Notes under the pieces: model-generated | Database searches by the model: none | Told to the model about the DNA's origin: nothing | Seen by the model: only the letters and a program-made list of their open reading frames with translations | Origin: Hydra vulgaris | Taxonomy: Eukaryota > Cnidaria > Hydrozoa > Anthoathecata > Hydridae | Assembly: GCF_038396675.1 (NCBI RefSeq) | Contig: NC_088921.1 | Coordinates: 43,239,501 to 43,303,500 of the forward strand | Direction: 5' to 3' | Length of the DNA: 64,000 bases | Position numbers and translations under genes: made by a program | Part shown: one piece after another, positions 1 to 64,000 of the stretch | How positions within the stretch are numbered: position 1 is the first letter of the stretch | Layout of the letters: each line of letters starts with the position of its first letter

Positions 1-51
1 TGTTTTTACACATCTTTACAATAAAATGTAGAGGCCGCCATTTTATATTAC

Positions 52-210
52 CTGCAAAGCAGAATCGGGTAGAGATCAGAACTGTTGTCATTTTGGACTC
101 AGCATGACCATGACAGATGGTCCACATTGTCTGCTGAGTCATGCCGGCTATACCAAACTTTATTGCAACTTTTACACTGATATAATTAAACCATGGCTCC
201 ATCTTTAAGC
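52..210 (-). CDS. Candidate internal coding exon, product unidentified
   Basis: On the minus strand a 159-nt open segment is bounded by a pyrimidine-rich acceptor (CTCCCTACAG) just upstream and a CAG|GTAATA donor just downstream. Only the frame starting after two bases is open throughout; it encodes about 52 residues including MEPWFNYISVKVAIKFG and GMTQQTMWTICHGHAES. Base composition is clearly less AT-rich than the surroundings, as expected for coding DNA in such a genome. I do not recognise the protein. It does not match the acyl-CoA synthetase encoded on the same strand at 12.6-13.4 kb, so it probably belongs to another gene running off the left edge. The plus strand also has an open frame here, but without matching splice sites. 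Confidence 0.4.
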
Positions 211-603
211 CTGTAGGGAGTGACATTAAACAATCACTAAGATTCAATCATAAAATGTCAAATTTTGTGGATTATTCTACTTGGCACACCATTCAAATAT
301 TATCATTTCTAGTTATTATTTCAAATTCATTTCATCCAAAACAAATCAATTCATTTATAAATATTCATTTAACCCTTTAACAGTCCGCGCGTTTTCTTAA
401 AAACGGTCGCTATAAGTTTTGCGTTTTTTCTTGAAGTGGTCTCTAAATGTCCCGGCTTTTTTAAAACTTCGTTTTTTTACTTTTAAATTAAATAAAAAGT
501 TTTTACTATTTTAACACTATTAAACACTAAAAAACACTATTATTCATGTATAAGAATTTATAACCATACTATAATAATAGAAAATTTTTATAAAAAATAA
601 GTT

Positions 604-2371
604 CTAATATTCAGTCTTTGTGTGAAAAGTCATAAAACATGGAGCTGCACAAAGTCCTACATCACATTCTACACATTCATATCTAGAATCTTTTCTTATT
701 TTTTGTTTGTGACATACCACACACCTTCTCTGAGCATTAATTTTTTTTTCAGATGCTGGCACATATGATGGAAAATGTCGGTCAATCAAGCGTAAGGGGT
801 TGTTTGCTACCAATCTAGAGTGGAATTTTTTTGGCTGTTGGCCATATCGTTGAATCATCGATGTGATTAACATTGTTCTAAAGTTTAAAGGTGTCATATT
901 ACGACCCATTTTTTTACAAATTATTTGTGCATTAAATGCTGCTAGATTAATTAAATGAGTAAACACTTTCTTGTACCACTTTTTTACCCTTTTTCTTTCA
1001 ACTTCGTATGATGTCATCATTTGGTCACTTCTATCTACGCCTCCCATATTTTGATTATAATCATCAATAACTAAAGTAACTAACTTATCTTACCCAGCTC
1101 TTAAAACACTTTCAGCCCCATCAATAGTGCAAGTTGAAATGGTATAAACATCCTTTTTATCTTTCCAATGTGTTATCATGATATTTGTTTTTTCTTCGTA
1201 AAGAACTTTGCGTTCATTTTTTTTAACTTTTCATGGATAGAAATAGGTAAACCTTTTCTGTTTTTTCGAAGTGTTCCTATGGTATCTGTAGATCTTAGCA
1301 ATAATACTGATGAAAGCTCGTAGGAAGAATACCAGCTGTCAATGTAAAGTTTGTAACCCTGATCAAGTAAGCCATCCATAAGAAACATAACGATTTTTGT
1401 TGCAACGTAGCGATAATCTGAACTTAGAGTATTAGTCAGCTCAGATACTGTATATAAAATGGATTTCCATACATATCCTGAATCTGACTCGCATAATGAA
1501 AAAGTTTTTATACCAAATCTGGCACTTATGCTGCGAATACACTGTTTCCAAGAAAGTCTACCTTTCCACAACAAAAGTGACTCATCAATTGATATATTTT
1601 GTGTAGGTGTATACACCTCTTGGAATTTTTTTGTCAAATAATCCCATACTGTGCTTATTTTGGATAAAACAGGATATTTATTTGGTAATGTGCTAGAATC
1701 AACAAAATGAATAAACTTATTCATTAACTTGAACTTGTTATAGGATAACAACCACTTAATACCAGCACTTGCAAACAATGGATTTGTGGTGTAATACATT
1801 TCATACGTTGGCTTCCAAAGTACTCCTTGATATAAAAAAATTGCAATATATTGTCTGTCCTCTGAAACTGTCACAGGCAACCAACGCCTCATTCTGGATT
1901 TAACTGATATTCTTTTTTATCTATAGTTTGGGAAGCATATCGATTAGTTTCATTAACAATAAACTCACAAATTTCATCTGTAAAGTAAAGCTCAAACAAA
2001 TAAAGAGGATCATTTTTGACTATATCTTGATTGCACCCAGAAATACCGGTAAATTCAATGGGGTGAACTCTATTATTTGAAGGTTCAGATTTCCATATCG
2101 GTGTGTATGAGCCAGGAAATACATTTTCTAAAGAATTGTCACTAGAACTAAGAGCATCGACAAATGCAGGCATTTCTTCTTCTAAACTTAACTCTAATAT
2201 CTCTGGTTCGGAGTTTTCTTCATCAGAAACATCAGATAAACTATACTCTTCTTCTGAAACCTCACTCAACTCCTCGTTTTTATCGAATATATAATTTTCT
2301 ATTTCCTCGTGAGTAAATATTCGCTTTTTCGTTAATGATTTTTGCACTGAAAAAAATTGCTTGTCTGCCAT
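604..2371 (-). pseudogene. piggyBac (PGBD-like) transposase, frameshifted
   Basis: This would be the cut-and-paste transposase of the surrounding element. Reading right to left, an acidic N-terminal region starts at the ATG at 2371 (MADKQFFSVQ). It runs to a stop at 1889 that overlaps the next ATG as ATGA. The second frame (1892-1176) carries the first catalytic aspartate in NISIDESLLLWKGR and the second in KLYIDSWYSSYEL. The third segment (1047-604) starts at MGGVDRSDQM with the third aspartate and ends in a Cys-rich tail (CVVC, CVECDVGLC) typical of piggyBac C-terminal zinc-binding domains. A shift at about 1890, a second shift in an A8 run near 1220 and an in-frame TAA near 1092 break the gene. 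All three DDD residues survive, so the copy is fairly young. Confidence 0.9.
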
Positions 2372-2508
2372 ATTTAAAATAAAAGTAAACACGTGCTAAA
2401 GTAAAAAATTGAATAAAAAGCTTATTAATTATGCAGTAATAAATTTTGTGACGATTAGAAGTATAATTACTCATAAAAAGAAAGAAATTATGAGGAGATA
2501 CACCAAAA

Positions 2509-2614
2509 CGTAATATTACGGCATGGACATTCAGGAACCACTTTTAGTTTGCGTAATATTACGGCATGGACATTTAGAAACCACTTTGGATTTGCGTATT
2601 ATTACGGCATGGAC
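2509..2614 (+). repeat. Three subterminal direct repeats of the piggyBac element
   Basis: The 20-nt motif CGTAATATTACGGCATGGAC occurs at 2509-2528 and 2552-2571. A third, slightly changed copy (CGTATTATTACGGCATGGAC) at 2595-2614 runs into the terminal repeat. Spacing is 43 bp each time. The left end lacks this array. Such one-sided subterminal arrays are plausible transposase-binding sites. Confidence 0.8.
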
Positions 2615-2761
2615 TGTTAAAGGGTTAATATTTACTAAACTTTCAAACTAAATTTAGAAATATATAATATGATCTCAAACTATGTTTATTACACCAATCA
2701 AAAATATTTGGTACTTTTGCTTATTCAATATAACACTAGCACTTTTTTCATACTATAAACT

Positions 2762-4972
2762 AAAGATTGTTATGATGTCAAAACTAAAAACTGTTACTGT
2801 CTTGAAACTATTGATTGTTACTGTCTCGAAACTATAGATTGTTACTGTCTTGAAACTATAGATTATTACTGCCCTGAAACTATCGATTGTTACTGTCTTG
2901 AAACTATAGATTGTTACCGTCTTGAAACTATTGATTGTTACTGTCTCAAAACTATAGATTGTTACTGTCTTAAAACTATAGATTGTTACTGTCTTGAAAC
3001 TATAGATTATTACTGCCTTGAAACTACCGATTGTTACTATCTCGAAACTATAGATTGTTACTGTCTTGAAACTATAGATTGTTACTGTCTTGAAACTATA
3101 GATTGTTACTGTCTTAAAACTATAGATTGTTACTGTCTTGAAACTATAGATTGTTACCGTCTTGAAACTAAAGATTGTTACTTTCTTGAAACTATAGATT
3201 GTTACCGTCTTGAAACTATTGATTGTTACTGTCTCAAAACTATAGATTGTTACTGTCTTAAAACTATAGATTGTTACTGTCTTGAAACTATAGATTATTA
3301 CTGCCTTGAAACTATCGATTGTTACTATCTCGAAACTATAGATTGTTACTGTCTTGAAACTATAGATTGTTACTGTCTTGAAACTATAGATTGTTACTGT
3401 CTTAAAACTATAGATTGTTACTGTCTTGAAACTATAGATTGTTACCGTCTTGAAACTAAAGATTGTTACTTTCTTGAAACTATAGATTGTTACTGTCTTG
3501 AAACTATCGATTGTTACTGTCTAAAAACTATCGATTGTTACTGTCTCAAAACTATAGATTGTTACTTTTTTGAAACTATAGATTGTTACCGTCTTGAAAC
3601 TATAGATTGTTACTGTCTTAAAACTATAGATTGTTACTGTCTCAAAACTATAGATTGTTACCGTCTTGAAACTATAGATTGTTACTGTCTTGAAACTATA
3701 GATTATTACTGTCTTGAAACTATCGATTGTTACTTTCTTGAATCTATAGATTGTTACAGTCTTGAAACTATAGATTGTTACTGTCCTAAAACTATAGATT
3801 GTTACTGTTTTGAAACTATCGAATGTTACTTTCTTGAATCTATAGATTGTTACAGTCTTGAAACTATAGATTGTTACTGTCTTGAAACTATAGATTGTTA
3901 CCATCTTGAAACTGTTGATTGTTACTGTCTTGAAACTATAGATTATTACTGAATTGAAACTATCAATTGTTACTGTCTCGAAACTATCGATTGTTACTGT
4001 CTCAAAACTATAGATTGTTACTTTTTTGAAACTATAGATTGTTACCGTCTTGAAACTATAGATTGTTACTGTCTTAAAACTATAGATTGTTACTGTCTTG
4101 AAACTATAGATTGTTACTGTCTTGAAACTATAGATTGTTACCGTCTTGAAACTATAGATTGTTATTGTCTTAAAACTATAGATTGTTACTGTCTTAAAAC
4201 TATAGATTGTTACTTTCTTGAAACTATAGATTGTTACTGTCTTGAAACTATAGATTGTTACCGTCTTGAAACTATAGATTGTTACTGTCTTGAAACTATA
4301 GATTGTTACTTTCTTGAAACTATAGATTGTTACTGTCTCGAAACTATAGATTGTTATTTTCTTGAAACTATCGATTGTTACTGTCTCAAAACTATAGATT
4401 GCTACTGTCTTGAAACTATAGATTGTTACCGTCTTGAAACTATTGATTGTTACTGTCTTGAAATTATAGATTGTTACTGCCTTGAAACTATCGATTGTTA
4501 CTGTCTTGAAACTATAGATTGTTACTTTCTTGAAACTATAGATTGTTACTGTCTTGAAACTATAGATTGTTACTTTCTTGAAACTATAGATTGTTCCCGT
4601 CTTGAAACTATTGATTGTTACTGTCTCAAAACTATAGATTGTTACTGTCTCAAAACTATAGATAGTTACTTTCTTGAAACTATAGATTGTTACTGTCTTG
4701 AAACTATAGATTGTTACTTTCTTGAAACTATAGATTGTTACAGTCTTGAAACTATAGATTGTTACTGTCTTGAAACTATAGATTGTTACTTTCTTGAAAC
4801 TATAGATTGCTACCGTCTTGAAACTATAGATTGTTACTGTCTCGAAACTATTAGATTGTTACTGTCTCAAAACTATAGATTGTTACTTTCTTGAAACTAT
4901 AGATTGTTAATGTCTTGAAACTATAGATTGTTACTGTCTCACAACTATAGATTGTTACTGTCTCGAAACTTT
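2762..4972. repeat. 24-bp minisatellite, about 90 copies, with higher-order structure
   Basis: A 2.2 kb array is built from a 24-bp unit with core GATTGTTACTGTCTTGAAAC followed by TATA. Variants differ at a few fixed positions (CTGTCTTG, CTGTCTCA, CTTTCTTG, CCGTCTTG; TATAG, TATCG, TATTG). The segment starting at 2911 recurs at 3199, an offset of 288 bp or exactly 12 units, and matches through about 3486 almost without change. A second block at 3561 recurs at 4017, an offset of 456 bp or 19 units. The unit length is a multiple of three, so the minus strand reads as an 8-residue repeat (VTIYSFKT). I treat that reading frame as a by-product. Confidence 0.95.
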
Positions 4973-6271
4973 ATTCAAATAATCAGAAGAATTTAGTTTC
5001 TAACTTAGTAACTTTAATTTTGAAGTTATCTAAATTATCTATTATTAAGTTTGTCTAGCAATTTTTGTTGATCAAGTTTGATTGGCCTGAATTGATATTT
5101 AAAGAATAAAACATAAATTTTTCCAAAAGTAGACAATCATCTGATCGTCGATTTGCTGTTATTTTCAGCGCTGATATCTTTAAGCCTAATTCAAAATTAT
5201 AAAACTCCATAACAATTTATGCTCAATAATGATTTGATACCAAGTTTTCAAAAACTTACTTTAAAATTTAAAACCAAGTTTGTGGCATAAGTTAAAAAAT
5301 AAATGGATACTTATATAAAAATTTTTTGAAGTTGTTTCAGATATGAAACAAGTTCAACTTAAAACTGGTATGTTTCAGGTGCTTTAATCCCTATGTGCTA
5401 TAATCCCTATGCCAGAAAGTTACTCTCAAACATATATTTACTAATAACATGTTATTTTTTTTTAAAAAAAGAGGCTCAAAATGTGTTTTTAAGCATCTCA
5501 ATGCAGTGAACACTAGATATTTGATTCAAACATTGTAATGTCTTAAGATGTTATCCTGACAATACTCAAGGTTAACACAAAAAAACTTATTTATGATTTA
5601 CTTTTTTACTTGTTAATATTACAAATATATTTTTAAAGCTTCTTCAGCGCTGCTAATTCAGATAAACCTGATAGTATTTCAAAAAAAATTAAAAATATCT
5701 ATTTGATGCCAGTTTTGAACATACAAAACTAAATAGTAAGTTGACTGAAAAATGTGTAAAGTTTTAAAAGACTTGTTAGAGAGTTTTTTAAAAACAATCC
5801 TTATAAATAAAAGTTTAAAAAACTTTAAAAAATAGATTTTTTAAAAAAATTCTTATTAAATAAAGTTTTAAAAAACTTTAAAAAAGAGATTTTTTTAAAA
5901 AAATTCTTATTATATAAAGTTTAAAAAACTTTAAAAAAGAGATTTAAAAAAAAAAATTTATTAAATAAAGTTTAAAACAGTTTAATTTTTTAATTCTTAT
6001 TAAATAAAGTTTAAAAAATTAAATAAACAATTAAATAAAAAATTAAATAAAAAGAGATTTTTTAAAGCTTTTTGTTTTTATTTTTATTTTATAAAAAATT
6101 TTTTTTAAATATTTTATATTACTTCATCAATACTTTTCCACATACTTGTTTAACCATATCTAAAATTTGAATATTTTTTTACCTTACACATAATGATATT
6201 ATAAAAGTATATACACAAAATGATACATGCCAGCATGCGCCTGAATGTTTAATTTTATAATTAAAACAACA

Positions 6272-6276
<5 letters not shown>
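4973..6276. other. AT-rich DNA without recognisable genes
   Basis: I see no coding segment with splice signals or family motifs here. The only structure noted is an imperfect tandem repeat of about 54 bp between roughly 5795 and 6010, with TTCTTATTAAATAAAG-like cores near 5850 and 5904. Confidence 0.6.
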
Positions 6277-6333
<57 letters not shown>

Positions 6334-6601
6334 TCAGGGGCTAAGCTAGACCATTTTCAACAGTGCCGACCGTATTAGAGTGCCGATTTGGCCCCGCCCA
6401 AATTCAGAAATTGAGGACCTTATTTTTTATAGCAAATATCGTTTTTTTCACACAAAAATGCCTACACACGACAAATATCCTTATGAAAAGACACCAGCAC
6501 TGGTACAGGTACACCCGTACCGCTGCCAAAATTATTATTTTAGAATAGCCCCTGTATATAATATATATATATATATTTATATATATATATATATATCTAT
6601 G

Positions 6602-6646
<45 letters not shown>

Positions 6647-6647
6647 G

Positions 6648-6679
<32 letters not shown>

Positions 6680-6682
6680 CTT
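6277..6682. repeat. (TA)n microsatellite split by a small TIR element
   Basis: A pure TA tract covers about 6277-6329. A second, less regular TA tract with ATGTATAT interruptions covers about 6558-6682. The 220-bp unit between them is annotated separately. Reading frames through the tract (YIYIYI) are artefacts. Confidence 0.9.
6335..6554. mobile_element. 220-bp MITE with CAGGGGCTA ends
   Basis: The unit begins CAGGGGCTA (6335-6343) and ends with the exact inverse TAGCCCCTG (6546-6554). It is distinctly more GC-rich than its TA-repeat surroundings. CAGGGG termini are common in hAT-derived miniature elements. The TA flanks make any target duplication impossible to define, so the superfamily is tentative. 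Confidence 0.6.
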
Positions 6683-7344
6683 TTAAACTATTTTTCTAAA
6701 AAAAAACATAGTAACCTGAGGTATCATTGGCATATATATCAAAACTCTGTCTCCTTTCTTAACCCCAAGATTTACCAAAACTCTTGCAAACTTTGAAGCC
6801 TACATAAAGATTAAAAATTATTATGAAGCGCAATCTTCAGTATAAACTAAATTTTTAAATAACCACTATTTTTAAATGTTTATATAAACAGTTGTCATTT
6901 TTACAAAACGGACAAAATAATATTAAAGTAATAACCAATGTGATTATCTATAGCATTATAATATAAGTGTTTAAAATATACTGTTTAGTTCAGGAACAAC
7001 ACGAAGTTATTGTGTAACTGTGGAAAGTTAACTTCTAAGTTACTTGATGTAACTCAATGTAACCAAGGTAACAAAAAAAAAATAACAAAAAGTTGATACT
7101 TTTCAGTTATTTTAAATAACTTAAGTTATAATATTGAATATTATTTAACACTAAGATATCTAGGATAGTTTTTAGAACAAGTAACTAAAACCAACATTTT
7201 AATTCGCATTGCTGGTAAATAAAGGAACAACAAATCATATTTCAAAACTATTTATTTAGTTTGAAATGCATTAAAATGTTGTTTGAATACATCAGATGCA
7301 TCTTGCTAGTGTGTGAATAATTTATAAAAACAATATCAAAAGAG
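6683..7344. other. AT-rich spacer, nothing recognised
   Basis: No gene, repeat unit or terminal repeat was identified in this stretch. Confidence 0.5.
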
Positions 7345-7459
7345 TATTTCATGAAAGCAGGTCAAAAATTATGTGAGGCCTTCATCAAGCCTGTTGGAGA
7401 TAATAACAAGTCCTGGGCCCCACATTTCACATGTGAATACAGCAAGAGAACTTTTGAAG
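7345..7459 (+). pseudogene. Exon-like fragment of an unassigned transposon-associated protein family
   Basis: An open segment reads MKAGQKLCEAFIKPVGDNN, continues KSWAPHFTCEY and SKRTFE, and stops at a good donor, GAAG|GTAAGT (GT at 7460-7461). The layout (short acidic linker, W-A-P-x-x-x-C, then Cys-containing segment) resembles the N-terminal Cys-rich region of the protein encoded at 35237-36903, which has DKTWAPRVACYSC at the same place. I infer a fragment of a diverged relative of that family. No further exons were found before the Tc1 element that starts at 7527. Confidence 0.4.
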
Positions 7460-7807
7460 GTAAGTTGAATAATTGCTTCTCACTTAGATGTGCTTTATTT
7501 TGTAGAAGTTCAATCATTTTCATATACAGTATTGGACAAAACATTTTCAACCAACATCGAACAACGCTAAAAAGTGTTCTAATTTTACATGTCTTAAAAA
7601 CGAAACGAACTATACTACCACAGCAAACAGTTCAGGAGTCTGGAGTCATAGCATGCCATGACATGAGCAATCAGCTGACAGGTGACAGCACACAGGCAGA
7701 ATTTGGTTGACAAGTGCCATTTTGCAGCGGACAAAACAAGTGCAACTTTTTTGGTTTGTTTCATTTTCTTAAGTCTGGTCCGTGTCAAAGTTTTTTAATA
7801 ATTAAAG

Positions 7808-8046
7808 GAAGTATCCAGAAGTTTCCAGAAGTTTCCAGAAGCATGCAGAAGCTTCCAGAAGTTTCCAGAAGAAGCCTCTGGAAGCATCCATTAGTATCCA
7901 GAAATATCCAGAAACATTCAGAAGCATCCAGACGCATTCAGAAGCTTCCAGAAGCATAAAAAAGAAGCATCTAGAATCTTCCAGAACAGGTTCACACAGG
8001 TTCATTTTACTATATAAGAGACATGTAAATCGACATGTAATTCAGT
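7808..8046 (+). promoter_or_regulatory. Heat-shock-element array, TATA box and initiator inside the Tc1 element
   Basis: From 7808 to about 7960 a 10-bp period repeats GTTTCCAGAA-like units. These are alternating nGAAn and nTTCn pentamers, the binding pattern of heat-shock factor trimers. A further three-pentamer site (AGAAT CTTCC AGAAC) sits at 7973-7987. It is followed by TATATAAG at 8011-8018 and a TTCAGT initiator at about 8041-8046, 30 bp downstream of the TATA box. The transposase ATG is at 8228, so the predicted leader is about 185 nt and A-rich. This arrangement closely resembles an hsp promoter. Function is inferred from pattern and spacing only. Confidence 0.7.
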
Positions 8047-8227
8047 CAGTATATGGAAGTCAATCAGTCAGTATTATCAAGACAGTTTATCGAAGTGAGT
8101 TTTATCAAAGTGTTTTATCGAAGAACATCAATACAAGAAGTGAAATACAACAAGTGTTTCATTACATCAATACAATCCACATCCAACCAAGACGTTGTGT
8201 TCCACAGAACATTATTGTATCATCACA

Positions 8228-9244
8228 ATGGCAAAAATGGCTCCCGACAGTCTTGGATTGGAACTAAGAAAGAAAATTATTGGCGATTACTTAAGTGGAA
8301 TGTCACAAAAAAGTATTTGTGATAAATATCGCGTGAAAAAAGGACCGTATCAAGACTATGTTCCAAATATCATTCTACGGGGAAGTTGGCAGCAGATAAC
8401 AAAGGTGGAAGACCGCGTTCCACCACTTCTAGAGAGGATTCTATGATCGTCAGATCCGTCAAGAAGGATCCCTGGATATCATCAGTCGAGATACAAAAGC
8501 AATTAGAACTGCCTGTATCGGACCGAACAATCAGACGACGGGCTGTTGAAGCCGGATTGTTTTCTCGACGCCCTGCAAAATAACCACTGATTTCACTAAA
8601 AAACCAGAAGAAAAGACTCCTGTTTGCTACATCTCATATTGACTGGAATGTGCAGAAATGGCAAACTGTCCTGTTCAGTGATGAATCGAAGTTCAACATC
8701 ATTGGGAGCGATAGCATTTGCTGTGTACGTCGACCGGCCAGAAAACGCCTTGATTTACATTACTGCCATAAGACTGTGAAGCATGGTGGAGGCAATGTAA
8801 TGGCCTGGGGGTATTTTTCTGCTAACGGTCTAGGTCCAATACATCGAAACGATGGAATAATGGACCGTTTCATGTATAAAAATATCCTGAAAGATGTTAT
8901 GTTACCTCATGCTGAATGGAATATGCCAATAAAATGGGTTTTTCAGCAAGACAACGATCCGAAACACACTGCAAAAGTAGTCAAGCAGTGGTTTCAAGAC
9001 AACCACCTATCGGTGATGGATTGGCCGCCTCAATCTCCGGATCTCAACCCTATCGAGAACCTGTGGGAAGATCGTCAACCGCAGAATTAATCGTGAAGGT
9101 GTTCGTAATAAGGATCAACTGTTTGAACAAATCCAAAAGGCTTGGGCAGCGATTCCACAAAGTTTCATTGGTCACCTATTCGAATCTATGCCTCGAAGAT
9201 GCAAGGCTGTGATCGACAACAAAGGATTCGCCACAACATATTGA
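8228..9244 (+). pseudogene. Tc1-type DD34E transposase, broken
   Basis: The start ATG at 8228 opens MAKMAPDSLGLELRKKIIG, the first helix-turn-helix. After a frameshift near 8345 the GRPR-like motif (GGRPRSTTS) and second helix-turn-helix follow, then an in-frame TAA at 8581. The catalytic core shows the first Asp in LFSDESKFN, the second in VFQQDNDPKHTA and the Glu in SPDLNPIENLWE, with exactly 34 residues between the second Asp and the Glu (DD34E). A frameshift near 9068 separates the C-terminus, which ends KGFATTY at 9244. About 335 residues in total is normal for the family. Two frameshifts and one stop make it non-functional, although all catalytic residues remain. Confidence 0.92.
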
Positions 9245-9498
9245 TAGCGAAATACAGCTTGGTCAACATTTTGTTGAGTTGCACTTGTTTTGTCCAGAAG
9301 GAAATCAACTTTTTTTAATACTTTTGATTAATTTATTAATTTTCGTGAACAAATAATGAACTTTGTGATGAATAAAACTTGAAGAACTTTGTCTCTAAAC
9401 AGTTACATAGTTATTTCTCTAAATTGAAAAAATGCAGTACTTTTATATAAAGAAACTAAATTAGCATTATTTGGTTGCACTCGTTTTGTCTAATACTG

Positions 9499-9832
9499 TA
9501 TATGTAGTTTATTTTGGGAAGTTGCATTTGACAAAATTTTTATATATACTGGTGTACTATAGAAAAATGTTTTATCGTTTTTTTAAACATATTTTGGTCA
9601 AATTGAGCAAAGTAGCCACCTATACAGAGTGAAAATATATACATTCTAGTTACCAAAAATAATAAAATTAAAACCTAACTATTAGATCTGTGCAAGACAA
9701 GAAGATTTTTGTACAAAATTGCACATTACACTTAAATGACCGAATTCAAAAATTTGCATTTTTACAGTTATCAAAATTATTTTTTGCTTTATTTACTTTT
9801 TATCTTATTTAAAAGAAAAAATCATGCACATA
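9499..9832. other. Spacer between two Tc1/mariner elements
   Basis: AT-rich sequence with no gene or repeat structure recognised. Confidence 0.5.
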
Positions 9833-10519
9833 ACGGGTGAACAGTAAAATTTGAGATTTTTTTAACGGTTTTTATTTTTGAATTTTTTTGTGCACTGATT
9901 CATTTATTGTTTCTATTTTAGAGCCCACTCTCTGTAGCTGCTGCTGGCAAAGTTTTATGAAAATATTCTTACTATTTTGTAATCTACATCAAAATGAAGC
10001 GTGAAAGTTTGATTGATCATGTGTTCAGGTATTGTGATTAGCATTTCAAGGAAGGTAGAAAAGTCGTTGAGGATCATTTTTTGAAAGAAAATCACCCTAG
10101 AGCAACCATTTGCAGATACATTTCAATGTGGAAAAAAGGCAAATCAAAACTTTGTGTTGCTGGTTCTGGTCGAAAAGCTAAAATAATGACTAAAACCAAT
10201 ATTACCAAGTCGAAAAGCATGATTGGTGGTCGTTCTGGCATTTCCACCCGACAAATTTCTCGAAAGCTCAAGTGCAGCCAATCTCACGTTGTATATACAA
10301 TTAAGCATCACAAAAATATTGTTTCCAAAAAAAAAACAGACCATTCCAGCCTGTACTCCTGAGCAAGTGTCCAAGTTACAAACATGTTGTGTCAGATTGT
10401 TCAAAAATAAATTATTTGATTATAAATCTACGAGCTGTTTTTTATTTTATCCAAAAGTATTTATCCACTGCAAAGTTAAAGCGTTTCAAAAAAACTCTCA
10501 AATTTTACTGTTCACCAGT
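9833..10519 (+). mobile_element. Internally deleted Tc1/mariner-type element (687 bp)
   Basis: TA at 9831-9832 and 10520-10521 flank near-identical inverted ends. The left starts ACGGGTGAACAGTAAAATTT and the inverted right end starts ACTGGTGAACAGTAAAATTT. The interior encodes a helix-turn-helix DNA-binding segment, but the catalytic DDE domain is missing. It is therefore a deletion derivative that could move only with help from a complete relative. Confidence 0.85.
9994..10516 (+). pseudogene. N-terminal DNA-binding part of a mariner-like transposase
   Basis: An ATG at 9994 (MKRESLIDHVFRYCD) is followed by an in-frame TAG. The same frame then continues through HFLKENHPRATICRYISMW and the second helix-turn-helix segment ISTRQISRKLKCSQSHV. 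A frameshift in a run of ten A near 10328 leads to TPEQVSKLQTCCVRLFKNK, after which the sequence runs into the right inverted end. No catalytic Asp/Glu triad is present. The retained domains could bind the element's ends, but the early stop argues against a functional protein. Family assignment rests on the Tc1/mariner-style double helix-turn-helix and the TA-flanked termini. Confidence 0.75.
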
Positions 10520-10521
10520 TA

Positions 10522-11538
10522 AATGAAAATTCCTAGTGATAAAATTTTTCAATGAAAAGAGTGAGATTCAAAAAAATAGCCGCAAAATTTTAAAAAAAGT
10601 AAATACTTTACAAATGGAGCAGAACATGTATTTTAAGTGATAAAGTTGCCAAGATTCCTGTTCAATAATTTGTTAAAAGTAATACACTCAGTAATTGAAA
10701 GAATGTACTTTTATCCCATCTGAAAAACTTATTTTCAATAATAATAGTAGAAAACAGAAAAAGAACCTTAGCTTTTCAATAGTTGGAAAGTTAAGTTTAG
10801 TAAATTCCAAAAATAATTTTCTTGCAACAGACTACATCAAGATTATTGACTGGAAAACTACTATACTTTTACTTTTTCTGCCAGGCCTCTATGTCTTCAA
10901 TAATAAAAATTTAGTTAAAAGTTCAACCTGGTAAAAAGAGTTAAAGGCAAGCAAAAGAACTAAGCACAAAGCTTTTAACAGAGGTTTCTGCAAAAAGCTA
11001 CAGGCTCCAATTCCAGAGATGGCATCATAAGAACTATATTTAAAGAAAAGTAAAGAACTCAATTCTTTTGAGAATGTTTTCAGTGGTATAGCAAATCAAA
11101 AATCAATACAGATAATGGCCCGCCTTAATCTGTATAGTGTAGAATGTAAGGTAAACTGAAACTGAACTCTTTAGAGAGGGCTTTTTTGTCAAAAAACTTC
11201 AGCTCATTTGATTTAGTAAACAATTTATTTTGCTTTGCACTTAGCCAAGGAATACTTAGAGTCCTTTTTATTCTAAGACATTTTGTAAAAATTTCCTCCT
11301 TCTGTTAGAATTTTCTGAAGACATCTTTGTCATAAAACCAAAATTATGTATAAAGGTTTTAAAAATAGAATTCCATTCCTTGACTCCATTTTCATACAAA
11401 AATGCAAGCTAATGTTTAATAACACATTTTTATTTATAGAAAAAGAAGATTAATTGAACATATTTTTAAGCAATAACTGATTTTTTTAATTTTCAAATTT
11501 TTAAAACATTGAAACATTAACTTATATTTTTTTTTTTA
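10522..11538. other. AT-rich spacer, no confirmed features
   Basis: A 79-residue open frame at 10695-10934 has no recognisable motif and no splice context. I see no repeats or terminal structures here. Confidence 0.5.
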
Positions 11539-11582
11539 ACATGTGCAACATTTTTGTACATTACACAACTATTTTAACATGT

Positions 11583-12483
11583 AAATTTTACCTCCAACAA
11601 AACTCAGTTATTTACTGCAAACAACTATTGCAGTACTGTCAACACTCCTATATTAATGAATGGCAACCTTCTCAGTTTACTACTGACCTTTCATGGAAAC
11701 AATATATACAATCGATGGCAAATTAGTATCTGCTAAGGTTGCTTCTCTTTATCGTGCTTGTCTTTTTCTTTCCTGATTCCATTCTCTACATCTACAAATC
11801 TCTTATTCGTCCCTGTATGGAATACTGTTGTCATATTTGGACTGGTTCTTCTAATGATGCTCTTTCTTTCCTAGAAAAGGTACAAAAACGCATTGTAAAG
11901 GTAATTGGACCCGCTCTATCTGTTAAGCTTGAGCTTCTTGCCCATCATCATAAAGCTGCATCTCTTTCTCTTTTCTACAAATACTATCATGGTCGCTGCT
12001 CAACGGAGCTATCATCTCTAGTTCCATTAACTAAAACTCATTCTTGCTTGATTCGTCATTCAGCAAAGTCTTATTATTTTACTGTATTTGTCCCTGCATG
12101 CTCTAAAAACTTTTATTTATCTAGTTTTTTTTGCCAACCTTAAAGTGTTTGAGGTCAGCAAAATATTGCCGACCTTTGTATTAAAGACCTTTGTATTAAA
12201 TTTTATTTGCTGACCTAATGCCGACCTCTAAAAAATTGAGATCAGCAAATAATCATCAACCTCAATTTTCTTAATTCCAAGAGTTGCCACCCCAAGGCCG
12301 TAAAGGCCACTAAAGTTGAGGAGACTACTTTAGTTGTGGTTACAACCCTCTCTCAACTCTATAACTCTAAAACATGAACCTTGAAGAACAAAGCCCCTGC
12401 GCAAAGAAACAAGTTGACCGCTGCCCTACCAGGGACATGGTGAATATCGAACTTATGAGGCATACCCTCTACCACTACCGCAA
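11583..12483 (+). mobile_element. 5'-truncated non-LTR retrotransposon (LINE), 3' part
   Basis: The segment carries the C-terminal part of a reverse transcriptase followed by about 340 bp of less AT-rich 3' untranslated sequence. That tail contains inverted GAGGTCGGCA/TGCCGACCTC-like motifs (about 12150-12245). Both ends abut copies of an ACATGTGCAACATTACACAA-like repeat (11539-11582 and 12484-12560), so the element probably sits inside a short tandem repeat. Confidence 0.7.
11739..12143 (+). pseudogene. Reverse-transcriptase C-terminal region of a LINE
   Basis: The translation contains SILYIYKSLIRPCMEYCCHI and WTGSSNDALSFLEKVQKRIV, then AASLSLFYKYYHGRCS. This is the standard thumb and connection region of jockey/CR1-type LINE polymerases, in which IRP-x-x-EYC-x-x-IW is followed by L-x-x-V-Q-x-R and LFYKYYHGxCS. 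The upstream sequence (DLSWKQYIQSM near 11690) belongs to the same protein but lies in another frame and is separated by a stop. The catalytic palm domain is absent, so this is a 5'-truncated dead copy. Confidence 0.85.
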
Positions 12484-12595
12484 TATGTGCAATATTACAC
12501 AACTTTTTTAACATGTGCAACATTACACAACTATTTTAACACGTGCAATTTTACACAAATTTTATAGCGGTTGTTAGCTAAAAAAAAATCAAAAC

Positions 12596-12740
12596 CTGGT
12601 CCATTAATTCAGAATAAGTAAACATAGACTTTTTTCCTGTCACTGGACTGTCATAAAAAACTGCAACTTGATTTCCAAATCCTTCAAGAACATGCCGATC
12701 AAGGAGATTATAACACGTGTTCATTTGACCACCAACAAAC
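12596..12740 (-). CDS. ACSS3: Exon 2 of ACSS3-like acyl-CoA synthetase
   Basis: On the minus strand an acceptor (TTGTATAG, AG at 12742-12741) precedes 145 coding bases that begin by completing the Trp codon of exon 1. They read FVGGQMNTCYNLLDRHVLEG, then FGNQVAVFYDSPVTGKKS and MFTYSELMDQ, and end at CAG|GTTTTG (GT at 12595-12594). The W-F-V-G-G-x-x-N-x-C-Y-N-x-x-D-R-H block is characteristic of the acetyl-/propionyl-CoA synthetase family, N-terminal to the adenylate-forming core. Phase joins exactly to exon 1 across a 486-bp intron. The donor is weaker than usual. Following exons, which should encode the ATP-binding core, were not found at lower coordinates in this window. Confidence 0.82.
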
Positions 12741-13226
12741 CTATACAAATAAAACTTTAAATAAAGTTAAACAAATTTAATACGAGTTGGTATTTATAAA
12801 CTATAGAAACAATTTTTCTGATGATTTTATTTTATTAATATGTATGGTGTTTAAAAGTAAAACATTTTAGTTCATGCTTTAAATTTATAAGCTTTTCTTT
12901 GACAAAAAAATATACATCATAAAATGTCATCTTACTAGCGCATTTAATATCATTGGCAACATTTCATTAGAAGATACTGAAACAAGCAAGGTTTCAGTAC
13001 ATACATCAATTGAGGGTGTGGGTTTAGGCAATCTATTATAACAAAATTTTATATTTATTAATATTATTCTTTTTTCTTTTTTCTTTTCTTCTAGGAGAGT
13101 CTGGAATAAAGTGACTTTTATTAAAATGTGAGTGAAATGTAAGCATAATATATTGGTAACATGCAGGCAGTAATATGCAGTAGTAAATGTTTGTAATGTT
13201 TTTGTTATTGTTAAACACAAACTTAC

Positions 13227-13438
13227 CATTTAGAAAATGGCGGGTTAGAATTATCAAGTACTTGATTATATTTCTTAAACCATAGAATTTCCTGAGCAGC
13301 TTCATTCCAGTAGTCTTCTGGGCTATTTAGTGAACGTTGAAAATGTTCACTGTAAGTGACAGAATTTCTATTAAACACTTTACGAAAACAAGCAGTCATT
13401 TGAAGTACTTTTACTCTCGAGCGTAAAGGTAAAATCAT
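13227..13438 (-). CDS. ACSS3: Exon 1 of ACSS3-like mitochondrial acyl-CoA synthetase
   Basis: ACSS3-type enzymes activate short-chain acids such as propionate to acyl-CoA with ATP in the mitochondrial matrix. The ATG at 13438 opens [20 protein letters not shown], an Arg/Lys-rich, acid-free stretch typical of a mitochondrial targeting peptide. It is followed by the family's N-terminal domain: [20 protein letters not shown] and [17 protein letters not shown]. The exon ends in AAATG|GTAAGT, a strong donor (GT at 13226-13225), splitting a Trp codon that exon 2 completes. The open frame extends upstream of the ATG without another ATG. Identification rests on family motifs remembered, not on a search; ACSS2-like relatives are the main alternative. 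Confidence 0.82.
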
Positions 13439-13743
13439 TTTATTTCTAAAAAGCAAACTTTATCTTAAACATTAAAACAAACTATTTAAAATATGAAACA
13501 AAATATAATATAAATAAACTTTAGCACATAAGACTGCATCTTAAGTGAATTTAATTAACGGAGTTCAAAATTTGCTGGCTAAGCTTGCAGGCTTCTTGTA
13601 AACAGAAAGCCTGATTCAAAGTGAGTTCATATTACCAAGTTCTAGAATTTGACAAGTAGGAGAATCTGATTTAGCTTTAACTTCCTACTTCATTTTCAAG
13701 CATAACTTACTGAAATAAATGTTGTTTTGATATATCTATTTGA

Positions 13744-13747
<4 letters not shown>
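13439..13747. other. Region upstream of the ACSS3-like gene
   Basis: This should contain the 5' untranslated region and promoter of the minus-strand gene. No TATA box or other site could be assigned with confidence. Confidence 0.4.
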
Positions 13748-13833
<86 letters not shown>

Positions 13834-13858
13834 TATATATATATTATATATATATATG
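13748..13858. repeat. (TA)n microsatellite
   Basis: About 110 bp of nearly pure TA dinucleotide repeat with two short AA or TT interruptions near the right end. Confidence 0.95.
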
Positions 13859-14037
13859 ATTGCCTAATGGCCAAACTACAACTTTCTCCTAATGGATTAG
13901 GAACTGAAACACAAACATCAATTGATAGTCTAGAAACACTCATATCAGTAGCAATGAAACTTAGTATAATAAAATTTAGTATTCCAGGTTATTTTTTTAT
14001 TTTTGTATCCATAATGTCAGCTAAAAAGAGATATGTA

Positions 14038-15337
14038 CAGTCAGTCACAAAAGTTTTCGTACACCTTACAATTTTGAGAAAACACTTAATAAAAACCATT
14101 TTAAATTCAAAACAATAATTTTATATCAAAGTAACAAGAATATATCAGACAAAAAATAAAAAATAATTAACTAAATAAAAATATTTATTTGTAAAACTGA
14201 AAAAGTTTACTTTTTGAATTTATAATGTCACAAAAGTTTTGGTACACTAAACAAAACTTGTAAAAAAAACAAGAATACGAAAAAATTAAAAAATCTTTAG
14301 TAATTTGTTGAGCATCCTTTGGCATTTACACAAGCTTTTAATCTTCTGTTCATCAATGACACTAATTTTTCGGTATAAGAAGACGGAATTTTATTCCATT
14401 CTTCTAGTAAGATATTTTTCAGCATATTAACATTTGTTATTCTATGTTTCCTAACTTGTTTGTCTAAATAACCCCACACATTCTCTATTGAATTAAAGTC
14501 TGTTGATTGGGAGGAGAATGCAGTTGTTATAATGTCCAAATATACCCAGCAATCCATTTTAGGCTGAATAAATACCAAACTCCCCACTCCAGCTGCAGCC
14601 ATTGATCCCCAAACCATCACACTTCCACCTCCATGTTTCGAGGTACTCTGCCATTTAATCTGGATTTTCTAAGTATTCGTCTAATATTTTCTGGATGAAC
14701 TATCTTTCCAATTTCAAGTTCAACATCTACTGCTAATTTTGGTGCACTAATACAAGGATTTGAATTGACTTTTTTAATTATACTCCTTCTGTCTAGTGAA
14801 TTTAAAATTTTTGGTCGGACACTTCTTGTTATCGTATTAACAGAACCAGTCATTTTAAACTTTTTAACAATACTTTGAACAGTGGAATGTGTTTTACCAA
14901 CAATTTTGGCAATTTGAAGAAGAGACTTCTTTTCTTTATGGAATTTTATTATTAATTCATGCATGTCATTAGGCATGTGATGTTTCATATTTAAACTCAT
15001 GTTTATAACTAAATTTTTGTTGAAAAAATTATTATTATCTTAATAAAAATCTATAAACGAACAAATTTGAACAAGTTTTAACCAACTACTAAGGAATTGC
15101 ATATTATTAAGTATTAGTTTTATTAGTGTACGAAAACTTTTGTGACATATTATAAATTCAAAAATTAAACTTTTTCAGTTTTACAAATAAATATTTTTAA
15201 TTAGTTAATTATTTTTTATTTCTTGTTTGATATATTCTTGTTACTTTGATATAAAATTATTGTTTTGGATTTAAAATGGTTTTTATTAAGTGTTTTCTCA
15301 AAATTGTAAGGTGTACGAAAACTTTTGTGACTGACTG
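14038..15337 (-). mobile_element. Internally deleted Tc1 element with 210-bp inverted repeats
   Basis: TA at 14036-14037 and 15338-15339 flank ends starting CAGTCAGTCACAAAAGTTTT. The inverted repeats extend about 210 bp with only a handful of mismatches. An inner repeat of the tip motif (TCACAAAAGTTTTGGTACACT at 14228-14248; its inverse at 15125-15145) makes them IR/DR-type ends. At 1300 bp the element is shorter than a full Tc1 element because two parts of the transposase gene are missing. Confidence 0.93.
14297..15000 (-). pseudogene. Tc1 transposase with two internal deletions
   Basis: The ATG at 15000 starts MSLNMKHHMPNDMHELIIKF, leading into the first helix-turn-helix (LLQIAKIVGKTHSTVQSIV) and the second DNA-binding segment ending NGRVPR. 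There the frame jumps straight to KHGGGSVMVWGSMAAAGVG, so the part with the first catalytic Asp is deleted. A second deletion after VYLDIITTAF removes the second Asp. The sequence resumes at SQSTDFNSIENVWGYLDKQV, which keeps the catalytic Glu, and ends at 14297. The DNA-binding half is open and intact, so a truncated end-binding protein is conceivable, but no transposase activity is possible. Confidence 0.9.
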
Positions 15338-15405
15338 TACATATCTCTTTTTAGCTGACATTATGGATACAAAAATAAAAAAATAACCTGGAATACTAAA
15401 TTTTA

Positions 15406-16075
15406 AAAACATAATTAAATATTCTAAAACTTATTTAAACTTCATTCATTTGTATTGCTTTTTTATTAAAAATTTTACTTTATGCATGTTTTATTTGACT
15501 TTTATACTTTATTTCATTAATATAAACATGCAACAATATTTGGTAGACGTGTATTTCTGGCACCCCCCTAAAGTGAGTCTTATGTAAAACAAGTATTTTT
15601 GAAAACCACACTTAACCCTAATCAAACCTTGACCCATAGGTTATTATTTAGGCCCTAATCTAGGTCTTAGTGTTAGAACCAGAATTTGGGTTATTTTATG
15701 GTTTTTAATAACAGATGTTTTGCCTAAGACTTTTTTTTTACTGACTTTTAGAAGAGTGTCTGAAATATAAGTCCGCCTAATATTTGATAATAAATTATTT
15801 TCAAAAAACAACTACTATAAACATAGAAAATACTTTTCTTTAACATTTAACGTGAAGTTTGTTAGTATAACTTACTAAAAATAATATTTAATATTGCTTA
15901 AAAATATAAGCAAATAAATAGTATAAAAGTTTCTTCATTATATAAAAAAATAATATAATAGATCTTTTTTTTATCCCGAAGTTTTAAGGGATTCGTACAA
16001 CACATCCAAAGCTTTAGAGAGCTTCTGCATTAAATTTTTTTCAGTGGAAAAAGAAACTTCTAAGGTTGTCGAGCT
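15406..16075. other. AT-rich spacer
   Basis: No coding or structured element recognised. A stretch near 15595-15665 contains loosely repeated AACCCTAAT-like motifs, too few and too irregular to be called a telomeric repeat. Confidence 0.4.
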
Positions 16076-16138
16076 TTAATGCTTTTACTTTTTGTCGAGC
16101 CTTAATCATTAAGGCTCGACAAAAAGTAAAAGCATTAA
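16076..16138. repeat. Perfect 31-bp hairpin with 1-nt loop
   Basis: The arm TTAATGCTTTTACTTTTTGT continuing to CGAGCCTTAAT (16076-16106) is followed by a single C and its exact reverse complement (16108-16138). A third, direct partial copy of the arm follows at about 16140-16158. Confidence 0.9.
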
Positions 16139-17149
16139 GTTAATGCTTTTACTTTTTCTTAACTTAAAAGAGGGTAAAAAAGTGAACAATATTTAAACAC
16201 CAAATCTATTCAGTTGACTGCTATATCCGTGCCAAGCAGAAGTCAGATTTAAAGATATTTAAAATATTAGTTTAAATATTTTTTTAATATATGCTTTGGT
16301 CTAAAGAACTTTTGGTTGGATTTATTTTTCATATCGTTGTTTTGCGGGATTGTTTACAACTTAACACTTAGTTGTTTGGCGGAATGGGAAATAATTTTTA
16401 AACTTTTTTTGGATCCCTGGATCCGTCAGATCCTTCTATATCATTTAAACATTCGAAAGCACTAACACATGGCGGTAAAAAATATAAATGTAAAGGCCTT
16501 GAAAAGCTGATATCATAGCTTCACAGATTAAATATTAAATTAAGTTTTTTTCCATACTTATTGGAAAAAATATATAAATGTAAAGGACACTTGTATTTTA
16601 CTACTTTATTATTATTATAAAAAATTGAAAAAAATTTTTATACATGATTGCAATATGACTAAGAAAGATTGTTTTTTCTACTTGAGCTTTAAAGTTCAGA
16701 AGGCGGACAAACATTAATCTTAAACAATACCTAAAGGGGCTGTTCAAATAATACTTTTAATACAGAGATAAAACTCTGAAACTTTCTGAAAACCAACATC
16801 TGAAAAGATGTTGGTTGCAATTTCAATTCAGTTGGGTTTGCATCTGATTTGTACAACTATATTATTTCTTTACTCATTACTTCAAATCGACAAAAAACGA
16901 ACGTCGAGTTTGTAAACTTTTTTTTATTAAAAAATTGTTGTTTGTTTAAAGATTTAAACACTTTTTTTTTGCAGTGAAAATTTTTTTTATGGTTGTAAAA
17001 AGTGAAAAGAAAGCAAGCTAAAGCAGTTAAAAGTCGTTATGAGCGCGCTCAACATTTTTTTTTTAACCATTTAAAGTGTCATCTTTATTAAAGTGAGCAA
17101 AACTCAAAAAAACAAAAAAAGAAAATTATATATAGTTTGAACTATTATA
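16139..17149. other. AT-rich spacer
   Basis: No genes seen. A short hairpin (CCAACATCT and AGATGTTGG) lies near 16792-16816. Confidence 0.4.
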
Positions 17150-17312
17150 TTTATAATATATAATAGCGTAATATTTCCCGTATATTGTCTTCTTAGTTTA
17201 CTATTGCGGCCTCTAGTTTTATGGTCTTTGTCTAACATTTCGGATTTTATGTGAAAGTTTATGATATCGTATCCTTTCAAATAATTAAACATTTGTATCA
17301 TATGAGGCGTTG
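17150..17312 (-). pseudogene. Short fragment of a LINE C-terminus
   Basis: The minus-strand translation MIQMFNYLKGYDIINFHIKS followed by SKLRRQYTGNI matches almost residue for residue the C-terminal segment of the LINE at 20029-22714 (MIQMFKYLKGYDIINFHIKS). Only about 160 bp is present, with no 3' end of the element. Confidence 0.8.
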
Positions 17313-17388
17313 CAAACGAAAGGGGCACACCAACCAAAATCAAGTTTTGGGTAAATCGCGTTTGAAGTTTCTAGACTGAAATTTGCAA

Positions 17389-17637
17389 AGAGGCACACCA
17401 ACCAAAATCAAGTTTTGAGTAAGCGCGCGAAATTACACTTTTTCCTACCACCTACGAACGAACGTTTTACTCTTTACAAAGTGTATTTCTTTAAATTTTA
17501 TCACGGTAAATAACAAGGGATTTTCAGTCAGAAAGAGGTCCACTTACACGTTGATCTTATGTTATATTGTAGATGACAGACTAAAGTAAAAAATGGTTAA
17601 AGAAAACGGATTTTCGAAAATTGGTTGGTGTGCCTCT
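17389..17637. mobile_element. 249-bp MITE with 17-bp inverted ends
   Basis: AGAGGCACACCAACCAA at 17389-17405 is exactly inverted at 17621-17637. A second partial copy of the left end (GGCACACCAACCAAAATCAA from about 17319) lies just upstream, suggesting a truncated tandem copy. No clear target duplication was found and no coding capacity is present. Confidence 0.75.
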
Positions 17638-17864
17638 TCTTATTTGGTTGTAAAAAAAATTGTAAAGTACGATTGTAAGATGAAAAAATATTTCTTAAGA
17701 TTAAATTATGCAATCATTATGCATCAAGATAAAATCATCATAATAAATACTTTTTAAAAAATTACAGGGTCCAGATTTTTGTAATAAGAGTTTAAAAAGT
17801 TCTGTTTTTTTTTGTTTTTATCAAGTTTTTTTTTTTTTTTACAATACTTTAAAAATCTTACAAT

Positions 17865-18071
17865 ATGGGATTATTCAGTTATTTTAAAATATGCAATTAT
17901 CAGAGGTCAAAGTTTTATTTTCAATTTTATTATGTTTATGTGCCTGAAGTTAAAAATTGTCTTTTAAGCAAATCTTTTGTGTCTGAAGATCAACTTCATA
18001 ATATGTCAAAAAAGATTGAACATTCGATCTCTGGAGCGATTACTTCTCCTGTAACTTTACTTGGAGATTGA
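17865..18071 (+). CDS. Hypothetical open frame or terminal exon
   Basis: An open frame from ATG 17865 ends at a TGA at 18069-18071. The second half (VPEVKNCLLSKSFVSEDQLH, then NMSKKIEHSISGAITSPVTL) has more balanced codon use than the AT-rich first part. A TTATCAG acceptor-like site near 17898-17904 suggests it might instead be the last exon of a plus-strand gene. I do not recognise the product, and it could be chance. Confidence 0.25.
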   Translation: MGLFSYFKICNYQRSKFYFQFYYVYVPEVKNCLLSKSFVSEDQLHNMSKKIEHSISGAITSPVTLLGD

Positions 18072-18133
18072 AGAAGCTCTTTTCACATTGCTCAATTCAT
18101 AAACAATAACTCATCATGTTCGTTTAAGAAAAT

Positions 18134-18216
18134 CACCCGCGTGTTATGAACAGTTAAATAATGTTACCCGCGTGTTATGAACTGTTAAAAACGTTACCGT
18201 GTTTTATGAACAGTAA
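18134..18216. repeat. Three short tandem repeats around CCGCGTGTTATGAACAG
   Basis: Copies of a GTTACCCGCGTGTTATGAAC-like unit of about 34 bp follow one another with increasing divergence. They are locally GC-richer than the flanks. Confidence 0.6.
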
Positions 18217-18495
18217 TACGCAATGTTCATTATAGAGAGTTGCGTGTGTTTCAAGTTTTAGCGATGTTATGCTAAGTATTTTACGACTAAATATTTTAAT
18301 AAATATAGAAATAAATATTAATGGTGACATTATTATCTCGTATGAGATTGTGTAATATTAACGAAGTGAATATATTTTAAAGTTTGTGGTTCCCATAGGA
18401 TTAATATGAAATTTATTTAAACTATTATGCAAATATATTTTTTCATTTCTGGCTCGTTTTTCATTATTTAAGAATGCCTTTTAAAGTTGTATAAA

Positions 18496-18659
18496 ACAGT
18501 GTGGCAGCTGATGAGACTTGATACTTTAACAATGTGGCAGCTGATGAGATTTGATACATGAACAGTGTGGCAGCTGATGAGACTTGATACTTGAACAGTG
18601 TTGCAGCTGGTGAGACTTGATACTTGAACAGTGTGGCAGCTGATGAGACTTGATACTTG
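18496..18659. repeat. 33-bp minisatellite, five copies
   Basis: Five head-to-tail units with core GTGGCAGCTGATGAGACTTG, differing by a few substitutions. Each unit contains the palindrome CAGCTG. Confidence 0.9.
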
Positions 18660-19016
18660 CCCTTTTTATAGTCATTATAATTAAAGATTCTCTATTTTTG
18701 CAGTGTTTTTAAAATATATGAGCGAATAAAATATATGAGGTATTGTAAAAAGTTTATAAGTTGTTAGTTTGTTTTTTTACAAAGCATTATTATGGTTTGC
18801 GGATGCACAAAAACAATCTTTAAACAAAATTAAGCTAATATTAAGTTCTAGAATACTCTTGTTAACCAAAGGACTTGTTCTTTAAGTGTAAACTCATGCT
18901 TAAGCTTTAAGTGTGAGTTAACACTTTGTCAATCGATTATCAGTTCATTGTGCCCGTGACTCACTTGAGTAAATGCTAAAATTGCTAAAACTCTTATTGG
19001 GAAACTAATTTTTTTT

Positions 19017-19541
19017 ATTTTATCATCCAAAGATGTATGGAAAAATCTTTAATTTTATCATCCAAAGATGTATGGAAAAATCTTTAATTTTATCATCCAA
19101 AGATGTATGGACAAATCTTTAATTTTATCATCCAAAGATGTATGGACAAATCTTTAATTTTATCATCCAAAGATGTATAGAAAAATCTTTAATTTTATCA
19201 TCCAAAGATGTATGGAAAAATCTTTAATTTTATCATCCAAAGATGTATGGAAAAATCTTTAATTTTGTCATCCAAAGATGTATGGACAAATCTTTAATTT
19301 TATCATCCAAAGATGTATGGACAAATCTTTAATTTTATCATTCAAAGATGTATGGAAAAATCTTTAATTTTATCATCCAAAGATGTATGGACAAATCTTT
19401 AATTTAATCATCCAAAGATGTATGGAAAAATCTTTAATTTTATCATCCAAAGATGTATGGACAAATCTTTAATTTTATCATCCAAAGATGTATGGAAAAA
19501 TCTTTAATTTTATCATCCAAAGATGTATGGAAAAATCTTTA
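19017..19541. repeat. 35-bp minisatellite, 15 copies
   Basis: Fifteen units with core TCATCCAAAGATGTATGGAA differ mostly at one position (GGAAAAAT versus GGACAAAT). The near-identity suggests recent expansion or homogenisation. Confidence 0.95.
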
Positions 19542-20028
19542 GTTAATAAAAGAAATTTTTTTATTCGATAGCCCTTTCTTTTTATATTAGATAGATAGCA
19601 CTAACAAATCTCTGAGCGGTGTCGCTTTTAACATTGGATATCTGGCATGGTTCATTCAAACTTTTTATGTATAACTGATTGATTTATAACAAGCACTACA
19701 TTAAAAGAATAAATAAAGTAGAATAAAATTTTATAGCGACTTACAAAAGCAATGTTTTGTAGCAATTTATGTAAACTTGGATTAGATTGTGAAAATGCAA
19801 ATACAGTTTATATTCTTTTTAAGTATTAACAAAAAAGTGTTTTTGAAGCTTGAAAGGAAAACTAATCTTCAAAACTTATAAAGTCCTGAGATGAAAAATG
19901 GGCTCATTAAATCTTCTTAAAAGAACTTCTATATAATAATATAATAGCGCTGTACACTTCAGAAGTAATGAGTGCAAACTGCGTAGAGTTTGTACTTTAA
20001 CAGCTATAATACACAAAAATAATAAAAA

Positions 20029-21570
20029 TCAGTATTCAAAATGTTCATCAAATTTGTTTTTGAATTGGTTGGTACTAACTGCATCTATTGTTTCTTGTAT
20101 AAGCTTGTTCCAATCATTTACCACTCTATTGGTAAAATGTCGTTTAATATTTCCCGTATATTGTCTTCTCAGTTTACTATTGTGGCCTCTAGTTTTACGG
20201 TCTTTTTGCATTGCGGACTTTATGTGAAAGTTTATGATATCGTATCCTTTCAAATATTTAAACATTTGTATCATATTATATCACCTCTTCTTCTTCTATT
20301 CTCCAGCGATAGTAATCCCAACTTTTTTAATCTCTCTTCATAGCTATATCCTCTTAAACTTTCTATTCTAGTAGCTCTCTGTTGAACACTCTCTAGTTTA
20401 TCTTTATCATACTGCCAATAAGGATTCCAGATGTGAGCTGCATATTCTAAAATTGGACGAACTAAGGCTATAATCAGAGTTTCGTTGTTTTTTCATCTAA
20501 GAATTTAAAAGTGTTTGATCTGACCTAGCTTTTGATTTGCTTTATTTTCTGCTTTATTTACATGGTGTTTCCATCCTAAATCGTCAGAAACGTACGCACC
20601 TAAATCTTTTTCCATACTTGAGTACGCTAAAGTTGTATTGTTCATTGAAAATTTGAGTTGGTTATTTCCAATTACCATAATCTTTCATTTTTGCTGGTTG
20701 AACTTCATCAATCACTCATTAGATCATTGCATTAATACGCCTATATCTTGTTGAAGTTCAATTATATCATTAGCATTTTTTATTGCTTTAAGGATTTTCG
20801 TGTCATTAGCAAAGACTTTACAGCCTGATTTTATTTTATTGGAGATATCATTGATAAAGGCTACAAATGAGAGTGCTTCTAGCACTGATCCTTGCGGTAC
20901 TCCGCTCACAACTATCACCACTCTAAGAAGCCTGTTTTTTAAAAATCCTTGGCACCAATCCAATAATTTTGATTTAAAACCAAAAGCATCCAGTTTTAAC
21001 AATAATCTTTCATGATCAACCGACTCAAACGCTTTGGCAAAATCTAAAATACAAAAAGATCACATCCCAACCATTGTCTACTGAATTTGTGATGAAATCT
21101 AGAGACTCCAATAGGTTTGTCACACAACTTTTATTATCAACAAACCCATGTTGGTTTTTATTGATTAGCATGTTATCTACTAAATTTTTCATCATTTTAT
21201 CCATAATTATCCTTTTTATGACTTCACAAACTACAGATGTTAAAGATACAAGTCTATAGTTGTTAGGATCTAATTTGCTACCATTTTTAAACAACGAAAT
21301 GATATTAGCACATGACCATAACTTTGGGAGTTTACTTCTTTCAAAGAATTTATTAAACATTATTGATAGGGGTTTGGCTAAAGCGGATTTGCACTCCTTT
21401 AGAACTTTTGGGTGAACTTTGTCCATTCCAGTTGCTTTATTAGTATCGAATTTGCTTAAGTATTCTTCTACAACAGAGACATTAAAATCTGGATTTCTAC
21501 ACAAAGTTTGTGTTTCTATATCTATGATTGGAACAGATGAATCTTGCGAATACTGATGCACAATACTCAT
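20029..21570 (-). pseudogene. LINE reverse transcriptase, frameshifted
   Basis: The N-terminal RT block reads EYLSKFDTNKATGMDKVHPK, then NYRLVSLTSVVCEVIKRI. A frameshift near 21050 splits the first catalytic motif (DFAKAFESVDH). The next segment has SGVPQGSVLEALSFVAFIND and FANDTKI in place of the usual FADD, so one catalytic Asp has become Asn. Between 20723 and 20275 several frames carry the connection region. The C-terminus MIQMFKYLKGYDIINFHIKS through RHFTNRVVNDWNKLIQ ends at 20029. The combination is typical of CR1/jockey-type LINEs. Confidence 0.88.
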
Positions 21571-21757
21571 TTAATGTATTTGCAATTACCTTTAAATCTG
21601 TTACAATACTACCGTTTTTTAGTTGGATCGCTCTTATGTTCTCTTTGACTTAAGTTTTATTATTTATATATGCATAAACTTTCTTGGGGTTAGATTTGTT
21701 CTATATTAGGCTTTTTTAAACATTTTTCTGATATTTCATTAGCCTTTATACCGTTTT

Positions 21758-22027
21758 TTATATATATGCGTACTCCTCCAATATCACTACCAACTTTTCT
21801 CTGTCTTTTCTAAATAAGGTGTATCCATTGATATTAGTTACTGACTCATTATTCCACCAAGCTTCACAAATCATTACTACATTAGCTTTGTTTGAGTTAA
21901 TAACTTTAATTAGTTCATCGAACTTATTGTTTAATGAAGTTGCATTCAAGTATAAGCACGTTATTTCACTGAGTTTAGATCTTAATCTTGATGGTGCTTC
22001 AAATATTTTATTGGTTTTTGATTTCAA
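21758..22027 (-). pseudogene. LINE apurinic endonuclease, N-terminal part only
   Basis: The reading frame contains LNATSLNNKFDELIKVINSN (endonuclease motif with catalytic Asn) and VVMICEAWWNNESV (the ICE-T-W motif with catalytic Glu), then NINGYTLFRKDRE. The remaining endonuclease motifs, including the catalytic SDH, are absent. The domain would cut the genomic target in an intact element. Confidence 0.85.
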
Positions 22028-22367
22028 TTTTCTGCAACATATCGTTTCTGATAACGAATCGAAATGTCGAACTTTTATCTTTTTCTAGTTTATTTAATCT
22101 ATTTCTTTCACCAAGTAGCAATTTAAGGCTAGCTCTTTCTCTACGTTAGATCTGGATTGATAAATACTTTATTTTTACATGCTTTACATGCATTTTATTT
22201 AATTCTAGCAACACCTAAAACTTGTTTCTGATGAACTAACTAGTTCAATAACTAGTGGTCCTGGTTTTTATTTATCTCTACTGTTTAAGCTTAATTGTGT
22301 AACAATATTCAATTTATCTAATCCAATAGCATCGAACACTTCACCAATATTTCCATCGTCATTTTCT

Positions 22368-22714
22368 TTGATACCATCCTTGCTTTTTCGGCTCGATTCT
22401 TTTAATCCAAACACTAATACATTTTTTCCCTTTTTTTTCCCTTTTTCTTTTTGTTCAGGTAAGATTGCATTAGTTATTCTCGTTTTTGATTTACTGATAG
22501 GAGGTTCTCCTTCGCTTGTTTTCTATATAAGACTACTAAATAGCGGTTTGTTGTTATTCTGTATTACTATATTTAACTGCTTTTTTCAACTTTTATTTTC
22601 AGTATTTAATCTTTCATTTTCCTTTTCCAATTTAATAATACGCCCGAGTAATTCCTCCTTAAGTACTTCAATTGCAGTACTAATTGCTTGAGTTGTATCT
22701 TTTGATACTACCAT
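22368..22714 (-). pseudogene. LINE first ORF with coiled-coil start
   Basis: On the minus strand an ATG at 22714 opens MVVSKDTTQAISTAIEVLKE followed by ELLGRIIKLEKENERLNTEN. This is a leucine/charged heptad pattern of a coiled coil, like ORF1 proteins that package LINE RNA. A TGA stop follows immediately, but the frame remains readable afterwards (KQLNIVIQNNNKPLF, then a Lys-rich stretch) with several more stops. I infer it is the nucleic-acid-binding ORF1 product of the same element. Confidence 0.6.
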
Positions 22715-23605
22715 TATTAAAACTTTTTTAAAACATGTGCTTAACTATGCTGCTATCTTAAAGCCGCTATGTTTAATAACTACTTCATAATGTTTTTAAA
22801 TGATATTTTTAAGTCTGCGCTTATTAATTCAAATTTTGCGATTTTAAAATATGTCATTTTATAATATTTATTTCATCAGTTAAAGCATTTTATTTCTTCC
22901 ATCTCGCTAATATAAGGCATAACTATATAAATAAATATAGTTATAAAATTAATTGAAAATATTTTAATCCATTTATTTTACCATAAAATACGAAAATTTA
23001 CAATATTATTTTAAAAACTCACATAAATAAGGTTAGGTGTCACTCAATTAGTTAAAAACTAGTCAATGGAGTGACACGTAAAAAAAACAAAAGACTATAA
23101 ATAAAACATAGAAAGAATTTAAAATAAAATAAAAAGGAAAAAAGAAAAAAGAAAAAAGAAAAAAAAAAAAAGAAAGAAAAAAAGGAAAGGAAAATAAAGC
23201 ACTAATAAAAAAGATAGTATTAATGATTGCAATAATAATATAATAAAAATAGTAATAATATTAATAATAATGTGAATAAAAAATATTACAAATAGTATCA
23301 TGATGACTTTACTAAAAATTAGGACAATAACCATAAAACTATTACTACAATTGAAACACTATCACTATTATTATAAAAAATAATAATAAGATTTATAAAT
23401 AAAGGTAAATTAATGATAATAGTAATATTAGTAGAGTTAAAAAAGACAGTATAAAATAAAAGTAATAATAGTTTTATAAATACAGTTATTTAAAAAAAGC
23501 AATAATAATAAAAGATTAAATTAATATTCATTAAATATATACTCAAATAAAAATTTCTTTATTTGATTTCAATTGAGAAGAAAAATGTTGGTAATAAAAG
23601 GGTAT
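22715..23605. other. AT-rich spacer with small repeats
   Basis: A short hairpin with GTGTCACTC and GAGTGACAC arms lies at about 23037-23079. A purine-rich run of A and AAAG occurs at about 23120-23200, and scattered AATAAT repeats at 23215-23530. No genes recognised. Confidence 0.5.
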
Positions 23606-24409
23606 TTAGTTAAATTCTTTTTTTTTTTATAATTGTTATTATTTGGTTCTTGTGAGAAATACATTGATGTTTTATAGAGAGCTTGCCATATTTGATAGTT
23701 TCGAAAAAGGAAGAATGCAAGTTAAAATTTTCAGTTATTCGAGTGGTATATTTGTGTGTGTCTTTTGTTTTAACAAAAAAATTATTGAACAAATTTGGTA
23801 GTTTATTTTGAAGAAATTCAAAGACAGAGACAATTATAAAGCTTTAGATGATCTTGAAATTATAGAATTTTTAATTCAGAAAACCCTATTTCGATATTAG
23901 ATCGTAAAGGAGAAAATATCATAATTTTTAAGGAAGTGCGTTGTAAACTGTTTATACGATGTAATAGAAAACTACCTTTTTGACCCCAAACAGTGCAACA
24001 ATAGCTTAGATGTGAGGAGAACAAGGAATAGTAAATTGATATTAAAACATGTTAGGGAACATAGAGTCGTATTAATGACAGCATACTATTGGCACGTGAG
24101 AGTTTTTTATTTAATTGAATGAGGTGATAGTACCATGATTCATGGTTTTTGTCAAGAAATAGCCCGAGGTATTTTATATGTCTAGATGGGAATAGTCTTT
24201 TACCATTAATTCTAATTTTCACATTATTACTATCAATCCTCTTTTTTAGGAGGGTGAAAAATAATAAATTTAGTTTTATTAATATTCAGGGAAAGACGGT
24301 TATTATTTAACCAATGACACAAATAATGGAGATCTGAATTAACTTTTTTACATAGCTGCGCAAGTGATTTATTTATGCATATTTGTGTCGTCAGCGCAAT
24401 GATGACAAC

Positions 24410-24881
24410 AATTTATAGAGTGAGGCAGATCGTTAATATATATTAAAAACAGTAAAGGTCCTAGAACAAAATCCTGTGGGACACCTTATTTAATAACTTT
24501 ACTTGTAGATTGAAACCTATTAATCGAGACAAGCTGAGTAGGATTGTTAATATAAGATGAAAACCAATAATTAGCGATACCCCATATACCATAGTGATAC
24601 AGTTTTTCAATTAAAATCTTATGGTCAACTGTATCAAATGCTTTTTGGAGATCAATAAAGACGCCACAAGCAAAAGAACAACCATCAATTGCACCACGAA
24701 TCATTTCAGTAATGCTAATAAGTGCATGGGAAGTAGAGTGTTTTAAACGAAATCCAAACTGGCGGCCGTAGAGACGCTTAGAATTATCAAGAAAGTGGTA
24801 GATACGAGAATACATTAATTTTTTCAATAATTTTGTTGGTATTTGATAATAATAATATTGGTCTATAGTTATAGCAGTCAA
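24410..24881 (-). pseudogene. LINE reverse transcriptase palm domain
   Basis: The translation shows YHFLDNSKRLYGRQFGFRLK followed by HSTSHALISITEMI, then the first catalytic motif CGVFIDLQKAFDTVDHKIL. The frame is interrupted near 24486. Beyond it, GVPQDFVLGPLLFLIYINDL and an ADDTN motif mark the remaining palm residues. The catalytic residues are recognisable, but the frame is broken at several points between 24881 and 23610. Confidence 0.85.
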
Positions 24882-25121
24882 GTTTTAAGTCCTTTTTATG
24901 GATTGGTTTAACAGATGCAGTTTTTAAAATATTAGGGAATATACCAGTAGCGAATGAGAGATTAAATAGTTTCGAAAGTACTGAAGAAATATCATTAGAA
25001 AGAAGTTTTAGAATAAAGGTTGGAACGCTGTTTGGACCAGAAGCCTTGCCATCATTTAGAGAAAGAATAACTGATATTATTTCATTTTTTTAGTAGGTTA
25101 AATGAAAAGAGAATCAGGGTT

Positions 25122-25936
25122 TTATGTTAAATACTTATGGAAGTCAGTATGAGATGAATGAATATTTTTTTGCAGCTCTTCAGGAATTGAAATAAAAAAG
25201 GAGTTAAAAATTTCCGAGATTTTAACTGGATCATTTATTATGGTGTTGTTTGAAGATGTACAAGATGGATATGAGGTATCATTCGAACGTATATTGAAAA
25301 GAGTTCTAATACCCTTCCACGTAGCTCTCAAACTATTGCTATTGGTAGTAAAGTAGTTAGAAAAGCGTTTGTTTTGTTTTTTGCTTCTTCGAATAAGTGT
25401 TACAAGTAAATTTCTATTGGTTTTTTAAGTTTTTTCAAGAATTAGTTTGTCTTAAACATTTTTTGTTTAAAGAAACTTCTTAATTACACTGTTTCGTTTT
25501 TTTATCGAGGTTGCTGAAAAATTGCTGAATTAATCCATGGTTTAAGGCTCCGAATTAAGCCACAATTACTTTTTTTAGCGATGCATGTTTGTCAAGAAGA
25601 GAGTTAAAGGTAGTTAAGAAATCTTCATACAATTTATTTGTATTACTATTGAAACTTTGATTACTTTATCCCAGTTGATTTTCAAGTAATCATTCCTAAT
25701 TTCTTCACTATTTAATTTTTTGAAGCTTCGAAGAATAATATTGTTTTTTCGAGAATTTTATAGATAGTTTTATTTTTTTCAACAGCAAGTTTTTCAAATA
25801 GAATAGTTAGATATGAAACAATAAACTCATTAATATCCATGATAGGATGGCGATAAACACAGCCTACTATGATATTAGACTTTTTAGAGAAAATGATTTC
25901 AACAAATACAGACTCTAATAACTGGGGTTTATACAT
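25122..25936 (-). pseudogene. LINE endonuclease C-terminal part and linker
   Basis: The segment 25936-25712 reads YKPQLLESVFVEIIFSKKSN and IIVGCVYRHPIMDINEF, with the V-Y-R-H/P motif of LINE apurinic endonucleases. The segment 25331-25122 (NDPVKISEIFNSFFISIPEE) is the typical linker before the RT. Between them the frame is not maintained. Upstream pieces near 26080 (FSIIGITETKL) carry the endonuclease E-T motif. Confidence 0.75.
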
Positions 25937-26899
25937 AAGTAAATCATTTCTAGATTTAAAAACTAGTTTATTAGAAATATAAAGTAGAGCACCTCCAAAT
26001 GAAGTTTTTGTTAGAGTATATTCATAAACATATCCACTGAGATTAATTGGAGTTGTTGGGAGTTAATCAGATTTCAGCTTAGTTTCTGTAATTCCGATTA
26101 TACTAAATTCATATTTTTTTAGAGATAAAAGTGAGGTAAATGCGTCATTAATAATATAATAAACAATACTGATTTTTGAAGAGTTAAATTTTTCAATATC
26201 AATGTATTTACAAATGATTGGATTCTCAACTATGTTCGTATCATCATCGTCGTTGTAATTTAGCTGATGAGTAAAGTAATTATTAGGTTGATTAAAAGTA
26301 TCAGATTCTTGGGAGCAGGGAAAGAGGGAAAGGTCATTTGGCAGATCATTGAGATGTAATATATTGTCAATTCAAGTTTGAAGACGTAGTTCATTATCCA
26401 ATATAGAACTAAACGGAAAAATACTGTTGCAACATGTAATACAGAGCCAATACTTCACGGAAGAGTTTTATCATAAAATATGCAAAAACATGTAGATATT
26501 TTTTGTTTTTCAATGGGTTCTGGATCCACGTATACATCTTGTCAGTTTAACTGACAAGTCGTTTCCAGTTTTATGTAAATATTTTAAATCAAACCACAGA
26601 GCTGGTTTATCTTCAAGATGGTCTTGAAACTTTAAAGTTTGTATTTTGTCAATTTTGCACCGATTTAAATCGATATGATTTGTCAGCTTGGACTTTTTTT
26701 TTTTCAAATATTTTCGCCCTTCTTCAATTCAAGCTCGTAGCATAAAAAAACTTATATACATTAAAAAATAAACAAGATTTGAGCAAAAAGAAATTTAACC
26801 TAAGTATAAATTTGAATAAAGTAACAGTTAAAAAAACGTGGGAAACTCGCAGAAGACCAGAAGGTCGTATCATCAAGGTTCATATTTTTAAATGAATTT

Positions 26900-27102
26900 A
26901 CAATATTAAGTTTTTGACAATAGTTCCTGTTTTTACATTATTAAGTTTTTGACAATAGTTCCTGTTTTTACATTATTAAGTTTTTGACAATAGTTCCTGT
27001 TTTTACATTATTAAGTTTTTGACAATAGTTCATGTTTTTACAATATTAAGTTTTTGACAATAGTTCATGTTTTTACAATATTAAGTTTTTGACAATAGTT
27101 CA
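26900..27102. repeat. 35-bp minisatellite, six copies
   Basis: Units with core ATTAAGTTTTTGACAATAGT repeat at exactly 35-bp intervals (AAGTTTTTG at 26908, 26943, 26978, 27013, 27048, 27083). A 24-bp direct duplication around GACAATAGTGGTAAAAATTA follows at about 27107-27150. Confidence 0.92.
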
Positions 27103-27296
27103 ATAAGACAATAGTGGTAAAAATTAAATGACAATAGTGGTAAAAATTAAATTTAAAAAATAAGCGTAATATAAAATAAAGAGTATTGAGAACAAAAAAA
27201 CTCTCAAAGTTGTAATTACAAAAGTAGTTTAAAAGAAATCGTTAATAAGATTTGCATACTCTAAAATATTATTTTTAATTAAATTTTGAAAGCAAT

Positions 27297-28450
27297 TTAC
27301 ATTTTCCTCACTTTTACTACATTATCTTTTGCTAAGATTTTATTCCAAATATGAGGAGTACGATAAGTAATTTTAAACTGTTCCTGCTTAGTTTTGCATA
27401 AAGGTTGAATTAAGGTGCTAATTGTACAAACAGGTTTTATTTTTAAAACAGGTTTTATTTTATAGAGATCACGAAAAATTGAAGGGCATTGTTGAAATTT
27501 ACTTTTGTACATGAGACATTTTAAATATGTTAAGCTCATATATTGTATAAACATTCATACTTTCAAAAAGTGATTTAGCATGTTCGTTTATATTTTTAAA
27601 ATTCATTATTCTTAAAGCATGTTTCTGTTTTTTATAGAGTGTTTCTAGTTTGCCTTTAGAAATATATTTATCTCAGATGATGTTTATTTAGTAAATCCCT
27701 TGGTTGGTATAGAATTCCATTACCTTTTGATATTTTGTAGCCAATATAGTGTTACTCGTTCACGACTAACTTCTGCGTTTTCAATAATTAGTTTTGGAAA
27801 AGAAATAGGAATTCTTTTGGTTTTATTTAAGGGATGGAACAACGAAAACTTTGTTTTTTTAGCATTAATATAAAGTTTGTTTAACCATATTGAAATAACT
27901 CATTATTCATTTGAATGAAGAGTTGAGGTATATCTTTTTCTGAGATGAAAAAATTACTGTCGTCGGGAAAAATAATTGTGGATATACTTGACGATCTCCA
28001 AAAATCATTTTTATATAATAAGGAAAAGAAGAAGCCCGAGAATAGACCCTTGAGGCACTCCACAAGAAATTAAAGATGAACTTGTTTGTTTATTTTTCCA
28101 TAATATATGGATTTCGTACGTTAACTTAGATAGCCTGCTATCCACCTGTTTAAAACTTAAATTTTTTTACAAGTATTTTGTGATCAACAGCATCAAACGC
28201 CTTGGAAAAGGTCGATAAATATACCTAACGTAAATTCTCCGTTTGCAAAAGAATTTTTTATTTCATTAATTAAGTATAGTATTGCATGTTCCGTTGAAAT
28301 TTTTTTATGAAATTCAAATTGCTTTAAATAAAATGAATTATAGTCTTTATAAAAGATAGTCTATTAAACATTATTTGTTCAAAAAAGAATGAAAAGTATT
28401 GATATTAGTATGTAATTACCAATATAGGCTTTATCACCTGATTTAAGTTT
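27297..28450 (-). pseudogene. Third LINE fragment: RT palm to C-terminus
   Basis: The upstream part (about 28300-28200) reads HAILYLINEIKNSFANGEFT and GIFIDL. Near 28060 CGVPQGSILGLLLFL follows. After a frameshift comes YKNDFWRSSSISTIIFPDDS, where the expected FADD box has become FPDD. The C-terminus at 27554-27297 reads KFQQCPSIFRDLYKIK and FKITYRTPHIWNKIL, matching the Y-R-x-P-x-I-W-N end of this LINE class. A 5'-truncated, dead copy. Confidence 0.8.
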
Positions 28451-28849
28451 AACATTTGTTGCTTTAAGCATTACAAATACTTTCTTTCAATGAACAGTTC
28501 AATGAAACAAATAATTAGCGTTGAATTCAAATACTGGCAACCAGAAATGGAAACCAACCTGAAACTTCAAACGGTTGTTGCTAATGAATCAGGTTTGTTT
28601 ACAATTTTTCAAAATAAAATTTCCCGAGCAAAAATGTAAAAAATGACTTAAGGTGGTACAACACCAAATAAATAAAAAAATGAAATAAACATCCAAAAAA
28701 AAATGCTTTTAAATACAGTTTACTCAAATGATTCAAATAAAAAAAAGCAAAAAAAAAAAATTTTTTTTAATTAGCATTAGGACCATAATGGCGGAAAAAC
28801 AATGCGTTTTTGGACTAAATTTCAAAACATAATATCTAAGGCTAGCCAT

Positions 28850-29090
28850 CATCATATGACCTGAAATTTTGTACACCTACTCTAAACACTATTTTACTCC
28901 ATTTAACAGATAGATTTTTTAAATATCAAAGTAAATGATCAGTCATGTAGATTTTCCTCATATTTTATTTATTTTTTGACGTTTTAGAGAGATCTGACTA
29001 AAAAAAAAAAAAATTACTGATCATAAAAAAAATCCATCTGTTAAATGAATTTTATAGGTATTTCGAGCAAGTACTGAAAATTTCAGATCA
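28850..29090. repeat. Imperfect internal palindrome of the Kolobok-like element
   Basis: The left arm includes CTGAAATTTTGTACA, CATTTAACAGATAGATTTTT and AAATGATCAGT. The right arm has their inverses in reverse order (ACTGATCATAAA, AATCCATCTGTTAAATG, TACTGAAAATTTCAG). It lies downstream of the transposase stop and could form a long RNA hairpin. Confidence 0.65.
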
Positions 29091-29200
29091 AATGAACAAT
29101 GCTAACTCAAGAAACTGAGTTTTGAAGTTTAAGCAAAAACGAACACAAACTGAGATAAACAGCTTTGAAAAATTCTTGATATATTATTTATAATATTAAT

Positions 29201-30970
29201 TTAAAATCCTCCTGAAACATAACTGTCATTACATTCTTTTGATTTTTCCTCATCTAGATGACCTTTTTTGATGGCCCTAAGAGTTTTTCTTCTTTTTTTG
29301 CCCTTCTCTGATGACTTGCACCTCATTTGACTAATCCAATTTTTATTTTTAGAAGTCGCTGAAATATTTGATACCTTACCGTAAACCAAAATGTCTAAAA
29401 ACACTAATAACACCCTTTGCACCATCATTGTATGCTAAAATAGCTGAATACGTTACCATTTCCAGTGTTGATTTAGAAACAAAAACTCTTTTTGGTACAT
29501 GAGCCCAAATAAGTCCATTAAGTGCCTGGTTAGCATTTTGTGTGTTTCCATGTAAACATTTTGATAACAATTCATCTGATTGTAAATTTATAATTATTGG
29601 TAGAATTAAATCTTTAATCCATAGAGTTATGGTAGATTTGGGTTTATAATTCTTTTGATTTAGAGTCCAGTATTTGCACCAACTATATTTTCCACGAGGA
29701 AAAAACTGGTGGCGTGAGTAGGAATCAGGAAAATCGGTGAAGTGGAAAAGTATGGCATAAACTGCTTTCTTCATTGAATACAAGTTTCCCACATTAGATC
29801 TGATTAGATCAAGACCATAAAAATTTTGTATTGAATTAATGCAGTTTTCAGTGAGTTTACCTCTGCCTTATATTGGTTTTTTAGTACCTTTTTGGGCTTT
29901 GACAAGGTTTCATAGACGTGTTCCTAACCATTTTTGAACATGTCCAACACACTCCAGTTTTACAGGCATAATACCATACTCTTTGTAAGGATCTGATACT
30001 ATTACATCATTAAAAGAAGATGTATTCCCATCTCCTAGATATTCTTTATATATCAACTTATTTTTTTGTAAAAATCTCTTAAACATAGCCACAGTTCCTA
30101 CAGATTCCATACTACCCGATGAACCCTAGTGATTCGATTCACACAGGTAATCAACCAACCACTGATACTCTGGAGTTCCTCTTTTAGATCTCCACATTTT
30201 ACATCCATTGCAATGTTTGGTAAATATCTCTGCATCAATACATTTATCACTACAAACAGCAGTTACAATACCATTCAACGAATTATGACCTCGCTTTTGC
30301 CATGAACCATCAATAGAAATTCTAACTTCTTTCATTTCAAGAGAGTTGTTTATTGATTTGGTTTCAAAAGCAGCTTTTTGCATACTTTCCTCAGCAGCAA
30401 ATTTGTATACTAACATGGCAGTTTTATTTAACTTTTTAAAGCCATTAGGCTACAAACAATAAAGATTTATACAGAAGGAAAAAGTTTTTATCGACTCATG
30501 ACCAGCACCTATTTCTCGCAATCCGATGACAGCTCGCAGGTTGATCTTATATGGTGATTCTAGAGATGAAAGTTCTTTTTTAACAATATCAATAGGAAAC
30601 TCATTTGTGTTTAAAGAATTCTTTGACTTTGGTGAAGTTCTAAAATTTTTAGAAAAGTTACGCTTTGTACCCTTCATCTCAAGTAAATGACAAAAGCCCA
30701 TGCGAAAACCAACGTTATCTTTGATTAACAAATTTCCAATAAAGCAATTGGGACAAACAGTGTGTGCAATTATTTCTTTAACAATAAAAAGTTAATAAGT
30801 ATAAAATAGTCGTCAGATTTACAATTATCCGAGCTGAACGATACATCTAACTTTCTTGAGCTAACACAAGAAATTTCCTGATCTGCAGATTTTGATTTGA
30901 GAATATCAGATGGTTTAAACCCATTTTATTTTCTGCTCTTCTTTCTAGTACTATTTTGTTTATTTAGCAT
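29201..30970 (-). pseudogene. Kolobok/Mutator-like transposase, several stops
   Basis: From an ATG at 30970 (MLNKQNSTRKKSRK, then TAA) the coding potential runs right to left. It includes YKINLRAVIGLREIGAGHES at 30731-30450, then EVRISIDGSWQKRGHNSLNG with the first acidic residue (30416-30126), and KEYLGDGNTSSFNDVIV followed by KLECVGHVQKWLGTRL (30110-29910). FHFTDFPDSYSRHQF and NANQALNGLIWAHVPK follow (29792-29376), then a Lys-rich tail ending at 29201. The D-G-S-W-x-K-R-G, LGDG and ECVGHVQKR-like blocks are the signature of the Mutator-like transposase domain found in many invertebrate elements. At least three in-frame stops and one frameshift inactivate it. Confidence 0.85.
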
Positions 30971-30981
30971 TTTATTTAATT

Positions 30982-31062
<81 letters not shown>

Positions 31063-31466
31063 AATCCAAAGGGTAAATAAACAATAACACTCCAAATCTT
31101 TCAAATCTGTTAACTGTTACAAAACGTGTTTAGTGTTTAAGAACAATGACTTTTAATTGAATTTCAATTCACAAAATATAGAAGTGACATCAAGCTTACA
31201 AAGCTTGAAGACTCCAGTAAAATTGAGCTTATTTTTAGGGAGAAAATGCCCTAACAACCATGTTAAATATTTAGTATCTCCGTTGCTAAGGAAAAAAAGA
31301 TACATAGTGTTCTAATAAAATGCTCATATCTAAAGAAAGATAAATTATTTAGCTCTGAAACTTTGGCTAAACGTTCTTGGATTAATTTGACACATACTTT
31401 ATGCAAAATTGAAAAACTCAAAAAAAAATTTAGTTTCCTAGTTTTTTTGGTGTTGTACCACCTTAA

Positions 31467-33145
31467 CGCACATTTCATCTATTATTTAAAGTTTTTTCAT
31501 CACTATTAGTTGCCTTTTAATCTCATTGTTGAAATCAAATTGTCAAAAGAGAGGATTTTTTAATGTGTTTTTAAAGAAATAAAATACTTGGAAAAAAACA
31601 AGTAAATAGAGATGTTAAGTCACGGGGTCTTATTTTACCACGCTTTATTATAGTTAGATAGTTCCCAGTAGACATTGAACAGTTGTTAAGTAGTTGGCCT
31701 GATCCTAATAACCATATATTAGCTACAGCTGGGCTAACAGTCAGCTATTTCGTTGGTACCGTGAAAAAAACGTAACGCTTTTACCAACACTTAACCAACT
31801 GTTTTATAAACTGTTGGTACCATTGACGACCCAACAGTAATAAAACAGTTGGTACCATTACTGGCCTAACTATATGATTTTTTTGCACTTTAATTGAAAG
31901 TGCAAATGTTATAAATGTTTACAACTATTTTTACAACTTGACGTGATGGTGAAAAATGAGTTGCATATTTGAAATCAAAATAAGAATTGCTATACAAAAA
32001 ACAAATTGTTTGCTCGGCACCAGAAAATTTTTTTTTTTGTTGACCTGTGTAATAATACAGTAATAATCATTGCAATAATAACAATAATAACTACAATTAT
32101 AATAATAATAACAAGAGTAATTTACAACAGTAACAATAATAAAAAACTAGCATCAGTTAAGTTCTTTTTAAAATCTGTCAAAACACAGGTACCAGAAAAA
32201 GAAAGTCAAGTAAAGCCTGCAAATACCAAAAAAAAAAATGAAAAAAAAATTACATTTTAATTGAAAAAGTATAATTTGCATTTTATTGTTAGTAGAATTA
32301 GGATAATAATATTACAGAAAATATAAAGAATAAAAAACAGCTATAACAGCCTAGCTCTATCAATACAAAACACAGTAACAATAGCGCATAGCATAAAATA
32401 TTTGTAAGCACACATTACTGTCTTCAGAGTAATTAAAAAAGAAAAGATAATAAAAAAGGCTAGACAACACAATGTTGTAACACTGGCATAAAACACCACG
32501 ACTTATTAGGATATTTTATCAAATAAAATACTTGGACTAAAAAGATTTTATTTATTACAATATTTGAACAATCGAGGGACAATTATAGTTAAACAATTTG
32601 AACAATTATACCATAAAATAGCAAGCAACTCGTAAAATATTTCTTATGAATGGTCATTATCAATTGTGGTATTAAGAAATACGTAAGAGCTCAGTAATTA
32701 CATAAGTTTTATTAATTCTCCCTCTGATCTTAGAGAGTGTGGGAGAGAAAGAAAGTGTTTCCAAAACAGCATGTTTAAAAAAGTAAAAAAACATGCAATA
32801 AATAGTAGTAACTCGTTTTATTATGTTACCAGTAAACAAAATTATATTTACCTTGATTTAATTTCCAGCATTTCTTAATTAAGCTCCAGCTTCTCTCAAA
32901 CTGTTGACTAATGATTAATAGAGTAAATTTCACACCATGTTAAATTTACAAAATTAAAACCATGTTTCAACAGAAAGCAAACAAATCAAGTGATGACAAA
33001 GGCAACTAAAAAAAAGAAAAAAAGAACATAATTATGTTTGAAATTATAAAAAAATTTAAAACTGTTACTAATTGTTACTATAAATAGTAAAATTCATACT
33101 TTACTTTGTTCTAAATTGCCTAAAGTAAAATCAAATTAACAGACA
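31467..33145. other. AT-rich spacer with ACAGTTGGTACCATT repeats
   Basis: Between 31690 and 31880 there are direct and inverted copies of an AAACAGTTGGTACCATTAC-like motif, with KpnI-like GGTACC palindromes (near 31760, 31832 and 31856). They look like the edge of an old repeat I cannot delimit. No gene is seen in the rest. Confidence 0.5.
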
Positions 33146-33326
33146 TTAACACTGCTTGACAATGGATTCTGGCAAGTAAGTTTTCTGCTCTATCTCTTTC
33201 ACTTGACAACTATTTTCAAGTTGCCTAATAGCATTTACATTAATAACTTCTTTGAGCCTAATATTATCCATTTCAATTTCACTATTATCATTAAACATAT
33301 TACCAGAAATATTACTATTGTTACAA
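33146..33326 (-). CDS. Candidate terminal coding exon, product unknown
   Basis: On the minus strand a TTTATTATTCAG acceptor (AG at 33328-33327) precedes 180 bases open in one frame: NISGNMFNDNSEIEMDNIRL, then KEVINVNAIRQLENSCQVKE and IEQKTYLPESIVKQC, ending in TAA at 33148-33146. Codon use is balanced for such an AT-rich region, which argues for real coding sequence. I do not recognise the protein. No partner exon is certain; the small frame at 34092-34021 could lie upstream, but it ends in its own stop. Confidence 0.35.
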
Positions 33327-33542
33327 CTGAATAATAAAAAAATGTAAAAGAATCTTACAAATTGTGATCTTTTCTTATCAAAGACTATATTTAAAATTAA
33401 GATTTATTGAAATCCATATCTTTTTATGTTTATATACATAAGTTGATTATCAAAAATATTAAACAATATTTATTTACATCAATTATTTAATTCAATATAT
33501 TTAACAAAAAATCTAGATTACCATGCACAAAATTATTTAAGT

Positions 33543-33583
33543 AAGTGATCAACAAATTACTGACCGTAATTTGTTGATCACTT
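33543..33583. repeat. Perfect 18-bp hairpin
   Basis: AAGTGATCAACAAATTAC, a 5-nt loop (TGACC), then the exact reverse complement. A further direct copy of CAACAAATTACAGTCAG follows at about 33590. Confidence 0.85.
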
Positions 33584-34020
33584 TTGTGTCAACAAATTAC
33601 AGTCAGTTTTCAATGTTAAATAGATAAAGTATATATTTTATATAAAATAAATCCAATATAAAATAAAATAAAATTAGTAAATTTACTCAAATCAGTACCA
33701 GTTATACTGTAAGAAGTGACTTAAAAACACTTCTGTTCTTTCCAATTGCACTAAAAAATAAAACAAAACTTGCTTAGCTTAGTTGCCTAGTTCCTAAGAA
33801 TCTGAAAACAAATAAGTAAAAAACCAAGAACAAACAAACATTTATTTATTAAAATTATTTAAACAAATTAAATTAAACAAAGAACAACATCAATTCTCCT
33901 TAAAGGCTAAGAAAAATTTTTCAGCCTAAATTTGCAGACCTTGCTTGTAAAACCATGTGAATAAGAAACTACTTAAAAATGACATATGCAACATTGAAGT
34001 TTAGACGTTGACTGGACTAA

Positions 34021-34092
34021 TTATTGATGGATGTTTTTTAAAAATTCATACAAATCTACAATACTTTGTTCTTCTATATTGCATAAATCCAT
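34021..34092 (-). CDS. Candidate short coding segment (23 residues)
   Basis: An ATG at 34092 on the minus strand opens MDLCNIEEQSIVDLYEFLKN ending IHQ-stop. It sits 12 bases after a TTTCAG acceptor-like site. The composition (acidic, amphipathic) looks coding, but the frame is too short to judge. It may be a terminal exon, a micro-ORF or chance. Confidence 0.2.
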   Translation of the reverse strand: MDLCNIEEQSIVDLYEFLKNIHQ

Positions 34093-34312
34093 CTTATAAT
34101 AAATCTGAAATGAAAATATGTAACGAATAAGTAAATACAAAGAAAAACATCATATATGAATTGAAAATCAATGTATCGATAGATTATTGTCAATAACAAT
34201 AAGGACATAGAAGTAGTCCTTTAGAGAAGTGCTAAAAATACCATATAGACTATGCCTACATTTATAGATTTAGTCACTCTCAAACACAAAATGCATACAT
34301 ATAAATTGTTAT

Positions 34313-34316
<4 letters not shown>

Positions 34317-34410
<94 letters not shown>

Positions 34411-34490
34411 ATAACAATTTATATGTATATGTATAATATAACAATTTTTATATATATATATATATATATTATAATATAACAATTTATATG

Positions 34491-34564
<74 letters not shown>
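34317..34564. repeat. (TA)n microsatellite block
   Basis: Three TA tracts are separated by two copies of TTATAATATAACAATTT, suggesting unequal expansion of a larger unit. Long YIYIYI frames on both strands are artefacts. Confidence 0.92.
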
Positions 34565-34570
<6 letters not shown>

Positions 34571-35044
34571 CATACAGAAATACACACGTAAACATACTAC
34601 TACATACGCACATAAACATTTTAGCTGCATTTTAACTCTAATTAATAGTTAAAATAAAGCTAAAATGTCTAATACAAATACAGCAATGGTGTCATCATAA
34701 AATTAAATTAAAAACTCTAACAAATGTCAAAACTTATATCTGAATATGTAACTAATGGATAAAAGTAAAATATTTGTACTTACCAGCGTAACGGTTACAT
34801 TAAAAGGTGAAGGAGAGTTTGAGTTTAAAAGCTTAATTAAAAGGTAAAAAAGCGTTTGAAAGAAAAAAAGATGATAAATTGCTTCAAATTAAACTCTTTT
34901 CGCTTACACCACGCGACCAAACATTTTTTTAAATAATAATTACACCAATTAATTGAATTACACTTATAAAACTTACGGGAAACTTTTACGATTCAAAAAC
35001 ACGCGGTGTACAGTCGGTAAATGGTTGGCACGGAATGCCAATAG

Positions 35045-37215
35045 CACTGGTCAACAATGAATTTGCACCGGCTTTAATTTTTCACGCTGATTCCAAATCT
35101 ATTTAGTTTTTCTCCACCACGTCTGAATCTTGAGATAATGTATGTGTATTTTTGGCACTAATTTATAGTTTCAGTGTGAAATATACTAATGTTTCTTTAT
35201 TTTCAGGGTAATTATTTCAATAAAATTAACTATATAATGCCTAGATATTGCAAAAATTCACGATACGCTTTTTGTTACATTTGTGGGCAATTTACATTGT
35301 CAGGGCAGCGAAAGAAAATCACTCCAGAAATCTCTAAAATTTATAAGCAGAATTTCAGTTGTCCTTTGAGAGATAAAACTTGGGCACCACGTGTGGCTTG
35401 TTATAGTTGTTGCAGCTTATTACGAGATTGGATCACAAACGAAGGTCTTCTTTTCGATTTGCTATACCGATGATTTGGAGGGAACCAAAGATCATTACAA
35501 AGACTGCTATTTTTGCGCTGTTAATACTGCTGGATTTTCGTCGAAAAATAAGCACCAAACTGTGTACCCGAATTTGGATTCAGCCATGAGGCCTGTTCCT
35601 CATGACAGCACCCTGCTTATTCCAGTACCGCCAGCTAATAAATTAGATTCTGTTGAAGACGAATGTGTTGTTGATGTTGAACGTCAAGATGTGGCTGATG
35701 TTGACTTTGATCCTTATATTGACGGCGAAGAGCCCAAAGTTTTCATACAAGGTGAACTGAATGATTTGGTTAGAGACTTGTCCCTTTCCAAGGAAAAAAC
35801 TGAACTTTTGACGTCAAGACTGAAAGAAAAGAATTTGTTAGCAGTTGGTGTCAAAGTATCCCAATTTTCGAAAGCGCAACAACGATTTATCTAGGTTATT
35901 CAACGTTGATGAACCCTTGTGCTACTGCAATAATGTCAATGGTCTTTTCAGAAATTTATCCCAAGAGCATTCGCCTGGTGATTGACGCTTCTTCATTGAT
36001 TCATCCAAAAGGAGTTTGAAGGCCGTGTTGTTGCATATTGGCAATCAGAAGCCATGTATTCCAATCGCTCATTCCGTACAGTTAAATGAAACGCACGAAA
36101 ATATGAAAATATTATTTGACGCTATTGATTACAAAACTCCATCAGTGGAACATTTGTGGTTATTTGAAAGTGATTGGTATGTTAATGGGTATGCAAGCTG
36201 GTTTACCAAGATCTGCTGTTTTTTTTGTTTATGGGATAGTCGTGCTGTGAACGAACATTACGTAAAACGTGGTTGGATGTTGAGAACTGAATACGAACCC
36301 GGTGTAAGTAGCGTTCACCATATACCGCTGGTTGTCTAGACAAAATATTTTTGCCACCGCTTCACATCAAGCTTGGTTTGATGAAAAACTTTGTATAAGC
36401 ATTAGGTAAAACTGAATCAGCAGGTTTTCAATACTTGGTTGAAAAATTTCCCAAAATTAGTGCAGCGAAACTCAAAGAAGGCGTTTTTGTCGGACCCCAA
36501 ATTCGAGAGATTTTGAAAGACCATGGATTTGGAGAGTCATTTACTTCCGACGAAAAAGAAGCGTGGAAAGCGTTTGTATGGGTTTGTAAAAACTTCTTGG
36601 GGAATCATAAATCGTGTGAATATGAAAATTTTATTCAAAAGCTACTCGATTCGTTCCAAAAAGTGGGCTGTCGTATATCATTGAAAATGCATTTTTATGC
36701 ATTCGCATTTGGAATTTTTTCCTAAAAATTTGGGCGCTGTGAGTGATAAACAAGGTAAACAATTCCACCAAGATATTCATGTGATGGAAAAACGTTACCA
36801 AGGATTCTGGAATGAAAGCATGTTAACTGACTACTGTTGGATGCTTTATCGTAATGAACCAGAAAAAGTCTACAAAAGGAAGTCATATTCACAGAGATTT
36901 TAAGTGATTTATATGCTTTAGTCAACAGCCTTTAAACTATTAAATGTGTATAAATGCTTACGAGTAAACCTAGTCACAGAGACTTTGACTTATTTGTATA
37001 GAAACATAAGTGGTGCTTGAAATATTGAATGTTTATTAATGTTTATGTATAAGGATAAAGTACAAAATGTCCAAAAAATAAAACTCCAATTATCTTAAGA
37101 ACTAGACGTCTGGAAGAAAACTGAAAGCAGATTTGAAATTAGCGCAAAAAACTGGTTTAAAAAAAGTTATTTAGATTCATGGTGCATTCAAAAAGTATTT
37201 TTTTGTTGACCAGTG
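35045..37215 (+). mobile_element. TIR element encoding an unassigned transposase-like protein
   Basis: The left end CACTGGTCAACAA (35045-35057) is exactly inverted at the right end (37203-37215). Beyond these 13 bp an imperfect inverted repeat continues for about 110-130 bp: left GATTCCAAATCTATTTAG, right inverted AATTTCAAATCTGCTTTCAG; both then reach an ACGTCT motif and GATAAT. The 2.17 kb interior is a single decayed protein-coding region on the plus strand. No convincing target duplication was found (TAG on the left, TTAG on the right). The family resembles predicted proteins I recall from arthropod and cnidarian genomes. I cannot name its superfamily. Confidence 0.7.
35237..36903 (+). pseudogene. 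Unassigned transposase-like protein with Cys/His-rich segments
   Basis: From ATG 35237 (MPRYCKNSRYAFCYICGQF) a Cys-rich N-terminal region runs through DKTWAPRVACYSCCSLLRDW. Two frameshifts then lead via FAIPMIWREPK to DHYKDCYFCAVNTAGFSSKN, a second Cys pair. An acidic linker follows, then LNDLVRDLSLSKEKTELLTS and RLKEKNLLAVGVKVSQFSK. Past a stop at 35892 come RSLKAVLLHIGN, GMLMGMQAG (shifted), ICCFFCLWDSRAVNEHYVKR, EGVFVGPQIREILKDHGF, FLGNHKSCEYENF and finally KQFHQDIHVMEKRYQGFW. FIDSS before RSLKA, the CxxC-W-D-S-R block and the RFHQDI-x-x-x-E block are candidate catalytic motifs, but this is inference. At least five frameshifts or stops are present. Confidence 0.7.
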
Positions 37216-37247
37216 TTAGCTAACTAAAGCCAATACTGGCCCATCAA

Positions 37248-38494
37248 CAGGGTTGTTAGGTTTTTTTTCGGGCACAAGCCAAAAACGAAACAATAATAAA
37301 CCAGAAAAGAACCAGACAAAAAAAAAAAAGAAAAAACCATAACTTTTTGTTTTAAAGCTTTGTTTATAATTTATATTTTGAAAAAAATGCTTTTTTATTC
37401 AAAAATTCATCCTTGAATATAAAAATTTAATTTGTACGAGAGTGAGGGAGGAGGAGAAGAACGAGTTAGTGAATGTTTAATGGGGTGCCAGTCCAGCCTT
37501 CAAAGCGGCGTGGAGAAGGTAGTTCACTTTCAAACACCTATACTAAATCCGACTCTATAAACCTGTATAATATATAATTATTTTTTCGCTTGCATATGGA
37601 TATAGATTTATTTTCCAACCTTTGCGATAATTGACTTAATTATTTTAAAGTCCTGCTAAATTATTAAATATGATTTGATCAAAATGACTGCATGCAAGAC
37701 TTGGTTTAATATTTTCTTAGTCTGATTTTTATGCAGATGACCTGTGAGAAGACTCAACAAAATAGTTAGAAACGGAACACATAGACAACCAAGGCAGTAG
37801 GCATCTATGTTGCAGAGGTCTAGGTCTCCAGAAACTTCTAAATGGTCTCACAAAGCAGCTTAAAATTCAGTGATGTTTTTTGAAACTCATTTTTCTTAAA
37901 AGTTTTTAGACTCTCTCTAATGATGCAATGTCAATTAACTTATGATTAATGACGATTTCTGTAATGATTTTTAATGTCTTCACTTTTTGCATCCATAAGA
38001 TATTAAAGTAGATTTGAAATGGCAACTTGGGAAACAACATTCATTACAGGCAGATTTTTCTCAAGAAATGCCATTTTGAATGTAAGAATTTTCTAATATT
38101 TTTGGCAATTATGGGATAAAAACAACATTTTAATGGCATTACAAGTAAAAGTTTTTAACGTTTTAAGATTTTAAAGTAAGCATTTTTTTAAATTAATTTT
38201 AAACTTGATTGTTCTTCTATAAAATGAAAAAAAATGGAAATCTTTCTTTCCCTCAAATCAACTTTTTTCATGAAATAAAAACTTGATTAAATTGATTTAT
38301 TATTAAATAAACCAGAATTAAACCAGATTTTAAAAAATATACTAGATAAAACAAAAAAAGACCAAAGACTTTAAATAAATCAGATTTAAACCAGATTTTC
38401 TAAAATAAACCAAAACAAAAGTTTCAAGCCAAACAATAAAAAACAAACCAGATTTGAGAAATCTGGCTTTAAAAAACACCAGATGGCAACCCTA
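37248..38494. mobile_element. hAT-like non-autonomous element, 1.25 kb
   Basis: The left end is CAGGGTTG (37248-37255) and the right end CAACCCTA (38487-38494). The 8 bp before (CCCATCAA) and after (CCCGTCAG) match at six positions, as expected for an old 8-bp hAT target duplication. The ends contain repeated AAACCAGATTT and AAATCTGG motifs, possibly subterminal binding sites. No transposase is seen inside. Confidence 0.6.
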
Positions 38495-38502
38495 CCCGTC
38501 AG

Positions 38503-39919
38503 TTGGACCAACAAAAGCGCGTTTACTGGTTTCGGTTTATAATGTCACTCACTGCAACAATATTGTCATCAGGGATATTATCGGTTGGTATTATAAAAAT
38601 CCATCAAGCACGTTATTCTACAACGTATAAATAAACAAAACACCCTTTCTTTATTTTTTTTATTGTACTTATTGTTGCAACTTTTAACACAACGTTTCTT
38701 TAGCATTTATCAACTTTTATTAATTTAAATCGTTTTTTTATAGTCATTAAACATAAAGAGTTCTATCAGAAAATAAGTTCATATTAGTTTTAATATAAAA
38801 CTTTTTATTTATTTACATTTTCAAAATGACGCCCATGCAAAACAACATTTATACTAACATATTAAAAAATGCAAAAATTTAGTTTTTATAAAAATTGCCT
38901 AACTCTTATAAGTTTCATTTTCGCTTAATTACAAAGCTTCTTTTTATAAATTGTTTTAAACCCCCTGGCCCCCATTTTATTGCCCCCATTTTATTGCAAA
39001 ACTTGTCCGTTTACTTGGTGAGTTAGTTATAGAGATTTCTTTTTTAAAGGGTTTTTAGAGAATTTTAGAGATGTTTTTTGAGAGTTTGTTAGATTTGTAG
39101 TTTAGTAAATTTGTTAAGTTTGTTTTGAAACTGAGTTTGTAAGGAGCGCTTACGCCAGCTCACATTTATGTACACGTTATTTTAAATGTCATAACTCCCG
39201 TTATGATATGTAAAATAACGCTATTTTTTTTATTACCAGCTTACACAAGTTATGATATTTAAAATATAATATAACAATTTAGTTGAAAAACATTTTGATT
39301 TATTTTTTTATGACGCATTTAATAGCATTTTTTTTATGTAGTAACACATTTGAATCAATAAATGTTACCTTCTAAGCTACACCAGTAACCTTTTCTGAGA
39401 CTCTCAAGAAAATAACTAGCCCACTCACTCTCTAGAGTGAAAAGAATATGAACTCCATGACCACTAAACAATCTAAAATCACTCTCTAGTTGACCACGAA
39501 ACAATATCGTGTGCTATTCTTATTATCGTAAAATTATTTAGAAAACAAAATTTTTATTTAAATGCATGCAAGAGCCTTATATATTAGCCTTATATATATT
39601 TGGCATATATAACTTGGATTACAATAAATAGAGTGGACCATAGGGAAAGCAATTACCATTTTTAATTTTTTGTTTTCTTTTAGTTTTAAATTAAGATGTT
39701 AAGCGATACATATAGGATAAATAAATATAATACTTTTTTTGTTTACCATTAAACGGTTTTTAATGAGCTTCAAATGTCTATTTAATTTAAAACGATAGAA
39801 ACAAAGCCATAATTAGCAATAAGTGTTTTAAAAGCTTAACTAAACAACATAATGTTTTTAAAATTTGGTAAAAATTATGTTTGAGTGTCAATGTTATAAT
39901 AGAGTTTGAAGATTGAATA
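38503..39919. other. Region upstream of the PTB-domain gene
   Basis: This stretch should contain the promoter and any 5' untranslated exon of the plus-strand gene that starts at 39920. It is AT-rich and I could not assign a TATA box or start site. A short, GC-richer stretch near 39140-39180 has no recognised function. Confidence 0.4.
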
Positions 39920-40351
39920 ATGTTTGAAAGGTTTAGAAAGAAACATTTAGTTAAAAAACACATTGAATCAGAAGTTTTCAATTCTACAGAACGCGAAGAT
40001 ATTTCGACAAATAGCAATAACATTGAAGATTTTAATGATTTATCATTTATTCTCGATTATATTGGATCGGATTATGTATCCGAAGCTAAATCAGAAGCGA
40101 TAATTTTAGACACTTTGAAAAAAATAAAAAAACAACATAGAAAAACTATTAGAGTTGATTTTAGTATTAAAAATGGTATACTTAAAATTAGCGAGTGCGA
40201 GCACGGTGCTTTACTTATTACAGCCCCATCTTATGCAGTTGCGTTATGTGCTAGAGACGAGGTTCCTGGTTTTGAAACAAATTTTGGTATCAATATTACA
40301 AGAAGAAGAATTCACATGTGCCATGTGTTTCAAACTGAATCAAAATTGGAA
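39920..40351 (+). CDS. PTB/PID-domain gene, exon 1
   Basis: PTB domains bind NPxY-type peptides on membrane receptors and act as cytoplasmic adaptors. The ATG at 39920 opens a basic start (MFERFRKKHLVKKHIESE), then an acidic linker. The PTB fold follows from residue about 42: LSFILDYIGSDYVSE (first strand, Y-x-G-S), a helix IILDTLKKIKKQHRK, RVDFSIKNGILKISECEHG, APSYAVALCARDEVPGFE and IHMCHVFQTESKLE (the C-H-V-F strand). The exon ends in phase 0 at GAA|GTAATT (GT at 40352-40353), exactly where the final PTB helix should begin. That helix is encoded at 61470. Which PTB subfamily this is cannot be decided from the sequence alone. Confidence 0.8.
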
Positions 40352-42265
40352 GTAATTATTTTTATATATTTTTAAGTTTACTTTATTTTATACTAATGGA
40401 CTTACTTAAATGTAGAAACTTGAGGACTTTTTTTTTTTAAATGAGACCCTTTTTTTAGGTGTATCTGCTATATTTTAAAAATATTCACTGTTTCGTTAAA
40501 TTGAATAACTTTAACAAAAAAAAACACACACAATTAAAATCATATTCTATAGAAAAGATACCTTACAAAATTTTATTGCCAACCTCACCTTAGTGGAAAT
40601 ATTTAAGATTCCATATATTTTTTTCGTAGATTTAATATATTATCGGTAATTAAAATACATAGTTTCGTAAAGCTAATGAATAATTTTTAATGGACGCAAA
40701 ATGAAGAAGTTCAGAAATAAATTGGGATTCAAACTTTTAACGTTCATTTTTATAACAGACCTTTGAGTGGCAATTTGTGGTCTTTCTTCTTATTTCATTA
40801 GTATTAAATAATTGATAAATACTTATTAATAAATCTTACTAATTTTATATTTTTCTAATTGCATATTTACTAATTTTAGCTAATTGTAAAATTTGATATG
40901 ATCGTGCATTTAGGACAAATGATTTGTGTAAGTTATGTGAAATAACGTATTAATCTGTTACTGTAGAATACTGTTATAATAAAGCGAGTAATTTAGTTTT
41001 TAGTCCAATCCTTCCATAATTTTTTACTTTAATATCTTCTTAAAGAGTTTGTAAACAAAAATCCAAAGCAAATTTGAACAATTATTCATGAAAATGTTCT
41101 TATATATTCTATAATTTGGTCAAAAGCGTGTTATTTCCAAAATTTATTATTGTTATTAAATTATTTATCTAATTTTTTAAAAAAAACATTAAAACACAAG
41201 ATAAATCAACAGTTAAGTAAAAATAATTATGAATCCAATTAAAATCCCGAAAACATAAATCTTCATAAATTTTATTTCAAAGTCTTTCTTTATGGCATTT
41301 TCCAGTGGAAAATGAGCGACCGAATATCCAACTTTACAGAAATTTTAAAGCGATTTCTTTTTCCAACATTATTGTTTCATTTTATCTTTTATGTCTTAAA
41401 AAAATTCGATTTTTAGATTTGGATCAATATACTTATAATTGTATTTTTTGTCTTGTCCTTACTATTTCTCAAAAAGTCGTTATTACATTATATAAAGTCT
41501 AAAATAATTTTTCATAATTTCATAAATTAAAAAAAAAAAATATTAATATTATTATAAAAATCAGTAGTACATTGAATCTTTAAATTAATATATTACAGAA
41601 TATATTCAATTTATTTCTGTAAACTGCAATGATTTTTCATAATTATTCACTTTATTTAATTTATGACTTTCGGCCAAGCAAAATTGCTATGTAGCCTATC
41701 AAATAAAAACTTTGTAGCCTATAAAATAAAAACCGTATTAAATAAAAACTCGTATCAAATAAAAAGTCGTACCGAATCAAAACATCAATTTTTGTTTGAT
41801 AAATAAACTCTCTAAGGTGGTACACTACTAAAAATTATTTTTTTAATAAAAAACTGAATAACACCAAAAACTAATATCTTATCACTAATAACAAGTATTA
41901 AAAATTGAATATTTTAAATATAATTTGTTTCCAACAGTTTTTAGAGTATCTTAATACAGTTAAATATTTTGGAGCACTTTATAATAATCAATATCAAATA
42001 TTTAATTATCACATATCAGAACATATGAAATATTCCTGTTTTTATTATTATTATTGATGTTGTTGTTGTTATTATTATTAGTATTAATATCAGTTATTAT
42101 TACTTTTTTCATCATTTTCTATAACGTTATGTTGTATATTCAGGTATTTACTTTATATTAGTACTTGTACTGTTGTAAATTCCTTTGAAATGTTATAATT
42201 TATTTCGAAATATATTTGATTCGATTTGATTTAAAGTCAAAAGTTCTTTTAAAATTATTTTTAAA

Positions 42266-42370
42266 ATGGTTTTAAAAGAAAATTTAAAAAGCTGTTTAAA
42301 ATGGTTTTAAAAGAAAATTTAAAAAGCTGTTTAAAATGGTTTTAAAAGAAAATTTAAAAAGCTGTTTAAA
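42266..42370. repeat. 35-bp minisatellite, three copies
   Basis: Three identical units with core ATGGTTTTAAAAGAAAATTT at 42266, 42301 and 42336. Confidence 0.92.
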
Positions 42371-42419
42371 AAGTAACGCGGCAACTTTTACATTTTCAAT
42401 TAGCTACTTTTTACTTTAA

Positions 42420-42497
42420 CTTGAGCAAACCGACCGGTAACGTTTACTTGAGCAAACCGACCGGTAACGTTTACTTGAGCAAACCGATAACGTTTAC
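42420..42497. repeat. 27-bp tandem repeat, three copies
   Basis: Units CTTGAGCAAACCGACCGGTA followed by ACGTTTA. The third copy lacks four bases (CCGG region). Confidence 0.9.
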
Positions 42498-43849
42498 TTG
42501 TACTCTAGTAAAACTTAAGTAACAGTACTTTACTTGAATATAAAATTTTGTTATATTTTTCCACCTTTGAACAATATTGTCTACGGTTGATGTGATGGTA
42601 GATCTGTGGTCGTCGTATTTTAAAACATTCAATTAATAGTTCATCCCCCCCCCCCCCCACTCTCATCTTTCAAAAAAAAACAAAAAGATTTAAAAGTGAA
42701 TAAAAAGTTTCTTTGGTAATTCAATGTAAAATATTGAATTGCAAGCGAATCATTCAATTCCTTGATACGGTCCCTGTCAGAGTGTGTGCTATTTTCTTTA
42801 GTAGGAACGGTTACCTGTAGACATGTAAGTAGGTATGTGCAGGCAACACGTGTTGGATGTTGGGAATGTAAGTATTTAATCCTATAAATGTGTTTCTAAA
42901 AATTTATTCAACTTTTTTAATTTACCCCACGGTAGACTCTGGACAGACTGCCTGAAGTCTCCCCCTCCTATTGCTATAATCATATTTTGTTTGTCAATAT
43001 ATTATAATAAATATATTATAATAAATTCTAAGCATTTTATAATAATATATTATAATAAATTCTAGGCATTTTATTTGAGCATTTGAAAGTGTGCTTTACA
43101 TGCTATACATGGTATTAGCAGTCAATACTCTGACTGTTTTAAAAAGACTAAATATCAGATTTTTAATTTAACAACTTTTGATTTAACATCTTATTTCATT
43201 TTAAGTTTTTTCTCAACCTTCATTGAATTAAATCCCTCCATCTTTATTTAATTAAATGTCTCTATCTAATTAATTAAATGCTCCATTTTCTAACAAATAA
43301 ACTGCAAGGAGTTTTATTTTTGAATATGCAGAGAGAAACAGTGTAAAGTATCTGCCAAAATGGAAGGAATAGAAGTCTACAAGACTTAATTGGTTCTCAT
43401 CTTATAATATGAAATATTATCCTAACCTGTTAATATAGTAGCTCCTAGTGTCACTCAAATAAACAGTTTCAAGAGTAACGGTAGCAAAGTAACGGTTTTG
43501 TCACATGACTTCATAATTCACAAATACAATTATCGTAATTGTATTTCATAAATAACTAAATAATTAAATTATTTTAGATTGTACAACACATGTTAAACCA
43601 GGGGCGGATGCAGAAAATTATTTGGGTACGTCCGAAAAAAAAAAAAAAAAGGTCCTCTAATTTTAAAGGTTCTGAATTCTAAGAACTAAATGTTCTTAGA
43701 ATTTAAGATTATGGTGTAGGGGGCCCATTCCCCCTGGATCCTGGCTGATACCCCATTATAAAGTTATAGGATTACATATTACTGTTTCAAATTTATATAT
43801 TTGTTATTTAAAAAATTCTTTACATTAGGTATTATAATATTATAATAAA

Positions 43850-43995
43850 TAGCCGTGATGTAATAGCTGCATGTTTCAGAAGCAAGATATCCCTGATTCA
43901 AAGAAAGCTTTGGTAAAGAAGGAGACACGAATTTCCTAGTAAATCCTCTTCAGCTACGCTCTGTGATAAGACTGTTACAACTAAGGGCACCTAAA
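43850..43995 (+). mobile_element. Diverged tRNA-derived SINE copy
   Basis: The 3' part (GCTCTGTGATAAGACTG... GGGCACCTAAAAAC) matches the conserved 3' region of the SINE at 57492-57700. The 5' part (GATGTAATAGCTGCATG, then CCCTGATTCAAAG) is a decayed tRNA-like head. It lies just inside the left end of the hAT element. Confidence 0.55.
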
Positions 43996-44342
43996 AACAA
44001 AACAAAAAAATAATCAATATGGAGTTATATAAAAATATATTTAGTGTCACATTCTAGTATTCCAGTCAGCTAAAAAAAAATTGTAAACCCATCTTCATTC
44101 TTTTCAATCTTGCTGATAAACAAATCTAAAAAAAATAAAATCATAACATTTGTAATCTTAACACAAAACTTTAAAAGAATGAACCGTAACAAAATCGATA
44201 CACCTGAAGGTAACAGCAAAAAACATTGTATGCCAATAATTAGTTCATGCTAAATTATGTTTTATAAAAATGTGTGGCTATGAAAATAGCCTTTTACCTA
44301 GCGGTAATGAATTTTTAATTTTTTTAATTTTTTAATTTTTTA

Positions 44343-46803
44343 TTATTTATATATTAATTTTCTACTTTTATTTTTTAGTATTTTTTTAAAACTTAATCTA
44401 CGATTATTAATTTCAAATTTATCAATAACTTTTTCGATATCTATTACTGACTCTATATGAATATTCATCAAAGCTAAACCATTTAAGCGTTCCTCTACCA
44501 TTGTGCTTCGCGTATAATTTTTCAGGCGCCGAAGCGAAGAAAATGTGCGCTCACATTCACATGAAGTTAAAGAAAAGGTAGCAAGTAACTGTAGAATAAT
44601 TTTTATGTTCTCAAAGCCAGGAAAATTTATTGCTTTTAAAGTCTCAGTAATATTAGAAGGGACATTACCTTCAAAATTTAACCAATAAGCTTCCCATAGG
44701 TCAAGCTCACCAGATAAAGCTAGTGGATTTGGTAAATCTGCCCTGTAAAATTCACTAAAAGGTACTATACATTCTTTCCAACTAGTGTCACGAGAACTTC
44801 GAACTTCTGAAATCATTTTAGTAGGAACTAGGACAAGCGCTTTATAAAATTTTATGGTAGTGTTGTCAAACCTTGTGGCTAGTTCAGTACTCAGATGGTC
44901 TAACAAAGGAATTGTGATTGCTATTTTAAAATAATCAGAAACACATTCCGAAGAAGCATTATTTCTGTTTTTTTAAATAAATGAAGTTCTTGACTTAGCT
45001 TCAGTAACATTTAGCTCATGGGCTATTTTTAGAGATTGATAAGATTTAAACCATCATAAATATCATTATTCTTTGACTGCAACATTCGTGTTACTGGAAG
45101 AGTAATGTCAAAGACATTTCTTGTTATACATAAAGCAACAATAAAGTCAAAACCTCTTATTAACTTCAGAAGCGAGGATGCACTGGAAGACGTTGAGTGA
45201 TTAAAACTCTTATTAACATTTAAAGACATTTTTTCAAGACAAGAAACCAAAGGAATAAAAAGTTCTTGAAAAGTATCCAAAACATTAACTTTTTCTACCC
45301 AAAGTGTTCTGCAAACATCTTTCAATTTTTTTTTACCAGCAACTGGAGCAGTTCTTTCAATGTGCTCCTCTAAATTTTGTTGCCTTGTAGGTGAAAGATT
45401 AAAAAAGTATGATACATCTTTAACATGCGCCAGAAGATTTTTGACATATTGAACATTGCATGATGCACAAATGGCTAAATTAAGTCTATGACTGTAACAA
45501 TGAACATATATAGCTTTTTCATTAAGATTTAAAACACGAGATGATAACCCTTTGGTGTGTCCAGACATTGCCCCAGCACCATCATATGACTGTCCTCTAC
45601 AATTCATGATATCCAACGAAAAATCTGAAATACTTTTTAACAAAACACGAAATAATCCTTGACCAGTAACACCGTTAGCGCAATGTAAGAAACTAATAAA
45701 TTCTTCTCTTATATTGAACTTGGAATCAACAAATCGTATTACTAATGATAGTTGTTCTTTATTATTACTGTCTGAGGCTTCATCATTTATAATAGAAAAA
45801 TACTTAGAGTTTTTAATTTCTCCAATTATTGCGTCAGTAACAACTTCTCCACAACACTTTATTAGTTGATTTTGTGGTGTCTTAGATATGTAGGAAGCAT
45901 TTTGTTGATGATACTTAAGATGATCTTCAAAAATTTTATCACCAGCTTGAACATGGAAATGTAGCAATTCAATAAAATTTCCTGCAGTGCGAATATAAAA
46001 TTCACCATTTTCAGAATGAAACTTAGAGTCGTCTCTATGCCCACGTAAAGAAAGCCCAAGACGCCCACAAAGAATAATTGTTTCAATAATAGGTTGCAAT
46101 AACTGTCGATTTTTGGAAATCTGTGATTGAACTATTTTTTGAGATTTAATGTCTATTGATTCTGTTTTACAAGACCAAATCGATGATAATTATACATAAT
46201 AATTTTTACATGTAAACCTTTATTTCTGCAGACAGACTTATTGTTTTTGCCAAACACATGTTTCTGAAAGTAACGAGAAGCATCATTCCAGCGATCATAA
46301 GGCTTACTAAATAAACCTTCAGCTAAACTACATTCAGATGGAAAATTGTGCCCAAAAAGTACACAAGGTAAACAGAAAGCTCCATCAAATATATTTGAGT
46401 ATGTAAGCCATGGAAATTTTTCTATTCATATAAATTGAAAACTTCGTCCATTTTTATTTTTAGGAAAAATAAATTTCTTACTAGGAACAAAAACAGATCG
46501 AACTAAATTTTGAAGTTCAGAATTATTTAAGGTTTTTGCAACATTTGAATAACTAGTATAGTTAGAAACCAAATAACCAATATCGTAATTATTGGAGGGT
46601 AAAGAAAATGGTTCACAAAAAGTAATTTTACTAAAATTGGATAAAGATGTAGATGATTGACTAGAAACTAGCATTGATTTATTTTTTATTTTTTCTTGCA
46701 AAAGATTACAATCTTGATGTTTAGATTCAACATAGAAATTTATTTTAGTATGTAACTTTTTGCCAATTCCATCGCAAATTTTGCGTTTTAAAATCTCTCT
46801 CAT
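44343..46803 (-). pseudogene. hAT transposase with TTF-type zinc finger, broken
   Basis: Reading right to left from ATG 46803: a Lys-rich N-terminus, then a TTF-like zinc-finger region around 46420-46200 (FDGAFCLPCVLFG, FSKPYDRWNDASRYFQKH). The long frame 46099-45029 holds the core: KYFSIINDEASDSNNKEQLS (catalytic Asp), NCRGQSYDGAGAMSGHTKGL (second Asp), YVHCYSHRLNLAICAS and DVCRTLWVEKVNVL. After a frameshift, 44906-44343 gives the C-terminal dimerisation region with SCECERTFSSLRRLKNYTRS (catalytic Glu) and ends at 44343. Breaks occur near 46426, 46170 and 44950. The layout is that of hAT proteins related to ZMYM/52-kDa-repressor-like transposases. Confidence 0.88.
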
Positions 46804-47614
46804 TAATAAAGGAGTATAATGGTTGTGTTGAAAAGGAGAAAAAAAATTTAAAATACCTTCGTAACAAAAAAGGAGATAAAAAGATTTAATATTGTTTAAT
46901 GAATTTATACGAGGTAAAATAGTATGGCTAAATAAACTTTTATACTTTGGTAGACCAAAATCTGGGTATAAACTAGAGTTGTTAACCGGAATGTTTCATA
47001 CAATTCCGGAAAAATAAAATTCTTTCGGAAGGATATTGAAAATAAGGAATTTTCTTTTTTCGTACCGAATTTTACGAAACAAAAAAAACCGCCGATGTTC
47101 ATTTTGCAAATGCTTCTTACGAAATGTTGTCTTCCGCAAGTTGAATTACGAAACAAAACTATTTTGCAACATACGAAAATAGGGCTTACGGAAGTCGCAC
47201 TTGCGAAATGAGCTATTTCGCTAAACGACGTTTCGGAGTCTATAACAAAATTTTTTTGGCCAAACTGATATAATTGTAAAAATTAAATTTTTTATATACC
47301 AAAATGTTTATAATAAAATTTTATTTTCAGTATTGCAACATATGAACATTTTAAGGTTTTATTTTTTGAAATAATGATAAAAAACCAAATTTCTTTCGAA
47401 ACGAAACTCTTTCGCACTGAAACTTGCGAAACAACTTCATTACGGAAAAACACTTACGAAACGCGGCATATTAAAAATATTTAAATACGTTTTATGAATC
47501 AAATACGTATGATTAGCTAGGTAACTAAAATACTAATTATTATAATAATTATTGATATGTTTCAGTTAGTAAATTTTTATAAATAAACCTAGACTTTCAT
47601 AAGATATACTAAAA

Positions 47615-47791
47615 ATGTTTTTCAATGAACAAGAGTTAAATAGTGAACATAACTTGAACAACATAAACTTTCCCATTTTGAGGGAAAAAAGAAAATTTAG
47701 AGCATGTAAGTCATTTGTTTGGGATCATGTAGATTTGCCTCAAATAGTAAATCGGTTAAAAAAAAAGGGTCGTTATCGAACTAATTTTTAA
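47615..47791 (+). pseudogene. BED zinc-finger remnant of the nested element's transposase
   Basis: ATG 47615 opens a 58-residue frame (MFFNEQELNSEHNLNNINFP, then KRKFRACKSFVWDHVDLPQ) that stops at 47791. K-x-R-x-x-S-x-V-W-x-H is the start of a BED finger, the usual N-terminal DNA-binding domain of hAT transposases. The Cys/His half of the finger and the catalytic domain are missing, so this is the stump of a deleted gene. Confidence 0.5.
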
Positions 47792-48489
47792 TGTAAACTT
47801 GTCGTTAGCTTAACTCAAAGGCAGTTTTTTTCCTGTTCCTTTCTTTATATTCATTACTTACCCGAAGTTGTGAGAGAGCAGTTAATTAGCCCCATGAGTC
47901 AGTAAGTTAATGGAAAAAAAGAAACGGTTTTATACGAATAAAATTTCGTGATTGGGAAACAATGCTGTCGTTGAAATCAAAAAAAGATATAGGTCATGTA
48001 GTCAATCCTAAAAAATAACTACTCCATAAAGTACGTACGCTTTAAATTTGATCCTCCCCTCCCCCGCAATTTTCAACATCCCAACGTTATTGGAACTATA
48101 CAACCGCTGAAAGTTATAAAGCTCTGGCTATTTTGGAGAGCAGTAAAAATTTAGTTGCAAGATTTTGCAGCAAAAAAGCGGGTACGTAAAATACAACCCT
48201 TTCCCGAATCTTTGCCCCGGGAAAAAATTTAAACATAGAAGCTCACCAGGATTATACAAGCGCTGAAAGTTTTAGAGCTGTAGTCTAAAAATTAGTGATA
48301 AATTGACATAAAATGTAATGGAACCAAATATTTTACTAAGTTTTTATGTATAAGAATATAAATAGTAAACCTCCATTTCTGAAAAGCCAAAGACAATAAA
48401 CAACCGAATGTCGGAAGTGAACCAAAGTCGGTACTTGATAAATATTAATGCATGTAAACACTGGTATAGGGACATGTTGCGGAGGAAGC

Positions 48490-49365
<876 letters not shown>

Positions 49366-50234
49366 TGTATATATATAGATATATAGATATATATGTAAAA
49401 ACTATTGAAGAATCATTTAACAACATTATTTTATTTAAATAATAAATAATAATATTTTTTTGTATAACAGTTTAATGAATACTTTCGAGTTTATTCCGTA
49501 AGCGCACATTCCGAAACGCTCCTTCCGTAAGGAACTGTTTCGCAAATATTCTTTCGAAATGATTTGTTTCGCAAGTTTCTTTTCGTAAAGAGCTATTACG
49601 GAATAATTATTATTTATTTTTTTCGTATAACGCATTACGGAAGGTGAATTTGCGAAAGAACATCTTCCGCAATAACAACTTGAAGATAAAAATGCGAAAT
49701 TTTCGTAAGTTTTTGTTTACGGCGAACAACCCTAGTATAAACATTCTATTTTTTTGCTGCAAAACTTGACAATGCAAGAATACAAAGGAAAGAAAACCAG
49801 TTTTTATCATTACAATTATAAACAGCTTCCTCTTGTACCAATTTTTCACATTTTTTTCCTGTATCCAAAGAACTTAGGGAGACTGACAAAGGAAGAATGT
49901 TATCAAAACATAAAAAAGAGCTTGGATTATTGTTAAAAAACATATTGAAAAGTTGGGTGGTTATAATAAAAATCAGCGTTTAGGAAAAGTTCAATTGAGG
50001 TCAATAATCTTAAATCATTAACTATACAGTTATTCCCAGATAGACATAAAGAGATAGAACTGTATAGACAGTTTCCAGTTGTTTGAGACCTAAGATATAC
50101 GTAAAATATAACAATTAAATAATTTTCATTAAATTTATTATGTGTATTTTTAAGTTTTATATTTATTAGTTTTATATTTATTACTTAAAAAAATCAATAC
50201 ATTGTATCAATAACAAAACAATATAATAAAAATA

Positions 50235-50472
50235 TCAGTACTTTAAAACAAGAAAATTGCCATTATGTTTTTCTTTGAAAATCTTTGGAATAAAGATTTC
50301 ATAACTTTTAAGTGTCTCATCTTTAAAAGAGTCAACAATATTGGCATCTTTAAAAGAACTGACATTTGTTTCCAATTTTTTTTTTCCAGGAGATTAATTT
50401 TATTTTGTCATCTTGCAGCATAGCTGTTTTGACTTCGTTATTAAGCTTCGTGATTTCAATTTCGAGCGACAT
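50235..50472 (-). pseudogene. Small unidentified reading frame in the hAT element
   Basis: From ATG 50472 the minus strand reads MSLEIEITKLNNEVKTAMLQ, then DDKIKLISWKKK. After a one-base shift in an A run near 50385 it continues LETNVSSFKDANIVDSFKD, ETLKSYEIFIPKIFK and stops at 50235. The total would be about 78 residues, charged and with coiled-coil-like spacing. It lies between the nested element and the right end, upstream of the transposase on the same strand. It could be a second gene of the element or a captured exon. Function unknown. Confidence 0.4.
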
Positions 50473-51221
50473 TTTGAATATTTGGTAATTTGATAATTTT
50501 ATAAGTTTATTATTCCATTTATTAATTTTGTAAATTTTATATATATCAGGGCGTATGTCAAAGGGGTCGTCCGACAATTTTTTTTTATCAAATATATCAT
50601 ATATATAAAAATTAAATTGTGAAGACTAAAATTTAAAAAAAGATTCACTATATAATCATATAAAATTGGGGACGTCCAATGGTGTATTGTATTGTGTATT
50701 TGTTATTATAATTTTTTTCACTTCCTGATAACCGTATAACAAAAGATTTTAATAAATATTTAACTTAGGGTGCATGTCGAAAGGGACGTCCACAATTTAT
50801 TTTAAGTAAAGAGTTCTATTAATAATTTTTTTAACAAATTAAATCCAAAATTAACAAGAATTTTCATTTTATAGTGATTGGGAGCGTCAATTAATGTCTT
50901 TCAACAAATATTATTTATCAAAAATTGTTTTGACTTCCGGTTCATAACTATTTTTATGTAAACCTTAAATCTAGATTAAACAACTCGCTTTAAACAAGAA
51001 CCCGTTACGCTATAAATATAACTGACTATAATTTTAACCCGATTCAACAAAACTGCAATACTATTTATAATATAAAAAAATATATAATTTGAAATGCAGT
51101 ATATTTTATTAGTAACTTATTATTTGAGCATTACCCTTTTTTTTCTCAGACCAAAATTATAGTTCTGATATTTTTTGGGTACGTCCACAGACGTACCAGA
51201 CGTCCCCTAGATCCGCCCCTG

Positions 51222-52980
51222 TTAAACGATCTAAATAAACAAGTGTAGTAAGCAAAGATTAAACAGATTTTTAATCAAATTATATAAATATTAGATTCAA
51301 AAATTGATAATGATAAATAAATAGTCAGAAATTACTATTAGAAAATATAAATAAAAACGTTGTTTATTATCAAATAATACAATTTAATATAAAATCTAAA
51401 CAAACTTAAACATGACTCATTTAGTATTAAAAGAAATTTATAAGTAAAAAAGTAAATCGAAAAATTGAAAACATTTTTAAAAAAAGCTAAAATTAAGTAG
51501 AAAAAAAAAATTTATAATCTGTAATAGCAATTATAATTTTTTAACTAAACCAAATGGGTAATTGCCTAACTATTAATGTTTAGCAAATTTTATAATATAA
51601 AATATTTATTTAATAAATAGTTGCACTGAGCAAAATAATAAAATATAAAATTAGTAAGTTAAGTAAATCCAATTAAAAAAGAACATATAAACATATTTAA
51701 CTTAAACTGTAATATACTGCGTAATAAATTGTAATGTACGTTAATGCAAGTTCTCAAACTTTTTTGTCTTGTTTGTTCTCGGTGATAACAAACATATTTT
51801 TTTTCCGGTCTGCAACATTTGTTTTTAAACAATATGATATGTTAAGTTTTAAAAGATATGTTAAGTTTAAACAATATCTATATATATTGTTTAAAACTTA
51901 ACATATCTTTTGCGATGGAGTATGAAAATATGTATATATATTTTCTACAAAAAAAATAAAAATTATATATATTCAAATAAAATATATATATATTAATCTA
52001 TTATAATTTAAAGACCGGAATTTTAATTGAATAGTTTTATGGCATTATAAAATAGGAATGGCTCACATCACAGTAATGTTTGAGTTTTGAGCTTAGACTT
52101 TTAAATAAACCTTAAGAGGTTTAAATTTAAAAGTCTAACTAGTCGTATGTCAATTTGTGTGTTCGTCACACTCATACTAATAAAAACTTTCATATAAAAT
52201 GGGAAAAACAGATTTTAAACTTGAAATAACTAAATTTTTTCGACCTTTAATATGTTTGCAGACATATGACTGGTTAGAAATTAAACATATAACTTAAAAC
52301 TTGTTTGAAAAAGATGTATTCTCAGTTTAATGTTTTATCTTAATTGAGAGCAGCACTATTTTATACCAAAATATGGTCCATCAACTATAAAGCAAAATTT
52401 TATATCTAAACTTGAGTAATTAAAAAAAAATTTAACTTTGTTTGATTTTAGACAAACTAAAGCGCTAGGAGAAAAAAAAACTTTTTTTTCTAAAAATTAT
52501 TCGGGTTAAAAAAATGGACCTTTTTATAAAAACGCAAAAATTCGTGTATTTTCCAGTACATGCATTAACCGCGTTGAGTAGCATCTTATTTTTAAATATG
52601 CTAAATGGTATTTACAATATAAAATTACGCATTTAAAATGCGTACTTTTACAATATTTTTAAGTGACACACTACTAAAACAAAACTGATTTTTGAGTAAA
52701 TTGTCCAAAAATGTTTTTGAAAAATTTTAGCCTCCTTCATTTGATATAACTATCTTGCAATGGTTATTAACATTAAACATTAAAGTGTACCAAAAAAAAA
52801 ATATATACGTCTCAATTTTTTCCCATTCTCTAAGGTTCAAATAGGCTAAAATTACCAAAAAAACACTTTTTGTTCCAGTAAAAGTAATAGCAGTAAAACT
52901 TCATTTTTCAAAAAAAAGGTACAATTTTTTGTGAAAAATGAATCTTAAAATATTTATTTTTAGTTTAAGAAATCATTCTC
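51222..52980. other. AT-rich intron sequence with a 27-bp hairpin
   Basis: A near-perfect inverted repeat occurs at about 51851-51911: AAAGATATGTTAAGTTT on one side and AAACTTAACATATCTTT on the other, around ATAT. No genes or element ends were recognised in the rest. Confidence 0.5.
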
Positions 52981-54260
52981 TGGCCACCAGTATGCGGTTC
53001 TTTATTGTGTTGCCCAATCAGTAGTCTCTAACAAAGTTCTGGATCAATAGGATAATCTTTTTTGCGCAGCCATTGACACATTCAATTAGCTTCAAAATCC
53101 TTTAAAATATGTAAAATGTCTAACAGTCATTTTGCTTTATCTGCCATTTCAACTCTCCGACATGAACCTCAGCTATCTACCAGCTCAGTAAGCTCTTACA
53201 TGCATAAATCACAACTTATAGAAACCCCGATCATAAAGCTCCGTTAACCTGTTAATAACTGGTAGCTTTGGTTTCCCCATATAAGACTGCTCAGTCATTT
53301 TTATCAACTTTTTTTTCTGATTCATCACCTAGGATGCATTTTCAGTCATCCTATAGGCAAGCAGGTATCAAGCATTTACCAAACACCTTAGGAATGAATT
53401 AGTAGTAATAATAACATTATTTTTAAAAAACTCTAAAATGTACTTTACCCCCCCCCCCCTCCCCCTTACAAAAAAAAAATAAGCAAGTGATAATATAATT
53501 TAACTATTAATGGAAGACTCCAGATTAATGAAAACGAAATAGTGGTACATCTCCTAATAATTAAAAGACAACTAGTTTACATAGCTTCTTGTAGTTCTCG
53601 TGTTAAATACCTCTGTGGTCAATGGGCTCTTGAGGAACTTCAGGGCCTCCCTTTTAGTGTTGTTTAAAAACAACCCAATCTGTAACCGATTCTAATCAAA
53701 CCTGATGTGCTCCGCCCTATCCACCTCGTTCTGAGTCACCAGCCTTTATATAATCTCATCAGTAAGATTCTCCACAAAATGAGAAATGTGTACCTCTCAC
53801 ATGTGTTGCCTTCAGATAAATCAGAACAGAGAAGGTTGTGAAGATGGTAAAAATTCCAAAAAAGTACTTCAGTGTTAGAGTGTTGGAAGCAGTGATGTCA
53901 CAGTATGTAACAAAAATCTGATCAACAATGTTGTAATATTCTCATATACCTAAGATCATAGCTGCCTGGTCAACTCTCTTGGAGTGTTCATCTTAGATTA
54001 CTCTAAGATTGATGTCATTTGTGTTGTCAAAATTAAACGATGTGTTGAATCTTGTTCTTCACACTCATTAAAAAAGAAGCAACACATAATGTGGATCTTT
54101 AAATGTTTTACTATTGCAGGTAAGATATTTGCTAGGAAACCTTTGAGAACAAACTACAACAGACTTAGTAGATTTAAACCGTAAAGAATTTTAAAATAAT
54201 AATCAGTATTTATTTATAAAATTGTATACCTGAGGTTTTCCAATGCTGGTTAAAATATTT
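52981..54260. other. Less AT-rich intron sequence, unassigned
   Basis: Base composition is more balanced than the flanks, and several short open stretches exist on both strands (for example minus-strand GDESEKKVDKND near 53310). No family motif or consistent frame was found. It is probably an old, decayed repeat. A short C-rich run lies at about 53450-53465. Confidence 0.4.
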
Positions 54261-54293
54261 TATCAATCAGCTGCCCTTGACAGCTGATTGATA
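54261..54293. repeat. 13-bp hairpin
   Basis: TATCAATCAGCTG, loop CCCTTGA, CAGCTGATTGATA. Arms are perfect. Confidence 0.8.
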
Positions 54294-55399
54294 GAAGACT
54301 TTACAGGAAACAGTAGCTTTTTGGTACTAGTGTATGTCTTCCTCTTTTTTCTTTTATTTGGATCTATTCTGACAGGACGACCAATGTTAGCCGCAAAACT
54401 GAACTTTTTAATTGACCAAAGATGACTTAAATTGGCATGTAATTTGTTTTTTTTATAAGAGAATTATACGTTTATGAACAAATAAGACTCAGGTTTATGT
54501 ATGCTTAAACATTAAGCGTACTATTAGCATTTTGTTGAGTGTTACTTTAAATCAGGCATGTTTATGAGTATAATACTGACATTTTTGTTGGTGTTTATTT
54601 GATGCATGAAAATAACTTAATGAAGTTATTGTGTTGCAAAACAAAAATATTTATATATAAGTATAGATGATTTTTTTCTTGCCCACAAGGCTTACGAGAA
54701 TGCACACGGTTTTGTAATCTTAATATAATTATGAGCCTCCTAAAATATTTTAAATAAGCGTACCCGAGCCTGTTACAAAAACATAATATATATATAAAAT
54801 AAAAGCATGCATTACACTAATAATAATATTATTCACCTTACTATTCATCAATAAATGTTTAAAAAAACAAAAAAATGAGAAAAATGTCCTAAGAAATTTA
54901 ACAACATGGATAACAAAACAATATTCATTTTCAAAATATTTCACTTTTTTAAATTTTACAGAAATCACTTTTTCGCAACTGATTTTGATTTTTTGGTTAT
55001 TAATAGCCTCTGTGGACTTCAGAGAATGGTAAAAACCTGAGAAATGTCCTCAAGAAGGGAAAAAAAACCTATTTCTGGTACACCCTTTTGCTAAGCTCTA
55101 CTCTAAGTTACGCATGTTTTTGAGCACAAATCTGTTAATACGGGAATTTTTAAAGGTGCATGAAAACCATTAAATGAAGTTGTTTTTTATTATTCCAAAA
55201 TTAAAATATTTATGTATCAGATTCGAAGAAAGTTTATTTGTCTTTTTTAAGACTTACGAGAAAACATTTTTGTAAGCTTAAGCATATTTCCGAGCCTCTC
55301 AAATTCTGAATGAGCCCTTGAATACCAATATATATCGTCAAAAGTTTCAAAAAATACATATTTTAGTAGAGCAACCAATAAAAAGTGAACTTTGATTGA
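54294..55399. other. AT-rich intron sequence
   Basis: No gene or repeat recognised. A sentence-like similarity between about 54660-54730 and 55215-55290 (TTACGAGAA...TTTTGTAA...CTTAA...GAGCCTC) suggests a diverged duplication of roughly 550 bp. Confidence 0.4.
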
Positions 55400-55512
55400 T
55401 TTTAATGAATAACAAAAAGGTAGTGATGAGGAAGAAGGGGTCAATTTCCTTGTTAACTGCTCTTCCGTGGTGCTCTGTGATAAGACCGTAAGGACTTCTT
55501 GGAGCACCTTAA
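55400..55512 (+). mobile_element. Truncated SINE copy
   Basis: The 3' half, GTGCTCTGTGATAAGACCGT followed by AAGGACTTCTTGGAGCACCT, matches the 3' region of the minus-strand SINE at 57492-57700 at nearly every base. The tRNA-like head is absent or unrecognisable. Confidence 0.7.
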
Positions 55513-56339
55513 TGAATACAACAGTGACAAAAAATAAATAATGATGGAAGTAAAGGTATTTTGTATGCTTGAAAGGAGTTTAATTTGAGTGGACATGTAA
55601 TGACAAGTAGGTAGAGAAAGGAAAAAGTTAAAATCAGCAGTCTAAGGGTTCAATGATACAAATAAGTCAAATAAAACCAACCAGTCGTGTGTTTTTGGAG
55701 GACATTAAAAAAGATTTAGCTTAAAAAAAACTTTGAATGAGTTTTTTTATAACTTAAATTTTGTTATTTTATATTGACTAATGATTTGTGCCTGAATAAG
55801 ATTCTTAGTGTGCTGCAGAAATTTTTTCTTTTCTTTTTATAATTAATTATTTTGGCTTTTGGTTCGGATTGCTTTCGGTTTGGTTAAAAGATGGGATTTA
55901 AAATACTCCTGTTCTTTTTAATGATAATAATAATAGTAATAATAACAAATATGATAACAATTATAGTAAAAGGAGAATTTCATAGATAAAGACAATAACA
56001 GCAACAATAAAAATTTAGTCAATAATGACAGCAGCAACAAAGATTTAGTGTGAAGTAGAAAATATATGAATGAAAAGAGATAAATAAATAGATAGATAAA
56101 TAAAGAATATCAAAATATTAGTACTAATATTAATATTAATATTGGAATGAAAAATTTAATAAAAATATTAAAAATGGCAGATGGAAAACCAAAGGAATTA
56201 GATGGAGATGGATAAGTAAAGAATTTCAAAATGTTAAAAATATCAGATTAAAAACTGAAGGATCGCGAATTGATTGATATAATAAAGAATGATTTAAAGT
56301 TGTTATATTGAAAATTTATTTCAGTATAACTATATTTTG
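55513..56339. other. AT-rich intron sequence
   Basis: Contains AATAATAAT-type simple repeats (about 55920-56040) and a loosely duplicated TAAAGAAT(T/A)TCAAAAT motif. It may include the 3' untranslated part of the LINE fragment at 56340-57110. Confidence 0.4.
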
Positions 56340-57110
56340 GAGTAGGGACAACTTTAAAATGATTTGTTTATGGGATTGTCCCCATACTTGACAATGTTAA
56401 AAAATGATAAATTTTTTGTCCGCTTAGTCTGAAATTTAAGTGCTTATTAATTGGTGTCAGATTGGATTTAAAGATGATCATCTCTGTTTTGTTAGAGTTG
56501 AGAGAAAGTTTATTAGAACGAAGCCACTGAATAATATTTACTAAGATCATGATTAATATATTTGATTTTTGAATAATATATTGATTTTTTTCATGATTAA
56601 TATATTGATTTTTTTAAGTGATTTGTCAACCAGAAGCATGTTAGTATCATCAGCAAAATGGTAAGCAGTTGCAAATTTAAAAGAAGTATTTAAGTCATTA
56701 ATAAAAAGTAGAAAAAGAAGTGGTTCTAAACTGTACCTTGTGGGACGCCATTTGATCAATTTTAAATCAAACCATTAATGGCTTTAAATCAGATTTAATG
56801 CCATTAATGGAAACAAACGGTGTTCTGTTTTGGAGGTACAAAGTAAACCATTTTAGTGGGATGCCTCTGATTCCATAGTACTCCAATTTTGTGAGAAGGA
56901 TAGAGTGATCCACGGTACCAAAAGCTTTTTGCAAATCTATAAACACCCTGCATGCAAAGTGCTTATTATCTAGAGCTCTTCTTATATTTTCAGTAATTTT
57001 AATAAGTGCGAGGGTTGTGGAATGTTTGCTTTGAAATCCATATTGATGTTGGTATAGGCATTTAAATTTTTCTAGAAACCTGTATAGCCTGTTTTTAGAT
57101 AAATACTATA
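56340..57110 (-). pseudogene. LINE reverse-transcriptase fragment
   Basis: Reading right to left: CLYQHQYGFQSKHSTTLALI, then HFACRVFIDLQKAFGTVDH (first catalytic motif, with D-x-x-x-A-F), then LEYYGIRGIPLKWFTLYL. After a break come PLLFLLFINDLNTSFKFATA and YHFADDTNMLLVDKSLKKIN with an intact FADD box, and then QWLRSNKLSLNSNKTEMIIF. The palm domain order is complete, but frames change near 56760 and 56552. The sequence resembles the LINE family at 23.6-26.5 kb more than the one at 20-22.7 kb. Truncated at both ends. Confidence 0.85.
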
Positions 57111-57491
57111 ATTTTCTTAGCTTCTTTTAGATAACTAATTAATACATATAGTTTTTATTTATTATTATTTAACAGTACTTTAAAAGTCATTATTTGTACA
57201 AACCTATAAATAATAAGGCTTCAGTAAAAATGCTATTTTTACGCAAAAAAGTTTAAATTTTTTAATACTTTAATATAGTTACAGTGTAGTTAAATACTTC
57301 GACTGACATGAGTTGGTATAGGAAAAGTAGAGTGTACATACATTATTTTTTTCACTACTACAGTTCCATATAAAATTGTAGAAATTTAAAAACTCTGACT
57401 GATGGACCAAATAATCTCCAAGCTCCCCTTACTCTTCCTATTGCGTGACGTAATTTGTGAATAACCCCTTACTTTATTTAAAAGCCATTGC

Positions 57492-57700
57492 CTTAGAAAT
57501 TTTTTTTTAAAATTTTTTTATTTAGGTGCCCCAAGAAGTCCTTACGGTCTTATCACAGAGCACCGCGGATGAGCCTTTAATTGGAAGTTCACGCCTTCTG
57601 CCTAACTGATGTTGCAAAACTTGCCCAGAGGTGGGGTATGAACGATCCTTTGTTTCTGAGGCAAGTGCGCAATCAATGCGCCACAAACGCCAAATATTGA
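57492..57700 (-). mobile_element. tRNA-derived SINE, nearly full length
   Basis: On the minus strand GTGGCGCATTGATTGCGCAC resembles an RNA polymerase III A box within a tRNA head, followed by GTTCATACCCCACC in the place of the B box. Then comes a tRNA-unrelated body and the conserved 3' region GGTGCTCTGTGATAAGACCG...GGGGCACCTAAA with an A-rich tail. Two other copies of the 3' region occur in this window (43850-43995 and 55400-55512). Confidence 0.7.
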
Positions 57701-59240
57701 CAAAATGGGCAAGTTCTGTAAAGGATGTCTTCAAATTCTCTTTTATTTTAGATACTTTCAGAAAATAATAAAATTAGGTAACTGGTCAATTTTTTTTGGA
57801 AAAATCCTATTTATTGCGAAGATATTGGGTCCCAAAAATTGTCCTATTTTGTTAAAATATTCTTGCATGTTGCGCCATTGCTTCATTAAGGGGCAATTCT
57901 AGCAACATAAATTTGAGAGACATGTTTCTTTTTTATTTTTCTGCTTCTCCAGGTTCTATAGTAAAAGTGAAAAATGAAAATGTTTACACTTTTTGTTGTT
58001 AAGAAAAAATTTCAAATATTGAAACTGCGATATTGAAATTTTACCCTTACTTTGAGCGTTATTATCTCCTAAGGCAATTACTTGCAAATAATTTCCTTAA
58101 GTGTTTTAAAAAGCCACAAAGGCTTACAAAAAATCATATAAAAAAGTCATGTATATGCAAGGGCTGGGTTAAAGCAATCTGCCAAAAAAATAATTTTTGC
58201 GGTTAATGCGCTTTGTCAGATTATTAATGCGTTTTTGCTATGCTTTCGCTTTGCTAGATAACCCATTACGTGGTCTTAAGTCTGCCAAAAAAAGTATAAG
58301 TTTTTAGTTTCCCTTATACACCCATCTTTCAACATGTGAAAAAAAATCCATGTGCTCAAGGGATAAAAGCCTACAGAAGTCATTAGATCTGTAAAAAAGT
58401 TATTTTAAAAAACAAGCTTTTAGCTATTTCAATCAGAGAAAATATCGTTAAACATCAAACACTTAACAATGATATAAATTTCAGATGAACGTTTTTAATA
58501 AAAATAATAGGAAAAATACCTTTTTATCAACAAAATAAAATCTCAAAGAAGATTATTAATGGTCAATCTGAATTATCATGTTGTCAATGTCATCTTTAAG
58601 AGAGAATAGTTTCCCCTTTGATTGGTCGGTGTTGATGCATCAATTCTACAAACCACATTAAGAGATGAAAATTTCTTTTATATTAAGAGAGAAGAATTTC
58701 TTTGGTTGGCCGTTTGAAACAGCTTTTTTCGCTAATAAAAAAAATAATTTTAAAGTGCTTAAAATATATATTAATAGGACTTTTAAAAAAGTGCATTTAA
58801 AATATAAAAATTAAATATCTTTATTTAATTTTTTTAAAACAATGAGCTTTTTATTTATGTCCTCGCTTAGATACAGTTTCAATTTTTTTAAATGAAATTG
58901 CTGATGATTACAAATTGTAAAATTTTGTGCGTATAAGTGGAAATGTTTTAATAACATCAGTAGAAACCAGGTCACGAAAACCAGGCTTGAACTAACTTCG
59001 TTCTTTTTTTTGTAAAATTTGTTTTGAGCAAATTTAAACAAAAAAATCTAATTGAGTTTTCGAGTCGCTTTTTTTAAATGGCTTTTTTACATTAAATTCA
59101 AACTACTGTAATTTATTTTAGTGAATCGATTAAAATACGTTTTAATATTATTTATTTAAGTCTTTTTTTTTGTTTTTATTTATTATTATCACTTACCGGT
59201 TATTTAAAAATTTTTACTCTACTCTAAAATTAAAAACGTC
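57701..59240. other. AT-rich intron sequence, no genes recognised
   Basis: Several open frames of 60-76 codons (for example 58811-59041 minus) lack motifs and splice context. No repeat boundaries were seen. Confidence 0.45.
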
Positions 59241-59254
59241 TGACAATTATAAAT

Positions 59255-59450
59255 AGTGCCGCCGGGGTAGGAAGGCTACGAAAAGGACAGTTTTTCCCAG
59301 GCGGCAGAGATCGAAGGGACGCCATATGAAAAGAAGGTACCTAAAAAAGATAAAGTCCTTTATTCTATAATATAGGGAAATTTTGCTAAATAAGGGCGCC
59401 AATCAGGGTTGCTGTCCCAGGCGGCATGACGGCTAAATAAATATTTCAAA
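59255..59450. repeat. GC-rich repeat island with GCCGCC/GGCGGC ends
   Basis: AGTGCCGCCGGGGTAGGAAG at the left and CCCAGGCGGCATGACGG at the right are partly inverted. An internal CCCAGGCGGCAGAGATCG repeats the right end. It is probably a small, decayed inverted-repeat element. Confidence 0.45.
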
Positions 59451-59657
59451 GACTACGGAGCAACTTCTCTTATTCTAACAAATGCCCTTAAAATAATTAT
59501 TTAACTTAAAAATCTAACATACACACACACAAAATAATTTTGTCCAGTTTTAAAGCCACCACCGCTGTAATTTCATTCTGTTAATATAAGCTGCCTCTAC
59601 CATAGAATTCGACTCAGTTAAAAAAAAAGCGTGGTTTTCTGATAGAATGGGTTTTTC

Positions 59658-60260
59658 TCACAATGCATTTTGAAAAAATGATTCAGCACAACAAATTTGT
59701 GTACTGAACTTGTGAGTTCTATACACTTCTATAAACACGTAATTTTTGGGAAATAGTTGGTGCAGTATAATTTTTGCAAGTTGAACTAAAAGGTTTAACA
59801 ACTTGAAGTAGAGTATGAAATCGCAAGTTTGTGTATTTCCATGTTTTACCTTTACCGATTTGAAAGTATCTCCAATGTGGAGAAATTTGTGAAGTATTTC
59901 CAATGTGGAGATTTTAAGGAAGAATTGTTTTGCTTTGCAAACTTTATAAAGGGCTTCTAAGTATATCCTTCCATGATAAGGTGATGCATTATCGAACTTG
60001 GCGTAAAGATTTTTTAAATAAGAAAAATCATTTTTAACTTTAGCCAAAACAGCATTAGCAAGACAGAGCACATTTACTAGAGTTCGCTAACATCTATGTA
60101 CAGCAATAAAATGGATTTTATCATTTTCATGAAAAAAAAAGATATCAACATTTTTTTTTGGATTTCACAGAATTTGGCAAAAGCTGGCAAAAATTTTTGA
60201 CAAAAATCTTTCACCCACAATCTAGTTTTTTCATCAAGTTGCTCAAAAGCCATTATTTTT
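59658..60260 (-). pseudogene. Relic of an unassigned protein with an NAxxYHG-like motif
   Basis: On the minus strand MAFEQLDEKTRLWVKDFCQK, then FLPAFAKFCEIQKK (60250-60150) leads, after stops and a shift, into 60071-59658: NDFSYLKNLYAKFDNASPYH, then GRIYLEALYKVCKAKQFFLK and FLHIGDTFKSVKVKHGN. A K-x-D-N-A-x-x-Y-H-G motif followed by a small helix is familiar from repeat-encoded cnidarian proteins, possibly transposases, but I cannot name the family. At least two stops lie upstream of the open part. Confidence 0.4.
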
Positions 60261-61469
60261 GTAATATTTTTCTATGCATCACGATTTATAGGCTTCAGCA
60301 TCTTCTATAATCGCATTTAAATCATGTAGAAGATTTTCATTTTCCATTCCTGCAACTAATTTATGAACCTAGTTATGAACCTTGATTGCATTGTTCATTG
60401 TCAATGACTATGGTAGACTAATTTAAGTCTAGATCTATATTTGAAAAGGGAAAAGTAGTAGCGTGACTATACAAAGTGCAATTTTCACTACATTTAGAAG
60501 GATAATTACTCTTCAGATACCTTTTACCTTTTTCAAGGAGCTAAGTAACATTTTTATACTTCCACTTCTCAGAAATGGCAATCAAATTTTGGAATCCATT
60601 TATTACTAGAGCCTATTGTAAAGCACTTTGTTACATCAAAAAAAGCTTAGAAAGTAATTTTTATAAAACACTCTTGTACAGGTACATTAAAAAAATTTCT
60701 TATGTAAAAATAATTGCAGTGCAAATTATTAAAGGTGTAAAGTAGCTGTTGCTAAACATATCTACACCATTGCTAGTGTATTTGGTTAGTTAAAAATTTG
60801 AAAAATTATTATCACCTGATTAATTATCACCTGAGCACATTTCCACCTTTTTTTTATCATATGAACACACTTTCTAATTCTGAGTGCCAACAGGGCAGTA
60901 GAATTAAAACTATTGTCTCCCTGCATTGGGATTCTACTTGGTCTTCTCTAATAATTGCTTTGATAACAAAAAGACTTGAAAAATTTATATTATTTAAAAA
61001 ATGAGGTTGAAAAAGTTTTCTAAATAAAAACACCCACATTTTAAGATCTACGCTGTCACCTCAATTGAATTAGAGTTAAAGACTAAATTTGTTTAAAGAT
61101 AGAATGAAGAGCTTATCTGCTTTGCATATAAAAAAACTCCAACTGTGCCATTGTGTCAAAATCTTTGTTACTAAACACATTGAAAATAAAATTTTCAAAT
61201 CAAATTTTTGAAATGTGTGGAATAGAACATAATTTGAAGAACTGAATATATTTTTTTCAAAATCCAATTATGTATTGAATTAAAACTTTAGTAACTTGGT
61301 ATATAATACCATGGTATATATAGTTGAATATATAATACTATATTATAATATATAATTTATTAAATGGTACTATAAGACATTTTGTAATATATAATACTAT
61401 ATTATAGTATAATATATATAATTTACACTACTTACATTAAAATATTTTATACTCATTTTTTACTTGAAG
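60261..61469. other. End of the large intron
   Basis: AT-rich sequence leading to the acceptor at 61468-61469. No genes or element ends were recognised. A TA-rich stretch lies at about 61300-61430. Confidence 0.45.
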
Positions 61470-61748
61470 GTTTATTCTATTACAAGAGCTATTGCACTTT
61501 CATTTCGTTGCGTGGCAAAAGATCTTCGAAAAATTGAATGTGGAATTGATGACCGTTGGTCTCATTCTGAAGAGAAGTTACGCTACTTGCGAATCAGATC
61601 TGATACAACTGATACAACTAGAGAATTTGAGAATATTTCTCGAAGACATAATAAATCAGGAATTCTTCCCACTTTGAAATCAGAAGATCATTTAGATTTA
61701 TATGAAGCAGGATCACAAAATGATGCGAGCTGTTTAAATCATTCTGAG
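61470..61748 (+). CDS. PTB-domain gene, exon 2
   Basis: After the acceptor ACTTGAAG the phase-0 reading frame begins VYSITRAIALSFRCVAKDLR. This is the amphipathic C-terminal helix that closes a PTB domain and continues directly from the CHVF strand of exon 1. It is followed by a polar tail (KLRYLRIRSDTTDTTREFEN, then ISRRHNKSGILPTLKSEDHL). The frame reaches a TAG at 61758. The next coding exon (62735) joins in phase 0 if exon 2 ends at GAG|GCAAAT (61748), giving HSE-ESVHK, which would be a GC-AG intron. Alternatively the TAG could end a short isoform. Confidence 0.75.
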
Positions 61749-61825
61749 GCAAATAATTAGATTATTATTATTAATATATAAAATATATTGATAATATAAT
61801 TGGATAATAATAATAATAATATAAA

Positions 61826-61927
<102 letters not shown>

Positions 61928-62734
61928 TACTACCAAGAGCTGCTTTAATTTGCTTGCTAAATTCAAAAGTTAAAAACACCATATTCATTGGCATTTATTT
62001 ACTTAATTAAATTTTCTAAATGGATATTAATTATTTACAAATTGTAAGGAAATGCACTTTTAGTGCAAACAAGTTGTGCAACATTTGAATCTTGTTATTT
62101 TTATTAATCAAATTTAAGTTAAGTATAAGTTACTGAAAATTACATTATGTGAAAAATTTTTTTGGCATTACACACTGTTATGCATACATACGGAAAAAAA
62201 TTATTAGAAATATTTTCTTAACTTTTCTTTATTTTCTTTACCTGAAAAGATGTCTGGGTTAAAGTTAGAATTTCAAAAGTTAACAAATTATATTAGGACA
62301 GTGCCGTTAATTAAAGATCTTAGTAAAAAATAGTTTGTAACTAAATTTTATTTTGCATTTTGCATGATGTTGCTAATAACTATTCTGTATAAAAGTGGTT
62401 TTAGAAAAATTTAATTAACTTTTAAATGTAATGAACTATAAATCTAGCTAAATGATATTTTCAAAATAAATATCTGAGCTAGAGTAAATCAGTATTATCC
62501 AATCTAAGCATCCACGTAAACATGGTAATGATGATTAGTATCTTAGTATTGATTTAACCTAATGACATCTTTTCCCTCTTTTTTTTTCTTTCAAAAAAAG
62601 TATGTTTTTTTTTATCTTGATAAAACCTCATTTGAATATACAATAAAGTTGTAAAAACTAAATATAAGTTTTTATATTTTTCTAAGATTTTCTCGATGTA
62701 AATGTGACATAATAAAATATGAGTTTACTTATAG

Positions 62735-62856
62735 GAGTCTGTTCATAAGACATCAAGCTCAATTGATGATGTTTACCAATCAACTTCTTATGACACAGAT
62801 TTCAGTGATCGTCCTGTATCAGATGACGAGTCTGATACTTTTACTAGTTGTAATGG
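62735..62856 (+). CDS. PTB-domain gene, exon 3
   Basis: An acceptor (TTACTTATAG) precedes 122 coding bases: ESVHKTSSSIDDVYQSTSYD, then TDFSDRPVSDDESDTFTSCN. They end at AATGG|GTATAG (GT at 62857-62858), leaving two bases of the next codon. The serine/aspartate-rich composition suits a phosphorylated, unstructured adaptor tail. Its position about 1 kb downstream of exon 2, the compatible phase and the same strand support one gene. Later exons were not found before the right edge of the window. Confidence 0.7.
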
Positions 62857-63379
62857 GTATAGTTATTACTTTTATTGTTTAAAAATTTTATTATAATGAT
62901 ATTTTTTTTAAATAGAAGAAAGAAATTAAAAAGAGGTTGTTTGTAAATATCATCAAATTTAGATTTGAAGATCTTTTTGCACAAACCTTAAGAGCTATTA
63001 AAAGGTGAGATATTTTTAAAATAAGTTTTATGTTTGTAACAGGAATGCTTAAGTCTTTTGATTTTTTATAGCAGATGTATTTGAAAACAGTCAATGCATT
63101 TGTAGACTTTGGAAAAAAGTGCTTCTATTTTTTATTTAATTTTTATAATTTTTTCCATTATTTATTATATATTTTTTGTTTTATTTGCTTGTTTTCACGT
63201 CACTCAGTGTTGATAATAGTTATAAAAAATATTTTATTTAATTTTTAGAAAATCCCAGTTTTAAACAAAAATTAAACATGGTAAACATGGATCAAATTTA
63301 AATAGTTAAGTTAAATATTAGTTAACAAATAAAAAAGTTTTTTAACATTTGTTATTGAGATAGTTGTTACTAATAGTCA
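62857..63379. other. Intron sequence after PTB exon 3
   Basis: AT-rich, with no recognised gene or repeat. Confidence 0.45.
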
Positions 63380-63700
63380 TTATAATGTGTTAGTAAATCA
63401 CTTGGCTCTCAGTCAAGAGTTTTGAGGTTTAAATCCTCTGGAAATAGTGGAAGTTTTTCTGTGTGGCGGCTTTGTTTAACAAGATTCGTGATTTGGAGTT
63501 TAACAAGGTTCGTGTTTTGGAGTTTAACAAGGTTTGTGTTTTGGAGTTTAACAAGGTTTGTGTTATGAAGTTTAAGGTTAAACAAAAGTTGCAAATGAAA
63601 ATAAGTAATAAAAATAATAAAAAATTGAGAAGCATCCTTTATGGTAGTAGCCCTGCCGATTTTTGGGGAGGTGATTTAGAAAAAAAAGTATATATAAACA
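63380..63700 (+). mobile_element. Possible tRNA-derived SINE with internal 24-bp repeats
   Basis: CTTGGCTCTCAGTCAAG (63401-63417) folds as a 5-bp anticodon-like stem with a 7-nt loop. GAGGTTTAAATCCTC (63424-63438) folds as a T-arm with a B-box-like loop. A tandem repeat of four 24-bp units follows at 63478-63573 (core AACAAGGTTCGTGTTTTGGA). A GC-richer segment (GTAGTAGCCCTGCCGATTTT) and an A-rich run lie downstream. The head-plus-body structure suggests a SINE, but the D-arm is poor. Confidence 0.45.
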
Positions 63701-63709
63701 AATAGTTTT

Positions 63710-64000
63710 TAAATTGATTTAAATAACTTTTTTGCATTTTTACTAGTGTATTAAAAAGAAAAGAAAAAAGAATACGTTATTATTTGTATAATAAATTTGA
63801 GACAAAATTATGAAAAACACCAAAATCTGGTATTGTAGCTAAACATTAAAACTACATTGAAATATATCTTTTGACTTGCTTCATTTGGTTTGGTGTTGAA
63901 AACTTTCTTACTCTGAATATCCAAAATCTGGTAAATTTTGCTGTTAATAGGTTTTTACTGTTACTTGTTTAACTGCACTACTGGTGATTTACAGTGAATG
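63710..64000. other. AT-rich sequence at the right edge
   Basis: No gene, exon or repeat recognised. Confidence 0.4.

Follow-up and report, generated by a model that had tools for sequence, protein, structure and literature searches.

The question raised by this locus in Hydra is whether the tandem array in front of the transposase gene of a Tc1 element is a promoter responding to heat-shock factor (HSF) or a simple repeat that resembles one by chance. The window, that is, the whole 64-kb stretch of DNA analysed, corresponds to C2:43239501-43303500 of a 911.5-Mb genome in 15 contigs, which was searched for copies of the element and for its sites. The element lies on the forward strand at 7527..9498 (1,972 bp), with matching ends CAGTATTGGACAAAAC and CAGTATTAGACAAAAC; one copy of the TA target site stands on each side, at 7525..7526 and 9499..9500, in agreement with an earlier note on this DNA, which had described a TA-flanked Tc1 element. 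Inverted terminal repeats are present, as in Tc1/mariner elements. The outer direct repeats (7527..7554 on the forward and 9471..9498 on the reverse strand) fall within inverted arms at 7512-7554 and 9471-9513 that are 79% complementary, while the inner direct repeat of the left end (7729..7747, forward, 19 nt) is 100% complementary to that of the right end (9277..9295, reverse), and CAGTATTRGACAAAAC is common to both ends. Sleeping Beauty-type elements likewise have two direct repeats per end. The transposase gene at 8237..9244 (forward) is a remnant whose frame is broken in this copy; it retains an HTH part (8386-8580; Pfam PF01498) and a DDE part (8650-9087; PF13358, DDE_3), matches Sleeping Beauty 5cr4 with an E-value of 2.6e-40, and shows DD34E spacing, the second D and the E being separated by 34 residues, together with a paired HTH. 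In one scan of viral contigs, for which the DDE part served as query, no relative was confirmed.

Other repeats and mobile-element remnants also occur in the window. Tandem arrays are found at 2757-4970 (24-bp unit, 92 copies) and 19013-19541 (35-bp unit, 15 copies); a piggyBac-like DDE_Tnp_1_7 remnant lies at 1176-2392, a transposase-like fragment with an HTH, scoring below the curated cut-off, at 10081-10362, a reverse transcriptase piece (below cut-off) at 21025-21570, and hAT dimerisation and DUF4371 parts at 44343-46099.

The array occupies 150 bp of the forward strand, at 7808..7957, and was delimited by a tandem-repeat call and a pentamer scan; Tandem Repeats Finder reports a 10-bp array at 7808-7871 and an array of 30-bp period at 7808-7954. 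By sequence match, the predicted heat-shock elements (HSEs) on this strand are two perfect five-pentamer sites at 7818..7840 and 7848..7870, a perfect three-pentamer site at the end of the array (7941..7953), and a separate perfect three-pentamer site beside the core promoter (7974..7986, a slight correction of the 7973-7987 noted earlier). These four are the only alternating runs of at least three pentamers in the 64-kb window, and the 2-bp spacers of HSE geometry are found in both orders, GAAnnTTC and TTCnnGAA. The 10-bp recurrence of GAA falls into three blocks of constant phase (7808-7868, 7871-7951 and 7964-7984), with slips between them; the middle block contains two units without GAA. 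In-phase TTC occurs only at 7823, 7833, 7853, 7863, 7946 and 7979, and the units lacking it read ATC, ATT, ATG or otherwise. The description of the array as about 15 units of alternating GAA/TTC was therefore too strong, since TTC is limited to six units and the phase slips twice; the recurrence of GAA at about 10 bp stands. A first-order Markov null predicts 0.92 three-pentamer sites per 64 kb, with a maximum of 3 in 60 simulations, compared with 8 overlapping sites observed in the window, all of them in the array region. Because tandem copying multiplies a single accident, it is fairer to ask how often one unit would do so by chance: GAA/TTC alternation arises from 188 of 60,000 random tandem units of 10 bp at the composition of the window and from 563 of 60,000 at that of the array itself. 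The right end of the window element contains no perfect three-pentamer site, so an array common to both transposon ends is ruled out and the array is confined to the promoter side.

As judged by sequence match, a core promoter stands in front of the gene, at a suitable distance from the HSEs. The TATA box TATATAAGAG at 8011..8020 is exact in 29 of the 38 copies keeping the core stretch, and the initiator-like TTCAGTCAGT at 8041..8050, whose function is putative, in 32 of the 38; its TTCAGT (8041-8046) lies about 30-33 bp downstream of the TATA box, and both elements had been read correctly in the earlier note. Transcription would start near 8044, giving a leader at 8044..8236 before the start codon of the family, ATG at 8237, so that the HSEs do lie upstream of the transposase ATG as had been claimed; an extra ATG precedes it in the window copy, at 8228. 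A GT...AG block of 66 bp stands just before the start codon in 38 of 40 family copies (one copy, L018, could not be measured) and is absent from the window copy (8220-8240), whose leader was delimited by comparison with family copies. This block is a probable 5'-leader intron. The block ends in CAAG, as does the sequence preceding it, and since a deletion at this 4-bp microhomology would give an equal junction except for two changed bases, a cDNA event is not needed to explain the loss.

The same order is found across the family. Of 2,253 candidates from the genome search, the best 40 were scored and all were read (L001-L040), a sample that favours well-kept copies. Among these best 40, the array is intact in 37, partial in two (L018 and L021, in which the part kept includes perfect sites) and lost in one (L038). 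Copies lacking the array, which the earlier note had named as the observation that would overturn its reading, are thus the exception in this sample, and a minisatellite specific to this locus is ruled out. All 37 intact arrays, like that of the window copy, contain at least one perfect run of three alternating nGAAn pentamers, and 27 of the 37 contain a five-pentamer site. Array length ranges from 130 to 192 bp and differs by whole 10-bp steps in 31 of the 37; length changes mostly by entire units, and the pentamer phase is thereby kept. TA is found on both sides of the window copy and of 25 of the 32 copies with both ends found among the 40. L004 and L016 are longer than the other copies (2,228 and 2,357 bp between ends), and L004 has part of the core promoter and leader repeated. 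Genome-wide, a core-promoter 42-mer with at most 3 mismatches has 2,132 matches and a coding 42-mer 2,151, with none for either reversed control; these are genome totals without locus-by-locus pairing, and their near-equality suggests that promoter and gene usually travel together. The copy number of the family would then be about two thousand, which is large enough for the spread of HSEs by family copies that had been proposed. HSEs, TATA box, initiator-like site, leader and transposase follow one another as a family feature placed like a promoter.

The pattern of substitution is less telling. The earlier note had proposed to test whether the pentamer phase is more conserved than flanking sequence, and for the array this is not borne out: among 26 copies, the frequency of substitutions is 2.8% for the array, against 2.3% for the 5' flank, 2.4% around the TATA box and start, and 3.1% for the rest. 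Within the array, 18 of 1,265 GAA cores and 21 of 529 TTC cores are changed; GAA is the least changed triplet, the TTC cores do not stand out, and core positions differ from non-core positions with p = 0.026 in one uncorrected test. No clear signal of selection on pentamer phase was found among the copies. Pairwise differences among the 40 coding regions amount to 2.9-6.7%, spread evenly over codon positions and without close pairs, and 341-residue open frames are left in six of the 40. The family looks like one old burst followed by neutral, star-like decay, and such divergence makes selection on the HSEs, or a current function, unreadable from these copies; in an old, decaying burst the promoter most likely mattered during the spread of the family.

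The burst appears to have left a large imprint on the genome. The perfect five-pentamer sequence GAAnnTTCnnGAAnnTTCnnGAA has 2,342 genome matches, compared with 22 for its reversed control. One hundred of these were listed, all within C1:0.48-38.85 Mb and forming 65 loci; among the matches listed, sorted by eye, 62 loci (93 places) are of the family sequence type and three loci (seven places) of another type. Twelve of the 65 loci were fetched: all nine of family type have the family left flank and/or core promoter, and the remaining three belong to a second multicopy family. A strict family-type pattern accounts for 1,667 of the 2,342 matches (71%; reversed control 0). The share of 93% is extrapolated from part of one contig, and that of 71% covers the whole genome, with assignment by sequence type only; on both counts, transposon sequence appears to supply most of the strongest HSEs in the genome. 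In the second multicopy family (L085-L087), an HSE cluster and the TATA-like GTATAAAA precede an exon-like stretch coding WAPHFTC. A stretch resembling this exon by eye lies at window positions 7351-7470, which would place the Tc1 element about 57 bp 3' of a decayed copy of that family, and the ORF at 35391-35894 may be another member; a Pfam search of the window pieces resembling the family gave no match.

The host context was examined through HSF and hsp70. The HSF DNA-binding domain has five genome matches over the cut-off, one of them with internal stops and one partial. Ten upstream regions of HSP70-domain genes were sampled, including three pairs of near-identical duplicates and leaving out other HSP70 matches, such as those at C1:65.5 Mb, C2:54.6 Mb, C15:26.9 Mb and C12:37.0 Mb. 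None of the ten contains a perfect five-pentamer site, and one (L104) contains a perfect three-pentamer site. The ATC form GAAnnATCnnGAA is present in eight of the ten, 339-387 bases upstream of the point where each fetched stretch ends; of the others, L104 has the TTC form and L106 neither. The ATC form also occurs two to six times per array in each of the 37 intact arrays, compared with two occurrences in the 62,048 window bases outside the element and two in the 96,501 bases of L041-L070, a control set of other Tc1 loci. These occurrences suggest that an ATC-centred HSE variant is used in this animal, and a variant common to the array and to the hsp70 upstream regions makes the imperfect array units more credible as HSEs here. 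In place of a perfect HSE, seven of the ten upstream regions (L097-L105) have TAGAAnnATCnnGAA in common, L105 having a variant. In addition, it has been reported that step-type HSEs give low-level activation (PMC4552642, consulted in excerpt), and the GAA recurring every 10 bp on one strand of the Tc1 array fits that type.

HSE promoters are not general in the Tc1 elements of this genome. No perfect three-pentamer site was found in 38 other Tc1 loci (28 of L041-L070 and 10 of L075-L084). Since L041-L070 consist of a few families of near-identical copies, this comparison covers few independent cases, and each of L075-L084 contributes no more than about 1 kb. Two perfect three-pentamer HSEs of TTCTAGAA type do occur in a second Tc1 family, distinct from the first and represented by L054; they lie at L054 1163-1201 and start 131 and 105 bp upstream of the start codon. 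At least one HSE is found in three of six copies of this family (L054, L072 and L074) and none in the other three (L070, L071 and L073), and the HSE pair (42-mer, at most 3 mismatches) has 28 genome places, with none for the control.

On this evidence, we consider it probable, at roughly 70%, that the array is an HSF-responsive promoter of the Tc1 transposase gene. In this reading, heat or another protein-damaging stress would bring trimeric HSF onto the perfect sites of five and three pentamers and, with weaker binding, onto the parts of the array in which GAA recurs at 10 bp. The bound factor would drive transcription by RNA polymerase II from the TATA box (8011), with initiation near 8044; the transcript would lose its short leader intron and then encode the transposase. 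Stress on the host would thus have tended to make the element jump, and the promoter most likely mattered while the family was spreading. Counted against this reading were the 38 Tc1 loci without a perfect three-pentamer site, an array no more conserved than its flanks, the many units without TTC, the ease with which a tandem unit comes to resemble HSEs, and the star-like neutral divergence of the copies.

The same observations enter into a rather unlikely account, in which the ancestral element carried a neutral minisatellite with a 10-bp unit, similar to HSEs by chance and without a role, and the gene was driven by the TATA core alone. Variation in length unit by unit over 130-192 bp, array substitutions no lower than those of the flanks and TTC cores that are not less changed are what such a repeat would give; 0.3-0.9% of random 10-bp units would resemble HSEs in this way, and tandem arrays are common in this genome, with 107 Tandem Repeats Finder rows in the window alone. 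A chance repeat accounts poorly, however, for the placement of the array between the left end and the TATA box, for the additional perfect site at 7974-7986, which stands in another phase, for GAA cores less changed than TTC cores, for the ATC-type variant held in common with host hsp70 upstream regions, and for a second Tc1 family with an unrelated HSE sequence in the same place.

Two further accounts keep a function for the array and are considerably less probable. Binding of another activator, for instance an ETS-, STAT- or GAGA-like factor giving constitutive or cell-type-specific expression, seems very unlikely: TTCC/GGAA cores do occur in array units, but it is GAA, not GGAA, that recurs and is the least changed triplet, and both spacings are 2 bp, as fits HSF. 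STAT sites usually have 3-bp spacing. Cell-population-specific expression of Hydra TcMar-Tc1 elements has been described, in a source whose consulted part does not name this family (PMC12220107), and is in line with such an activator. The least probable account, with very little chance of being right, is that the array consists of subterminal sites at which the transposase or a host protein aids transposition instead of transcription; its position some 60 bp inward of the left inner direct repeat (7729-7747) would suit such sites, but the right end has no perfect three-pentamer site and the array unit is, by eye, unlike the direct-repeat core GGACAAAACAAGTGCAAC.

If the array is an HSF-responsive promoter, a wider proposal can be stated: the HSF-driven transposase would have made the burst to about two thousand copies, whose debris, supplying most of the strongest HSEs and outnumbering the hsp70 sites, would soak up HSF or put many host genes under heat control. 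This proposal is distinctly unlikely. If heat induction holds, a genome in which most perfect five-pentamer HSEs seemingly come from one transposon leads one to ask whether its heat-shock response has been rewired or buffered, and whether stress drove a particular transposition burst, for which heat shock and transgenic reporters are workable in Hydra.

A search of open-licence papers found none that describes a Hydra Tc1 element with HSEs. The Hydra element shares with Tc1 and Sleeping Beauty-like elements the TA target, a length of about 2 kb, two direct repeats per end and DD34E, and differs from them in the HSE array between left end and gene and in the probable leader intron. Binding motifs of other factors have been reported in Tc1/mariner elements of C. 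elegans (PMC8896005, in the part consulted). The closest known case is that of Caenorhabditis Helitrons, which have HSEs in the promoter of the transposase gene and for which HSF-1 binding and HSF-1-dependent heat induction were measured (PMC6927752, PMC6765114; both consulted in excerpt); they bear out the remark of the earlier note that HSE-carrying elements are known in other animals. Like the Hydra element, they are DNA transposons with clustered HSEs upstream of their own transposase gene and are spread over the genome (PMC6927752, PMC6765114). They differ in being rolling-circle elements with measured binding and induction, whereas the Hydra element is a cut-and-paste Tc1 known from its sequence (PMC6927752, PMC6765114). 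ONSEN, a copia-type retrotransposon of Arabidopsis, is heat-activated and can make neighbouring genes heat-responsive (cited in the consulted part of PMC6927752), and it differs from the Hydra Tc1 in being a plant LTR retrotransposon. In Cryptococcus, the LTR elements TCN12 and TCN3 have putative HSEs in their promoter-bearing part, one or two sites per LTR as against the tandem array before a DNA transposase in Hydra (PMC12810828, excerpt). Should heat induction prove true, the Hydra element would be a cut-and-paste Tc1 case of the principle documented for Helitrons and LTR elements.
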